From Flavobacteriaceae bacterium (GTDB taxonomy: Bacteria > Bacteroidota > Bacteroidia > Flavobacteriales > Flavobacteriaceae), in assembly GCA_017856205.1 (NCBI GenBank), contig JAFMFL010000002.1, forward strand, positions 1 to 44,673: DNA of 44,673 nucleotides, given 5' to 3'. Of the stretch, positions 1 to 44,673 are shown piece by piece (positions within the stretch are counted from its first letter, which is position 1; each line of letters opens with the position of its first letter). The notes beneath the pieces are model-generated. The model searched no databases. It was not told the DNA's origin and worked only from the letters and a program-made list of their open reading frames with translations. The position numbers were made by a program, and so were the translations under genes.

Positions 1-25
1 CTATACTCTCCAAGTAAAAGGATTT

Positions 26-850
26 TCATTTAAATTTTAAAAAAGTGTTTTTAATTTTTTTTAAAAAGGGATAAGGGATTAATGAAATAATGTATAAAAA
101 AGGTATGAGAGCATATTTATGTGCCGGTTGTTTGGTGATTTTGTAACCATATACCCTTACTTTTAATTCACTCCAAGCATACATATAGATATTTCTTTTT
201 TTTGTCTTATGAATAACTCTGTAATTGATTAATGATTCCTCAATATTTTCAAATTTAAAACCTTTTGAGGCTAGTAAGAACCATAATGCATAATCTTGGG
301 AAGTTGCAGCAATAGATGGATACTCTTGAATTGAATTGAAAACACGTTTATTGATCATTACCGAGGGGTGAACTAAAGGGTTAAAAACTGGGAGTATTTT
401 CAAAATTTTTTTGTGAGTGGTTGGCATTTTTCTTTGCGAAACTATAAATCCGTTTTCATCAATGTTTTGGGCATTAGAGCCAACAATTGCAATATCTGGG
501 TTATTAGTCAAAAATGCCACTTGAGTTTCAAATCTATTTACAAGTGAAATATCATCACTGTCCATTCGGGCAATATAATCTGTATCGCAATGCTTTAAGC
601 CAATGTTAAGACACTTTGTTAAGCCAACGGAATTTTTATTTTTAATTCTAACAAGCTTCTTACCCAAAAGCTTTTTGTATTTCATCAAGATGACACTAAG
701 TTCTTTGTTTAAACTTCCATCTTCAACTACAATAATTTTATTTGGTTTTAGCGTTTGCTCATCCCAAATACTTTTGAGAGCATTTTCGAAATATAAACCA
801 ATTTCTTCCTTGTGAACAGACATTAAGACACAAAAAGAGTGAAGTCCCAT
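26..850 (-). CDS. Family 2 glycosyltransferase (AmsE-like)
   Basis: This 274-residue protein is predicted to transfer a sugar from a nucleotide-sugar donor during surface polysaccharide assembly. It shows the GT-A nucleotide-binding signature VVEDGS (residues 41-46), the metal-binding DSDD (97-100) and a later SQDYALW (184-190), which fits the acceptor/catalytic region of GT2 enzymes. The tail is hydrophobic then basic, suggesting membrane association. The ATG at 850 gives the full GT-A fold, and a TAAATTTG box lies just upstream. It diverges from the next glycosyltransferase, and the DNA is markedly AT-rich, as in exchangeable polysaccharide loci. Donor and acceptor cannot be read from sequence. 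Confidence 0.85.
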   Translation of the reverse strand: MGLHSFCVLMSVHKEEIGLYFENALKSIWDEQTLKPNKIIVVEDGSLNKELSVILMKYKKLLGKKLVRIKNKNSVGLTKCLNIGLKHCDTDYIARMDSDDISLVNRFETQVAFLTNNPDIAIVGSNAQNIDENGFIVSQRKMPTTHKKILKILPVFNPLVHPSVMINKRVFNSIQEYPSIAATSQDYALWFLLASKGFKFENIEESLINYRVIHKTKKRNIYMYAWSELKVRVYGYKITKQPAHKYALIPFLYIISLIPYPFLKKIKNTFLKFK

Positions 851-871
851 TAATTTTTAAACTTTATTTAC

Positions 872-879
872 CAAATTTA
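872..879 (-). promoter_or_regulatory. Candidate -7 element of the leftward glycosyltransferase
   Basis: On the minus strand this reads TAAATTTG, an exact match to the Bacteroidota -7 consensus TAnnTTTG, 21 bases before the ATG at 850. No convincing -33 TTTG was found at the usual spacing. Confidence 0.35.
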
Positions 880-914
880 CAATATGTATTACAATCTAAA
901 TTTCCAATTTTATT

Positions 915-1994
915 ATGTTGAAAAGAAAAGTCCTAATCGTAACACCTTCATTGGGAAATGGGGGTGCCGAGCGAGTTGCGGCACTGGTTAGTAAAATGAT
1001 TTTTGACAGCTATGATGTGACTATTGTTTCGGGTTATGATAACTCAGATTTTGACTTCAAAGGAAATTATAGCTCTTTAGGTTTAAATAAAGGTCACTTC
1101 TCAATTTTTACCTTAGTCAGAGCTTTTTATCGAATGTTGCACACAACATTCAAAAACAAGTTTGATGTCGTGCTGGACTTTAGAGCAAAGAGAAATGCCC
1201 TTATTGAACTTGTTTTTATTTTGGTTTTTTACCGTAAAATCAAGAAAAAAATTTACACAATTCATAATTTACATGATTATACATTTTTCCCAAGGGTTCT
1301 TGAAAGGTTTGTATATAAAAACACTCACGCGGTAGCCGTATCAAAAGAAATCTCAAAACAAATACCTGTAAAGCCAAAATCTATTGAATTGATTAATAAT
1401 GCCCTTGACTTTGATTTCATTGATAGGCAAAAGGAAGAAGCCATCACGATGGATAAACCATTTGTAGTGACAGCTGGTAGAATGGATGATAATGTTAAAC
1501 GCTTTAATCATATGATTGAAGCCTATGCAAAATCGGGTTTATCCGAAGCAGGCGTGCATCTACTAATTTTGGGTGACGGTGTTTTAAAAAAAGAACTTAT
1601 AGAGTTAACGCATGAATTAAAATGTGAAGCATTTGTGGATTTTAAAGGGTTTCAGCATAACCCATTTAAATACTATACAAAAGCTCAATTTTTTATTTTG
1701 TCAAGCAAATTTGAGGGTTTCCCTATGGTGCTTATTGAGGCTTTGGCTTGTGGAACTCCAGTGATTTCGTATGATTGTCCAACAGGACCGTCTGAAATTA
1801 TTCAGCATGAATATAATGGATTACTCGTAGAGAATGGAAACATTAACGGATTGAGAAAAGCAATTACACGCATGGAGTCCGACAAAACATTACACCTAAA
1901 ATGCAAAGTAAATGCTATAAAATCAGTGCAGCATTTATCATTTGAAAACATAAAAACACAGTGGAAAAAACTGATTGAATCTGCTAATTTTTAA
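915..1994 (+). CDS. Family 4 glycosyltransferase
   Basis: This 359-residue GT-B glycosyltransferase probably adds a sugar in polysaccharide or glycan assembly at the inner membrane face. It has the N-terminal GGAER motif (16-20) typical of GT4 enzymes, a second Rossmann domain opening with TAGRM (186-190), and the E-x7-E donor-binding motif with E267 and E275 followed by ACGTPVI. Length is normal for the family. It is divergent from the family 2 glycosyltransferase and overlaps the 3' end of ftsE tail to tail by 11 bases. Specificity is not recognisable. Confidence 0.88.
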   Translation: MLKRKVLIVTPSLGNGGAERVAALVSKMIFDSYDVTIVSGYDNSDFDFKGNYSSLGLNKGHFSIFTLVRAFYRMLHTTFKNKFDVVLDFRAKRNALIELVFILVFYRKIKKKIYTIHNLHDYTFFPRVLERFVYKNTHAVAVSKEISKQIPVKPKSIELINNALDFDFIDRQKEEAITMDKPFVVTAGRMDDNVKRFNHMIEAYAKSGLSEAGVHLLILGDGVLKKELIELTHELKCEAFVDFKGFQHNPFKYYTKAQFFILSSKFEGFPMVLIEALACGTPVISYDCPTGPSEIIQHEYNGLLVENGNINGLRKAITRMESDKTLHLKCKVNAIKSVQHLSFENIKTQWKKLIESANF

Positions 1995-2664
1995 CCATTA
2001 CTTCAGACACCTTACCCTCCTCACACTTAAAGGTCTTACCAGGATATTTTTGAATGATACCAAAATCATGCGTAGCCATCAAAACGGTAGTGCCTTTTTT
2101 GTTTATTTCAAGCAACACTTCCATGATTTCCCAACGCGTAATTGGGTCTAAGTTTCCTGTGGGTTCGTCAGCAAGCAGAACTTTTGGGTTGTTTAGTAGT
2201 GCCCGAGCAATAGATAGTCGCTGCTGTTCGCCACCAGATAAGGTTTGCGGATAACGCTTTTCTTTGCCTTCCAAACCAACAAGCGTCAATACCTCGCTTA
2301 TTCTAGCGTTGCGCTCGTCTTTGTTTTTCCAGCCAGTAGCACGCAATACAAAGGATAAGTTTTGATTAACATTTCGGTCGGGTAGGAGTTTAAAATCCTG
2401 AAATACAATGCCTAGTTTTCTTCTCAGCTTATGAATGCGCCTTTTCTTGAGTGATGATAGCGCCGTATCACAAATGGTAATTTCCCCTTCGTTAAGTGGT
2501 AGTGCAGCATACATTGTTCGAATTAAACTGCTCTTTCCGCTTCCCGTTCTACCAATAAAATACACAAACGCCCCTTCAGCTACTTCAAGTGAAACGTCTT
2601 TCAATACCACCTTTTTGTGTTGGTTGATGGTTGCATTTTCTATTTTGATTATTGACGAACTCAT
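1984..2664 (-). CDS. ftsE: FtsE-like cell-division ABC ATPase
   Basis: This 226-residue ATPase is the expected cytoplasmic partner of the membrane protein FtsX, which couples ATP hydrolysis to septal peptidoglycan hydrolase activation. From the start used here, Walker A GRTGSGKS is at 38-45, the signature LSGGEQQR at 142-149, Walker B LLADEP at 163-168 and the switch His at 199. The LPDRNVNQN stretch after the Q-loop resembles FtsE more than importer ATPases. An open frame continues upstream to 2727, but ATG 2664 (or 2673) starts where homologues do. No FtsX lies beside it, so the FtsE assignment rests on sequence; a LolD-like ATPase is the main alternative. Confidence 0.8.
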   Translation of the reverse strand: MSSSIIKIENATINQHKKVVLKDVSLEVAEGAFVYFIGRTGSGKSSLIRTMYAALPLNEGEITICDTALSSLKKRRIHKLRRKLGIVFQDFKLLPDRNVNQNLSFVLRATGWKNKDERNARISEVLTLVGLEGKEKRYPQTLSGGEQQRLSIARALLNNPKVLLADEPTGNLDPITRWEIMEVLLEINKKGTTVLMATHDFGIIQKYPGKTFKCEEGKVSEVMVKN

Positions 2665-2842
2665 ATCTGCCATAAAAGTAAGCATGTTTTTAGAAGGAGT
2701 TAAAGAAAACTTATATTTAACAATCACATTTAATTAAAGTATTAAATAAAAAACTCAATTATAGTTTGATAATTAAATTAAATAAAGAAATAATAGTTTA
2801 AAATAAAAATAAAAAATACAAATTTGCATCAAAATTTAAACT

Positions 2843-4507
2843 ATGTGTGGAATTGTTTGTGCTTTAGATATTAAGCAATCCGCTGAGGAGCTTCGCCCTC
2901 AGGTTCTTGAAATGTCAAAGAAAATCCGCCACCGCGGCCCCGATTGGAGTGGAATTCATGCCGATGACTTTGCCGTAATGGCACATGAGCGATTGGCAAT
3001 TGTTGATCCAACTTCTGGACGTCAGCCACTCTATAGTGCTGATAAAAACTTGGTTTTAGCTGCCAATGGAGAAATATATAACCACCGTGAACTTCGTGCT
3101 ACAACACCAGATTACGCCTTCCAAACAGGTTCTGACTGTGAGGTTATATTAGCACTCTATCAGCAAAAAGGCGCTGATTTTATTGACGATTTAAACGGTA
3201 TTTTTGGCTTTGTGGTCTATGATGCTGCCAACAGAAGTTTCCTTATTGCTCGCGACCATATGGGTATCATTCCGCTGTATTATGGATTTGACCAAAACGG
3301 GACGAGATACGTGGCATCAGAACTCAAAGCATTAGAAGGCGTTTGCCATACCATTGAAGTTTTTCCTCCAGGGCATTACATGACTGAAAAAGACTACGAA
3401 CCAAAAAAGTGGTACACACGCGATTGGGAGGATTATGACGCTGTTAAAGATAACGAAACGAGTATCGGTGATTTAGGAAAAGCATTGGAAGATGCCGTAC
3501 ATAGACAATTGATGAGCGATGTGCCTTATGGTGTTTTGCTTTCGGGTGGATTGGACTCCTCTATTACTTCAGCGTTAGCCAAAAAGTTTGCTAAAAATCG
3601 TATTGAAGCTGATGATAAACAAGAAGCATGGTGGCCACAATTACATTCTTTTTCTATCGGATTGGAAGGCTCGCCCGATTTGGCTGCTGCTCAAGTGGTT
3701 GCCGATAAGATTGGAACAGTGCATCATGAAGTGACTTTTACCGTACAAGAAGGATTGGATGCCATCAAAGATGTCATTTATCATTTAGAGACCTATGACA
3801 TTACTACTGTTCGTGCATCTACGCCTATGTATTTGCTTGCTCGTTTAATAAAGTCTATGGGAATAAAAATGGTGCTTTCTGGCGAGGGTGCCGATGAGGT
3901 GTTTGGTGGGTATTTATATTTTCACAAAGCACCAAATCCAGAGGAATTTCATAAAGAGACCGTCCGAAAACTTGAGAAGTTGTACCAGTACGATTGTTTA
4001 CGCGCTAACAAGTCGTTAGCGGCTTGGGGTATAGAGGGGCGAGTGCCATTTTTGGACAAAGAGTTTATGGATGTTGCGATGCGCATCAATCCAAAAGATA
4101 AAATGATTACGCCAGAGCGCATGGAAAAATGGGTGCTGAGAAAGGCTTTTGAGGACGAACTACCAGCATCGGTGGCTTGGCGTCAAAAAGAGCAGTTTAG
4201 CGACGGAGTGGGCTACAGTTGGATTGACTCCCTAAAAGAAGTTGTTGAGGAGGCTGTATCCGATGCGCAAATGGCGCAAGTAAGCCACCGCTTTCCAGTT
4301 CAGCCACCTCGCACCAAAGAAGAATATTACTACCGTAGCATTTTTGAGGAACATTTTCCTTCACAGGCTGCAGCCTTGACTGTTCCTTCCGTGCCTTCTG
4401 TGGCGTGTAGTACGCCTACGGCATTGGCTTGGGATGCATCATTTCAAAACATGAACGAGCCTTCTGGACGTGCTATTGGTGCCGTACACCTAGACGCTTA
4501 TGAATAG
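2843..4507 (+). CDS. asnB: Asparagine synthase B, glutamine-hydrolysing
   Basis: The enzyme makes asparagine from aspartate, glutamine and ATP. The N-terminal Ntn-type glutaminase domain starts with the catalytic Cys2 (MCGIV) and carries the RHRGPDWSG segment (29-37) and NGEIYN (75-80). The synthetase domain has the pyrophosphate loop SGGLDSS (234-240). The 554-residue length matches bacterial AsnB. The start is fixed because Cys2 must be exposed after Met removal. An imperfect -7 box (CAAATTTG, 2819-2826) lies just upstream, and a strong hairpin follows, so the gene is probably monocistronic. Confidence 0.96.
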   Translation: MCGIVCALDIKQSAEELRPQVLEMSKKIRHRGPDWSGIHADDFAVMAHERLAIVDPTSGRQPLYSADKNLVLAANGEIYNHRELRATTPDYAFQTGSDCEVILALYQQKGADFIDDLNGIFGFVVYDAANRSFLIARDHMGIIPLYYGFDQNGTRYVASELKALEGVCHTIEVFPPGHYMTEKDYEPKKWYTRDWEDYDAVKDNETSIGDLGKALEDAVHRQLMSDVPYGVLLSGGLDSSITSALAKKFAKNRIEADDKQEAWWPQLHSFSIGLEGSPDLAAAQVVADKIGTVHHEVTFTVQEGLDAIKDVIYHLETYDITTVRASTPMYLLARLIKSMGIKMVLSGEGADEVFGGYLYFHKAPNPEEFHKETVRKLEKLYQYDCLRANKSLAAWGIEGRVPFLDKEFMDVAMRINPKDKMITPERMEKWVLRKAFEDELPASVAWRQKEQFSDGVGYSWIDSLKEVVEEAVSDAQMAQVSHRFPVQPPRTKEEYYYRSIFEEHFPSQAAALTVPSVPSVACSTPTALAWDASFQNMNEPSGRAIGAVHLDAYE

Positions 4508-4540
4508 GAGTTTTTTTACACAAATGATGTTGATAACTTG

Positions 4541-4586
4541 ACGTAAAACAAGCCTCACTTTAACCTTAAAAGTGAGGCTTTTACGT
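4541..4586 (+). terminator. Hairpin after asnB
   Basis: A perfect 12-bp stem (4550-4561 with 4569-4580, core AAGCCTCACTTT) encloses a 7-base loop and is extended by an outer 6-bp pairing of ACGTAA with TTACGT. It sits between asnB and gyrB. The following T-run is short, so termination strength is inferred from stem stability. Confidence 0.7.
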
Positions 4587-4594
4587 TAAATTTG
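4587..4594 (+). promoter_or_regulatory. Candidate -7 element of gyrB
   Basis: TAAATTTG matches TAnnTTTG exactly, 29 bases before the gyrB ATG. It begins at the base after the asnB terminator stem ends, so its -33 region would lie inside the hairpin DNA. Confidence 0.4.
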
Positions 4595-4614
4595 TAAGAA
4601 TAGCTTTTTCTTAA

Positions 4615-6561
<1,947 letters not shown>

Positions 6562-6586
6562 TCTTTCGGGATTAAGCTTCAAGCCG

Positions 6587-6594
6587 TATTTTTG
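6587..6594 (+). promoter_or_regulatory. Candidate -7 element of mdh
   Basis: TATTTTTG matches TAnnTTTG, 21 bases before the mdh ATG. A TTTC at 6564-6567, 19 bases upstream, is one base from the -33 TTTG. Confidence 0.42.
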
Positions 6595-6615
6595 CAAAAC
6601 CAAAATAACAAACAC

Positions 6616-7551
6616 ATGAAAGTTACTATTGTTGGTGCCGGAAATGTTGGCGCCACTTGTGCAGATGCCATTGCTACACAACGCATTGCAAGCGAAGTTG
6701 TATTGCTCGATATTAAAGAAGGTTTTGCTGAAGGTAAAGCCCTTGATATGATGCAAACCGCTACCACACTTGGCTTTAATACCAAAATTGTTGGGACAAC
6801 AAATGATTACACCAAAACTGCCAACAGCGATGTGGTCGTTATCACTTCCGGTATTCCACGAAAGCCTGGCATGACGCGCGAAGAACTTATTGGCATAAAC
6901 GCAGGAATTGTTCAATCTGTTTCCGAAAATGTTTTGGCAAACTCGCCAAATACCATTATTGTGGTGGTGTCAAATCCCATGGATACCATGACCTATTTGA
7001 CGTTGAAAAAAACGGGGTTGCCTAAAAATCGCATTATTGGAATGGGTGGTGCACTTGATAGCTCACGATTCAAAACCTATTTGTCACTAGCTTTGTATAA
7101 GCCCGCTAACGATATTCACGGTATGGTTATCGGCGGTCACGGCGATACAACCATGATTCCACTTACGCGATTGGCCTCATACAATGGTATTCCTGTTTCT
7201 ACTTTACTGGAAGATGATGCATTAAAGCAAGTTGCTGCTGACACTATGGTGGGCGGAGCAACGCTCACAAAACTACTGGGAACATCGGCGTGGTATGCTC
7301 CTGGAGCTTCTGTTGCCTATTTGGTTGACAGTATTTTGAACGATCAAAAACGTATTATTCCTTGTTCAGTTTATCTTGAAGGGGAATACAAACAAGAGGA
7401 TATTTGTATTGGCGTGCCTTGTGTTATTGGACGTAACGGATGGGAATCTATCGTAGATGTACATCTTACCGAAGAAGAACAAGCAACATTTGACAAAAGT
7501 GCTGCTGCTGTTCGTACCATGAATGCAGCTTTAGACAGTATTCTTTCGTAA
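6616..7551 (+). CDS. mdh: Malate dehydrogenase
   Basis: The enzyme interconverts malate and oxaloacetate with NAD in the TCA cycle. It shows the Rossmann GAGNVG (7-12), an acidic Asp32 that favours NAD over NADP, substrate arginines R82, R88 and R151, and the catalytic His175 in GGHGDTTM. The 311-residue, lactate-dehydrogenase-like form is the usual one in Bacteroidota. The frame stays open about 8 codons upstream of ATG 6616, but the glycine-rich loop must sit near the N terminus and the -7 box lies before 6616. gyrB and mdh are 54 bases apart and appear to be separate transcripts. Confidence 0.95.
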   Translation: MKVTIVGAGNVGATCADAIATQRIASEVVLLDIKEGFAEGKALDMMQTATTLGFNTKIVGTTNDYTKTANSDVVVITSGIPRKPGMTREELIGINAGIVQSVSENVLANSPNTIIVVVSNPMDTMTYLTLKKTGLPKNRIIGMGGALDSSRFKTYLSLALYKPANDIHGMVIGGHGDTTMIPLTRLASYNGIPVSTLLEDDALKQVAADTMVGGATLTKLLGTSAWYAPGASVAYLVDSILNDQKRIIPCSVYLEGEYKQEDICIGVPCVIGRNGWESIVDVHLTEEEQATFDKSAAAVRTMNAALDSILS

Positions 7552-7574
7552 TTTTTCAGCTCTTTAATTAGGTA

Positions 7575-7605
7575 TTTGTTAATCTGGGCGGATACGTTAT
7601 ATTTG
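7575..7605 (+). promoter_or_regulatory. Consensus flavobacterial promoter of secDF
   Basis: TTTG (7575-7578), a 19-base spacer and TATATTTG (7598-7605) together match the Bacteroidota housekeeping promoter (-33 TTTG, -7 TAnnTTTG). The secDF ATG lies 32 bases downstream. This is the clearest promoter in the window. Confidence 0.65.
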
Positions 7606-7637
7606 CTCGTCTCATATACGACACTAAATTCTTTATC

Positions 7638-10583
7638 ATGCAGAATAACGGACTTATCAGACTTTTTGCCGTTTTGTTTGGCCTTGTCAGCCTATACCAA
7701 CTTTCATTCACCTTTGTTACCTCCAAGATTGAGTCAGACGCAAAGACGTTTGCACAAGCATCGGTAAACCCCGATGATGCAAACTATTTTGCGCTTGTGG
7801 ATATTGCTGAGCGGAACTATTTGGACTCTATTTCAAACGAAACCGCTTTTGGATATACTTCGTATGCAACGGCAAAGGATCGCGAACTCAACAAAGGCCT
7901 TGACCTTAAAGGAGGAATCAATGTTATTTTGCAAGTATCTGTAAAAGATATTTTGAAAGGATTAGCAGAAAACTCGCGTAATCCATTGTTTAACCGTGCC
8001 TTAGAAGACGCTGATGCCTTGCAAAAATCTTCTGATGACACCTATGTAGAAAGTTTTTTCGAAGCCTTTGACGCACTTAAAGGCGACTCAAAGCTCGCAA
8101 GTCCAGATATTTTTGCCAATCGTACACTCAGCGATGACATCAACTTTAATATGTCCGATGAGGAGGTGCAACCTATTATTCGTAAAAAAATTGATGCTTC
8201 CATTGTTTCGGCATTCGAGGTATTGCGGAAGCGTATCGATAAGTTTGGCGTTACTCAGCCTAACATTCAACGATTAGGAAATTCGGGGCGTATTTTGGTT
8301 GAGTTACCTGGAGCACGTGATGTTGAGCGTGTAAAAAATCTCTTGCAAAGTACAGCGCAACTTGAATTTTGGGAGACGGCTTCAAACCAATCCTATGGTA
8401 CGTTTTTGGCGCAAGCCAACGAATTGCTCAAAACGGTTGTTGCAGCCGAAAAGGAAACCACTACTGAAGAGACTTCGGAAATTGACGATTTGCTTTCAGA
8501 CGTATCTGCGCAGCAAGATTCAATAAGTACAGTGGTAAACCCCATCTACGACTATGTTAAAGGAGCTGGTTATGCTGGCGGCCCAGTGCTGTTGCAAGTC
8601 GATGCAAAAGACCAACCTATATTGGAAGAGTATCTTAATCGTTCGGATGTGCGTGCGTTACTTCCTGCCGATTTGCGTTTTACCAAATTTTTATGGGGAA
8701 TTCCCAGTGCGGAAACCGATTTAGTTGATTTATACGTAGTCAAAGCAAACAGATCCAACGAACCACCACTTAGCGGTAGCGTAATTGTAGATGCAGCACA
8801 AACATATGACCAACTTGGTGCGCCTGCCGTTTCCATGCAGATGAACGGAAAAGGTTCGCGTATTTGGGAGGATATGACAGGCAAAGCGTTTCGTGAGGGG
8901 AGCAATATCGCCATTGTATTGGACGATGTGGTATATTCTGCTCCTGGTGTTTCTAAAGGCGCCATTGCGGGTGGACGTTCTGAAATTTCGGGTCAGTTTT
9001 CCCTTAACGAAGCCATTGACTTGGCAAACGTATTGCGTGCAGGAAAACTTCCTGCTGCTGCCGAAATTATTCAATCTGAAATTGTTGGGCCTTCGCTTGG
9101 TCAAGAAGCTATTGAGAGTGGAATCAATTCTTTTGTGATTGCACTGCTTTTGGTGTTGGCATGGATGATTTTCTATTATGGTCGTGCCGGACTGTATGCC
9201 GACATTGCACTAACCCTGAATATCGTATTGATTTTTGGTATTCTTGCTGGGCTTGGTGCTGTTCTTACACTTCCTGGTATTGCAGGTATCGTACTTACTA
9301 TTGGTATGTCGGTAGATGCCAACGTGCTTATTTTTGAGCGTATTCGTGAAGAATTAGTCAAAGGAAAAGGTCAAAAACAAGCCGTTTCTGATGGATTCAA
9401 AAATGCGTTGTCTTCTATTTTAGATGCAAATATTACCACTGGACTCACGGCATTTATCTTATTTATTTTTGGAACAGGACCTATCAAAGGTTTTGCTACC
9501 ACATTGCTAATTGGTATTGCTACTTCGTTGTGTACCGCTATTTTTGTTACAAGACTTCTTGTAGATGGACGCCTTCGTAAAGGATATTCGCTTGAGTTTG
9601 CTACTAAAGCAACCAAAAATCTATTCCGAAACCTAGCAATTGCATTCCTTAAAAAACGCAAGATTGCTTACGTAATTTCTGGTGCACTTATTACTATTGG
9701 TGTTTTCTCTCTTTTCACAAAGGGATTAAATCAAGGTGTTGATTTTGTTGGTGGACGCTCCTATACTGTTCGTTTTGAGCAGGCAGTGAATCCTTCTGAC
9801 GCACAGGCACAGCTGGTATCACTTCTTGGAAGTGCCGAAGCCAAAACCTTTGGTGAGGACAATCAGTTAAAAATCACCACCAACTACAAAGTTGACGCGG
9901 AAGGAACCGAAGTGGATAACGAAATCCAACAGGCACTGTACAGCGGTCTTTCTACTTATCTGCCACAAAACTTATCTTATGATGATTTTGTTAACGGTGC
10001 TGAAGACAAGCAAGTGGGTATTATGTCGTCTATCAAAGTAGGACCCACCATTGCTGATGATATTAAGAAAAACTCCTTTTTGGCGGTATTTGGATCGCTC
10101 ATTGTGGTGTTCCTGTATATTTTGTTGCGCTTCCGCAAATGGCAATATTCACTTGGTGCGGTTGCTGCAGTATTCCATGATGTACTAATCGTATTGGGTG
10201 TATTTTCAATTGCATACACATTTATGCCGTTTAGCATGGAAATCAATCAAGCATTTATTGCTGCTATACTTACTGTAATCGGATATTCCTTAAACGATAC
10301 CGTTGTAGTATTTGATCGTATTCGAGAATTTACACGCTTGCATACTGGTTGGGAAAGCAGCAAAACGGTAAACAGCGCCCTCAATAGTACGTTGAGTAGA
10401 ACCATCAATACGTCACTTACCACCTTGGTGGTATTGTTAGCGATATTTATTTTCGGAGGAGAAGCTATCCGTGGATTTATGTTCGCCCTTATTGTTGGAG
10501 TGCTTGTGGGTACTTATTCGTCGTTGTTTATTGCCACGCCGGTAATGTTCGATACCTCTAAAAAGAACAAGGAAAACGACTAA
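7638..10583 (+). CDS. secDF: SecDF fused protein translocase subunit
   Basis: SecDF uses the proton-motive force to help pull preproteins through SecYEG. This is a single 981-residue fusion of SecD and SecF. After an N-terminal membrane segment and a large periplasmic region containing VELPGARDVERV, a SecD membrane bundle carries GMSVDANVLIFERIREE near 555-571. After a short linker a second bundle, SecF, carries GYSLNDTVVVFDRIREF near 881-897. Duplication of this motif is the hallmark of a SecDF fusion, which is usual in Bacteroidota. It ends 4 bases inside the convergent lgt gene. Confidence 0.96.
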   Translation: MQNNGLIRLFAVLFGLVSLYQLSFTFVTSKIESDAKTFAQASVNPDDANYFALVDIAERNYLDSISNETAFGYTSYATAKDRELNKGLDLKGGINVILQVSVKDILKGLAENSRNPLFNRALEDADALQKSSDDTYVESFFEAFDALKGDSKLASPDIFANRTLSDDINFNMSDEEVQPIIRKKIDASIVSAFEVLRKRIDKFGVTQPNIQRLGNSGRILVELPGARDVERVKNLLQSTAQLEFWETASNQSYGTFLAQANELLKTVVAAEKETTTEETSEIDDLLSDVSAQQDSISTVVNPIYDYVKGAGYAGGPVLLQVDAKDQPILEEYLNRSDVRALLPADLRFTKFLWGIPSAETDLVDLYVVKANRSNEPPLSGSVIVDAAQTYDQLGAPAVSMQMNGKGSRIWEDMTGKAFREGSNIAIVLDDVVYSAPGVSKGAIAGGRSEISGQFSLNEAIDLANVLRAGKLPAAAEIIQSEIVGPSLGQEAIESGINSFVIALLLVLAWMIFYYGRAGLYADIALTLNIVLIFGILAGLGAVLTLPGIAGIVLTIGMSVDANVLIFERIREELVKGKGQKQAVSDGFKNALSSILDANITTGLTAFILFIFGTGPIKGFATTLLIGIATSLCTAIFVTRLLVDGRLRKGYSLEFATKATKNLFRNLAIAFLKKRKIAYVISGALITIGVFSLFTKGLNQGVDFVGGRSYTVRFEQAVNPSDAQAQLVSLLGSAEAKTFGEDNQLKITTNYKVDAEGTEVDNEIQQALYSGLSTYLPQNLSYDDFVNGAEDKQVGIMSSIKVGPTIADDIKKNSFLAVFGSLIVVFLYILLRFRKWQYSLGAVAAVFHDVLIVLGVFSIAYTFMPFSMEINQAFIAAILTVIGYSLNDTVVVFDRIREFTRLHTGWESSKTVNSALNSTLSRTINTSLTTLVVLLAIFIFGGEAIRGFMFALIVGVLVGTYSSLFIATPVMFDTSKKNKEND

Positions 10584-11413
10584 GCCTTTGCTTTGTTTTG
10601 GTACGAAAGGGCGATTAACGCTAATCCCAATAGTATAAGCGGAATGCTAAGCCATTGTCCAGTGGAAAGATAACCTATCTTTTCTCCAAAACCTCCTTGA
10701 CTTACTTTTACAAACTCGGCAAAAAACCGAACGGTAAATAGTAAGCTGAAAAAAGCACCAATCAAAAAGCCTTTTTGATTTCTGAAGCGGGAGTTTTTAT
10801 AGATTAAAAAGAGGATTATAAATACAATAAAATAACCTAACGATTCATAGAGTTGAACAGGGTGTCTAGGCAAGGTTTCTCCCTTGTTTTGAAACACAAC
10901 ACCAAAACTACTTCCTGTGTATTTTCCTACAATTTCGGAGTTAAAAAAGTTTCCAATTCGTATAAAAACACCACCAAAAGCAACCGTAATGGCAATTCGA
11001 TCAAGCAGCCAAACCATAGATGCATATTTGTATTTTTTGGTGTAGAGGTACAGTGCAGATAAAATTCCTATGACCGCGCCGTGACTTGCCAACCCTCTAA
11101 ATCCCACAAATTTCCATCCATCTTCAGTGATATTTACAGGCAAAATAATTTCGAGTAGGTTGTTTTGGAAATAATCCCAGTTGTAGAAAAACACCTCTCC
11201 TAGACGTGCGCCAATGAGTGTCCCTGCTACCATATACACTAAAAGTGGGTCTAGGTAGTCCAAGGAAACTCCCTCTTTTTTGTACATGAATTTCATCAAG
11301 TAAAGCCCCGAGGCAAAGGCAATTACAAACATTAAGCTGTAGTAGTAAACATTAAAACTGCCAAGACTGATGGCTACGGGGTCGGGCGCCCACAAAAATT
11401 TGAGTGCTAACAT
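10580..11413 (-). CDS. lgt: Prolipoprotein diacylglyceryl transferase
   Basis: This inner-membrane enzyme transfers diacylglycerol from phosphatidylglycerol to the lipobox Cys of prolipoproteins. The 277 residues are mostly membrane helices and include the conserved HG (111-112), the Lgt signature RIGNFFNSE (152-160) and HPVQLYE (184-190). It is the last gene of the leftward folE-cysS-yidD-lgt series, 37 bases after yidD, and meets secDF tail to tail. Its substrates would include lipoproteins encoded in this window (at 15426 and 29644). Confidence 0.95.
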   Translation of the reverse strand: MLALKFLWAPDPVAISLGSFNVYYYSLMFVIAFASGLYLMKFMYKKEGVSLDYLDPLLVYMVAGTLIGARLGEVFFYNWDYFQNNLLEIILPVNITEDGWKFVGFRGLASHGAVIGILSALYLYTKKYKYASMVWLLDRIAITVAFGGVFIRIGNFFNSEIVGKYTGSSFGVVFQNKGETLPRHPVQLYESLGYFIVFIILFLIYKNSRFRNQKGFLIGAFFSLLFTVRFFAEFVKVSQGGFGEKIGYLSTGQWLSIPLILLGLALIALSYQNKAKA

Positions 11414-11450
11414 GGATTAAATTTTGCCTAAATATACAGGAAAATTTTAC

Positions 11451-11675
11451 CTAATCCGGTACAGGATCGTGTCCTTTTCCGCCCCACGGATGGCACTGAC
11501 TTATGCGCTTGATTGCCAATATGCTACCTTTCCAAATCCCGTGTTTTTGTAGTGCTTCTATGCTGTATTGAGAACAAGTGGGATGAAATCTACATGTAGA
11601 GGGAAGTAGGGGAGAAATAAGTGTTTGGTAGATGCGAATAAGAATAACAAAGGGGAAAATCAGTACTTTTTTCAT
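11451..11675 (-). CDS. yidD: YidD membrane protein insertion efficiency factor
   Basis: This 74-residue membrane-associated protein assists YidC-dependent membrane insertion. It has an N-terminal amphipathic/hydrophobic segment, the family motif with three cysteines ([16 protein letters not shown] and the later [10 protein letters not shown]), and a basic character. The ATG overlaps the cysS stop as ATGA (4 bases), so the two are translationally coupled. YidD is usually next to yidC or rnpA, so its place between cysS and lgt is a lineage arrangement. Confidence 0.95.
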
Positions 11676-13150
11676 GACGACAAGCCGTAAGTAGTACCGT
11701 CTTTACCATCTTTGAGTTGAATCCCTTTGGCTAATAGTTCGTCCCGAATACGGTCAGCGGTGGCGAAGTCTTTATTTGCCCTTGCTTGCTCGCGCAAATC
11801 AATCAGCACCGATAAGGCTTTATCCAGATACGTATTATCTTCTTCCTTTGTGGTTAGGGTTAATCCCAACACATCAAATACAAATCCGTGTACGGAATTA
11901 CTGAGTTTTTCCACGTCCGTAGCCGTTAGGGTTTCTTCCCCTTTTTTCAAACGATGGATGAGTTTGACCGTTTCAAACAGTTGCGCAATAAGCACCGGAC
12001 TGTTAAAATCATCATTCATGGCAGCATAATAGGTGTCAATGTGCGCGTTAATATCAACACTGCTTTTGTTGCTTGTGGGTAAATCTGATAACAGTTCAAT
12101 GCCTTGAATTAAGCGTTTATAGCCTTTTTCGGCAGCCTCTAATGCATCGCTACTTAAATCCAAAATACTACGATAGTGCGCTTGTAGCATAAAGAAACGT
12201 GCCACATCTGGCGAAAATGCTTTTGAAAGCACAGGATTTGACCCGCTAAAAAGTTCGTTTGGCAAAATATTATTTCCTGTGGATTTTGCCATTTTTTTGC
12301 CATTAAGCGTGAGCATATTGGCATGCATCCACGTATTAACAGGGCTTTTTTGGTTTAGGGCTTCAGCTTGTGCAATTTCACATTCGTGGTGCGGGAATTT
12401 TAAATCCATACCTCCTCCGTGAATGTCAAACTGTTCCCCCAAATATTTGGTGCTCATTGCCGTACATTCCAAATGCCAACCTGGAAAACCATCGCCCCAA
12501 GGCGAGGGCCACCGCATAATGTGTTGAGGTTCGGCTTTTTTCCAAAGCGCAAAATCTTGAGGAGAACGCTTATCGCTTTGCCCCGAAAGTGACCGCGTGT
12601 TGTGAATCATATCTTCCAACTTACGTCCACTAAGCACGCCGTAATGCTTGGTTGTATTATATTTTTGGACATCAAAATACACAGACCCATTGACCTCGTA
12701 GCCTAATCCATTTGCGATAATTCCTTTAACTATTTCAATTTGTTCAATAATGTGCCCCGTTGCGGTGGGCTCAATGTTTGGTGGAAGTGTGTTAAAGGCA
12801 GCTAAGGTTTGATGGAAATCTACCGTATAGCGTTGCACCACTTCCATTGGTTCAATTTGTTCCAGACGAGCCTTTTTTGAAATCCTGTCCTCACCCTCAT
12901 CGGCATCGTGCTCTAAGTGTCCGGCATCTGTTATGTTACGCACATAACGCACCGAATAGCCCAAATGTTTGAGGTAGCGGTACACCAAATCAAATGAGAT
13001 AAACGTGCGGCAATTACCCAAATGTACATTGCTGTACACCGTTGGACCACAAACATACATGCCCACATGCTTATCTTCAATGGAAGTAAAAAGCTCTTTT
13101 TTACCGCTTAGCGAATTGAAAATATGCAAAGATGAGGATGTATCACTCAT
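11672..13150 (-). CDS. cysS: Cysteinyl-tRNA synthetase
   Basis: This class I synthetase charges tRNA-Cys. The HIGH-equivalent is HLGN (43-46) and the KMSKS-equivalent is KMAKS (286-290). Zinc ligands expected for CysRS are visible as C34, C229, H254 and E258, with the same 25-residue spacing between the second and third as in the E. coli enzyme. Length 492 residues. It starts 3 bases after the folE stop and overlaps yidD by 4 bases, so it is part of a tight leftward operon. Confidence 0.96.
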
Positions 13151-13153
13151 AAA

Positions 13154-13837
13154 TTAAAATGAGGTGTCAAGGTTTAGGTACCCCAAAAACTCTTTTCTGA
13201 CTTCAGCTTTTTTGAAAGCGCCACCAAATTCTGCGGTTACTGTGCTGCTGTCTATGTCACGAATACCACGCGCATTTACGCATAGGTGTTTGGCATCAAT
13301 CACACAAGCAACGTCCTTAGTGTTTAGCACTTCTTGCAGGGCTTTTACCACCTGTATAGTAAGGCGCTCTTGCACCTGTGGTCGCTTAGCAAAATAGTCC
13401 ACTAAACGATTCATTTTGGAAAGCCCAACCACAGTACCATTGGAAATATAGGCAACGTGAGCTTTACCTACTATGGGCAGCAAATGATGCTCGCAAGTAG
13501 AGTAGAGCGTGATGTTTTTTTCCACCAGCATTTCGCCATACTTGTATTTGTTATCAAAGGTAGATGCGCTGGGTTTGTTGTCGGGATGTAGTCCTGCAAA
13601 AAGTTCACTGACAAACATTTTGGCAACTCTCTTGGGCGTTCCTCGTAGGCTATCATCTGTAAGATCCATACCTAAGGTTTCCAGAATGCGGGTTACGTCT
13701 TTTTCAATGCTCACAATTTTTTCATTGTTTGACATTTCAAAAGCATCGTCACGCAGCGGCGTGTTGATGTTTCCGCTTAGGTGATCATCGTCGTTGATGT
13801 CCGCAAGGGTCTCTTTAAGCAATCGGTCAAATTTCAT
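13154..13837 (-). CDS. folE: GTP cyclohydrolase I
   Basis: The enzyme converts GTP to dihydroneopterin triphosphate, the first step of tetrahydrofolate synthesis. With the ATG at 13837 the protein has 227 residues and zinc ligands C115, H118 and C186 (spacing 3 and 68, as in the E. coli enzyme). It also has CEHHLLPIVGKAHVAYI and GLSKMNRLVDYFAKRPQVQE-type substrate-loop sequences. Alternative starts are ATG 13849 and TTG 13858. A TATCTTTG box at 13856-13863 makes 13858 unlikely and favours 13837. The first ~40 residues are acidic and variable. Confidence 0.94.
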   Translation of the reverse strand: MKFDRLLKETLADINDDDHLSGNINTPLRDDAFEMSNNEKIVSIEKDVTRILETLGMDLTDDSLRGTPKRVAKMFVSELFAGLHPDNKPSASTFDNKYKYGEMLVEKNITLYSTCEHHLLPIVGKAHVAYISNGTVVGLSKMNRLVDYFAKRPQVQERLTIQVVKALQEVLNTKDVACVIDAKHLCVNARGIRDIDSSTVTAEFGGAFKKAEVRKEFLGYLNLDTSF

Positions 13838-13855
13838 AGCATCCTTCATAATTTG

Positions 13856-13863
13856 CAAAGATA
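13856..13863 (-). promoter_or_regulatory. Candidate -7 element of folE
   Basis: On the minus strand this reads TATCTTTG, an exact TAnnTTTG, 18 bases before ATG 13837. It suggests that folE-cysS-yidD-lgt can be transcribed independently of the porin gene upstream. Confidence 0.38.
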
Positions 13864-13888
13864 CTACATTCGGAAAAATTAACTTCGT

Positions 13889-15424
13889 TTAGAAACTAAA
13901 GCTATATGTGAGTGCGATTTGCTCCGCTCGTTGGCCTATATCTGCAGCATCGGTTAGCCCTAAACTATACATTTGCTGCTTATATTTTTGGTCAGTTGCA
14001 CTAAACGCAAAGTCCAAGGCACTTCCCCCAAACCGAATCCCCAGACCAAGTGAATAACCTGTAAAATCTTCCTTTATCATATTGTTTTTATATGGACTTT
14101 GCTCCATCCAATAACCTCCCCGTAGGGTGAAATCGCCAAAGCGCTTTTCACCTCCAATCCGCATAAACGTACTTGAATCGAGGTCATTTTCGATACGATT
14201 GTTTAAATAACCATAATCTGTACCGGCGTTATCACTTATGTTCGAATTGGCAAAATTTTTCACACCAAAATCAGCACTAATAAATCCGCTTGTACCAACA
14301 ACCAACGCCGCACTTGCTTGGGTTTTAGACGGCGTTTGAACATTATATGGTCCAATAATATTAACTACATTTGGTTTAATCTCTTCTGTAAATATATCCC
14401 CGTCCAAATCGTCTTGTGATTTTACACTCAATGCTTGCATTTGCTCATCTTCCAATGAGTAAAATGTTGGTGAGGTGTAACTTATCCCTAGGCGTAGTGC
14501 TTTGGATGCCTGAAAAATTGCACCAACTTGTAATGAGACACCTGTTCCAAATGTGCGAAGTTCTTCCTGAAATAATGCTTCTTTGATAAAAGAGTTTGCT
14601 TGATCTGTGTAAGAGTCAAACGTTTCTTTGGTTTCTGAATAATCAATAGAATAAAAATTAAGATTGGCACCAATTGAAAGTTTTTCGTTATACCTCCCTG
14701 CAAAATTTAAGGTATATAAGCGTTGCCCCCCTTTGGAATAGACCAAATGAGTTTGGTTAACGCCTTTACCCTCGTTCGGATTGATAATACCAGGAACATA
14801 ATACTCATTTTTGTCTTCATCGTAATTCATGAGATGGCTTCGTAATGCCAAATAGGTTTGTTGTGCGCCATACCCTCGATTTCCTTGAAAAAGGTATTCA
14901 CTTGAAATATTTCTAGTATCCCTTAAATCAAAATCATGAGAAACACCAGTTGCATGTGCCAAAAAATAGGTTTGCAACCCACGATTGATATTTGTTCCTT
15001 CAAAATATACTTGCTTATTAAAATTGTTTACCAGATGCGTATTAAACCCAAAAGCGAGTTTATCCCATTTGGAGGATGACGGGTTTTTAAGCACTAATAC
15101 AAATCCAACCTGACCAATGTTAAATGAATTTTTCTGATCACTTTCTTGATTTCCATAAAACGTAGCATCGTTTTCAAAGCTTTGAAAGTCAGCAGTCACA
15201 CTTGCCTCATTAAAGGCAAAAACAGTTGATCCAGCGGGGTTGTTGCTAATTGCTGATAAATCACCCCCAAGCGCTCCAAAAGCACCTCCTAAGGCTTGAT
15301 AACGTGCTGTGCCGTTAAGGGTTTCGGTACTGTAACGCACCACTTCATTTAGGTTTTGAGCGTGTATAATGCTCCCTGAAAGGAATGCGCATAGCATTCC
15401 AAAAATTAGACTTTTCTTTTTCAT
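13889..15424 (-). CDS. OmpP1/FadL/TodX-family outer membrane porin
   Basis: This is a predicted outer-membrane beta-barrel for hydrophobic compounds. The first 23 residues (MKKKSLIFGMLCAFLSG then SIIHAQ) form a signal peptide cleaved after HAQ. The mature N terminus has LGGAFGALGGDLSAISNNPAG, split by families into the conserved 'GGA...NPAG' hatch segment of FadL-like barrels. The C terminus ends in alternating aromatic/hydrophobic strands, finishing YSFSF. Length 511 residues. The frame stays open upstream through the low-complexity lipoprotein gene, but the signal peptide fixes ATG 15424, 1 base after the upstream stop. Substrate unknown. Confidence 0.85.
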   Translation of the reverse strand: MKKKSLIFGMLCAFLSGSIIHAQNLNEVVRYSTETLNGTARYQALGGAFGALGGDLSAISNNPAGSTVFAFNEASVTADFQSFENDATFYGNQESDQKNSFNIGQVGFVLVLKNPSSSKWDKLAFGFNTHLVNNFNKQVYFEGTNINRGLQTYFLAHATGVSHDFDLRDTRNISSEYLFQGNRGYGAQQTYLALRSHLMNYDEDKNEYYVPGIINPNEGKGVNQTHLVYSKGGQRLYTLNFAGRYNEKLSIGANLNFYSIDYSETKETFDSYTDQANSFIKEALFQEELRTFGTGVSLQVGAIFQASKALRLGISYTSPTFYSLEDEQMQALSVKSQDDLDGDIFTEEIKPNVVNIIGPYNVQTPSKTQASAALVVGTSGFISADFGVKNFANSNISDNAGTDYGYLNNRIENDLDSSTFMRIGGEKRFGDFTLRGGYWMEQSPYKNNMIKEDFTGYSLGLGIRFGGSALDFAFSATDQKYKQQMYSLGLTDAADIGQRAEQIALTYSFSF

Positions 15425-15425
15425 A

Positions 15426-16445
15426 TTACCTTCTTGTTGATGATCTACTTCTTGATGACAAACCACTGCTTGAACTTCTACTTCCTGCAGATGTCCTGCT
15501 AAAGTTATTATTTGACGAAGATCTTGTTCTGCTGTAGCTGCTATTACTACTTCGAGAACTGTTGTTGTTCGGTTGATTATAGGAATTATCACTTCTACTG
15601 CGACTGTTTGTAGTCGTGGCATCTCTTTGCTGACGCTGGGTGGAGTTTGTAGAATACGAATTATTGTTTCTTGAGCGACGCATATTATCCCTTAATGAAC
15701 CATTGTTTCTGGAGTTTGTTTGTCTTCTTTCAGTGTTGGCACTTTGCCCATTTGAACTTCTCGATGATGACCTAGAAACACCACTTTCGCCACGCCCTCC
15801 TCTTATCCTACTGTACGTAGGCGTATTTCGGTAAACGCTTCCGTTATGATACCTGTTTCCCCAGTAAGGATATCGGTTATCCCAACGATTCCATCGATTC
15901 CAATACGGACTGCGATATCCCCATTCCCAACGATAGGGGTTGTAATACGGATTGTGGTAATGATCAAATGTAAAATACCAAGGGTGGTAATTGTATCCCC
16001 AAAAAGCAGAGCGACCAAAAGTGTATGGCGCATCGTACCAACCCCATCCCCAATTCCAACCAAGTGGGCGGTTGTATATGATGTTCACATTTATCCTGTC
16101 AGATTGATCACCCCAAGAGCCATGTGCCTGATAGTTTCCCGCACTGGTTTGTTCGGGTGCCGGACTTTGATACTGTTCGGGATTTGTGAAAATATAATCG
16201 TCTTGAATGCCTTGGGATGCCTTTTCAGCAAAGTAATTTTTATAGTATGACCCACTTTGTTGCGGGGCTTCTGTTGTATTTACAGCTTGTTGTGGAACTT
16301 CCTGCATGGGTGCTTCGCCATAGATGCCGTCTTGATAATATGAGACGGATTGATACCCACTGCAACCAACAAAGAGAATTGCTGAAAATAAAACCAAAGT
16401 GGTGGGTATATTTTTAAAACGATGTTGTTGGTAAATAGTTCTCAT
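15426..16445 (-). CDS. Trp/Tyr-rich lipoprotein with Ser/Arg/Asn low-complexity tail
   Basis: I do not recognise an enzymatic function. A hydrophobic N terminus ends in a lipobox (LFVGC, Cys28), so the protein should be lipidated by Lgt/Lsp. Residues ~130-200 are extremely rich in Trp, Tyr, His, Arg and Pro (WNWGWGWYDAPY, NPYRWEWGYRSPYWNRW). From about residue 205 to 339 the chain is a disordered Ser/Arg/Asn repeat-like tail ending SSSSGLSSRSRSSTRR, strongly basic. Similar flavobacterial proteins have been mislabelled 'vitellogenin' because of the Ser-rich tail. It begins the leftward transcript, 1 base before the porin gene, so a structural partnership with that barrel or the cell surface is possible but unproven. 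Confidence 0.75.
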   Translation of the reverse strand: MRTIYQQHRFKNIPTTLVLFSAILFVGCSGYQSVSYYQDGIYGEAPMQEVPQQAVNTTEAPQQSGSYYKNYFAEKASQGIQDDYIFTNPEQYQSPAPEQTSAGNYQAHGSWGDQSDRINVNIIYNRPLGWNWGWGWYDAPYTFGRSAFWGYNYHPWYFTFDHYHNPYYNPYRWEWGYRSPYWNRWNRWDNRYPYWGNRYHNGSVYRNTPTYSRIRGGRGESGVSRSSSRSSNGQSANTERRQTNSRNNGSLRDNMRRSRNNNSYSTNSTQRQQRDATTTNSRSRSDNSYNQPNNNSSRSSNSSYSRTRSSSNNNFSRTSAGSRSSSSGLSSRSRSSTRR

Positions 16446-16467
16446 GGCTGAAACGTTTAATTAACTT

Positions 16468-16475
16468 CAAATTTA
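16468..16475 (-). promoter_or_regulatory. Candidate -7 element of the lipoprotein/porin transcript
   Basis: The minus strand reads TAAATTTG (TAnnTTTG), 22 bases before the lipoprotein ATG at 16445. It lies 2 bases from the divergent proS -7 box. Confidence 0.38.
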
Positions 16476-16477
16476 AG

Positions 16478-16485
16478 TAGTTTTG
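16478..16485 (+). promoter_or_regulatory. Candidate -7 element of proS
   Basis: TAGTTTTG matches TAnnTTTG, 39 bases before the proS ATG at 16525. Because it overlaps the upstream in-frame TTG at 16483, that codon cannot be the start if this promoter is used. Confidence 0.4.
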
Positions 16486-16524
16486 CACTACAACTCATTA
16501 AAAATCAAAAGTTGTGCCAAACTT

Positions 16525-18003
16525 ATGGGGAAGCATTTAACAACTCGTGCCGAGGATTATTCCAAATGGTATAATGAACTGGTGGTAAAAGCCGATTTAG
16601 CAGAGACTTCAGCCGTGCGTGGCTGTATGGTAATCAAACCCTATGGGTATGCTATTTGGGAGCGTATGCAAGCCATTTTAGATAAAAAATTTAAAGAAAC
16701 AGGACATAGCAATGCTTATTTCCCCCTTTTTGTGCCTAAAAGTTTGTTTGAAGCGGAGGAGCAAAATGCTGAGGGATTTGCTAAAGAATGTGCCGTAGTA
16801 ACGCATTATCGCTTAGAAAACGATCCAGACAAAGTGGGTAAACTTCGTGTGGATCCTAAAGCAAAATTAGAAGAAGAACTTATTGTTCGCCCAACGAGCG
16901 AGGCAATTATTTGGAGCACCTATAAAAACTGGATACAATCCTATCGTGATTTACCGATTTTACTAAACCAATGGGCAAATGTGGTGCGTTGGGAAATGCG
17001 TACACGCTTGTTTTTGCGCACTGCCGAATTTTTATGGCAAGAAGGGCATACCGCCCATGCCACCGAAGCGGAGGCTTTGGAAGAAGCCAAACGCATGAAT
17101 GGGGTATATGCCGATTTTGTAGAAAAATATATGGCAATTCCTGTGATACAAGGGGTAAAGTCAGCGGCGGAGCGTTTTGCGGGAGCAGTTGAAACCTACT
17201 GCATTGAGGCATTGATGCAAGACGGAAAGGCATTGCAGGCGGGTACTTCGCACTTTTTAGGGCAGAATTTTGCCAAAGCCTTTGATGTGAAATTTGCCAC
17301 CAAAGAAGGTGGGCTAGAGCATGTATGGGCTACTTCGTGGGGTGTTTCTACTCGACTTATGGGGGCACTTATCATGACGCATAGCGATGATAACGGTTTG
17401 GTATTGCCTCCCGAATTGGCACCTTATCAAGTGGTGATTGTTCCTATTTATAAAGGTGACGAGCAACGCACTGCCATTGAGGCTGCTGTTGCGCCCATTG
17501 TTACGGAATTGCAAAAAGCGGATATTCGTGTGCATTTTGATACCCGCGATACACACAAACCCGGCTTTAAGTTTAACGAATACGAACTTAAAGGAGTACC
17601 CTTACGCATTGGTATTGGCCCAAGAGATTTGGAAAACGGCACGGCAGAATTGGCTCGCCGCGATACCCTTTCTAAAAAGAGCGTTGCGCAGTCAGATTTG
17701 GTAAATGAAATTCAATCAACGCTTACAGAAATTCAGCAGGCACTGTTTGATCGTGCTAAAGACTTTAGAGCCGAACACACCACTGAAGTGGATACTTTTG
17801 ATGCATTTAAGGAAGTGTTGGAAACCAAAGGAGGATTTATTTCAGCGTTTTGGGACGGCACCGAAGCTACTGAAACAGCTATTAAAGAAGCGACTAAAGC
17901 GACCATCCGATGCATTCCTCTTGATGGAAAAACGGAAAATGGAACTTGTGTATACTCTGGAAAGCCAGCGACAAAGCGGGTTTTATTTGCTAAGGCGTAC
18001 TAA
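16525..18003 (+). CDS. proS: Prolyl-tRNA synthetase, eukaryote/archaea-type
   Basis: This class II synthetase charges tRNA-Pro. Motif 2 and the active site are visible as RPTSE (122-126) and [26 protein letters not shown] (split: RWE at 155-157). There is no ~180-residue editing insertion between motifs 2 and 3, unlike the E. coli type, and the chain ends in Tyr (LFAKAY), both features of the eukaryote/archaea-like ProRS. Length 492 residues. ATG 16525 is chosen over an upstream TTG because homology starts at [12 protein letters not shown] and the promoter box overlaps the TTG. tRNA-Glu and rpsT follow. Confidence 0.95.
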
Positions 18004-18016
18004 TCAAAAATATATG

Positions 18017-18047
18017 TTGCAAGTTTGTTAGGTATCCTATAAATTTG
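18017..18047 (+). promoter_or_regulatory. Promoter of the tRNA-Glu/rpsT unit
   Basis: TTG (18017-18019), a 20-base spacer and TAAATTTG (18040-18047) fit the Bacteroidota consensus. The predicted transcription start falls about 10 bases before the tRNA. Confidence 0.52.
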
Positions 18048-18066
18048 CACCTCGTAAAATCCGAAA

Positions 18067-18138
18067 GGCCCGTTCGTCTATCGGCTAGGACGCCAGGTTT
18101 TCATCCTGGTAAGAGGGGTTCGATTCCCCTACGGGCTA
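18067..18138 (+). tRNA. tRNA-Glu (anticodon TTC)
   Basis: The 72-base cloverleaf folds fully: acceptor GGCCCGT with ACGGGCT, D-arm GTCT/GGAC, anticodon stem CCAGG/CCTGG with loop TTTTCAT (anticodon TTC), T-arm AGGGG/CCCCT with loop TTCGATT, discriminator A. The 3' CCA is not encoded. It decodes GAA/GAG. rpsT begins 13 bases downstream with no terminator between, so the tRNA and the S20 mRNA are probably one primary transcript. Confidence 0.96.
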
Positions 18139-18151
18139 CTAAATTTAAAAT

Positions 18152-18403
18152 ATGGCAAATCATAAATCCGCCTTAAAAAGAATTCGTTCAAACGAAACAA
18201 AGCGTCAACGTAACCGTTTTCAGCATAAAACAACCCGTAACGCTATCCGCGACTTTAAAGCGTTAGAAAAGAAAAAAGAGGCTGAAAAGAAGTTTCCGCT
18301 TATAGCATCTATGATTGATAAGTTGGCAAAAAACAACATCATTCATGCCAACAAAGCGGCTAACCTAAAGTCAAAACTAGCAAAGCACGTTAGCACACTT
18401 TAA
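18152..18403 (+). CDS. rpsT: 30S ribosomal protein S20
   Basis: This small 83-residue, Lys/Arg-rich, all-helical protein binds the 5' domain of 16S rRNA. It opens with MANHKSALKRIRSNETKRQRN, here read as MANHKSALKRIR then SNETKRQRN, which is the canonical S20 start, and ends in a second basic helix (ANKAANLKSKLAKHV). It lies 13 bases after tRNA-Glu and before a bidirectional terminator. Tandem tRNA-S20 transcription would make leader processing by RNase P/Z part of its expression. Confidence 0.97.
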   Translation: MANHKSALKRIRSNETKRQRNRFQHKTTRNAIRDFKALEKKKEAEKKFPLIASMIDKLAKNNIIHANKAANLKSKLAKHVSTL

Positions 18404-18425
18404 GTAGATGCTTACCTAACAAAAC

Positions 18426-18453
18426 AAAAAGGCTTCAAATTGGAAGCCTTTTT
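18426..18453. terminator. Bidirectional terminator between rpsT and rho
   Basis: AAAAAGGCTTC (18426-18436) pairs perfectly with GAAGCCTTTTT (18443-18453) around a 6-base loop. The A-run on one side and T-run on the other make it an intrinsic terminator in both directions, serving rpsT and the convergent rho. Confidence 0.85.
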
Positions 18454-18473
18454 ACTTTTAGTATACCAAAGAT

Positions 18474-20054
18474 TTATGCATTCATAGAAATCAAAAACTC
18501 TTCGTTGTTTAATGATTTTTTGATACGGTCGCTGATAAACTCCATGGCTTCCACGGGGTTCATGTCAGCAAGGTATTTACGCATAATCCACATGCGTTGA
18601 ATGGTGTTTTCGTCTAAGAGCAAGTCGTCTCGGCGTGTGCTAGAAGACACCAAATCAATAGCTGGGAAAATACGGCGGTTAGAAATACGGCGGTCAAGCT
18701 GCAATTCCATGTTTCCTGTTCCCTTAAATTCTTCAAAAATCACTTCATCCATTTTAGAGCCGGTTTCGGTAAGTGCCGTAGCAATAATAGATAGCGAGCC
18801 ACCATTTTCAATATTACGTGCCGCACCAAAGAATCGCTTTGGTTTGTGTAGTGCATTGGCATCTACACCACCACTCAAAATTTTACCAGAGGCTGGCTGT
18901 ACGGTGTTATACGCACGTGCCAATCGGGTAATGGAGTCTAATAAAATCACCACATCGTGTCCACATTCCACAAGGCGTTTTGCTTTTTCGAGCACGATAT
19001 TGGCAACCCTTACGTGGCGGTCTGCGGGCTCGTCAAACGTAGAGGCCACTACTTCGCCTTTTACATTGCGTTGCATATCGGTAACTTCCTCTGGGCGTTC
19101 GTCAATCAATAAAATAATTTGATACACTTCGGGGTGGTTTGCTGCAATGGCGTTAGCCACGTCTTTAAGCAACATTGTTTTTCCTGTTTTGGGCTGCGAT
19201 ACGATCATACCACGCTGCCCTTTTCCAATAGGGCAAAACAAATCCATTACTCGAGTAGAAATGGTACTTTGCTTATCGGCAAGGTTAAATTTTTCTTGTG
19301 GGAATAATGGCGTAAGGTGCTCAAACGATACGCGGTCTCTTACAATATCGGGTGAAAGCCCGTTAATGAGCGATACCTTAATAAGCGGAAAATACTTTTC
19401 GCCTTCTTTTGGCGGACGAATATGTCCCAAAACGGTATCCCCAGTTTTGAGTCCAAACAAGCGCACTTGCGAATTGGAAACGTAAATATCATCTGGAGAA
19501 GACAAATAATTGTAATCCGATGAGCGAAGGAAACCATAACCCTCAGGCATCATTTCCAACACGCCTTCGCTTTCTATAATGCCATCAAACTCGTAATCGG
19601 GTTGGCGGTAGCGGTTGCGGTTATCTTTGTTGTGGTTAGGGTCTTTGCTGTTGTTGTTCCCGTTGTTGTTTCCGTTGGTATTAGTGTTACCATTGTTTTT
19701 ACCGTTTTGGGTACGATCGTCTTTATTTTTATTTTGATGGTTCCCGCTGTTTCGGTTTTTATTTTGCCCCTCTTTTTCTTCTTGTGGCTTATCTTGGTTT
19801 TTGGGTTTTTCAGCTCTTTTGCGATGAGTTCTTTTGGATGTGTCGGATGTTTCTTTGTTGTCCGAAGTTTCTTTGGGAGCCTCTGTCACTGTTTCTACAG
19901 TTTCTCCTGGTTCAGGCAAGGTAGATTGATGATCAATGATACGATAAGTGAGCTCAATTTTTTTAAGACCTGTAATTTTTTTAAGGCCTAATTCTTTTGC
20001 AATTTCTTGCAATTCAGCAAGTTTCTTTGCTTTTAGTTCTGATAATTCAAACAT
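18474..20054 (-). CDS. rho: Transcription termination factor Rho with disordered insertion
   Basis: Rho is a hexameric RNA-dependent ATPase that ends transcription. The 526-residue chain has an N-terminal helical domain (1-45), a low-complexity insertion of about 105 residues (47-152) very rich in Asn, Lys, Gly, Asp and Gln, the RNA-binding cold-shock-like domain (about 153-230), and the RecA-like ATPase core with Walker A SQPKTGKT (286-293) and Walker B VVILLDS. E. coli Rho has 419 residues, and the excess is almost entirely the insertion. ATG 20054 gives the canonical N terminus; an open frame upstream to 20204 is not needed. A -7 box lies 57 bases upstream. Confidence 0.96.
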
Positions 20055-20110
20055 GTGTGAATGAGTAATATAAATTGTAATATAGTCGGCTGAAGTATTT
20101 GCCGTTAGAG

Positions 20111-20118
20111 CAAACATA
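20111..20118 (-). promoter_or_regulatory. Candidate -7 element of rho
   Basis: The minus strand reads TATGTTTG, an exact TAnnTTTG, giving rho a leader of roughly 50 bases. No good -33 TTTG was seen at 17-23 bases. Confidence 0.35.
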
Positions 20119-20156
20119 CAACTTTTTTTATTTTTGACACCTAATAAATCCCTTTT

Positions 20157-21002
20157 GTGGTAGCCATTTCCATTATTATCCCTTTTTTTAATGAGGAAAC
20201 TCATTTAGAACAATCTGTAAATTCCTTATTTACACAGACTTATAATTTTAATGAGCTAATATTGGTGGATGATGGTTCCACAGATAAATCTGCAGAAATT
20301 GCCAAATCTTTGGAAAAAAAGCATCCATCGGTTCGTCTTGTTTCCGCTAAAACCCCTTCCGTCCACCAGCCAGGTCAAAAAGTTGTTCGTGCCTTCATTC
20401 GTGGTTTTGAAGCCTTGCATACTTCTTGGGATGTGGTGTGCAAGTTTGATGCGGATATCATTTTTCCATCAAATTATTTGGAAACTGTAGCCAAAGCTTT
20501 TACCAGCGATTCCAATTTGGGCATGTTTTCAGGTGTGTTATCCATTGAAAAAAAGGGCGTTTGGACATTGGAAAATATCTCAGCAAACCATGTGCGTGGT
20601 CCCGTAAAGGCATACAGCAAACCTTGCTTTACCGCTATTGGTGGATTGCGCCCTGCCTTGGGCTGGGATACTCTAGACGAACTCTTGGCATTATACCATG
20701 GTTTTGCTGTCAAAACAGACGACACATTGCGCGTAAAACACCTACGTCCAACAGGTTTTAAATACGGTCGTAGAGCTGCCAAAGCCAAAGGAGAAGTGTT
20801 TTACGGATTGGGTTACGGATTTATTTTAGGCATACTTGCCTCTCTAAAATGGGCACAAAGTCAGCGCGGAAGTTTGATTGGCGTACTACTTGGTTTTATT
20901 GGGGCATGGCTTAAACGCAAACCTAAGTTGGTTACTAAAAAAGAAGGAAAATTTATTCGTAAGTACCGCTGGTCACGTATCAGAAGTCAATTTGTCGGCT
21001 AA
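20157..21002 (+). CDS. Family 2 glycosyltransferase, GTG start
   Basis: This 281-residue GT-A glycosyltransferase begins [14 protein letters not shown], with nucleotide-binding VDDGST (37-42) and metal-binding DAD (98-100). A hydrophobic stretch near the C terminus (about 220-255) suggests membrane attachment, and the tail is strongly basic. An in-frame TAA sits at 20145 and no ATG lies between it and the conserved first strand, so GTG 20157 must be the start. It is divergent from rho and overlaps the following phosphoesterase tail to tail by 30 bases. Acceptor unknown; its position beside core genes suggests a conserved lipid or glycan step rather than a variable polysaccharide. Confidence 0.86.
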
Positions 21003-21485
21003 TTCAATTACCACCAAATGCTGCGCTTTACCGTTGGCTAGTTCAAATTTGATTAAGGTCTGCTTTTTGTGAAACCCGTGCTTTCCCGCTGCCCCCGGAT
21101 TGATGTACAGCAATTCTCTGTCATTGTCATAAACAACCTTTAAAATATGCGAGTGCCCACAAACAAAAAGCTGTGGTTTTAATCGTGTTAACTTTTCAGA
21201 AATACCCTTGGCATATCGTTTTGGTCTTCCACCAATGTGTGTCATAAAAACAGTAACCCCTTCAAGCTCAAATAATAAATCTTCAGGAAACTGCTGCCGA
21301 ATGGTAGCATTGTCAACATTGCCATATACAGCTCTTAAGGGTTTTAGTTTTTGCAGCGCATCGGTTACCTCAAAACTACCAATATCACCGGCATGCCAAA
21401 TTTCGTCCACATCTTTGGCGTAGTCCAAAATGCGAGTATCCAAAAAACTATGCGTATCGGAAAGCAACAATATCTTTTTCATCAT
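20973..21485 (-). CDS. YfcE/MJ0936-type metallophosphoesterase
   Basis: This 170-residue single-domain calcineurin-like phosphoesterase shows metal ligands in order: DTH (10-12), GD (33-34), GNVD (55-58), H83 in MTHIGG, and GHSH (110-113). Proteins of this group hydrolyse phosphodiesters in vitro with Mn; the physiological substrate is usually unknown. The start is ATG 21485 or the adjacent ATG 21482. A TAATTTTG box at 21493-21500 leaves almost no 5' leader, so the mRNA may be leaderless. It is divergent from truA. Confidence 0.88.
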   Translation of the reverse strand: MMKKILLLSDTHSFLDTRILDYAKDVDEIWHAGDIGSFEVTDALQKLKPLRAVYGNVDNATIRQQFPEDLLFELEGVTVFMTHIGGRPKRYAKGISEKLTRLKPQLFVCGHSHILKVVYDNDRELLYINPGAAGKHGFHKKQTLIKFELANGKAQHLVVIELADKLTSDT

Positions 21486-21492
21486 CTTTGCA

Positions 21493-21500
21493 CAAAATTA
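21493..21500 (-). promoter_or_regulatory. Candidate -7 element of the phosphoesterase
   Basis: The minus strand reads TAATTTTG (TAnnTTTG), only 7 bases from ATG 21485, implying a leaderless or nearly leaderless transcript. Confidence 0.32.
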
Positions 21501-21505
21501 CAGTT

Positions 21506-22276
21506 TTGCGCTTCTTTCTGGAACTTTCATACAAAGGAACTTCATACCACGGGTGGCAACGCCAGCCCAATGCGGTGTCTGTACAGCAGGTTTTGGAGGA
21601 GGCTTTGAGCACTTTGTTGGGAGAAGAAATCCAAATTGTTGGTGCAGGAAGAACAGATACAGGTGTTCATGCCAAGCAAATGTATGCGCATCTTGATGCG
21701 GAAATTTCTATTGATATAGCAAAAGAACTGGCGCATCGCCTTAACCGATTTTTACCCGAAGCCATTGCCATTCATGGCATTCATGCTGTTACTGCGGATG
21801 CGCATGCACGTTTCGATGCGACTTCTAGGAGTTATGAATACCATATCACCACTCAAAAAAATCCGTTTAATAGCGAATTTGCCTATGCTTTTAACACACC
21901 ACTGGACATAGATGCGATGAATACAGCAGCGACTCTTCTTCTAAAGCACACCAATTTTAAGTGTTTTTCTCGTTCTAAAACAGATGTCAAAACCTATGAC
22001 TGTGAAATAACTAAAGCCTTTTGGGAACAGCAACAATCCAATTTGATTTTTCACATTTCAGCAAACCGATTTTTACGCAATATGGTTCGTGCTGTAGTGG
22101 GAACGCTTTTGGATGTGAGCACAGGAAAGCTGTCGCTTTCAGGCTTTCAAGCAGTACTAGATAGTCAAGACCGCACACAGGCGGGAAGTTCTGCACCAGC
22201 ACACGGATTGTTTTTAACTGAAATTCGCTATCCAAACACTATCTTTGAAGCTTATGGAAAAGAAAAGCTCAAGTAG
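21506..22276 (+). CDS. truA: tRNA pseudouridine synthase A, TTG start
   Basis: TruA isomerises uridines 38-40 of the anticodon stem-loop. The catalytic Asp51 sits in GRTDTGVHA, with Thr replacing the usual Ala after Asp. FLELSYKGTSYHGWQRQP opens the fold. Homologues begin M-R-[FY]-F-L-E-L-S-Y, so TTG 21506 is preferred, giving 256 residues; another in-frame TTG at 21488 would add six. No ATG is available. The 3' end overlaps the ABC exporter by 23 bases, so the two are coupled. Confidence 0.93.
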   Translation: MRFFLELSYKGTSYHGWQRQPNAVSVQQVLEEALSTLLGEEIQIVGAGRTDTGVHAKQMYAHLDAEISIDIAKELAHRLNRFLPEAIAIHGIHAVTADAHARFDATSRSYEYHITTQKNPFNSEFAYAFNTPLDIDAMNTAATLLLKHTNFKCFSRSKTDVKTYDCEITKAFWEQQQSNLIFHISANRFLRNMVRAVVGTLLDVSTGKLSLSGFQAVLDSQDRTQAGSSAPAHGLFLTEIRYPNTIFEAYGKEKLK

Positions 22277-24029
22277 CCTTTTGGATGTAGGCTTATTCAA
22301 ACGCCTTATGGTGTTTGTAAAGCCCTACCGCAAAACATTTGCTTTTGTATTGTTGGCTGCGGTGCTGTTGTCAGGTTTTTCTACACTTAGTCCATACTTG
22401 CTAAAAATTACCATAGACGATTACATTACTGTCAAAGATTATGACGGCATGTTGGTGCTTATCGCCTTAATGGGGGCTGCATTGCTTATGGAAGTTATTT
22501 TCCAGTTTATGTTTATCTATTACGCCAATTGGTTGGGACAGCAAGTAATTTTTGATCTACGCAACACACTTTACACACATATGTTGCAATTTAAAATGAC
22601 CTATTACGATAATTCTGCTGTTGGACGCTTGGTTACTCGGGTGGTAAGTGATATTGAAACCATATCAGGGATTTTTAGTCAGGGCTTGTTTATGATAATC
22701 TCCGACCTGCTAAAAATGCTTGTTGTTATTGTGGTGATGTGGTCTGTAAGTTGGAAATTATCGTTAATTGTTTTCGCAGTGCTTCCACTCATTTTAGTTG
22801 CTACGCGTAAATTTCAAAAAGCCATGAAAGCTGCTTTTGACGAAGTGCGTACACAGGTGGCAAACCTAAACAGTTTTGTGCAAGAGCGTATTTCGGGCAT
22901 GAGCATTGTACAACTTTTTGCTCGAGAGGAAATCGAATCAAAAATATTTAGAGGAATTAACGACAAACACCGCAAAGCATGGCTTAAAACGGTTTGGTAC
23001 AACTCCATCTTTTTTCCAATTGCAGAACTTTCCACCTCCATTACCATTGGATTACTGGTATGGTTTGGCGGACTTAATGTGATTGCAGGATCGTCGGGTA
23101 TTACGTTGGGTATTATCTTTCTTTTTATTCAATTATCCCAAATGCTTTTTCGCCCACTTCGCCAAATTGCCGATAAGTTTAACACCTTGCAAATGGGTAT
23201 GGTTGCCGTGCGACGAGTGGTAGCTATTCTCGATATGGACGAAAAAATCCCAAATCAAGGAATCATTTCAGAAAAAGAGATTACGGGTGCACTTCGATTT
23301 GAGAATGTACATTTTTCATATAAAAAAGATGAGCCAGTGCTTCATGGCATTTCGTTTGACATGGCACCCGGCGAAACCGTTGCTGTAGTAGGGGCAACGG
23401 GTGCGGGAAAATCCACGCTGATTAATATCTTAAGTAGATTTTATGAAATTGATAGTGGAAAGGTTTTATTAGATGGTGTAGGTATTGAAGACTACGAACG
23501 CGTATGGCTCCGCAAGCAAATTGGCGTGGTGCTTCAAGATGTTTTCCTTTTTGCCGATTCTATTTACAACAACATTACCCTTTGGGATACTTCTATTCAC
23601 GAAGAAGATGTGGTGGCTGCTGCCAAAAAAATAGGGGTGCATGCATTTATTTCAAGTCTTCCAGATGGATATCATTTTAATGTAAAAGAACGTGGAAGCA
23701 TGCTCTCAACAGGGCAACGCCAATTAATAGCGTTTTTACGTGCTTATATCATGCAACCCAAAATTCTAGTGCTTGACGAGGCAACATCTTCCATTGATAC
23801 CCATGCTGAAAAACTTATTCAAAAAGCGACTAAAGAAATTACCAAAGGCAAAACATCTTTGGTTATTGCGCACCGATTGGCTACCGTACAGCGTGCCAAT
23901 AAAATCATTGTTTTGGATAAAGGGAAAATTGTAGAGGAGGGAACGCACAAAGAACTGCTTGAAATTGAAGGTGGTTACTATAAAAATCTCTATGAAGTAC
24001 AGTTTTTGGCTCCTGCACAAACAACCTAA
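22254..24029 (+). CDS. ABC exporter half-transporter (MsbA-like)
   Basis: This type IV ABC half-transporter has an N-terminal six-helix membrane domain (about 1-330) followed by an ATPase domain. Walker A GATGAGKST starts at residue 380, the signature is LSTGQ (484-488) with Thr in place of the usual Gly, and Walker B is LVLDEATSSID. It should work as a homodimer or with another half. Lipid or drug export is typical, but the substrate cannot be read. ATG 22254 lies inside truA (23-base overlap). It meets dacA tail to tail, overlapping by 4 bases. Confidence 0.9.
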   Translation: MEKKSSSSLLDVGLFKRLMVFVKPYRKTFAFVLLAAVLLSGFSTLSPYLLKITIDDYITVKDYDGMLVLIALMGAALLMEVIFQFMFIYYANWLGQQVIFDLRNTLYTHMLQFKMTYYDNSAVGRLVTRVVSDIETISGIFSQGLFMIISDLLKMLVVIVVMWSVSWKLSLIVFAVLPLILVATRKFQKAMKAAFDEVRTQVANLNSFVQERISGMSIVQLFAREEIESKIFRGINDKHRKAWLKTVWYNSIFFPIAELSTSITIGLLVWFGGLNVIAGSSGITLGIIFLFIQLSQMLFRPLRQIADKFNTLQMGMVAVRRVVAILDMDEKIPNQGIISEKEITGALRFENVHFSYKKDEPVLHGISFDMAPGETVAVVGATGAGKSTLINILSRFYEIDSGKVLLDGVGIEDYERVWLRKQIGVVLQDVFLFADSIYNNITLWDTSIHEEDVVAAAKKIGVHAFISSLPDGYHFNVKERGSMLSTGQRQLIAFLRAYIMQPKILVLDEATSSIDTHAEKLIQKATKEITKGKTSLVIAHRLATVQRANKIIVLDKGKIVEEGTHKELLEIEGGYYKNLYEVQFLAPAQTT

Positions 24030-24811
24030 TCCATGTCTTTTGAAAGCATTTCACTTAGCTCTTTGTAAGAACTAAATGGGAATCGTTCGCCGTTCTTGAA
24101 ATAACTAATTGCGCCTGTTTCTTCAGAAACCACAAGCACTATAGCATCGGTTTTTTCGGTAATACCCATTGCGGCTCTATGTCTTAGTCCAAACCTTTTG
24201 GGGATAGATTTGTTTTCAGATACAGGTAGCACTACTCGAGTTGCCGTAATGGTATTGTTCTCGATGATGGCGGCACCATCATGTAGCGGTGCGTTTTTGT
24301 GGAAAATACTTTCAATCACCGGTACTGAAATCTCCATATTTACCACTACACCAGAGGGTTTTAGAAAATCTAAAGAACTGTTTCTTTCTAACACCAATAA
24401 TGCCCCCAATTTTTGTTTTTTCAAAGACGAACAGCTTTGAACGAGTACATCTATATTTAGTTCAGGGTCAAATGTATTTTGATTAGCAGTAAAAATTTTG
24501 AAATAACGATTTAATGCCTTTCTGTTAGCGAAATTTGAAGAGCCAAGCATTAGTAGCAGCTTTCTAATCTCTTGTTGAAACACCACAATTAGCGCAAATA
24601 CTCCAACACTCATAAATCCGCCCAAAATATTACTAAGAAGCTCCATGTTTAGCGCATCGGTAATCTTCCAAATGAGATAAAGAATTACAATACCCACAAA
24701 AATATTTATGGCAGCTGTTCCACGAACTAGTCGATATGCGTAGTAAAGCAGCAAGGCTACCAAAAAAATATCTAGTACATCCAGTAGATTGAAATCTAAA
24801 AAGTCAAACAT
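24026..24811 (-). CDS. dacA: Diadenylate cyclase, CdaA type
   Basis: The enzyme condenses two ATP into cyclic di-AMP, an essential regulator of osmolyte and potassium balance in other bacteria. Three N-terminal membrane helices (about 12-85) precede the DAC domain with DGA (178-180) in LHDGAAII and RHR (210-212) in RHRAAMGI, the two catalytic motifs. Length 261 residues. It lies 9 bases after folP on the same strand. Firmicutes pair cdaA with cdaR-glmM, and neither gene is seen here. Confidence 0.95.
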   Translation of the reverse strand: MFDFLDFNLLDVLDIFLVALLLYYAYRLVRGTAAINIFVGIVILYLIWKITDALNMELLSNILGGFMSVGVFALIVVFQQEIRKLLLMLGSSNFANRKALNRYFKIFTANQNTFDPELNIDVLVQSCSSLKKQKLGALLVLERNSSLDFLKPSGVVVNMEISVPVIESIFHKNAPLHDGAAIIENNTITATRVVLPVSENKSIPKRFGLRHRAAMGITEKTDAIVLVVSEETGAISYFKNGERFPFSSYKELSEMLSKDMD

Positions 24812-24820
24812 CTTATAAAA

Positions 24821-25663
24821 TTACGGATTTATTGGATAAGAGGCATCAAGTGCTTCAATTAGCCAAATAGCTTCTTGCGCTTCTTTTACATCGTGTACCC
24901 GTAAAATAGCTGCCCCTTGTTGTAGCGCAATAGTATTTAGCACTGTTGTTCCATTAAGCGCATGTGCTGCGCCTGTTTCCAATGTGTTGTAAATCATGGA
25001 TTTACGCGAAACTCCCACTAGTAAAGGGACTCCATCAATTTGTAAGGTGTGCAGGTATTTGAGTAAAGTAAAATTATGCTCTGTGGATTTTCCAAAACCA
25101 AATCCAGGATCTAAAACAATATCGTTAATTCCTGCCGCATGAGCTGCAGCAATTTTTTCAGAAAAGAATGAGCGTACTGAAATAAGTACATCGTTGTATG
25201 TGGGATTGTTTTGCATGGTCTGTGGGGTTCCTTGCATGTGCATGGCAATGTAGGGCACACCAAGTTTACCTACTGCTTTTAGCATGTTGGGATCTAAATT
25301 TCCTGCGGAAATATCGTTTACAAGTTGTGCTCCTGCAGCTACCGCCTGTTTTGCCACTTCACTACTATAGGTATCAACAGACACAAAAATTTCGGGAAAT
25401 GCGAGGCAAATTTTTTCAATGACAGGAAGCACGCGCTTAAGCTCTTCATCTATTGAAATTTCCTCCACACCAGGTTTTGAGCTTGCGCCACCAACATCGA
25501 TAAAGGTAGCGCCCTCTAAAATCATTTTTTCAGTTTGCTTGAGCGCAGCATCTAAGGTGTTGTGTTTACCACCGTCGTAAAACGAATTTGGCGTAACATT
25601 CAAAATCCCCATGATTTTGGGTCTTGTGAGATCGATGATATTACCGTTGCATGTGATGTTCAT
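24821..25663 (-). CDS. folP: Dihydropteroate synthase
   Basis: The enzyme joins dihydropterin pyrophosphate with p-aminobenzoate in folate synthesis and is the sulfonamide target. The TIM barrel shows NVTPNSFYDGG (22-32), DVGG (56-59), D97, NDISAG (116-121), LDPGFGFGK (184-192) and SRKS (219-222). Length 280 residues from ATG 25663; a TTG or similar start three codons earlier is less likely. It is upstream of and tightly linked to dacA, and divergent from the DUF1599 gene. Confidence 0.94.
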   Translation of the reverse strand: MNITCNGNIIDLTRPKIMGILNVTPNSFYDGGKHNTLDAALKQTEKMILEGATFIDVGGASSKPGVEEISIDEELKRVLPVIEKICLAFPEIFVSVDTYSSEVAKQAVAAGAQLVNDISAGNLDPNMLKAVGKLGVPYIAMHMQGTPQTMQNNPTYNDVLISVRSFFSEKIAAAHAAGINDIVLDPGFGFGKSTEHNFTLLKYLHTLQIDGVPLLVGVSRKSMIYNTLETGAAHALNGTTVLNTIALQQGAAILRVHDVKEAQEAIWLIEALDASYPINP

Positions 25664-25739
25664 AAATAGCACTTAAAATTATTGGTAATAAACCAAATCT
25701 TGCTCATTTTTGACCGAAATTTACAACAAAACAAATCAG

Positions 25740-26279
25740 GTGGCGCATACCGAAGCACAATATATGTCAGAAGCATCCAAATGTAAGGAGCTTTTTGAGA
25801 AAAAAATGATTGACTACGGCTGTGCCTGGCGCATTCTTCGCACTACTTCTCTGACCGATCAAATTTTTATTAAAGCACAACGCATCAGGACGCTGCAAGA
25901 GGTGGCTTCTAAAAGAGTAGATGAGGGTGAGGAGGCTGAATTTATTGGCATTGTTAATTATTCCATTATGGCGCTAATTCAGCTTGAATTGGGCGTTGCA
26001 GATCAACCCGATTTGACCAATGATGAGGTAATGGAGCTTTACACCAAACATGCCACTGCCACCAAAGCACTTATGGAACGCAAAAATCACGATTATGGTG
26101 AAGCGTGGCGTGATATGCGTGTTAGCTCACTAACAGACTTGATTTTACAAAAATTACTTCGTGTAAAACAAATAGAAAACAACGAAGGAAAAACCCTTGT
26201 TAGTGAGGGGTTGTCGGCAAATTATCAAGATATGATAAATTATGCCTTATTCGCTTTAATTCATTTAAACAACCAATAA
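25740..26279 (+). CDS. Tandem DUF1599 (Nmad1-like) protein
   Basis: The 179-residue protein contains two copies of one domain. Copy 1 (about 19-83) and copy 2 (about 111-176) share the order DYG-x-AWR-x2-R-x2-SLTD-x-I and end in an [IM][IV]NY-S/A-x-x-ALIxL helix. DUF1599 is, to my recollection, the family linked in comparative genomics to nucleotide modification (Nmad1); the function here is not established. Starts considered are TTG 25710, GTG 25740 and ATG 25764. GTG 25740 best matches the N-terminal length I recall for relatives. It heads the tpiA-prmA-clpS run with 9 bases to tpiA. Confidence 0.8.
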   Translation: MAHTEAQYMSEASKCKELFEKKMIDYGCAWRILRTTSLTDQIFIKAQRIRTLQEVASKRVDEGEEAEFIGIVNYSIMALIQLELGVADQPDLTNDEVMELYTKHATATKALMERKNHDYGEAWRDMRVSSLTDLILQKLLRVKQIENNEGKTLVSEGLSANYQDMINYALFALIHLNNQ

Positions 26280-26288
26280 AAAATCAAC

Positions 26289-27038
26289 ATGAGAAAGCAC
26301 ATTGTAGCAGGAAACTGGAAAATGAACCTAAACGCAGACGAGAGTCAAGCACTTATTGAGGCGTTAAAAACCAAAAAACTTTCCAGCGATGTTCGTGTAG
26401 CGATTGCCACTCCTGCCGTGCATCTTGCAGCTGCTGTAAACCTAACTTCCGGCACCAAAATTGATGTGTCCGCACAAAATATGCACCAAGCAACATCGGG
26501 TGCTTACACTGGTGAAATTTCAGCTTCAATGCTGAAATCAATAGGTGTGAATACTACTCTGTTGGGACATTCCGAGCGTAGGGCATATTTCCATGAAACA
26601 GATGCCCTTTTGGCTGAGAAAGTAAATACAGCTCTTGAAAACGGGATGGAAATTATCTTCTGCTTTGGCGAAGAGCTTGACGAACGCAAATCAGGAAGTC
26701 ATTTTGATGTGGTTTCTAGTCAGCTCCGTAATGCACTTTTCAATTTTGATGCCTCGCAGTGGAGCCAAATTGTTTTGGCGTATGAGCCCGTTTGGGCGAT
26801 AGGCACTGGCGAAACAGCTAGTCCAGCGCAAGCGCAGGAAATGCACGCACATATCAGAAGTGTTTTGACAGCGCAGTATGACGATGCCTTGGCGCAAAGT
26901 GTTTCAATTCTCTATGGTGGAAGTGTTAAACCGGCAAACGCCCAAGAGATATTCGCTCAACCCGATGTGGATGGGGGTCTTATTGGCGGTGCTTCTCTAA
27001 ATGCCGACGATTTTGCAGCCATTGTCAATGCGTTTTAA
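26289..27038 (+). CDS. tpiA: Triosephosphate isomerase
   Basis: The enzyme interconverts dihydroxyacetone phosphate and glyceraldehyde 3-phosphate in glycolysis. The 249-residue TIM barrel has AGNWKMN with catalytic Lys11, GHSERR with His94, and YEPVWAIGTG with Glu166, then a phosphate loop GGSVKPAN and GGLIGGASL. It follows the DUF1599 gene by 9 bases and precedes prmA by 3, in one rightward operon. Confidence 0.97.
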   Translation: MRKHIVAGNWKMNLNADESQALIEALKTKKLSSDVRVAIATPAVHLAAAVNLTSGTKIDVSAQNMHQATSGAYTGEISASMLKSIGVNTTLLGHSERRAYFHETDALLAEKVNTALENGMEIIFCFGEELDERKSGSHFDVVSSQLRNALFNFDASQWSQIVLAYEPVWAIGTGETASPAQAQEMHAHIRSVLTAQYDDALAQSVSILYGGSVKPANAQEIFAQPDVDGGLIGGASLNADDFAAIVNAF

Positions 27039-27041
27039 AAG

Positions 27042-27863
27042 GTGAGAGCCTACCGCGCTTATCATTTCACCATCTTTCCCATAGATAAATTGGAGATTGT
27101 TTCGGCATGGCTTTTTGCATTTCCTTTTGAAAGCTTTGTTGAGCATGACAATGGTGTTACCGCCTACATTCCAAAAGAGGAAGCCCATCGAATTGTTTTA
27201 GCTGACTGTCTTAATATCCCTTTTGATGATGTTAAGGTTTCGGCTACTTATGAGGACATGGAAGCGCAAAATTGGAATGCGGTTTGGGAAGCTCAATTTC
27301 AACCCATTGCTGTTGGTGATTGGACCATACGTGCATCTTTTCACAAACCTGCTACTACAAAACACGAGCTTATCATTGACCCTCAAATGTCGTTTGGGAC
27401 TGGGCATCATGCCACTACACAATTGATGCTTGAACAGATACTAAAGTTGAATTGTAAAGGGGCATCTGTACTTGATGTGGGAACCGGAACAGGAGTGTTG
27501 GCAATACTGGCTAAAAAGTTAGGCGCAGCTGTCGTTTCAGGTATAGATATTGAAGATTGGTGCGTTGAGAATGCCAAAGAAAATGCATCAAAAAATGGCG
27601 TGTCGGACATTTCTTTTAGTACAAACACACTCGATTTATTTGACACCAAATTTGAGATACTGCTTGCCAATATCAATAGAAATGTTTTGCTTGAGCATTT
27701 ACCAGAATATGGAAAAATGCTTGCGAAAAATGGCGTTCTGTTGCTTTCTGGTTTTCACGGAAGAGATGTTGCATTACTTTGCGATGTGGCGAATGCAAAC
27801 GGATTGCATTTTGATTGTAAGACGGAAAAACAAGGTTGGATTTGTCTAAAATTTATAATTTAG
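27042..27863 (+). CDS. prmA: Ribosomal protein L11 methyltransferase, GTG start
   Basis: PrmA trimethylates ribosomal protein L11 using S-adenosylmethionine. The N-terminal substrate-binding domain is followed by the methyltransferase core with motif I DVGTGTG (145-151) and the family-specific LLANINRNVLLEHLPEY segment. GTG 27042 gives 273 residues and a start aligned with homologues (YHFTI near residue 7); no in-frame ATG lies nearby. It is 3 bases after tpiA and touches the clpS region, so co-translation is likely. Confidence 0.92.
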   Translation: MRAYRAYHFTIFPIDKLEIVSAWLFAFPFESFVEHDNGVTAYIPKEEAHRIVLADCLNIPFDDVKVSATYEDMEAQNWNAVWEAQFQPIAVGDWTIRASFHKPATTKHELIIDPQMSFGTGHHATTQLMLEQILKLNCKGASVLDVGTGTGVLAILAKKLGAAVVSGIDIEDWCVENAKENASKNGVSDISFSTNTLDLFDTKFEILLANINRNVLLEHLPEYGKMLAKNGVLLLSGFHGRDVALLCDVANANGLHFDCKTEKQGWICLKFII

Positions 27864-27868
27864 TGGAA

Positions 27869-28156
27869 ATGATACGTTTTGGTAAATCTGAAGAACAGGA
27901 GCAGCCGCAACAAGAGTTAGCGGTTGAATCCTCTCGTTTACACGAAATTATTTTATTTAACGACGATGTCAATACTTTTGATCATGTGATTAAGACGCTT
28001 ATTGAAGTTTGCGACCATACTCCAGAACAAGCAGAGCAATGCTCGCTTATTGTGCATTACAAAGGGAAATGCGCCGTAAAACGCGGCACATATGATGAGT
28101 TGGAGCCCAAATGTATTCGTTTGCACGCCGCTGGACTTAGTGCCGAAATTGTTTAA
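27869..28156 (+). CDS. clpS: ATP-dependent Clp protease adaptor ClpS
   Basis: ClpS delivers N-degron substrates to ClpA/ClpC with ClpP. The conserved core is visible: ILFNDDVNTFDHVI (N-degron pocket), a PEQAEQCSLIVHYKGKC helix and strand, and a C-terminal GLSAEIV. ATG 27869 gives 95 residues, while GTG 27863 overlaps the prmA stop by one base and is also possible. The charged N-terminal extension (KSEEQEQPQQE) is typical of the flexible part that engages the unfoldase. Confidence 0.95.
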   Translation: MIRFGKSEEQEQPQQELAVESSRLHEIILFNDDVNTFDHVIKTLIEVCDHTPEQAEQCSLIVHYKGKCAVKRGTYDELEPKCIRLHAAGLSAEIV

Positions 28157-28202
28157 TTCAATCATTATATTCGAATTCCTTAACTTCGCTTAAAAATTGT
28201 TT

Positions 28203-28745
28203 ATGCGCATTTTTAGTATTTTGCTGCTTTGTGCGTTTATGTCTCATGCCCAACCTGCAGCTATGAAAAAATCCATTCATTCTTTAAACGTTGAAGATAT
28301 CAACGGCAATTCTTTTTCCCTTGCGTCTCTTAAAGGAAAAAAAGTAATGATTGTTAATACCGCTTCCAAATGCGGGTTAACCCCTCAATATAAAAAACTA
28401 GAAGCCTTATATCAGCAATATAAAGATCAAAATTTTGTGATTATCGGTTTTCCTGCTAATAATTTTATGTGGCAAGAGCCTGGAACAAACGAGGAAATTA
28501 AAGCCTTTTGTTCAAAAAATTACGGAGTGTCTTTCCCAATGATGGCGAAAATTAGTGTGAAGGGAAAAAACCAACACCCTGTTTATGCTTTCCTAACACA
28601 AAAAATCAAAAACGGCGTCAAGGACAGCTCGGTAAGTTGGAACTTTCAAAAATATCTGATTGATGAAAATGGAATGTTGGTTGATGTAATATCACCACGC
28701 ACTCAGCCTGATGATGAAAAAATTCTCAATTGGATAAAAAGTTAA
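28203..28745 (+). CDS. Exported glutathione peroxidase-family protein
   Basis: This thiol peroxidase of the GPx fold reduces peroxides, in bacteria usually with thioredoxin. A signal peptide (MRIFSILLLCAFMSHAQ) directs it to the envelope. The peroxidatic Cys57 is in ASKCGLTPQY, and the Trp/Asn pair is in SWNF. In the third motif the usual FPCNQF is FPANNF: the tetrad Gln is Asn87 and the nearby Cys is Ala. Length 180 residues from ATG 28203. bshB1 follows after 3 bases, suggesting a shared thiol-redox role. Confidence 0.9.
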   Translation: MRIFSILLLCAFMSHAQPAAMKKSIHSLNVEDINGNSFSLASLKGKKVMIVNTASKCGLTPQYKKLEALYQQYKDQNFVIIGFPANNFMWQEPGTNEEIKAFCSKNYGVSFPMMAKISVKGKNQHPVYAFLTQKIKNGVKDSSVSWNFQKYLIDENGMLVDVISPRTQPDDEKILNWIKS

Positions 28746-28748
28746 AAG

Positions 28749-29465
28749 ATGAAGGTTGATATTTTAGCCATTGGCGCGCACCCTGACGATGTAGAATTAT
28801 CTTGTGGGGGTACCTTGGCAAAAGAAATTGCAGCAGGGAAAAAAGTTGCTATTTTGGATTTGACGCGGGGAGAGCTAGGTACGCGCGGAAACGCTGAAAT
28901 TCGCCTAAAAGAAGCAACGAAAGCCGCTGAAATTTTGGGGGTTACTGCTCGTTATAACCTAGACTTTGCAGATGGGTTTTTTAAAAACAATCGCGAGCAT
29001 CAAGAGAAAATTATCACATATATCCGTGATTTACAGCCTGATATGGTATTGTGCAATGCCACAGAAGACAGGCACCCCGATCACGGAAGAGCAGCTGCTT
29101 TAGTTTCAGAAAGTTGTTTTTTGAGTGGTTTGCAAAAAGTGAAAACCTCATTTAAAGGGAATGCGCAACACCCTTGGCGTCCCAAACAGTTGTATCATTA
29201 CATTCAATGGAATAACGCTACTCCCGATTTTGTTGTTGATATAAGTAATCATATAGAAGTAAAACGTGCTGCTGTGCAGGCGTATGACTCTCAGTTTTAT
29301 AAGGCGAATAGCAACGAACCTGATACCCCTATAAGCACACAAAACTTCTTGGACAGCATTACATATCGCGCTGCAGATTTGGGTCGTCTTATTGGTGTTG
29401 ATTATGCCGAGGGTTTTACCTCAAGCCGTTTGGTGGGGGTAAATTCGATAAGCGATTTGATATAA
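28749..29465 (+). CDS. bshB1: Bacillithiol deacetylase BshB1
   Basis: BshB1 removes the acetyl group from GlcNAc-malate in bacillithiol synthesis. It is a zinc LmbE-like deacetylase with AHPDD (10-14), the TRGELGTRG substrate loop (39-47) and HPDH (109-112). Length 238 residues, normal for the family. A generic PIG-L deacetylase is the alternative, but the GELGTRGN loop is specific to BshB1. The other bsh genes are outside the window. It is 3 bases after the GPx gene and is followed by tRNA-His. Confidence 0.93.
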   Translation: MKVDILAIGAHPDDVELSCGGTLAKEIAAGKKVAILDLTRGELGTRGNAEIRLKEATKAAEILGVTARYNLDFADGFFKNNREHQEKIITYIRDLQPDMVLCNATEDRHPDHGRAAALVSESCFLSGLQKVKTSFKGNAQHPWRPKQLYHYIQWNNATPDFVVDISNHIEVKRAAVQAYDSQFYKANSNEPDTPISTQNFLDSITYRAADLGRLIGVDYAEGFTSSRLVGVNSISDLI

Positions 29466-29472
29466 TTCCTTT

Positions 29473-29501
29473 TTTGGATTTGCAAAAACGTAGTACATTT
29501 G
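29473..29501 (+). promoter_or_regulatory. Promoter of tRNA-His
   Basis: TTTG (29473-29476), a 17-base spacer and TACATTTG (29494-29501) match the Bacteroidota consensus, placing transcription start a few bases before the tRNA. Confidence 0.52.
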
Positions 29502-29516
29502 CAGCCGTACAAAATG

Positions 29517-29590
29517 GTGGTTGTAGCTCAGTTGGTTAGAGCGCTAGATTGTGGTTCTAGAGGTCGCCGGTTCGAGACCGGTCTTCCACC
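29517..29590 (+). tRNA. tRNA-His (anticodon GTG)
   Basis: D-arm GCTC/GAGC, anticodon stem CTAGA/TCTAG with loop TTGTGGT (anticodon GTG), and T-arm GCCGG/CCGGT with loop TTCGAGA are all well formed. A G at 29516 supplies the extra 5' G-1 and the discriminator is C, both His identity elements. The acceptor arms GTGGTTG and CTTCCAC pair at 1-4 and 7 but leave two T-T oppositions (5-68, 6-67). CCA is not encoded. Confidence 0.93.
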
Positions 29591-29594
29591 CAAC

Positions 29595-29622
29595 AAAACC
29601 CTTCGAGATATCGAGGGGTTTT
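29595..29622. terminator. Terminator between tRNA-His and the M28 peptidase gene
   Basis: AAAACCCTTCGA (29595-29606) pairs with TCGAGGGGTTTT (29611-29622) with one G-T pair and a GATA loop. The A and T runs on both sides suit termination of both the tRNA transcript and the convergent peptidase gene. Confidence 0.75.
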
Positions 29623-29643
29623 CTGTTTAATTATGTTTTGAAA

Positions 29644-30666
29644 TTATTCCTTTAACCGCAGTCTTTCGTCACGGTTTACAATTTCCCAAGCAGTGTAAAA
29701 AATAAGTCGGGCACGCTTTTCTAATAATTTGTATTCAATTTTTTCAACCGTATCTGTAGGGGCGTGATAGTCGGCGTGAGTGCCGTTAAAATAGAAGATA
29801 ACAGGCACATTGTTTTTAGCAAAATTATAATGGTCAGAGCGGTAGTAGTAGCGGTTTTGGCGGTAACGCCCAAACTCAAAAACTTCTGTTGTCGGATCGT
29901 TATAGCGGTAATCTAACTCTAAATTCACATACTTTTCGTTCATGGCTTCAGACACATCGTGCAAGTCTTGCGAAAGAATATCAGAGCCAATCAAATACAT
30001 ATAGTTGGGATTGTCTTCATGTAAGTTGTCAATACGTCCAATCATATCTATATTGAGATTTGCCACCGTGTTCTCTAATGGATAAATAGGGTAGTCTGTA
30101 TAATACTTTGAACCTAAAAGCCCTTTTTCTTCTCCGGTAACATGCAAAAACAAGATAGACCGCTTTGGGCGGTGTCCTTGTTTTACGGCTTCCTGAAATG
30201 CCTCTGCAATTTCCAAAATGGCAACATTTCCAGAGCCGTCATCATCAGCACCGTTGTTAATTTGCCCATCATCTTCCACACCAATGTGGTCTAAATGTGC
30301 AGTAATAACCAACACCTCTTCTGGCGTATCACTTCCTTCAATAAACGCTAATACATTGTTGCAGTCAATGCTACGGCTTTCACGATAAGCGTTTAGGGTC
30401 ATGGGCATAAAATAGTCGCCGTTAGGCATACCTCCTTTAATACCAAGGGCTTCGTATTCACCCTTTAAATAATTGATGGCAAGGGTTTCGCCTTCTGTCC
30501 CTGTTTCTCTTCCCATAAATGCATCTGAAGCGTAGGTGTACAAATGTGACTTAAGTTCCTCTGCCGTAATGGTGTTAGCAAAGGTAGTTGGGGTAAATTC
30601 AACGCTTTTTTGGGTTGAGGCACAAGAGATTAAAAATGCGCCGATAAGTAAAATAATTTGTTTCAT
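29644..30666 (-). CDS. M28-family zinc peptidase, lipoprotein
   Basis: This is a predicted periplasmic or surface aminopeptidase. The signal peptide ends in a lipobox (FLISC, Cys15). The two-zinc site of M28 enzymes is visible: H124 and D126 in HLDH, bridging D141 in NNGADDDGSG, catalytic E179 and ligand E180 in TGEEKG, D207 in NIDMIGR, and H301 in DYH. Length 340 residues from ATG 30666. It lies 46 bases downstream of the DUF3050 gene on the same strand, possibly co-transcribed. Confidence 0.9.
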   Translation of the reverse strand: MKQIILLIGAFLISCASTQKSVEFTPTTFANTITAEELKSHLYTYASDAFMGRETGTEGETLAINYLKGEYEALGIKGGMPNGDYFMPMTLNAYRESRSIDCNNVLAFIEGSDTPEEVLVITAHLDHIGVEDDGQINNGADDDGSGNVAILEIAEAFQEAVKQGHRPKRSILFLHVTGEEKGLLGSKYYTDYPIYPLENTVANLNIDMIGRIDNLHEDNPNYMYLIGSDILSQDLHDVSEAMNEKYVNLELDYRYNDPTTEVFEFGRYRQNRYYYRSDHYNFAKNNVPVIFYFNGTHADYHAPTDTVEKIEYKLLEKRARLIFYTAWEIVNRDERLRLKE

Positions 30667-30712
30667 GATAGGTGTGTTCGTTATGCTAATATAAATAAAA
30701 TGCAAAAAGAGG

Positions 30713-31474
30713 CTATAGCTGCACTGCGATAAAGTCCCACAAACGGATTCTGTGTTCTAGGGCTTTTTGAGCAAAGCTGTTGGCTTCATCCCAGTTTTTA
30801 ATACTGTCACCACAGAGTTCTTGCATCATTTGCAATGCCATTGGTCCGTGTTCATCGCCGTCCAATTCAATATGGCGCTCCAAGTAGTAGAGTAGGGTAT
30901 CTACACTTCCTTTTTGTTGATTCGCAAGACCACGTACTATGGCAATAAATAAATCGGGGATTAAATCTTCTCTTCCGTAAGTAAATACACCACCAACGAT
31001 ATGTGCAGGTGCAGTTGTGGCGGTAGTGAGCGAAAAGCGCACAAAAGTTTTGATTTCTTCAGGAATCTGCGCTTGACTAACTGCTTCCTGCCAGGGCATT
31101 CCGTTTTGAATTGCAGTGACCAAGTTTACAATTGGCGCAGTATCAGCACCAATTTCATCCATAGCTTTAAGGTATAGCTCGTAATGGCTTGCAGGGTTGC
31201 CCGCTGTGTCTACATCACTTTCCTCTCCCCATACAATTTCATTTATTAAACGACGTGAACTGGGGCTTCCCACAGGAACCCACGGAAGTTCGGTGCATGT
31301 AAGTTTTTGTTGTAAGGCTTTAACAAGCGACATAAAGTCCCAAACCGCAAAGGCGTGATAGGTCATAAACACCCGAATAGCCTCTACAGAATTCAGCTTG
31401 GTGTACAGCGGATGTTCAAGAAGTTTTGCCTTTAAGGGGGCTAAACTTTTATCAATAGTATTCGTGATAATCAT
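30713..31474 (-). CDS. DUF3050 protein, heme-oxygenase-like fold
   Basis: This 253-residue helical protein of a family without assigned function is thought to adopt the heme-oxygenase-like helical bundle. Conserved-looking polar residues fall in the places used for metal binding by heme-oxygenase-like diiron oxidases: E79/E84 and H97, E169 in FTYGRED, and H201, D205 and H209 in ERHIELDGDEHGPMA. These patterns are visible; iron binding and oxidase chemistry are inference. The start is ATG 31474. A TAAATTTG box lies upstream, divergent from the HMG-CoA-lyase-like gene. Confidence 0.85.
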   Translation of the reverse strand: MIITNTIDKSLAPLKAKLLEHPLYTKLNSVEAIRVFMTYHAFAVWDFMSLVKALQQKLTCTELPWVPVGSPSSRRLINEIVWGEESDVDTAGNPASHYELYLKAMDEIGADTAPIVNLVTAIQNGMPWQEAVSQAQIPEEIKTFVRFSLTTATTAPAHIVGGVFTYGREDLIPDLFIAIVRGLANQQKGSVDTLLYYLERHIELDGDEHGPMALQMMQELCGDSIKNWDEANSFAQKALEHRIRLWDFIAVQL

Positions 31475-31491
31475 AAGCAATTTTTCGACTA

Positions 31492-31499
31492 CAAATTTA
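31492..31499 (-). promoter_or_regulatory. Candidate -7 element of the DUF3050/M28 transcript
   Basis: The minus strand reads TAAATTTG (TAnnTTTG), 17 bases before the ATG at 31474. Confidence 0.36.
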
Positions 31500-31534
31500 A
31501 ACTAAAACCCTAATAATAAGCTAAAAGGATTTGT

Positions 31535-31542
31535 TATTTTTG
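31535..31542 (+). promoter_or_regulatory. Candidate -7 element of the HMG-CoA-lyase-like gene
   Basis: TATTTTTG matches TAnnTTTG and ends only 4 bases before the ATG at 31547, so the transcript would be leaderless if this box is used. Confidence 0.33.
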
Positions 31543-31546
31543 AAGC

Positions 31547-32398
31547 ATGCCACGTGTTTTTCTTACCGAATGTCCACGCGATGCCATGCAGGGCATCAAG
31601 CCTTTTATCCCTACAGATGTTAAGGTTAAATACTTGCAATCCTTACTCCGTGTCGGATTTGATGTATTGGACTTTGGCAGCTTTGTGTCGCACAAAGCTG
31701 TTCCACAAATGCGTGATACGCATGAGGTTATTAAGCAATTAGATTTAAGTGATACTAAAACCAAACTGCTAGCCATTGTTGCCAACGCTCGTGGTGCAGA
31801 AGACGCGCTATCCTATCCACAAATCGATTTTTTGGGCTATCCGTTTTCGATTTCAGAAAACTTTCAAGTACGAAATACCAACAAAACGATTGAAGAATCG
31901 TTGCTGGTATTGGATAAAATTGCCAATCGAGTAAAGCAAGTGGGTAAGGAGTTGGTGGTGTATTTGTCCATGGGATTTGGCAATCCTTACGGCGATCCTT
32001 GGAGTCCTTCACTTGTAGCTGAGTGGGTAGAAAGATTAGCACAAATGGGAATTCGTCGTATATCACTTTCCGATACAGTTGGCGTGGCACAACCCAAAAC
32101 GATTATAACTTTGTTTGAGCATGTGCTTTTGGCACACCCAAAGCTGTTTTTTGGAGCACACTTACACGCTAAGCCTAGCGAAGCTAATGCAAAAATCCAA
32201 GCAGCTTATGAAGGAGGTTGCCGTGCTTTTGATAGCGCCATTCGTGGTTTGGGCGGTTGTCCTATGGCAAAAGATGAATTGACTGGAAACGTACCTACCG
32301 AGAAGTTAATTTCTTTTTTGACCAAGCAACAAGCCGATTTTGCACTAAATCCACTTCATTTTGAATCGGCGTATAACGCCTCTTTTCAGGTGAGTTGA
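31547..32398 (+). CDS. Hydroxymethylglutaryl-CoA lyase-like enzyme
   Basis: This HMGL-like TIM-barrel lyase is likely to cleave HMG-CoA to acetoacetate and acetyl-CoA in leucine breakdown. Catalytic features: ECPRDAMQG with R11/D12, metal-binding HLH (H205, H207) and the mobile-loop Cys238 in GLGGCPMAKDELTGN. The His-Cys spacing of 33 equals that in the human enzyme, but the loop before Asn248 is one residue longer. Length 283 residues. It is monocistronic by context, between a divergent promoter and guaB with its own promoter. Other HMGL-family lyases cannot be excluded. Confidence 0.87.
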   Translation: MPRVFLTECPRDAMQGIKPFIPTDVKVKYLQSLLRVGFDVLDFGSFVSHKAVPQMRDTHEVIKQLDLSDTKTKLLAIVANARGAEDALSYPQIDFLGYPFSISENFQVRNTNKTIEESLLVLDKIANRVKQVGKELVVYLSMGFGNPYGDPWSPSLVAEWVERLAQMGIRRISLSDTVGVAQPKTIITLFEHVLLAHPKLFFGAHLHAKPSEANAKIQAAYEGGCRAFDSAIRGLGGCPMAKDELTGNVPTEKLISFLTKQQADFALNPLHFESAYNASFQVS

Positions 32399-32520
32399 TT
32401 TCATTAAGTCAAATTTGTGGGGTGCGTGTTAGGCTGTAATTTTGGATTTATTCTTTGTTTATTGAACTGTTTGAATCTATTGCATTACCTTCAAATTCCT
32501 CATACCGGGACTATTTTTTG

Positions 32521-32528
32521 TATATTTG
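32521..32528 (+). promoter_or_regulatory. Candidate -7 element of guaB
   Basis: TATATTTG matches TAnnTTTG exactly, 26 bases before the guaB ATG. No TTTG was seen at the -33 spacing. Confidence 0.45.
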
Positions 32529-32554
32529 CACGCAACAATTTTTAATCCGTTGCC

Positions 32555-34027
32555 ATGCAGCCGCTTCCTTCCAAAGTCAGTAGTTTAGGTCTCACATACG
32601 ATGATGTGCTTCTCGTTCCAGCGTTTTCAGAAGTGCTACCACGTGAGGTGTCTATAGTTTCAAAGTTTTCTAGAAACATATCTTTGAATGTTCCTATTGT
32701 ATCTGCAGCAATGGATACGGTTACCGAAAGTCAAATGGCAATAGCCATGGCACGAGAAGGAGGTATAGGAGTACTGCACAAAAACATGACCATTGAAGAA
32801 CAGGCAGATAAGGTCAGAAAAGTAAAGCGTTCAGAATCAGGACTAATCATAGATCCTGTTACGCTTCCCACCACAGCACTAGTTGCCGATGCCAAAAAAA
32901 TCATGCATGAATACCGTATTGGAGGAATTCCCATTGTTGATGATGCTGGTTTGCTAATAGGAATTGTAACCAACCGAGATTTACGTTTTGAAAAAAATGA
33001 AGGGCGCCCTCTTATGGAAGTCATGACCTCAGAACATTTAGTAACTGCCAAAGAAGGCATTTCAATGGCTGATGCAGAAGAGGTATTACAGGCACATAAA
33101 ATTGAAAAACTTCCTGTTGTTGACAACGACAACAAGCTTATTGGGTTAATTACCTTCCGTGATATTACTCGAGTATCTATTACTCCACAAGCAAATAAAG
33201 ACACATATGGGCGTCTTCGAGTTGCAGCAGCCGTTGGCGTAACCCCTGATGTAATGGACAGGGTAAACGCCTTAGCAAAATCAGGTGTTGACGCTGTTGT
33301 GGTAGATACCGCTCACGGTCACACCAAAGGGGTTGTTAAAGTGCTCAAAAAAATCAAAAAAGCTTTTCCAAAAATTGATGTTGTGGTAGGAAATATCGCT
33401 ACTTCTGAAGCTGCCTCATTTTTATTGGATGCAGGTGCAGATGGCATTAAAGTGGGCATTGGACCAGGGTCTATTTGTACGACTCGAATTATTGCCGGAG
33501 TAGGCTATCCACAGCTTTCGGCTGTGCTGGAGGTAGCTTCCGTGCTTGCAGATACCGATGTACCTCTTATCGCAGATGGGGGAGTGCGCTATACTGGGGA
33601 TATTGTGAAAGCCATTGCTGCGGGCGCTGATTGTGTGATGTTAGGTTCGCTTCTTGCTGGAACTAAAGAATCGCCGGGTGAAACCGTAATTTACGAAGGA
33701 AGAAAGTTTAAAACATATCGCGGAATGGGTTCAGTGGAAGCAATGAAAAAAGGCAGTAAAGACCGTTATTTCCAAGATGTTGAGGATGATATTAAAAAAC
33801 TTGTTCCCGAAGGTATTGTGGGACGTGTGCCCTACAAAGGAGATCTCAATGAAAGTATCCACCAATTTGTTGGAGGGCTTCGTGCTGGAATGGGATATTG
33901 CGGCGCAAAAGATGTTCCCACCTTACAACAAACGGCACGATTTGTGCAAATAACGGCTTCGGGAATTAAAGAAAGCCATCCACATAACGTTCAAATTACA
34001 AAGGAGGCTCCAAACTACTCTCGATAA
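32555..34027 (+). CDS. guaB: IMP dehydrogenase
   Basis: The enzyme oxidises IMP to XMP with NAD, the committed step to GMP. The barrel starts [18 protein letters not shown], is interrupted by two CBS domains (about 95-205), and resumes with the catalytic Cys308 in [10 protein letters not shown], the phosphate site [10 protein letters not shown] and the flap YRGMGS. Length 490 residues, standard. The SurA-like gene starts 2 bases after its stop, so purine synthesis and outer-membrane chaperones seem to share a transcript here. Confidence 0.97.
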
Positions 34028-34029
34028 AT

Positions 34030-34872
34030 ATGCGCATTGCTCTGTTGTCTTTTTTGACGCTAGTTACAACCTGTAGGTTGGATAAGCCATCATCGGACAA
34101 TGTTGTTGCTCGTGTTAATGACCAATATTTATATCAATCAGAAATTTTGGAAAACATTGGCGAAAATCTTTCGGCTGCTGATAGTGCTTCGATTGTACAG
34201 AACTATATCAATACTTGGGCAAAAGAGCAGTTGCTCCTAGACAAGGCGGTATTTAATTTAAATGCTGCAAAACAAAAAGAGTTGGAGGCTTTAATTCGAC
34301 GTTATAGAAATGATTTGTTTATCAAAACCTATCAAGAAGAGTGGCTAAAAGCACGTGTTGACACACTAGTTACAGATGCAGAAATAGAGGATTACTACAT
34401 AGAAAATAAACAAAATTTTAAACTGCATCAAGACCTCATGAGAGGACGTTATATTAAGCTGCCCTTATCTAACTTTAATAAATCAAGTGTAAGCAGAGCC
34501 CTTCGGCGATTTAATAATGAAGACCGTACTTATTTGGATTCCATTTCACTCCAGTTTAACAGCGCACTTTTAAACGATTCTATTTGGCTTAGACCCCAAA
34601 CTTTTTTTGGTCGTCTTAATCGCCCCACACCTGATGCTTATGAGCGTTTTTTAAAAAGTAATCGATTTTTTGAAATTGAAGATTCTTTAGACCTATATTT
34701 GGTCTTTGTTGAAGAAGTGAGGCGTCGAAATGAGGTAGCTCCTCTTTCGCATGTGCGTTCAACATTAAAACAAATCATGCTTAACAAGCGTAAGCTAGAT
34801 ATGATGCGTCAGTTTGACCGTGATATTTTAGACGAGGCGTTTAAAGAAAATATTTTTGAACAATATGAATAA
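34030..34872 (+). CDS. SurA-like periplasmic protein lacking a parvulin domain
   Basis: I recognise this as a SurA-N/PpiC-like helical protein but see no peptidyl-prolyl isomerase domain. The N terminus is hydrophobic with a possible but poor lipobox (LVTTC, Cys15), followed by a segment like the chaperone start of SurA (VARVNDQYLYQSEILENI). Long charged helices fill the rest, ending in a basic coiled region. Length 280 residues. It overlaps surA by 8 bases and follows guaB by 2, suggesting a chaperone partner of SurA in outer membrane protein folding. Confidence 0.75.
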   Translation: MRIALLSFLTLVTTCRLDKPSSDNVVARVNDQYLYQSEILENIGENLSAADSASIVQNYINTWAKEQLLLDKAVFNLNAAKQKELEALIRRYRNDLFIKTYQEEWLKARVDTLVTDAEIEDYYIENKQNFKLHQDLMRGRYIKLPLSNFNKSSVSRALRRFNNEDRTYLDSISLQFNSALLNDSIWLRPQTFFGRLNRPTPDAYERFLKSNRFFEIEDSLDLYLVFVEEVRRRNEVAPLSHVRSTLKQIMLNKRKLDMMRQFDRDILDEAFKENIFEQYE

Positions 34873-36229
34873 AATTTTTCCCCTTTTTTGTTTGCTGATT
34901 GGTTTTTCCGTCTATGCTCAATCTCAAGACAATACTAAAACCAGACTTAAAATTGATGGCGTTACTGCCGTAGTTGGTGATTATGTAATCTTAGATTCTG
35001 ATATTGATAAAGCGTATATTGATTTACAGTCGCAAGGTGTTTCAACTACCGACATTTCTCGCTGCAGTTTGCTTGGGAAATTGATGGAGGACAAACTATA
35101 TGCGCACCACGCCGAACAAGACAGTATTGAAGTTAGTAACGAGGACATTAACAACTATGTTGAGCAAACCATTGACTACTTTGTACAGCAGATAGGGGAC
35201 ATGGACAAGGTTCTTGAATTTTATAAAAAGAAAGACGAGCAAAGCTTTAGAAACGAACTGTTTGAAGTAAACCGAATTCAACAGCTTTCCCAACGCATGC
35301 AATCAAAAATTGTGGAAGATGTTGAGGTTACTCCAGATGAAGTTAAAGTGTTTTTTAATGCGATCCCTAAAGAAGATTTACCCATTTTTGGTTCAGAATT
35401 GGAGATTGCCCAAATTGTCGTTGAACCCAATGTTTCTCCTGAGGAAGAAAAACACATTATTGAGCAATTGCAAACCATGCGAAATGATGTGCTCGAAAAC
35501 GGCTCTTCGTTTGCCTCAAAAGCCATCCTATACTCCCAAGATCCGGGTTCTCGTTCTCGCGGTGGTCGCTATACTTTAGACCGAAAGCGCCCTCAAATGG
35601 TAAAAGAATTTAGAGAGCAGGCCTATCGCCTACAAGAAGGCGAAATTTCTCAGCCGTTTAAGACCGATTTTGGCTGGCACATTGTTACAGTTGATAAAAT
35701 TAGAGGTCGTCAAATTGATGTGCGTCACGTATTGCTAACACCTACCGTTTCTAACGCTGCTTTGGGTGAAGCTCAAAATGAACTCAAACTTATCAAAAAG
35801 CGTATTGAAGATGGTGAGATTACATTTGCACAAGCTGCTAGAGAATTTTCAGACGATCAAATAACCCGTGCTAATGGTGGGGTTTTAATCAATCCTTCTA
35901 CTGGTGACACCCGATTTGAATTGACCAAATTAGACCCGCAACTATACAATCAAATTTTAAAGCTAGAAGATAACGAAATTTCAATTCCTATTTTGGAAGA
36001 AGATCGCTCGGGTAACAAAAAATACAAGATTGTTATGGTCACCAATCGCTTTAATGAGCACGTGGCTGACTATGCCCAAGACTATGTTCGGATTAAAGAT
36101 TTGGCGCTCAAAGAAAAGCAATTAAAAGCCATTGAAAAGTGGATGTCTGATAAAATTTCAGACACTTATATTAGTGTAAATCGCGCTAGTCAATCCTGTG
36201 ATTTTGCCAACAATTGGCTGAAAAAATAA
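34865..36229 (+). CDS. surA: Periplasmic peptidyl-prolyl isomerase SurA
   Basis: SurA is the periplasmic chaperone and prolyl isomerase for outer membrane proteins. A signal peptide (MNKIFPLFCLLIGFSVYAQ) precedes a helical N-terminal chaperone domain with VTAVVGDYVILDSDID, then two parvulin domains: about 177-278, with SQDPGSRSRGGRY and FGWHIVTVDKI, and about 285-400, starting DVRHVLLTP and more diverged. ATG 34865 (454 residues) is chosen because it starts the signal peptide; a TTG nine bases earlier is in frame. The gene is translationally coupled to the preceding one. Confidence 0.92.
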   Translation: MNKIFPLFCLLIGFSVYAQSQDNTKTRLKIDGVTAVVGDYVILDSDIDKAYIDLQSQGVSTTDISRCSLLGKLMEDKLYAHHAEQDSIEVSNEDINNYVEQTIDYFVQQIGDMDKVLEFYKKKDEQSFRNELFEVNRIQQLSQRMQSKIVEDVEVTPDEVKVFFNAIPKEDLPIFGSELEIAQIVVEPNVSPEEEKHIIEQLQTMRNDVLENGSSFASKAILYSQDPGSRSRGGRYTLDRKRPQMVKEFREQAYRLQEGEISQPFKTDFGWHIVTVDKIRGRQIDVRHVLLTPTVSNAALGEAQNELKLIKKRIEDGEITFAQAAREFSDDQITRANGGVLINPSTGDTRFELTKLDPQLYNQILKLEDNEISIPILEEDRSGNKKYKIVMVTNRFNEHVADYAQDYVRIKDLALKEKQLKAIEKWMSDKISDTYISVNRASQSCDFANNWLKK

Positions 36230-36289
36230 TTACCTATTTTTGGGTTAGGCAGTTCATAGCCAAATACTTAATTTTGTAAAAAACTTGCC

Positions 36290-39200
36290 ATGAACACAGC
36301 ACAAAGGTTGCTATCTATTCTATTTTCTACCCGTCTTACAGCCGTACTTTTTATTCTTTTTTCCGTCGCTATGGGCATCGGTACCTTTGTAGAAAGTGCT
36401 CACGATACTGCCACAGCACGTATTTGGATTTACAATGCCTGGTGGTTTGAGCTAATGATGTTATTTTTTGTGGTAAATTTTATAGGAAATATCAATAGCT
36501 ATCGCCTTCTACGGTGGGAAAAATGGCCATTACTTTTGTTGCACTTATCATGGGTTTTGATCATCATTGGTGCAGGGATTACGCGCTACATTGGTTATGA
36601 AGGCGTTATGCCTATTCGAGAAGGGGAGCGTACAAATGCATTTCTTACAGAAAAAACGTATTTATCTGTATTTATTGATGGCGAAATTGACGGGCAGCTA
36701 CGTCGAAAATTATTAGAGAACGATGTGCTGTTTTCAGAAGCGGCAAATAATGCTTTTACTTGGCGTAGCGATTTTAATACTATTCCTGTTTCCATCAGTT
36801 ATGTTGATTTTATAAAAGGTGCTGAAGAAGGCTTGGTTGAAGACCCTAACGGAGATTTTTATTTAAAAATTGTTGAGGCTGGTGATGGCAATCGCCACGA
36901 TCACTACCTTAAAATGGGAGAGGTAGCAAGTATTCATAACATCTTGTTTGCCTTTAATGCCTACACCAAAGGCGCTATCAATATCACCTTCGAAAACGAT
37001 AGCTACTCCATTGAATCCCCATTTGAAGGATCGTTTTTACGCATGGCAGATCAACAACAGGGCGTATTAGCTCCTAGCACAAAGCAACCCCTACAGTTGC
37101 GGTCTTTGTACAGTACGGCGGGAATGCAGTTTGTTTTCCCAGAGCCAGTTGTGCGAGGCACATATCAAATTGTTCGGGCAGAAGACCCTGAAAATGCCCC
37201 TCAAGATGCCCTAACGGTTTCTGTTGAAGCAAATGGCGAACAACAGCAACTTAGTGTTTTGGGCGCAAAAGGTGTTGCCAATTCGCCAGTTCGCGTTTCG
37301 GTTGGTGGTTTGGAGTTTTGGGTTAAATATGGTTCCAAAGAATATGAATTGCCTTTTTCGTTACGACTTAACGATTTTATTGCTGAAAAATACCCAGGAA
37401 CCGAAAAAAGTTACAGTAGTTTTATGAGCAAGGTTACCGTACTTGACGACCCTACTTTTGATTATGATATTTACATGAATCATATTTTAAATCATAAAGG
37501 ATACCGCTTTTTTCAGGCTTCTTTTGACCCTGATGAAAAAGGTACGGTCTTGTCTGTAAACCACGATGCGCTGGGAACCGGTGTTACATATGCAGGCTAT
37601 TTTCTGCTTTATATCGGATTAATGGGCTTAATGTTTTTTGGAAAAACACGCTTTAAAAAGTTGGCTAAAATGCTAGAGGATATCCGCATAAAGAAGGCGG
37701 CATTAGGGTTGATTTTTGTTTTGGGATGTGGTATTGCCACGGCACAAGATCATGAGCATAATCTTCCAACTCTCGATGCAGACTCTGTACTATTGGTAGA
37801 TGCCATTGATGCACAACAAGCTGCAAAATTTGGTGCGCTTGTCATTCAAGATACTGGCGGACGTATGAAACCCGCCAATACATTTGCATCTGAATTGGTG
37901 CGAAAAGTAAGCAAGTCGGATCACTATAAATCTCTTGATGCGAATCAAGTGTTGCTTTCTATGACCCAAAATCCGTTATTGTGGTATCAAGTGACCTTTG
38001 TGTACTTGAAACGAGGAAATGATAGCTTACGCGCTTTGATTGGAGTAGATAAAAAAGCGAAGTATGCAACTTTTGCTAACTTTTTTGATGCATCTGGAAA
38101 TTATAAATTGGCCCCCATGCTTGAAAGCGCGTATAAATCTGCCACCCCCAATCAATTTCAAAAAGACTTTATCGAAACAGACCGTAAAGTAAACCTGTTG
38201 TTTTCGGCATTGGAAGGAAAAGTATTGCGCATTTTCCCTGTACCAAATGATGAAAATAACCGCTGGATTTCGTTGCCAGAGGTCACCGAAACACAATTAC
38301 AAGGCGTTGATTCACTCTATGTAAACAATGTAATACCGCTGTATTTTGCATCGCTACGGCAAGCAAAAACCACACAAGATTATACCCAAGCAGACCAATT
38401 GCTAGAAAGCCTAAAAGGCTATCAACAAAAGTATGGCGCAGCTGTGATGCCTTCTGAAAAGCAGATAGAAGCCGAGGTGCTTTACAATAAGTATGACATT
38501 TTCAAGCGTTTGTTCAGTTGGTATATGTATGCTGGAACATTGCTGTTCTTTGTATTGATTGCACAAATGTTATATGACGTTCGTTTTCTACGAGGTGTGG
38601 TAAAAATACTTGTAGGTGTCATTGCATTGCTCTTTGTATTGAACACTGGTGGGCTAGTGGCACGTTGGTATATTTCTGGACATGCGCCTTGGAGCGATGC
38701 CTACGAGTCCATGATATATGTGGCATGGGCTACCATGGGTATGGGCTTGGCTTTTGGTAGAAAATCAAACCTTACGATCGCTGCAACGGCTTTTGTGGCG
38801 TCCATGATTTTGATGATTGCGCATTGGAATTGGATGGATCCAGAAATAGCAAATTTAGTACCTGTGTTGGATAGCTATTGGTTGATGATTCACGTGGCGG
38901 TGATTGTAGGCAGCTACGGACCTTTTGCACTTGGTATGATTTTAGGCGTTATAGCAATGATATTGATGCTTATCACCACTAAAAAAACTGCTCAAAAAAT
39001 GCGTTTGCATATTGCCGAGCTTACGGTTGTAAATGAACTTGCCCTAACGGTGGGATTGATTATGTTAACTATTGGTAATTTTTTGGGTGGACAATGGGCA
39101 AACGAAAGTTGGGGACGCTATTGGGGTTGGGATCCAAAAGAAACCTGGGCACTGATAAGTATTTTGGTATATGCCTTTGTGCTACATATGCGTTTGGTGC

Positions 39201-39421
39201 CAGGGCTTCGTGGAAAGTGGATATTTAGTTTGGCGTCGGTGGTGGCGTTTGCAAGCATCATGATGACGTATTTTGGGGTGAATTTCTATCTCACAGGATT
39301 GCATTCCTATGCAAGTGGCGATAAAGTCATAACCCCTAATTTTGTGTATTATGCGACAGCGTTTGTAGCGTTATTGGGTACATTATCTTATGGAAAAGCA
39401 AAAAAATACTTTTCAAAATAG
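36290..39421 (+). CDS. ccsBA: Fused CcsB(ResB)-CcsA cytochrome c synthetase
   Basis: The System II heme lyase exports heme and ligates it to apocytochrome c at the periplasmic face. The 1043-residue chain starts with a ResB/CcsB half (membrane helices near 10-110, periplasmic domain, helix near 430-450), has a second periplasmic section after ATAQDHEHN, and ends with the CcsA half (about 730-1040), including the WWD-type heme-handling motif ESWGRYWGWDPKETWALI near 938-955. Fusion is usual in Bacteroidota. It overlaps the next small gene by 32 bases. Confidence 0.93.
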   Translation: MNTAQRLLSILFSTRLTAVLFILFSVAMGIGTFVESAHDTATARIWIYNAWWFELMMLFFVVNFIGNINSYRLLRWEKWPLLLLHLSWVLIIIGAGITRYIGYEGVMPIREGERTNAFLTEKTYLSVFIDGEIDGQLRRKLLENDVLFSEAANNAFTWRSDFNTIPVSISYVDFIKGAEEGLVEDPNGDFYLKIVEAGDGNRHDHYLKMGEVASIHNILFAFNAYTKGAINITFENDSYSIESPFEGSFLRMADQQQGVLAPSTKQPLQLRSLYSTAGMQFVFPEPVVRGTYQIVRAEDPENAPQDALTVSVEANGEQQQLSVLGAKGVANSPVRVSVGGLEFWVKYGSKEYELPFSLRLNDFIAEKYPGTEKSYSSFMSKVTVLDDPTFDYDIYMNHILNHKGYRFFQASFDPDEKGTVLSVNHDALGTGVTYAGYFLLYIGLMGLMFFGKTRFKKLAKMLEDIRIKKAALGLIFVLGCGIATAQDHEHNLPTLDADSVLLVDAIDAQQAAKFGALVIQDTGGRMKPANTFASELVRKVSKSDHYKSLDANQVLLSMTQNPLLWYQVTFVYLKRGNDSLRALIGVDKKAKYATFANFFDASGNYKLAPMLESAYKSATPNQFQKDFIETDRKVNLLFSALEGKVLRIFPVPNDENNRWISLPEVTETQLQGVDSLYVNNVIPLYFASLRQAKTTQDYTQADQLLESLKGYQQKYGAAVMPSEKQIEAEVLYNKYDIFKRLFSWYMYAGTLLFFVLIAQMLYDVRFLRGVVKILVGVIALLFVLNTGGLVARWYISGHAPWSDAYESMIYVAWATMGMGLAFGRKSNLTIAATAFVASMILMIAHWNWMDPEIANLVPVLDSYWLMIHVAVIVGSYGPFALGMILGVIAMILMLITTKKTAQKMRLHIAELTVVNELALTVGLIMLTIGNFLGGQWANESWGRYWGWDPKETWALISILVYAFVLHMRLVPGLRGKWIFSLASVVAFASIMMTYFGVNFYLTGLHSYASGDKVITPNFVYYATAFVALLGTLSYGKAKKYFSK

Positions 39422-39611
39422 TCTGCGTTGGTGGTTGTATTCCGTTGGTGGTTTACTTCTTATGGGCGCAGGGTTAAGTGTACTAGGCGAAGCCATAATT
39501 GCCAAAAGCAACGGAGAGGCATGGTTTTTGGTTGGTACATTGGCGTTGATATTAGTTAATTCGGGAATATGTTTGGTAGCTGGAGCCGTTATCCTTCGAT
39601 TAAAAAAATAG
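39390..39611 (+). CDS. Small two-helix membrane protein
   Basis: This 73-residue protein has a charged N terminus (MEKQKNTFQNSLR) and two predicted membrane helices (about 14-34 and 44-68). I do not recognise a family. The start lies inside ccsBA (32-base overlap) and the end inside the next gene (43-base overlap), so three reading frames are chained. The context suggests an accessory to cytochrome c maturation or simply a conserved envelope protein. Confidence 0.7.
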   Translation: MEKQKNTFQNSLRWWLYSVGGLLLMGAGLSVLGEAIIAKSNGEAWFLVGTLALILVNSGICLVAGAVILRLKK

Positions 39612-40222
39612 TACTTACAACCTTGTTGTTTGGAAGTATTCTTTTTGCACAAGAGCAAAAAGGGGGAACTGCTTTACCATTACCCAACAAACCAACTCCA
39701 GATTACGGCTTACTAATCCCTGAGGAAAAAGTTGAGGATTACTCTTTTTTAAACAACCCTAAAGAAGATAACCGCTCCATGATGGACAACGAAAAATTTA
39801 TAGACCCAGGAGCAAAATATCTAAATAAGCTTAACAAAGAGGGTTCTATTTCAAAAGATAGGTATTTGGGCGATGTGTATTTAGGAGATATGATTACGTT
39901 TTCAAAAAGTGCTCAAATCCTTCTTCGTGATTTTGGAAGAGAAGATGGCGATTTTGTTCGCATACTTGTAAATGATGAGGAAGTAATACCAGAGCTAATG
40001 CTAAAAAATCAATTTTTCACACTTAAACTTCCTTTGCAAGAAGGATTTAATAAAATTGAATTTCAAGCACTCAATCAAGGTGCGTTGTACCCTAATACAG
40101 CAGAACTCCGCATGTATGACGATTTAGGAACGCCCCTAGCCATTCATAATTGGAATCTGTCAACAGGATCAAAAGCAACCATTATCCTCGTTAAAGAAGG
40201 GGATAGGCTTCGAAAAGAGTAG
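39569..40222 (+). CDS. Secreted protein of unknown function
   Basis: This 217-residue protein has a signal peptide ending LFGSILFAQ (about residue 28) and no recognisable catalytic motif. The mature part is acidic at first (PEEKVEDYSFLNNPKEDN), then appears beta-rich with strands around 105-200 (DMITFSKSAQILLRDFG, DGDFVRILVNDEEVIP), which fits an Ig-like or jelly-roll domain. ATG 39569 lies within the previous gene. It is the last gene before a long AT-rich gap. Function unknown. Confidence 0.72.
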   Translation: MFGSWSRYPSIKKIVLTTLLFGSILFAQEQKGGTALPLPNKPTPDYGLLIPEEKVEDYSFLNNPKEDNRSMMDNEKFIDPGAKYLNKLNKEGSISKDRYLGDVYLGDMITFSKSAQILLRDFGREDGDFVRILVNDEEVIPELMLKNQFFTLKLPLQEGFNKIEFQALNQGALYPNTAELRMYDDLGTPLAIHNWNLSTGSKATIILVKEGDRLRKE

Positions 40223-40649
40223 AATTCTTGTGGCGTATAATCCTTTTGAAAATAGTCCTTTTTCCTAGTTTTTTTTGAGTTGGTAAAAGCAATGGACAGC
40301 ATCATAAGATTCTTTTGATGAAGAAATCAAGCCTTAATAGGTTTAGTTTATTAAAAATTTAAACTTTTAAGTTGTTTGTATTTTAATAAAATATATCTTG
40401 GCTAATATTTAGCTGAACCAACTTGAAACGCGTTTATACGTTCGGTGTGTTGAGGATTAAGAAGCCAAACTCAACTATAGTCTATCGTTTAGGCTCCCGA
40501 AATTTAAAGCTAGCTTCTGTTTTTATTAAAAGACTTTTTACTCTAAGGGTCTTTAGTTATCTTCAACCTAACTACAATCCAAGGGTTTAGGTTTTCATAT
40601 TCTTTTTACGACTATAAATAAAACAAAGTTTAAATGAGAAATATGAAAA
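40223..40649. other. 427-base gene-free, AT-rich region upstream of the polyamine operon
   Basis: No convincing coding frame, tRNA or known riboswitch was seen. A 10-base perfect palindrome AAACGCGTTT lies at 40426-40435, a small hairpin at 40308-40328 (GATTCTT with AAGAAATC), and a weak one at 40529-40554 (AAAGAC with GTCTTT). The first part may hold the end of the upstream transcript and the rest the promoter or leader of the arginine decarboxylase gene. No exact TAnnTTTG box was found close to the ATG at 40650. Confidence 0.5.
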
Positions 40650-42044
40650 ATGAATACACGGTATATTGATTTAATCGAACAAACATTTGACTTCCCTCAA
40701 GAAGAATTTGAGCTTTTTGGAAGTCATCTTACATTTCACGATATCGACTTAATGAAGTTGGTCGAAACCTACGGGACACCTTTAAAGTTTACCTATTTAC
40801 CCCAAATTTCCAATAACATTTCTAAAGTGAAAGGATGGTTTTCAGAAGCCATGGCTAAACACAACTATCAGGGTGCCTATCATTATTGCTATTGCACAAA
40901 AAGCTCTCATTTTAAATTTGTGCTTGATGAAGCGTTGAAAAATACTATACACATTGAAACCTCATCAGCCATTGACATTGATATTGTTGAAGAATTAAAA
41001 AAATTAGGAAAAATTTCCAATGACACATACGTTCTATGTAATGGCTTTAAGCGAGATCTATACATTGCTAATATTGGAAGATTAATTAACAATGGGCATT
41101 CTAATTGCATTCCAATCGTGGATAATTATGAAGAATTAAGCCTCCTTTCAGCCGCAGTAGAGGGTTCATATAATATTGGAATTCGAATTGCCTCTGAGGA
41201 AGAGCCAAAATTTGAGTTTTACACTTCAAGATTGGGAATTGGCTACAAAAATATTGTCCCATTTTTTAAAGAATATATACAGAACAATCCAAAAGTGGAC
41301 TTAAAAATGCTTCACTTTTTTATTAATACAGGCATTCGCGATAACGCGTACTATTGGAATGAGCTATTAAAATGCCTTCGTGTTTATACGACCTTAAAAA
41401 AATTATGTCCAACACTTGATAGTTTAAATATTGGCGGAGGTTTTCCAATTAAAAACTCACTCAATTTTAATTTTGATTACACCTATATAATTGAAGAAAT
41501 TATAAATCAAATTCAACTCACTTGTGAAGAAGAAAATGTACCGGTTCCAGATATTTTTACCGAATTTGGAAGCTTCACTGTTGGAGAAAGTGGTGGGTCT
41601 ATTTTTGAAGTTTTATATCAAAAGCAACAAAACGATCGAGAAAAATGGAACATGATTAACTCCTCCTTTATTACTACGCTGCCAGATTCTTGGGCAATAA
41701 ACAAACGCTTTATTATGTTGCCAATAAACAGATGGGAAGACCCCTATGAGCGTGTGCTTTTAGGAGGACTTACGTGTGATAGCGATGATTATTACAACAG
41801 CGAACAACATATTAATGCCATTTACCTTCCAAAGTTTGATACAAAGAAGCCGCTTTATATTGGATTCTTTAATACGGGGGCTTATCAAGAAAATATCGGT
41901 GGTTTTGGTGGATTGCAACATTGTTTAATTCCTAATCCAAAACACATTTTGATCGATAAAGATGAGAGCGGGGAAATTAGTACTCGTTTGTTCCGTAATC
42001 AACAAACCAAAGAAGATTTTTTTAAAATTCTAGGATATGATTAA
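40650..42044 (+). CDS. speA: Arginine decarboxylase (fold III PLP, short form)
   Basis: The predicted reaction is arginine to agmatine and CO2. The 464-residue protein has the PLP lysine K84 in YHYCYCTKSSHF, a glycine-rich phosphate site LNIGGGFPIKNS, and the substrate Cys376 in GGLTCDSDD. It is much shorter than E. coli SpeA (658 residues) and resembles the flavobacterial form. A diaminopimelate/ornithine decarboxylase activity cannot be excluded by sequence alone, but the agmatinase directly behind it (8-base overlap) supports arginine. Two ATGs just upstream are out of frame. Confidence 0.88.
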   Translation: MNTRYIDLIEQTFDFPQEEFELFGSHLTFHDIDLMKLVETYGTPLKFTYLPQISNNISKVKGWFSEAMAKHNYQGAYHYCYCTKSSHFKFVLDEALKNTIHIETSSAIDIDIVEELKKLGKISNDTYVLCNGFKRDLYIANIGRLINNGHSNCIPIVDNYEELSLLSAAVEGSYNIGIRIASEEEPKFEFYTSRLGIGYKNIVPFFKEYIQNNPKVDLKMLHFFINTGIRDNAYYWNELLKCLRVYTTLKKLCPTLDSLNIGGGFPIKNSLNFNFDYTYIIEEIINQIQLTCEEENVPVPDIFTEFGSFTVGESGGSIFEVLYQKQQNDREKWNMINSSFITTLPDSWAINKRFIMLPINRWEDPYERVLLGGLTCDSDDYYNSEQHINAIYLPKFDTKKPLYIGFFNTGAYQENIGGFGGLQHCLIPNPKHILIDKDESGEISTRLFRNQQTKEDFFKILGYD

Positions 42045-42990
42045 TGCTAAAACATACGCAGGAATTCCTGATAAATACACAAAATTAGACCGTGCTGAAG
42101 TAGTGCTTATTTCGGTTCCCTACGACGGTACAAGCACATGGCAGAAAGGTGCAGACAAAGGCTTTGATGCCTTTCTAGCCGCTTCTGATAACATGGAGCT
42201 CTACGATATTGAAACCAATAGCGAAGTGTATAAAAAGGGGATATATATTGCGGAAACTGTTGATGAGAATACCTCTGCGGCAGCTATGGTTGAACAAGTG
42301 CATAAAACTGTGAGAAAATACCTTCAACAAAACAAGTTTGTTACTGTTTTTGGCGGAGAACACTCTATCTCCATTGGAACAATTCGTGCCTTTAAGGATT
42401 CGTATAAAAACCTCACAGTACTCCACTTGGATGCGCATGCCGATTTGAGGGATGAATACAATGGAACTCCCTACAACCATGCATGTGCTGTTTATGAAGC
42501 TAGCAAAACTACCAATTTAATTCAGGTTGGAATTCGCTCTATGGATAGTACCGAAAAAGAGGCAATGAACAAAGACCAGGTCTTTTTTGCCGAGCAAATG
42601 ATATACGATGACTCTTGGATCGATCGTGCTATAGATATGATGACAGATCAAGTCTTTATCACTTTCGATGTGGATGTTTTTGACCCCTCCATAATGCCTT
42701 CTACGGGCACTCCTGAACCTGGTGGTTTGCTTTGGTATGAAACCATAGAATTTCTAAAAAAAGTGTTTATGGAGAAAAACGTTGTTGGCTTTGATATTGT
42801 TGAATTGTGTCCTAACCCTGCGAACAAAGCACCCGATTTTATGGTTGCTAAGCTCTATTATAAAATGCTGTCCTACAAGTTTTGTCAGCAGGACTACGAT
42901 GACTTTTTAGAGAACACTCCATCGATAGGAGAGGCAAAAAAAATAGATAAAATAAAAGAACATAACGAGTTTGAGGATGAAAATGAATAA
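42037..42990 (+). CDS. speB: Agmatinase/ureohydrolase
   Basis: This Mn-dependent ureohydrolase should convert agmatine to putrescine and urea. Metal ligands are H109 (GGEHSIS), D132, H134 and D136 (LDAHADLRD), D211 and D213 (FDVDVFDPS). The sequence MPSTGTPEPGG matches ureohydrolases. Length 317 residues, with an acidic/basic tail. Its ATG overlaps the arginine decarboxylase stop by 8 bases and its own end overlaps the DHS-like start by about 8 bases. Arginase or guanidinobutyrase are alternatives, but the coupling favours agmatine. Confidence 0.9.
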   Translation: MINAKTYAGIPDKYTKLDRAEVVLISVPYDGTSTWQKGADKGFDAFLAASDNMELYDIETNSEVYKKGIYIAETVDENTSAAAMVEQVHKTVRKYLQQNKFVTVFGGEHSISIGTIRAFKDSYKNLTVLHLDAHADLRDEYNGTPYNHACAVYEASKTTNLIQVGIRSMDSTEKEAMNKDQVFFAEQMIYDDSWIDRAIDMMTDQVFITFDVDVFDPSIMPSTGTPEPGGLLWYETIEFLKKVFMEKNVVGFDIVELCPNPANKAPDFMVAKLYYKMLSYKFCQQDYDDFLENTPSIGEAKKIDKIKEHNEFEDENE

Positions 42991-43957
42991 AAATGGAAAC
43001 ATATCGCAGTTTATAGACACCTATTTTTTGCATTTTAATGCTGCAGCTTTGGCGGACGCCGCCAAAGCCTATAACGAGCAATTAGAAAATGATGCAAAAA
43101 TGTTGGTTTCTCTAGCAGGAGCCATGAGTACCGCTGAAATCGGAAAAATATTTTCTGAAATGATTCGACAGAATAAAGTTCATATTGTTTCCTGTACGGG
43201 AGCTAATCTCGAAGAAGATATCATGAACTTGGTCGCTAATTCCCATTATAAACGTATCCCAAATTACAGAGACTTGACGCCTCAAGATGAATGGGAATTA
43301 CTTGTAAAAGGGTTGAATCGCGTAACGGACACTTGTATTCCTGAAGAAGAAGCTTTCAGGAAACTGCAACATCATATTTTTAAGATTTGGAAAGATGCTG
43401 AAGAAAATAATGAACGATATTTTCCGCATGAGTTTATGTATAAATTGTTATTGTCTGGAGTGTTGGAGGATGCGTATGAAATTGACCCCAAAAATTCATG
43501 GATGTATGCTGCTGCTCAAAAAAACCTTCCTATGGTTGTTCCAGGTTGGGAAGACAGCACCATGGGGAACATCTTTGCTTCCTATGTGCTAAAAGGTGAA
43601 CTCAAAGCGAGCACCATGAAATCGGGGATTGAATACATGACTTTTTTGGCAGATTGGTATAACAATAATTCTGATCATGGAATTGGATTTTTTCAGATTG
43701 GAGGTGGAATTGCGGGTGATTTCCCAATATGTGTTGTCCCAATGCTATATCAAGATATGGAACAAGAAAACACCCCTTTCTGGAGTTATTTCTGTCAAAT
43801 TAGTGACTCTACAACAAGCTACGGTTCCTACTCTGGTGCAGTTCCTAACGAAAAAATTACGTGGGGAAAACTGGATATAAATACACCCAAATTTATCATT
43901 GAAAGCGACGCTACAATTGTGGCACCTCTGGTATTTGCGTATATTTTAAACTTATAA
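42983..43957 (+). CDS. Deoxyhypusine synthase-like protein lacking the catalytic Lys
   Basis: This 324-residue protein belongs to the deoxyhypusine synthase family, in which NAD-bound enzyme transfers the aminobutyl group of spermidine to a lysine. It shows HIVSCTGANLEEDIMNLVA-type NAD motifs (SCTGANLEED), PGWEDSTMGN, the GGG of residues 240-242, and SGAVPNEKITWGK near the C terminus. The human enzyme reads GGGVVKHHI with catalytic Lys329; here the aligned position is Gly245 (GGGIAGDFPI). Bacteria lack eIF5A, so the substrate is more likely a polyamine. Starts possible: ATG 42977 or 42983; the latter gives the usual N terminus. Confidence 0.88.
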   Translation: MNKNGNISQFIDTYFLHFNAAALADAAKAYNEQLENDAKMLVSLAGAMSTAEIGKIFSEMIRQNKVHIVSCTGANLEEDIMNLVANSHYKRIPNYRDLTPQDEWELLVKGLNRVTDTCIPEEEAFRKLQHHIFKIWKDAEENNERYFPHEFMYKLLLSGVLEDAYEIDPKNSWMYAAAQKNLPMVVPGWEDSTMGNIFASYVLKGELKASTMKSGIEYMTFLADWYNNNSDHGIGFFQIGGGIAGDFPICVVPMLYQDMEQENTPFWSYFCQISDSTTSYGSYSGAVPNEKITWGKLDINTPKFIIESDATIVAPLVFAYILNL

Positions 43958-43958
43958 A

Positions 43959-44258
43959 ATGAAAAGAATAATTGTAGATTATAAAAAGTTGACTAAGGAC
44001 ATCTTGGATTTATTGATTACTCAATATCCATATGGATTTGATGACGAAGATGATATCATAGAATTTACCTTGGCTTCGGGAGAGATAGTTGAAGCGGTTA
44101 AAGTTTATACAGATGATACCATTTATTTGGTTAAAATAGGCAGCAAACTCACACAAGCCATTAAGGAATACGAAGAAGCTGTTTTTGAAAAAGATGATGA
44201 CTTCACGAACTTTCAAGACGACCATATAAATGATGATGAAACTCTGGAGGATAATTAA
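43959..44258 (+). CDS. Small acidic protein at the end of the polyamine operon
   Basis: This 99-residue protein has no family I can name with confidence. The N terminus (MKRIIVDYKKLTKDILDLLI) is helical and basic, a central beta section follows (IIEFTLASGEIVEAVKVY, DTIYLVKIG), and the last ~25 residues are strongly acidic (KDDDFTNFQDDHINDDETLEDN). It starts 1 base after the DHS-like stop, so it belongs to the same transcript. The acidic tail could interact with polyamines or a basic partner, which is speculation. Confidence 0.78.
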   Translation: MKRIIVDYKKLTKDILDLLITQYPYGFDDEDDIIEFTLASGEIVEAVKVYTDDTIYLVKIGSKLTQAIKEYEEAVFEKDDDFTNFQDDHINDDETLEDN

Positions 44259-44284
44259 TAGCACCAAACTAAAACTATAGAACT

Positions 44285-44673
44285 ATGAAAACATTATTTC
44301 ACGTATCGCTGCCCTGTGAAGATATAGCACAAACAATAGATTTTTATATTAATACTTTGGGTTGCGAAATGGGTAGAAGTGTGCAGCATTGGGCAGATAT
44401 AAACCTATTTGGTCATCAGCTTACCTTTACCGAAGCTGGCAAATTTAGTTTTGAGAATCCTAATTATCTGTTTGAGGGTAAGGTGTTACCTTCCTTTCAT
44501 CTTGGCGTCATTGTAAATCTGGAAACATGGAGTGACTTATATAAAAAAATGAGTGTAGCAGAATGTGAAATTGTTCATCAAAAAACATTCTTAAATGCTA
44601 AAAAGGGCGAGCACTTATCTTTTTTTGTAAAAGATCCAGATGGGTATATGCTGGAATTCAAGTCATTTAAAAA
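44285..44673 (+). CDS. VOC-fold (glyoxalase/bleomycin-resistance) protein, cut by window end
   Basis: The frame runs off the right end after 129 codons without a stop. It has the vicinal-oxygen-chelate pattern: an N-terminal FHVSLPCEDIAQTIDFYINTLGCEMG (split: FHVSLPC and DFYINTLGCEMG), HQLTF in mid-chain, FHLGVIV opening the second repeat, and FFVKDPDGYMLEFKSF near the end, with candidate metal ligands His6, His72 and the Glu in YMLEF. Function within the superfamily (glyoxalase, dioxygenase or resistance protein) is not assignable. It lies 26 bases after the acidic-protein gene. Confidence 0.85.
   Translation, partial: MKTLFHVSLPCEDIAQTIDFYINTLGCEMGRSVQHWADINLFGHQLTFTEAGKFSFENPNYLFEGKVLPSFHLGVIVNLETWSDLYKKMSVAECEIVHQKTFLNAKKGEHLSFFVKDPDGYMLEFKSFK

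Follow-up and report, generated by a model that had tools for sequence, protein, structure and literature searches.

What does a bacterium do with a protein that resembles deoxyhypusine synthase (DHS), and could such a protein work without the lysine that carries the imine in the DHS mechanism? These questions are raised by a gene from a Flavobacteriaceae bacterium (assembly GCA_017856205.1). We analyzed positions 1 to 44,673 of contig JAFMFL010000002.1, and we refer to this whole stretch of 44,673 nucleotides as the window. The original prediction, which was made from the DNA alone, held that the protein has a glycine in place of the catalytic lysine and that it makes homospermidine or a related polyamine by some other chemistry. 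We argue that the catalytic lysine was looked for in the wrong place. The protein is very probably a homospermidine synthase that depends on NAD and on a lysine imine, as SpeY does, and it would belong to a divergent subfamily of these enzymes.

The gene and its neighbors

The gene lies at 42983-43957 on the forward strand and encodes a SpeY-like protein of 324 amino acids. This protein matches the deoxyhypusine synthase family of Pfam (PF01916, DS) at 151.6 bits, as compared to a cut-off of 27, and it is the only match to PF01916 in its genome, which is a draft of 1.41 Mb and 82.6% complete. Directly upstream, and on the same strand, are a speA-like gene (40650-42044, 464 amino acids) and speB (42037-42990, 317 amino acids), as had been reported. 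SpeA overlaps speB by 8 bases, and speB overlaps the DHS-family gene by 8 bases. SpeB is an agmatinase (225.9 bits for TIGR01230, with a cut-off of 174.3). The SpeA-like protein is a decarboxylase with the alanine racemase fold (PF02784, 45.8 bits), and its best hit in NCBIfam is biosynthetic arginine decarboxylase, at 158.6 bits, which is below the cut-off of 369. Among 80 named loci, a SpeA-like gene was found in 79 and SpeB in 61.

Directly downstream of the DHS-family gene, at 43959-44258 on the forward strand, is an open reading frame for an acidic protein of 99 amino acids, which matches no family in Pfam or NCBIfam. It is a conserved neighbor: tblastn found a match in 67 of the 80 named loci, and 61 of these 67 begin at a distance of up to 100 bases from the end of the gene.

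The structure of the protein was modeled with AlphaFold2 from 50 sequences. The mean pLDDT was 92.1, and the loop that bears the lysine (residues 271-300) is less certain, with block means of 68-77. VIA-align matched the model to human DHS (1dhs) with a Z score of 29.1 and an rmsd of 3.2 over 292 residues. Across the Foldseek and VIA-align comparisons, which covered 273-292 residues, the Z scores were 29.4 for the enzyme from Brugia (a nematode), 29.1 for those from human and Trichomonas, and 27.9 for Pyrococcus. As modeled, the protein has the DHS fold.

The position of the catalytic lysine

The claim of a missing lysine began with the motif GGGIAGDFPI, which is indeed found in the 324-residue product, with a glycine at position 245. 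This was compared to GGGVVKHHI in human DHS, whose lysine was taken to be Lys329. But in the human chains, the lysine of GGGVVKHHI has the number 287 (in 9iex_B, the line that ends with KHHI stops at 290), and Lys329 is the lysine of a WGK motif instead. The numbering of 1dhs is consistent with Lys287 once it is shifted by 8.

The window protein has W294-G295-K296, so Lys296 (codon AAA, 43868-43870, forward strand) is the equivalent of the catalytic lysine. In the printed alignment, residues 271-319 of our protein pair without gaps with residues 296-344 of the 1dhs chain, and these are residues 304-352 of the 369-residue chain of 1rlz, which gives an offset of 8. The lysine of WGK is residue 321 of the 1dhs chain, and with the offset it becomes residue 329, which is paired with Lys296. 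Similarly, Trp294 (43862-43864) aligns with human Trp327 and Glu290 (43850-43852) aligns with human Glu323, both on the forward strand. Gly245 (43715-43717, forward strand) corresponds to Lys287 rather than to the catalytic lysine. The GGG motif lies outside the printed human alignment of the window protein, and the pairing of Gly245 with Lys287 and of the next residue, Asp246, with His288 comes from printed alignments with 8put and 8qzw and from the family alignments. The assignments of Lys287-His288 and of Trp327-Gly328-Lys329 are supported by their agreement with the published active-site residues His288, Trp327, and Lys329.

A family-wide alignment of bacterial DHS-like proteins had been suggested as a check. 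When we built one, from sequences that are close relatives by design and are unevenly sampled, a lysine was present at the site of Lys329 in 204 of 207 distinct sequences (all types, with the window protein included), and the other three have no letters there. Similarly, among 134 loci that were drawn from contigs of genomes and viruses, 131 encode W-x-K, and the remaining three have no letters at the site. The middle residue of this motif varies (it can be G, D, A, E, Q, H, F, N, or S) while the tryptophan and the lysine are invariant, as expected for catalytic residues. We rejected the idea of a glycine at the catalytic position because the alignments place Lys296 at human Lys329. Judging from these alignments, the headline of the original prediction is a numbering error, and a false claim of a lysine-less DHS mechanism can be removed.

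The residues that do deviate

The real deviation from human DHS is at Asp246 (codon GAT, 43718-43720, forward strand), which the family alignments place at His288. In the accessible portions of the literature on DHS, Lys329 and His288 are described as catalytic, and Asp243, Asp316, Glu323, and Trp327 are described as binding spermidine (PMC9117371; similarly in PMC10042821). When Asp243 or His288 of human DHS is changed to alanine, the oxidation of spermidine is nearly abolished and hypusination is blocked entirely, and the K329A mutant has almost no spermidine oxidation and no hypusination (PMC10042821, as excerpted).

Three positions in the pocket are unlike those of human DHS: D243N, H288D, and D316Y. 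Aspartate is found at 246 in all 169 members of the window's clade that have letters there. Asn196 (43568-43570, forward strand) corresponds to Asp243, via a weak printed stretch of 11.1 bits, and it is conserved in 167 of 169 members, with glutamine in the other two. Tyr283 (43829-43831, forward strand) aligns with Asp316 and is also conserved in 167 of 169, with phenylalanine in one and a gap in another. His288 itself is kept in none of the bacterial sequences that we aligned. The other two types of bacterial proteins, which have GGGVPKNF (32 sequences) or GGGSPKNF (4 sequences), have lysine at 287 and asparagine at 288 (36 of 36). The GGGVPKNF type has a phenylalanine at Asp243 (32 of 32) and a leucine at Asp316 (31 of 32, with cysteine in L050), like CdmS, which is discussed below. 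By their aligned residues, then, Asp246, Asn196, and Tyr283 set the window's clade apart from both of the other types. In a tree of the 207 sequences, no PKNF sequence fell within this clade, but the branch is long and the support for the node is just 0.044, so we assign the clade from its residues and not from the tree.

The window protein is not over the cut-off of any equivalog in NCBIfam: it scores 120.6 bits against PRK00770 ("homospermidine biosynthesis protein", cut-off 450), 120.3 bits against PRK00805 (cut-off 434), and 94.2 bits against PRK02492 ("1,9-bis(guanidino)-5-aza-nonane synthase", cut-off 500; from the product name, we take this model to stand for CdmS). Nor is any equivalog over its cut-off for a divergent member of the clade (L041) or for a member from a virus contig (L198). 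In contrast, both of the GGGSPKNF proteins that we scanned, which are from Bacteroidota, pass PRK00770, and both of the GGGVPKNF proteins that we scanned (L002 and L050, from the same phylum as the window) pass PRK02492. Because the window's type falls below all of the equivalogs while the scanned proteins of the other types pass theirs, it is a separate subfamily.

This subfamily is widespread. Of 149 genomes of the class, 102 (including the window's own) encode a protein of this type that is at least 64% identical; another 6 have a more distant match, of 25-28% identity, and the other 41 have no match. Across the phylum, 233 of 296 genomes contain PF01916 of any type. The 30 loci that were returned by the phylum-wide search with PF01916 were all of the GGGVPKNF type, and the flavobacterial loci were added by their coordinates. 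Overall, the novelty is modest: this is a distinct subfamily with aspartate at His288 and with scores below every curated functional model. We searched the literature on DHS-like enzymes from bacteria and from flavobacteria, with most subscription papers lying outside the search, and found no assay of any member of this clade.

Polyamine synthesis in related genomes

Flavobacteria are known for their homospermidine. According to the available text of PMC8570120, two strains of Flavobacterium contain 27.3 and 20.5 umol/g of sym-homospermidine, along with 0.7 and 0.2 umol/g of putrescine and 0.2 and 0.3 umol/g of spermidine. A genome paper (PMC3072086) names homospermidine as the major polyamine throughout the family.

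To see where homospermidine might come from, consider the polyamine genes in a panel of 36 genomes: the window's own, all 29 that the phylum-wide search listed from the same family, and all 6 that it listed from the same order, with two genomes that lack the gene included. We counted a genome as having the gene if it had a match to PF01916 with E between 1e-39 and 1e-44, which is the range for the window's type. This gave 34 of 36 genomes, of which 17 were also confirmed by sequence, tblastn, or identity. All 34 have a SpeA-type match and a route from agmatine to putrescine, and both of the genomes without the gene lack the SpeA-type match. (By SpeA we mean here the second and weaker match to PF02784, and we confirmed in part that it adjoins the gene.)

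The route to putrescine varies. It is an agmatinase over the cut-off in 17 of the 34 genomes, an agmatine deiminase with an AguB-like protein in 13, and an agmatinase-like protein below the cut-off in 4. The AguB-like proteins score 319-329 bits, which is below the model's cut-off of 410. In the last four genomes, an arginase-family protein is closest to agmatinase, and in two of them it scores 163.0 and 168.7 bits, as compared to the cut-off of 174.3. In the loci L220 (929-2008), L221 (1000-2079), and L222 (1030-2112), which are from three genomes with neither an agmatinase over the cut-off nor an agmatine deiminase, this arginase-family protein has 360 residues; both of the scores come from these loci, and it is probably a divergent agmatinase. 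PF04371 had matches in 20 of the 36 genomes, including two weak ones (71 and 85 bits), and two further genomes (G210 and G257) have a match to PF04371 without a strong AguB-like partner. From the named loci, the 17 genomes without an agmatinase over the cut-off would be Flavobacterium.

Known sources of spermidine are less common. SpeD is present in 9 of the 36 genomes, and the same 9 have a strong match to SpeE (PF01564, 130-154 bits). SpeD was not found in 25 of the 34 genomes with the gene, and NspC was over its cut-off in none of the 36. PF01564 itself was over its cut-off in 23 of the 36 genomes: besides the 9 strong matches, there are 13 in genomes with the gene (22-59 bits) and one in a genome without it (81 bits). 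Given that SpeD is missing from most of these genomes and that NspC was not found, the DHS-family gene is the obvious candidate for the source of homospermidine.

The proposed reaction and its alternatives

In DHS, as described in the accessible text of PMC9117371, NAD is used for oxidation, Lys329 binds the aminobutyl group as an imine, this group is transferred to an acceptor, and the product is reduced; human DHS also accepts putrescine as the acceptor, which yields homospermidine. Because the equivalents of Lys329, Trp327, and Glu323 are kept, the window protein is likely to use the same imine route. Furthermore, the available parts of PMC9992855 and PMC10407285 describe bacterial homologs of DHS as SpeY homospermidine synthases that are clustered with speB.

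We propose that SpeA would make agmatine and SpeB would convert it to putrescine, with both enzymes encoded in the same cluster of overlapping genes. NAD+ would oxidize putrescine; Lys296 (human Lys329) would carry the aminobutyl group as an imine and then hand it on to a second putrescine; and NADH would reduce this imine to give sym-homospermidine. We infer this reaction and its substrate, and we also infer that Asp246 would do the work of human His288. Whether it would act as an acid or base or would hold the amine is a guess. With its substitutions at Asp243, His288, and Asp316, the pocket may be adapted to putrescine.

The gene cluster, the co-occurrence of the genes in 34 of 34 genomes, and the polyamine profiles of the family all argue for the synthesis of homospermidine from putrescine with the help of the upstream genes, so on this point the original prediction is well supported, and the product that it proposed is probably right. 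Its lysine-independent route is not supported, as Lys296 is conserved in every relative with letters there, and direct action on agmatine, which it also allowed, is less likely, as 13 of the 17 genomes without an agmatinase over the cut-off have agmatine deiminase and an AguB-like protein. The enzyme is mostly ordinary, as bacterial DHS-like homospermidine synthases that are encoded near speB are already in print. What is gained is an assignment: the homospermidine step of the Flavobacteriaceae, for which taxonomy papers had supplied the chemistry, can now be attributed to a single subfamily that is widely conserved.

It is unlikely, but the rebuilt pocket of Asn196, Asp246, and Tyr283, with aspartate for the catalytic histidine, could mark this clade as a third kind of polyamine synthase with the DHS fold in the Bacteroidota, next to the PRK00770 (SpeY) and PRK02492 (caldomycin) types, and one that couples something other than two putrescines. 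Another idea, which we consider decidedly unlikely, is that the protein couples two agmatines, as CdmS would, and that a ureohydrolase (SpeB) then frees homospermidine. CdmS from Thermus is a homolog of DHS that couples agmatine, according to the accessible part of PMC10981699; the gene adjoins speA and speB; and in all 16 of the named loci from Flavobacterium, speA abuts the gene and there is no speB beside it. However, the window protein misses PRK02492 by a wide distance (94.2 bits, with a cut-off of 500). Also, human Asp243 and Asp316 are matched by Phe204 and Leu286 in CdmS but by asparagine and tyrosine in the window's clade, and the phenylalanine (32 of 32) and leucine (31 of 32) belong to the GGGVPKNF type, of which two proteins pass PRK02492. 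Finally, AguA with an AguB-like protein is a known pair for converting agmatine to putrescine, and it is present in 13 of the 17 genomes that have the gene but have no agmatinase over the cut-off. Because agmatine deiminase takes the place of agmatinase, the shared end point seems to be putrescine rather than agmatine.

It is very unlikely that spermidine or another amine is the main substrate, for example spermidine with putrescine as in the homospermidine synthases of plants. DHS-type enzymes have been reported to be promiscuous (PMC8437039 and PMC7780104, as excerpted), but most of these genomes have no recognized supply of spermidine: SpeD is missing from 25 of 34, and NspC is over its cut-off in none. 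A genuine deoxyhypusine synthase, with a protein as its target, would share the fold and the catalytic lysine, yet this seems extremely improbable, as the gene is within a polyamine cluster and we found no match to eIF5A (PF01287) in any of the 36 genomes. (The same search was positive in three archaea that served as controls but missed Haloferax volcanii, and the draft genome that contains the window has a completeness of 82.6%.) That Gly245 occupies the catalytic site of a lysine-independent enzyme is scarcely conceivable, as Gly245 is at Lys287 and Lys296 is at the catalytic Lys329.

Homologs in probable phage contigs

The accessible text of a 2023 study reports that BLASTP found no SpeY in phages. 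In our searches, tblastn with the window protein gave no match in plasmid or phage records, tblastn with its relative from a virus contig (L198) gave no match in phage records, and PHROGs had no family for the window protein at E of 0.001. A collection of virus contigs contained 54 loci of the DHS family, and 3 of 16 records with a homolog had a match to terminase (we searched one terminase family).

W-x-K is kept in the two homologs that are described next. One is 44% identical (L201, 1885-2829, from the 97,459-bp record G434), and the other is 75% identical (L166, 5001-5966, from the 154,411-bp record G425). G434 also encodes terminase, portal, a primase, and an SbcC-like protein, while G425 encodes terminase, tail sheath, and an SbcC-like protein. 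Because terminase occurs along with portal or tail sheath genes, we take both records to be phage sequence, although they may be chimeric assemblies. So the window's clade seems to occur in phage contigs as well.

The same enzyme is also found on a very large contig with a match to terminase (L164, 4992-5957, from the 464,605-bp record G424), where it is followed by a metallophosphoesterase and by a 282-residue protein that resembles class II tRNA synthetases. Separately, L198 and L206 are flanked by open reading frames of similar sizes.

Comparison with known systems

The window protein has in common with human DHS its fold (Z of 29.1), Lys329, Trp327, and Glu323, and also, by a weaker printed stretch, Glu137 and Asp238. 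It differs from human DHS in having aspartate for His288, asparagine for Asp243, tyrosine for Asp316, and glycine for Lys287, and eIF5A was not found in the 36 related genomes. By its Pfam score, its fold, and its equivalent of Lys329, it is a member of the DHS superfamily; with aspartate for His288 and with no match to the eIF5A substrate in the 36 genomes, it would not be a deoxyhypusine synthase in the strict sense.

CdmS (PRK02492/NF002699) is similar to the window protein in its DHS fold, its catalytic lysine, and its supply of arginine and agmatine. But the window protein has Asn196 and Tyr283 instead of phenylalanine and leucine, and its 94.2 bits are far from the cut-off of 500. It is the GGGVPKNF proteins (L002 and L050) whose sequences suggest that agmatine may be coupled outside of Thermus.

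SpeY (PRK00770/NF001980), as described from Anabaena and SAR11 in the accessible portions of PMC9992855, has the DHS fold, the catalytic lysine, clustering with genes for putrescine, and homospermidine-containing hosts in common with the window protein. However, the window protein's 120.6 bits are well below the cut-off of 450, and it has GGGIAGDF, whereas the two scanned proteins from Bacteroidota that pass PRK00770 have GGGSPKNF. Finally, the bacterial homospermidine synthase of the Blastochloris viridis type should make the same product as the window enzyme, but, according to the part of PMC4725965 that we cite, it has no lysine in its active site and forms no Schiff base.
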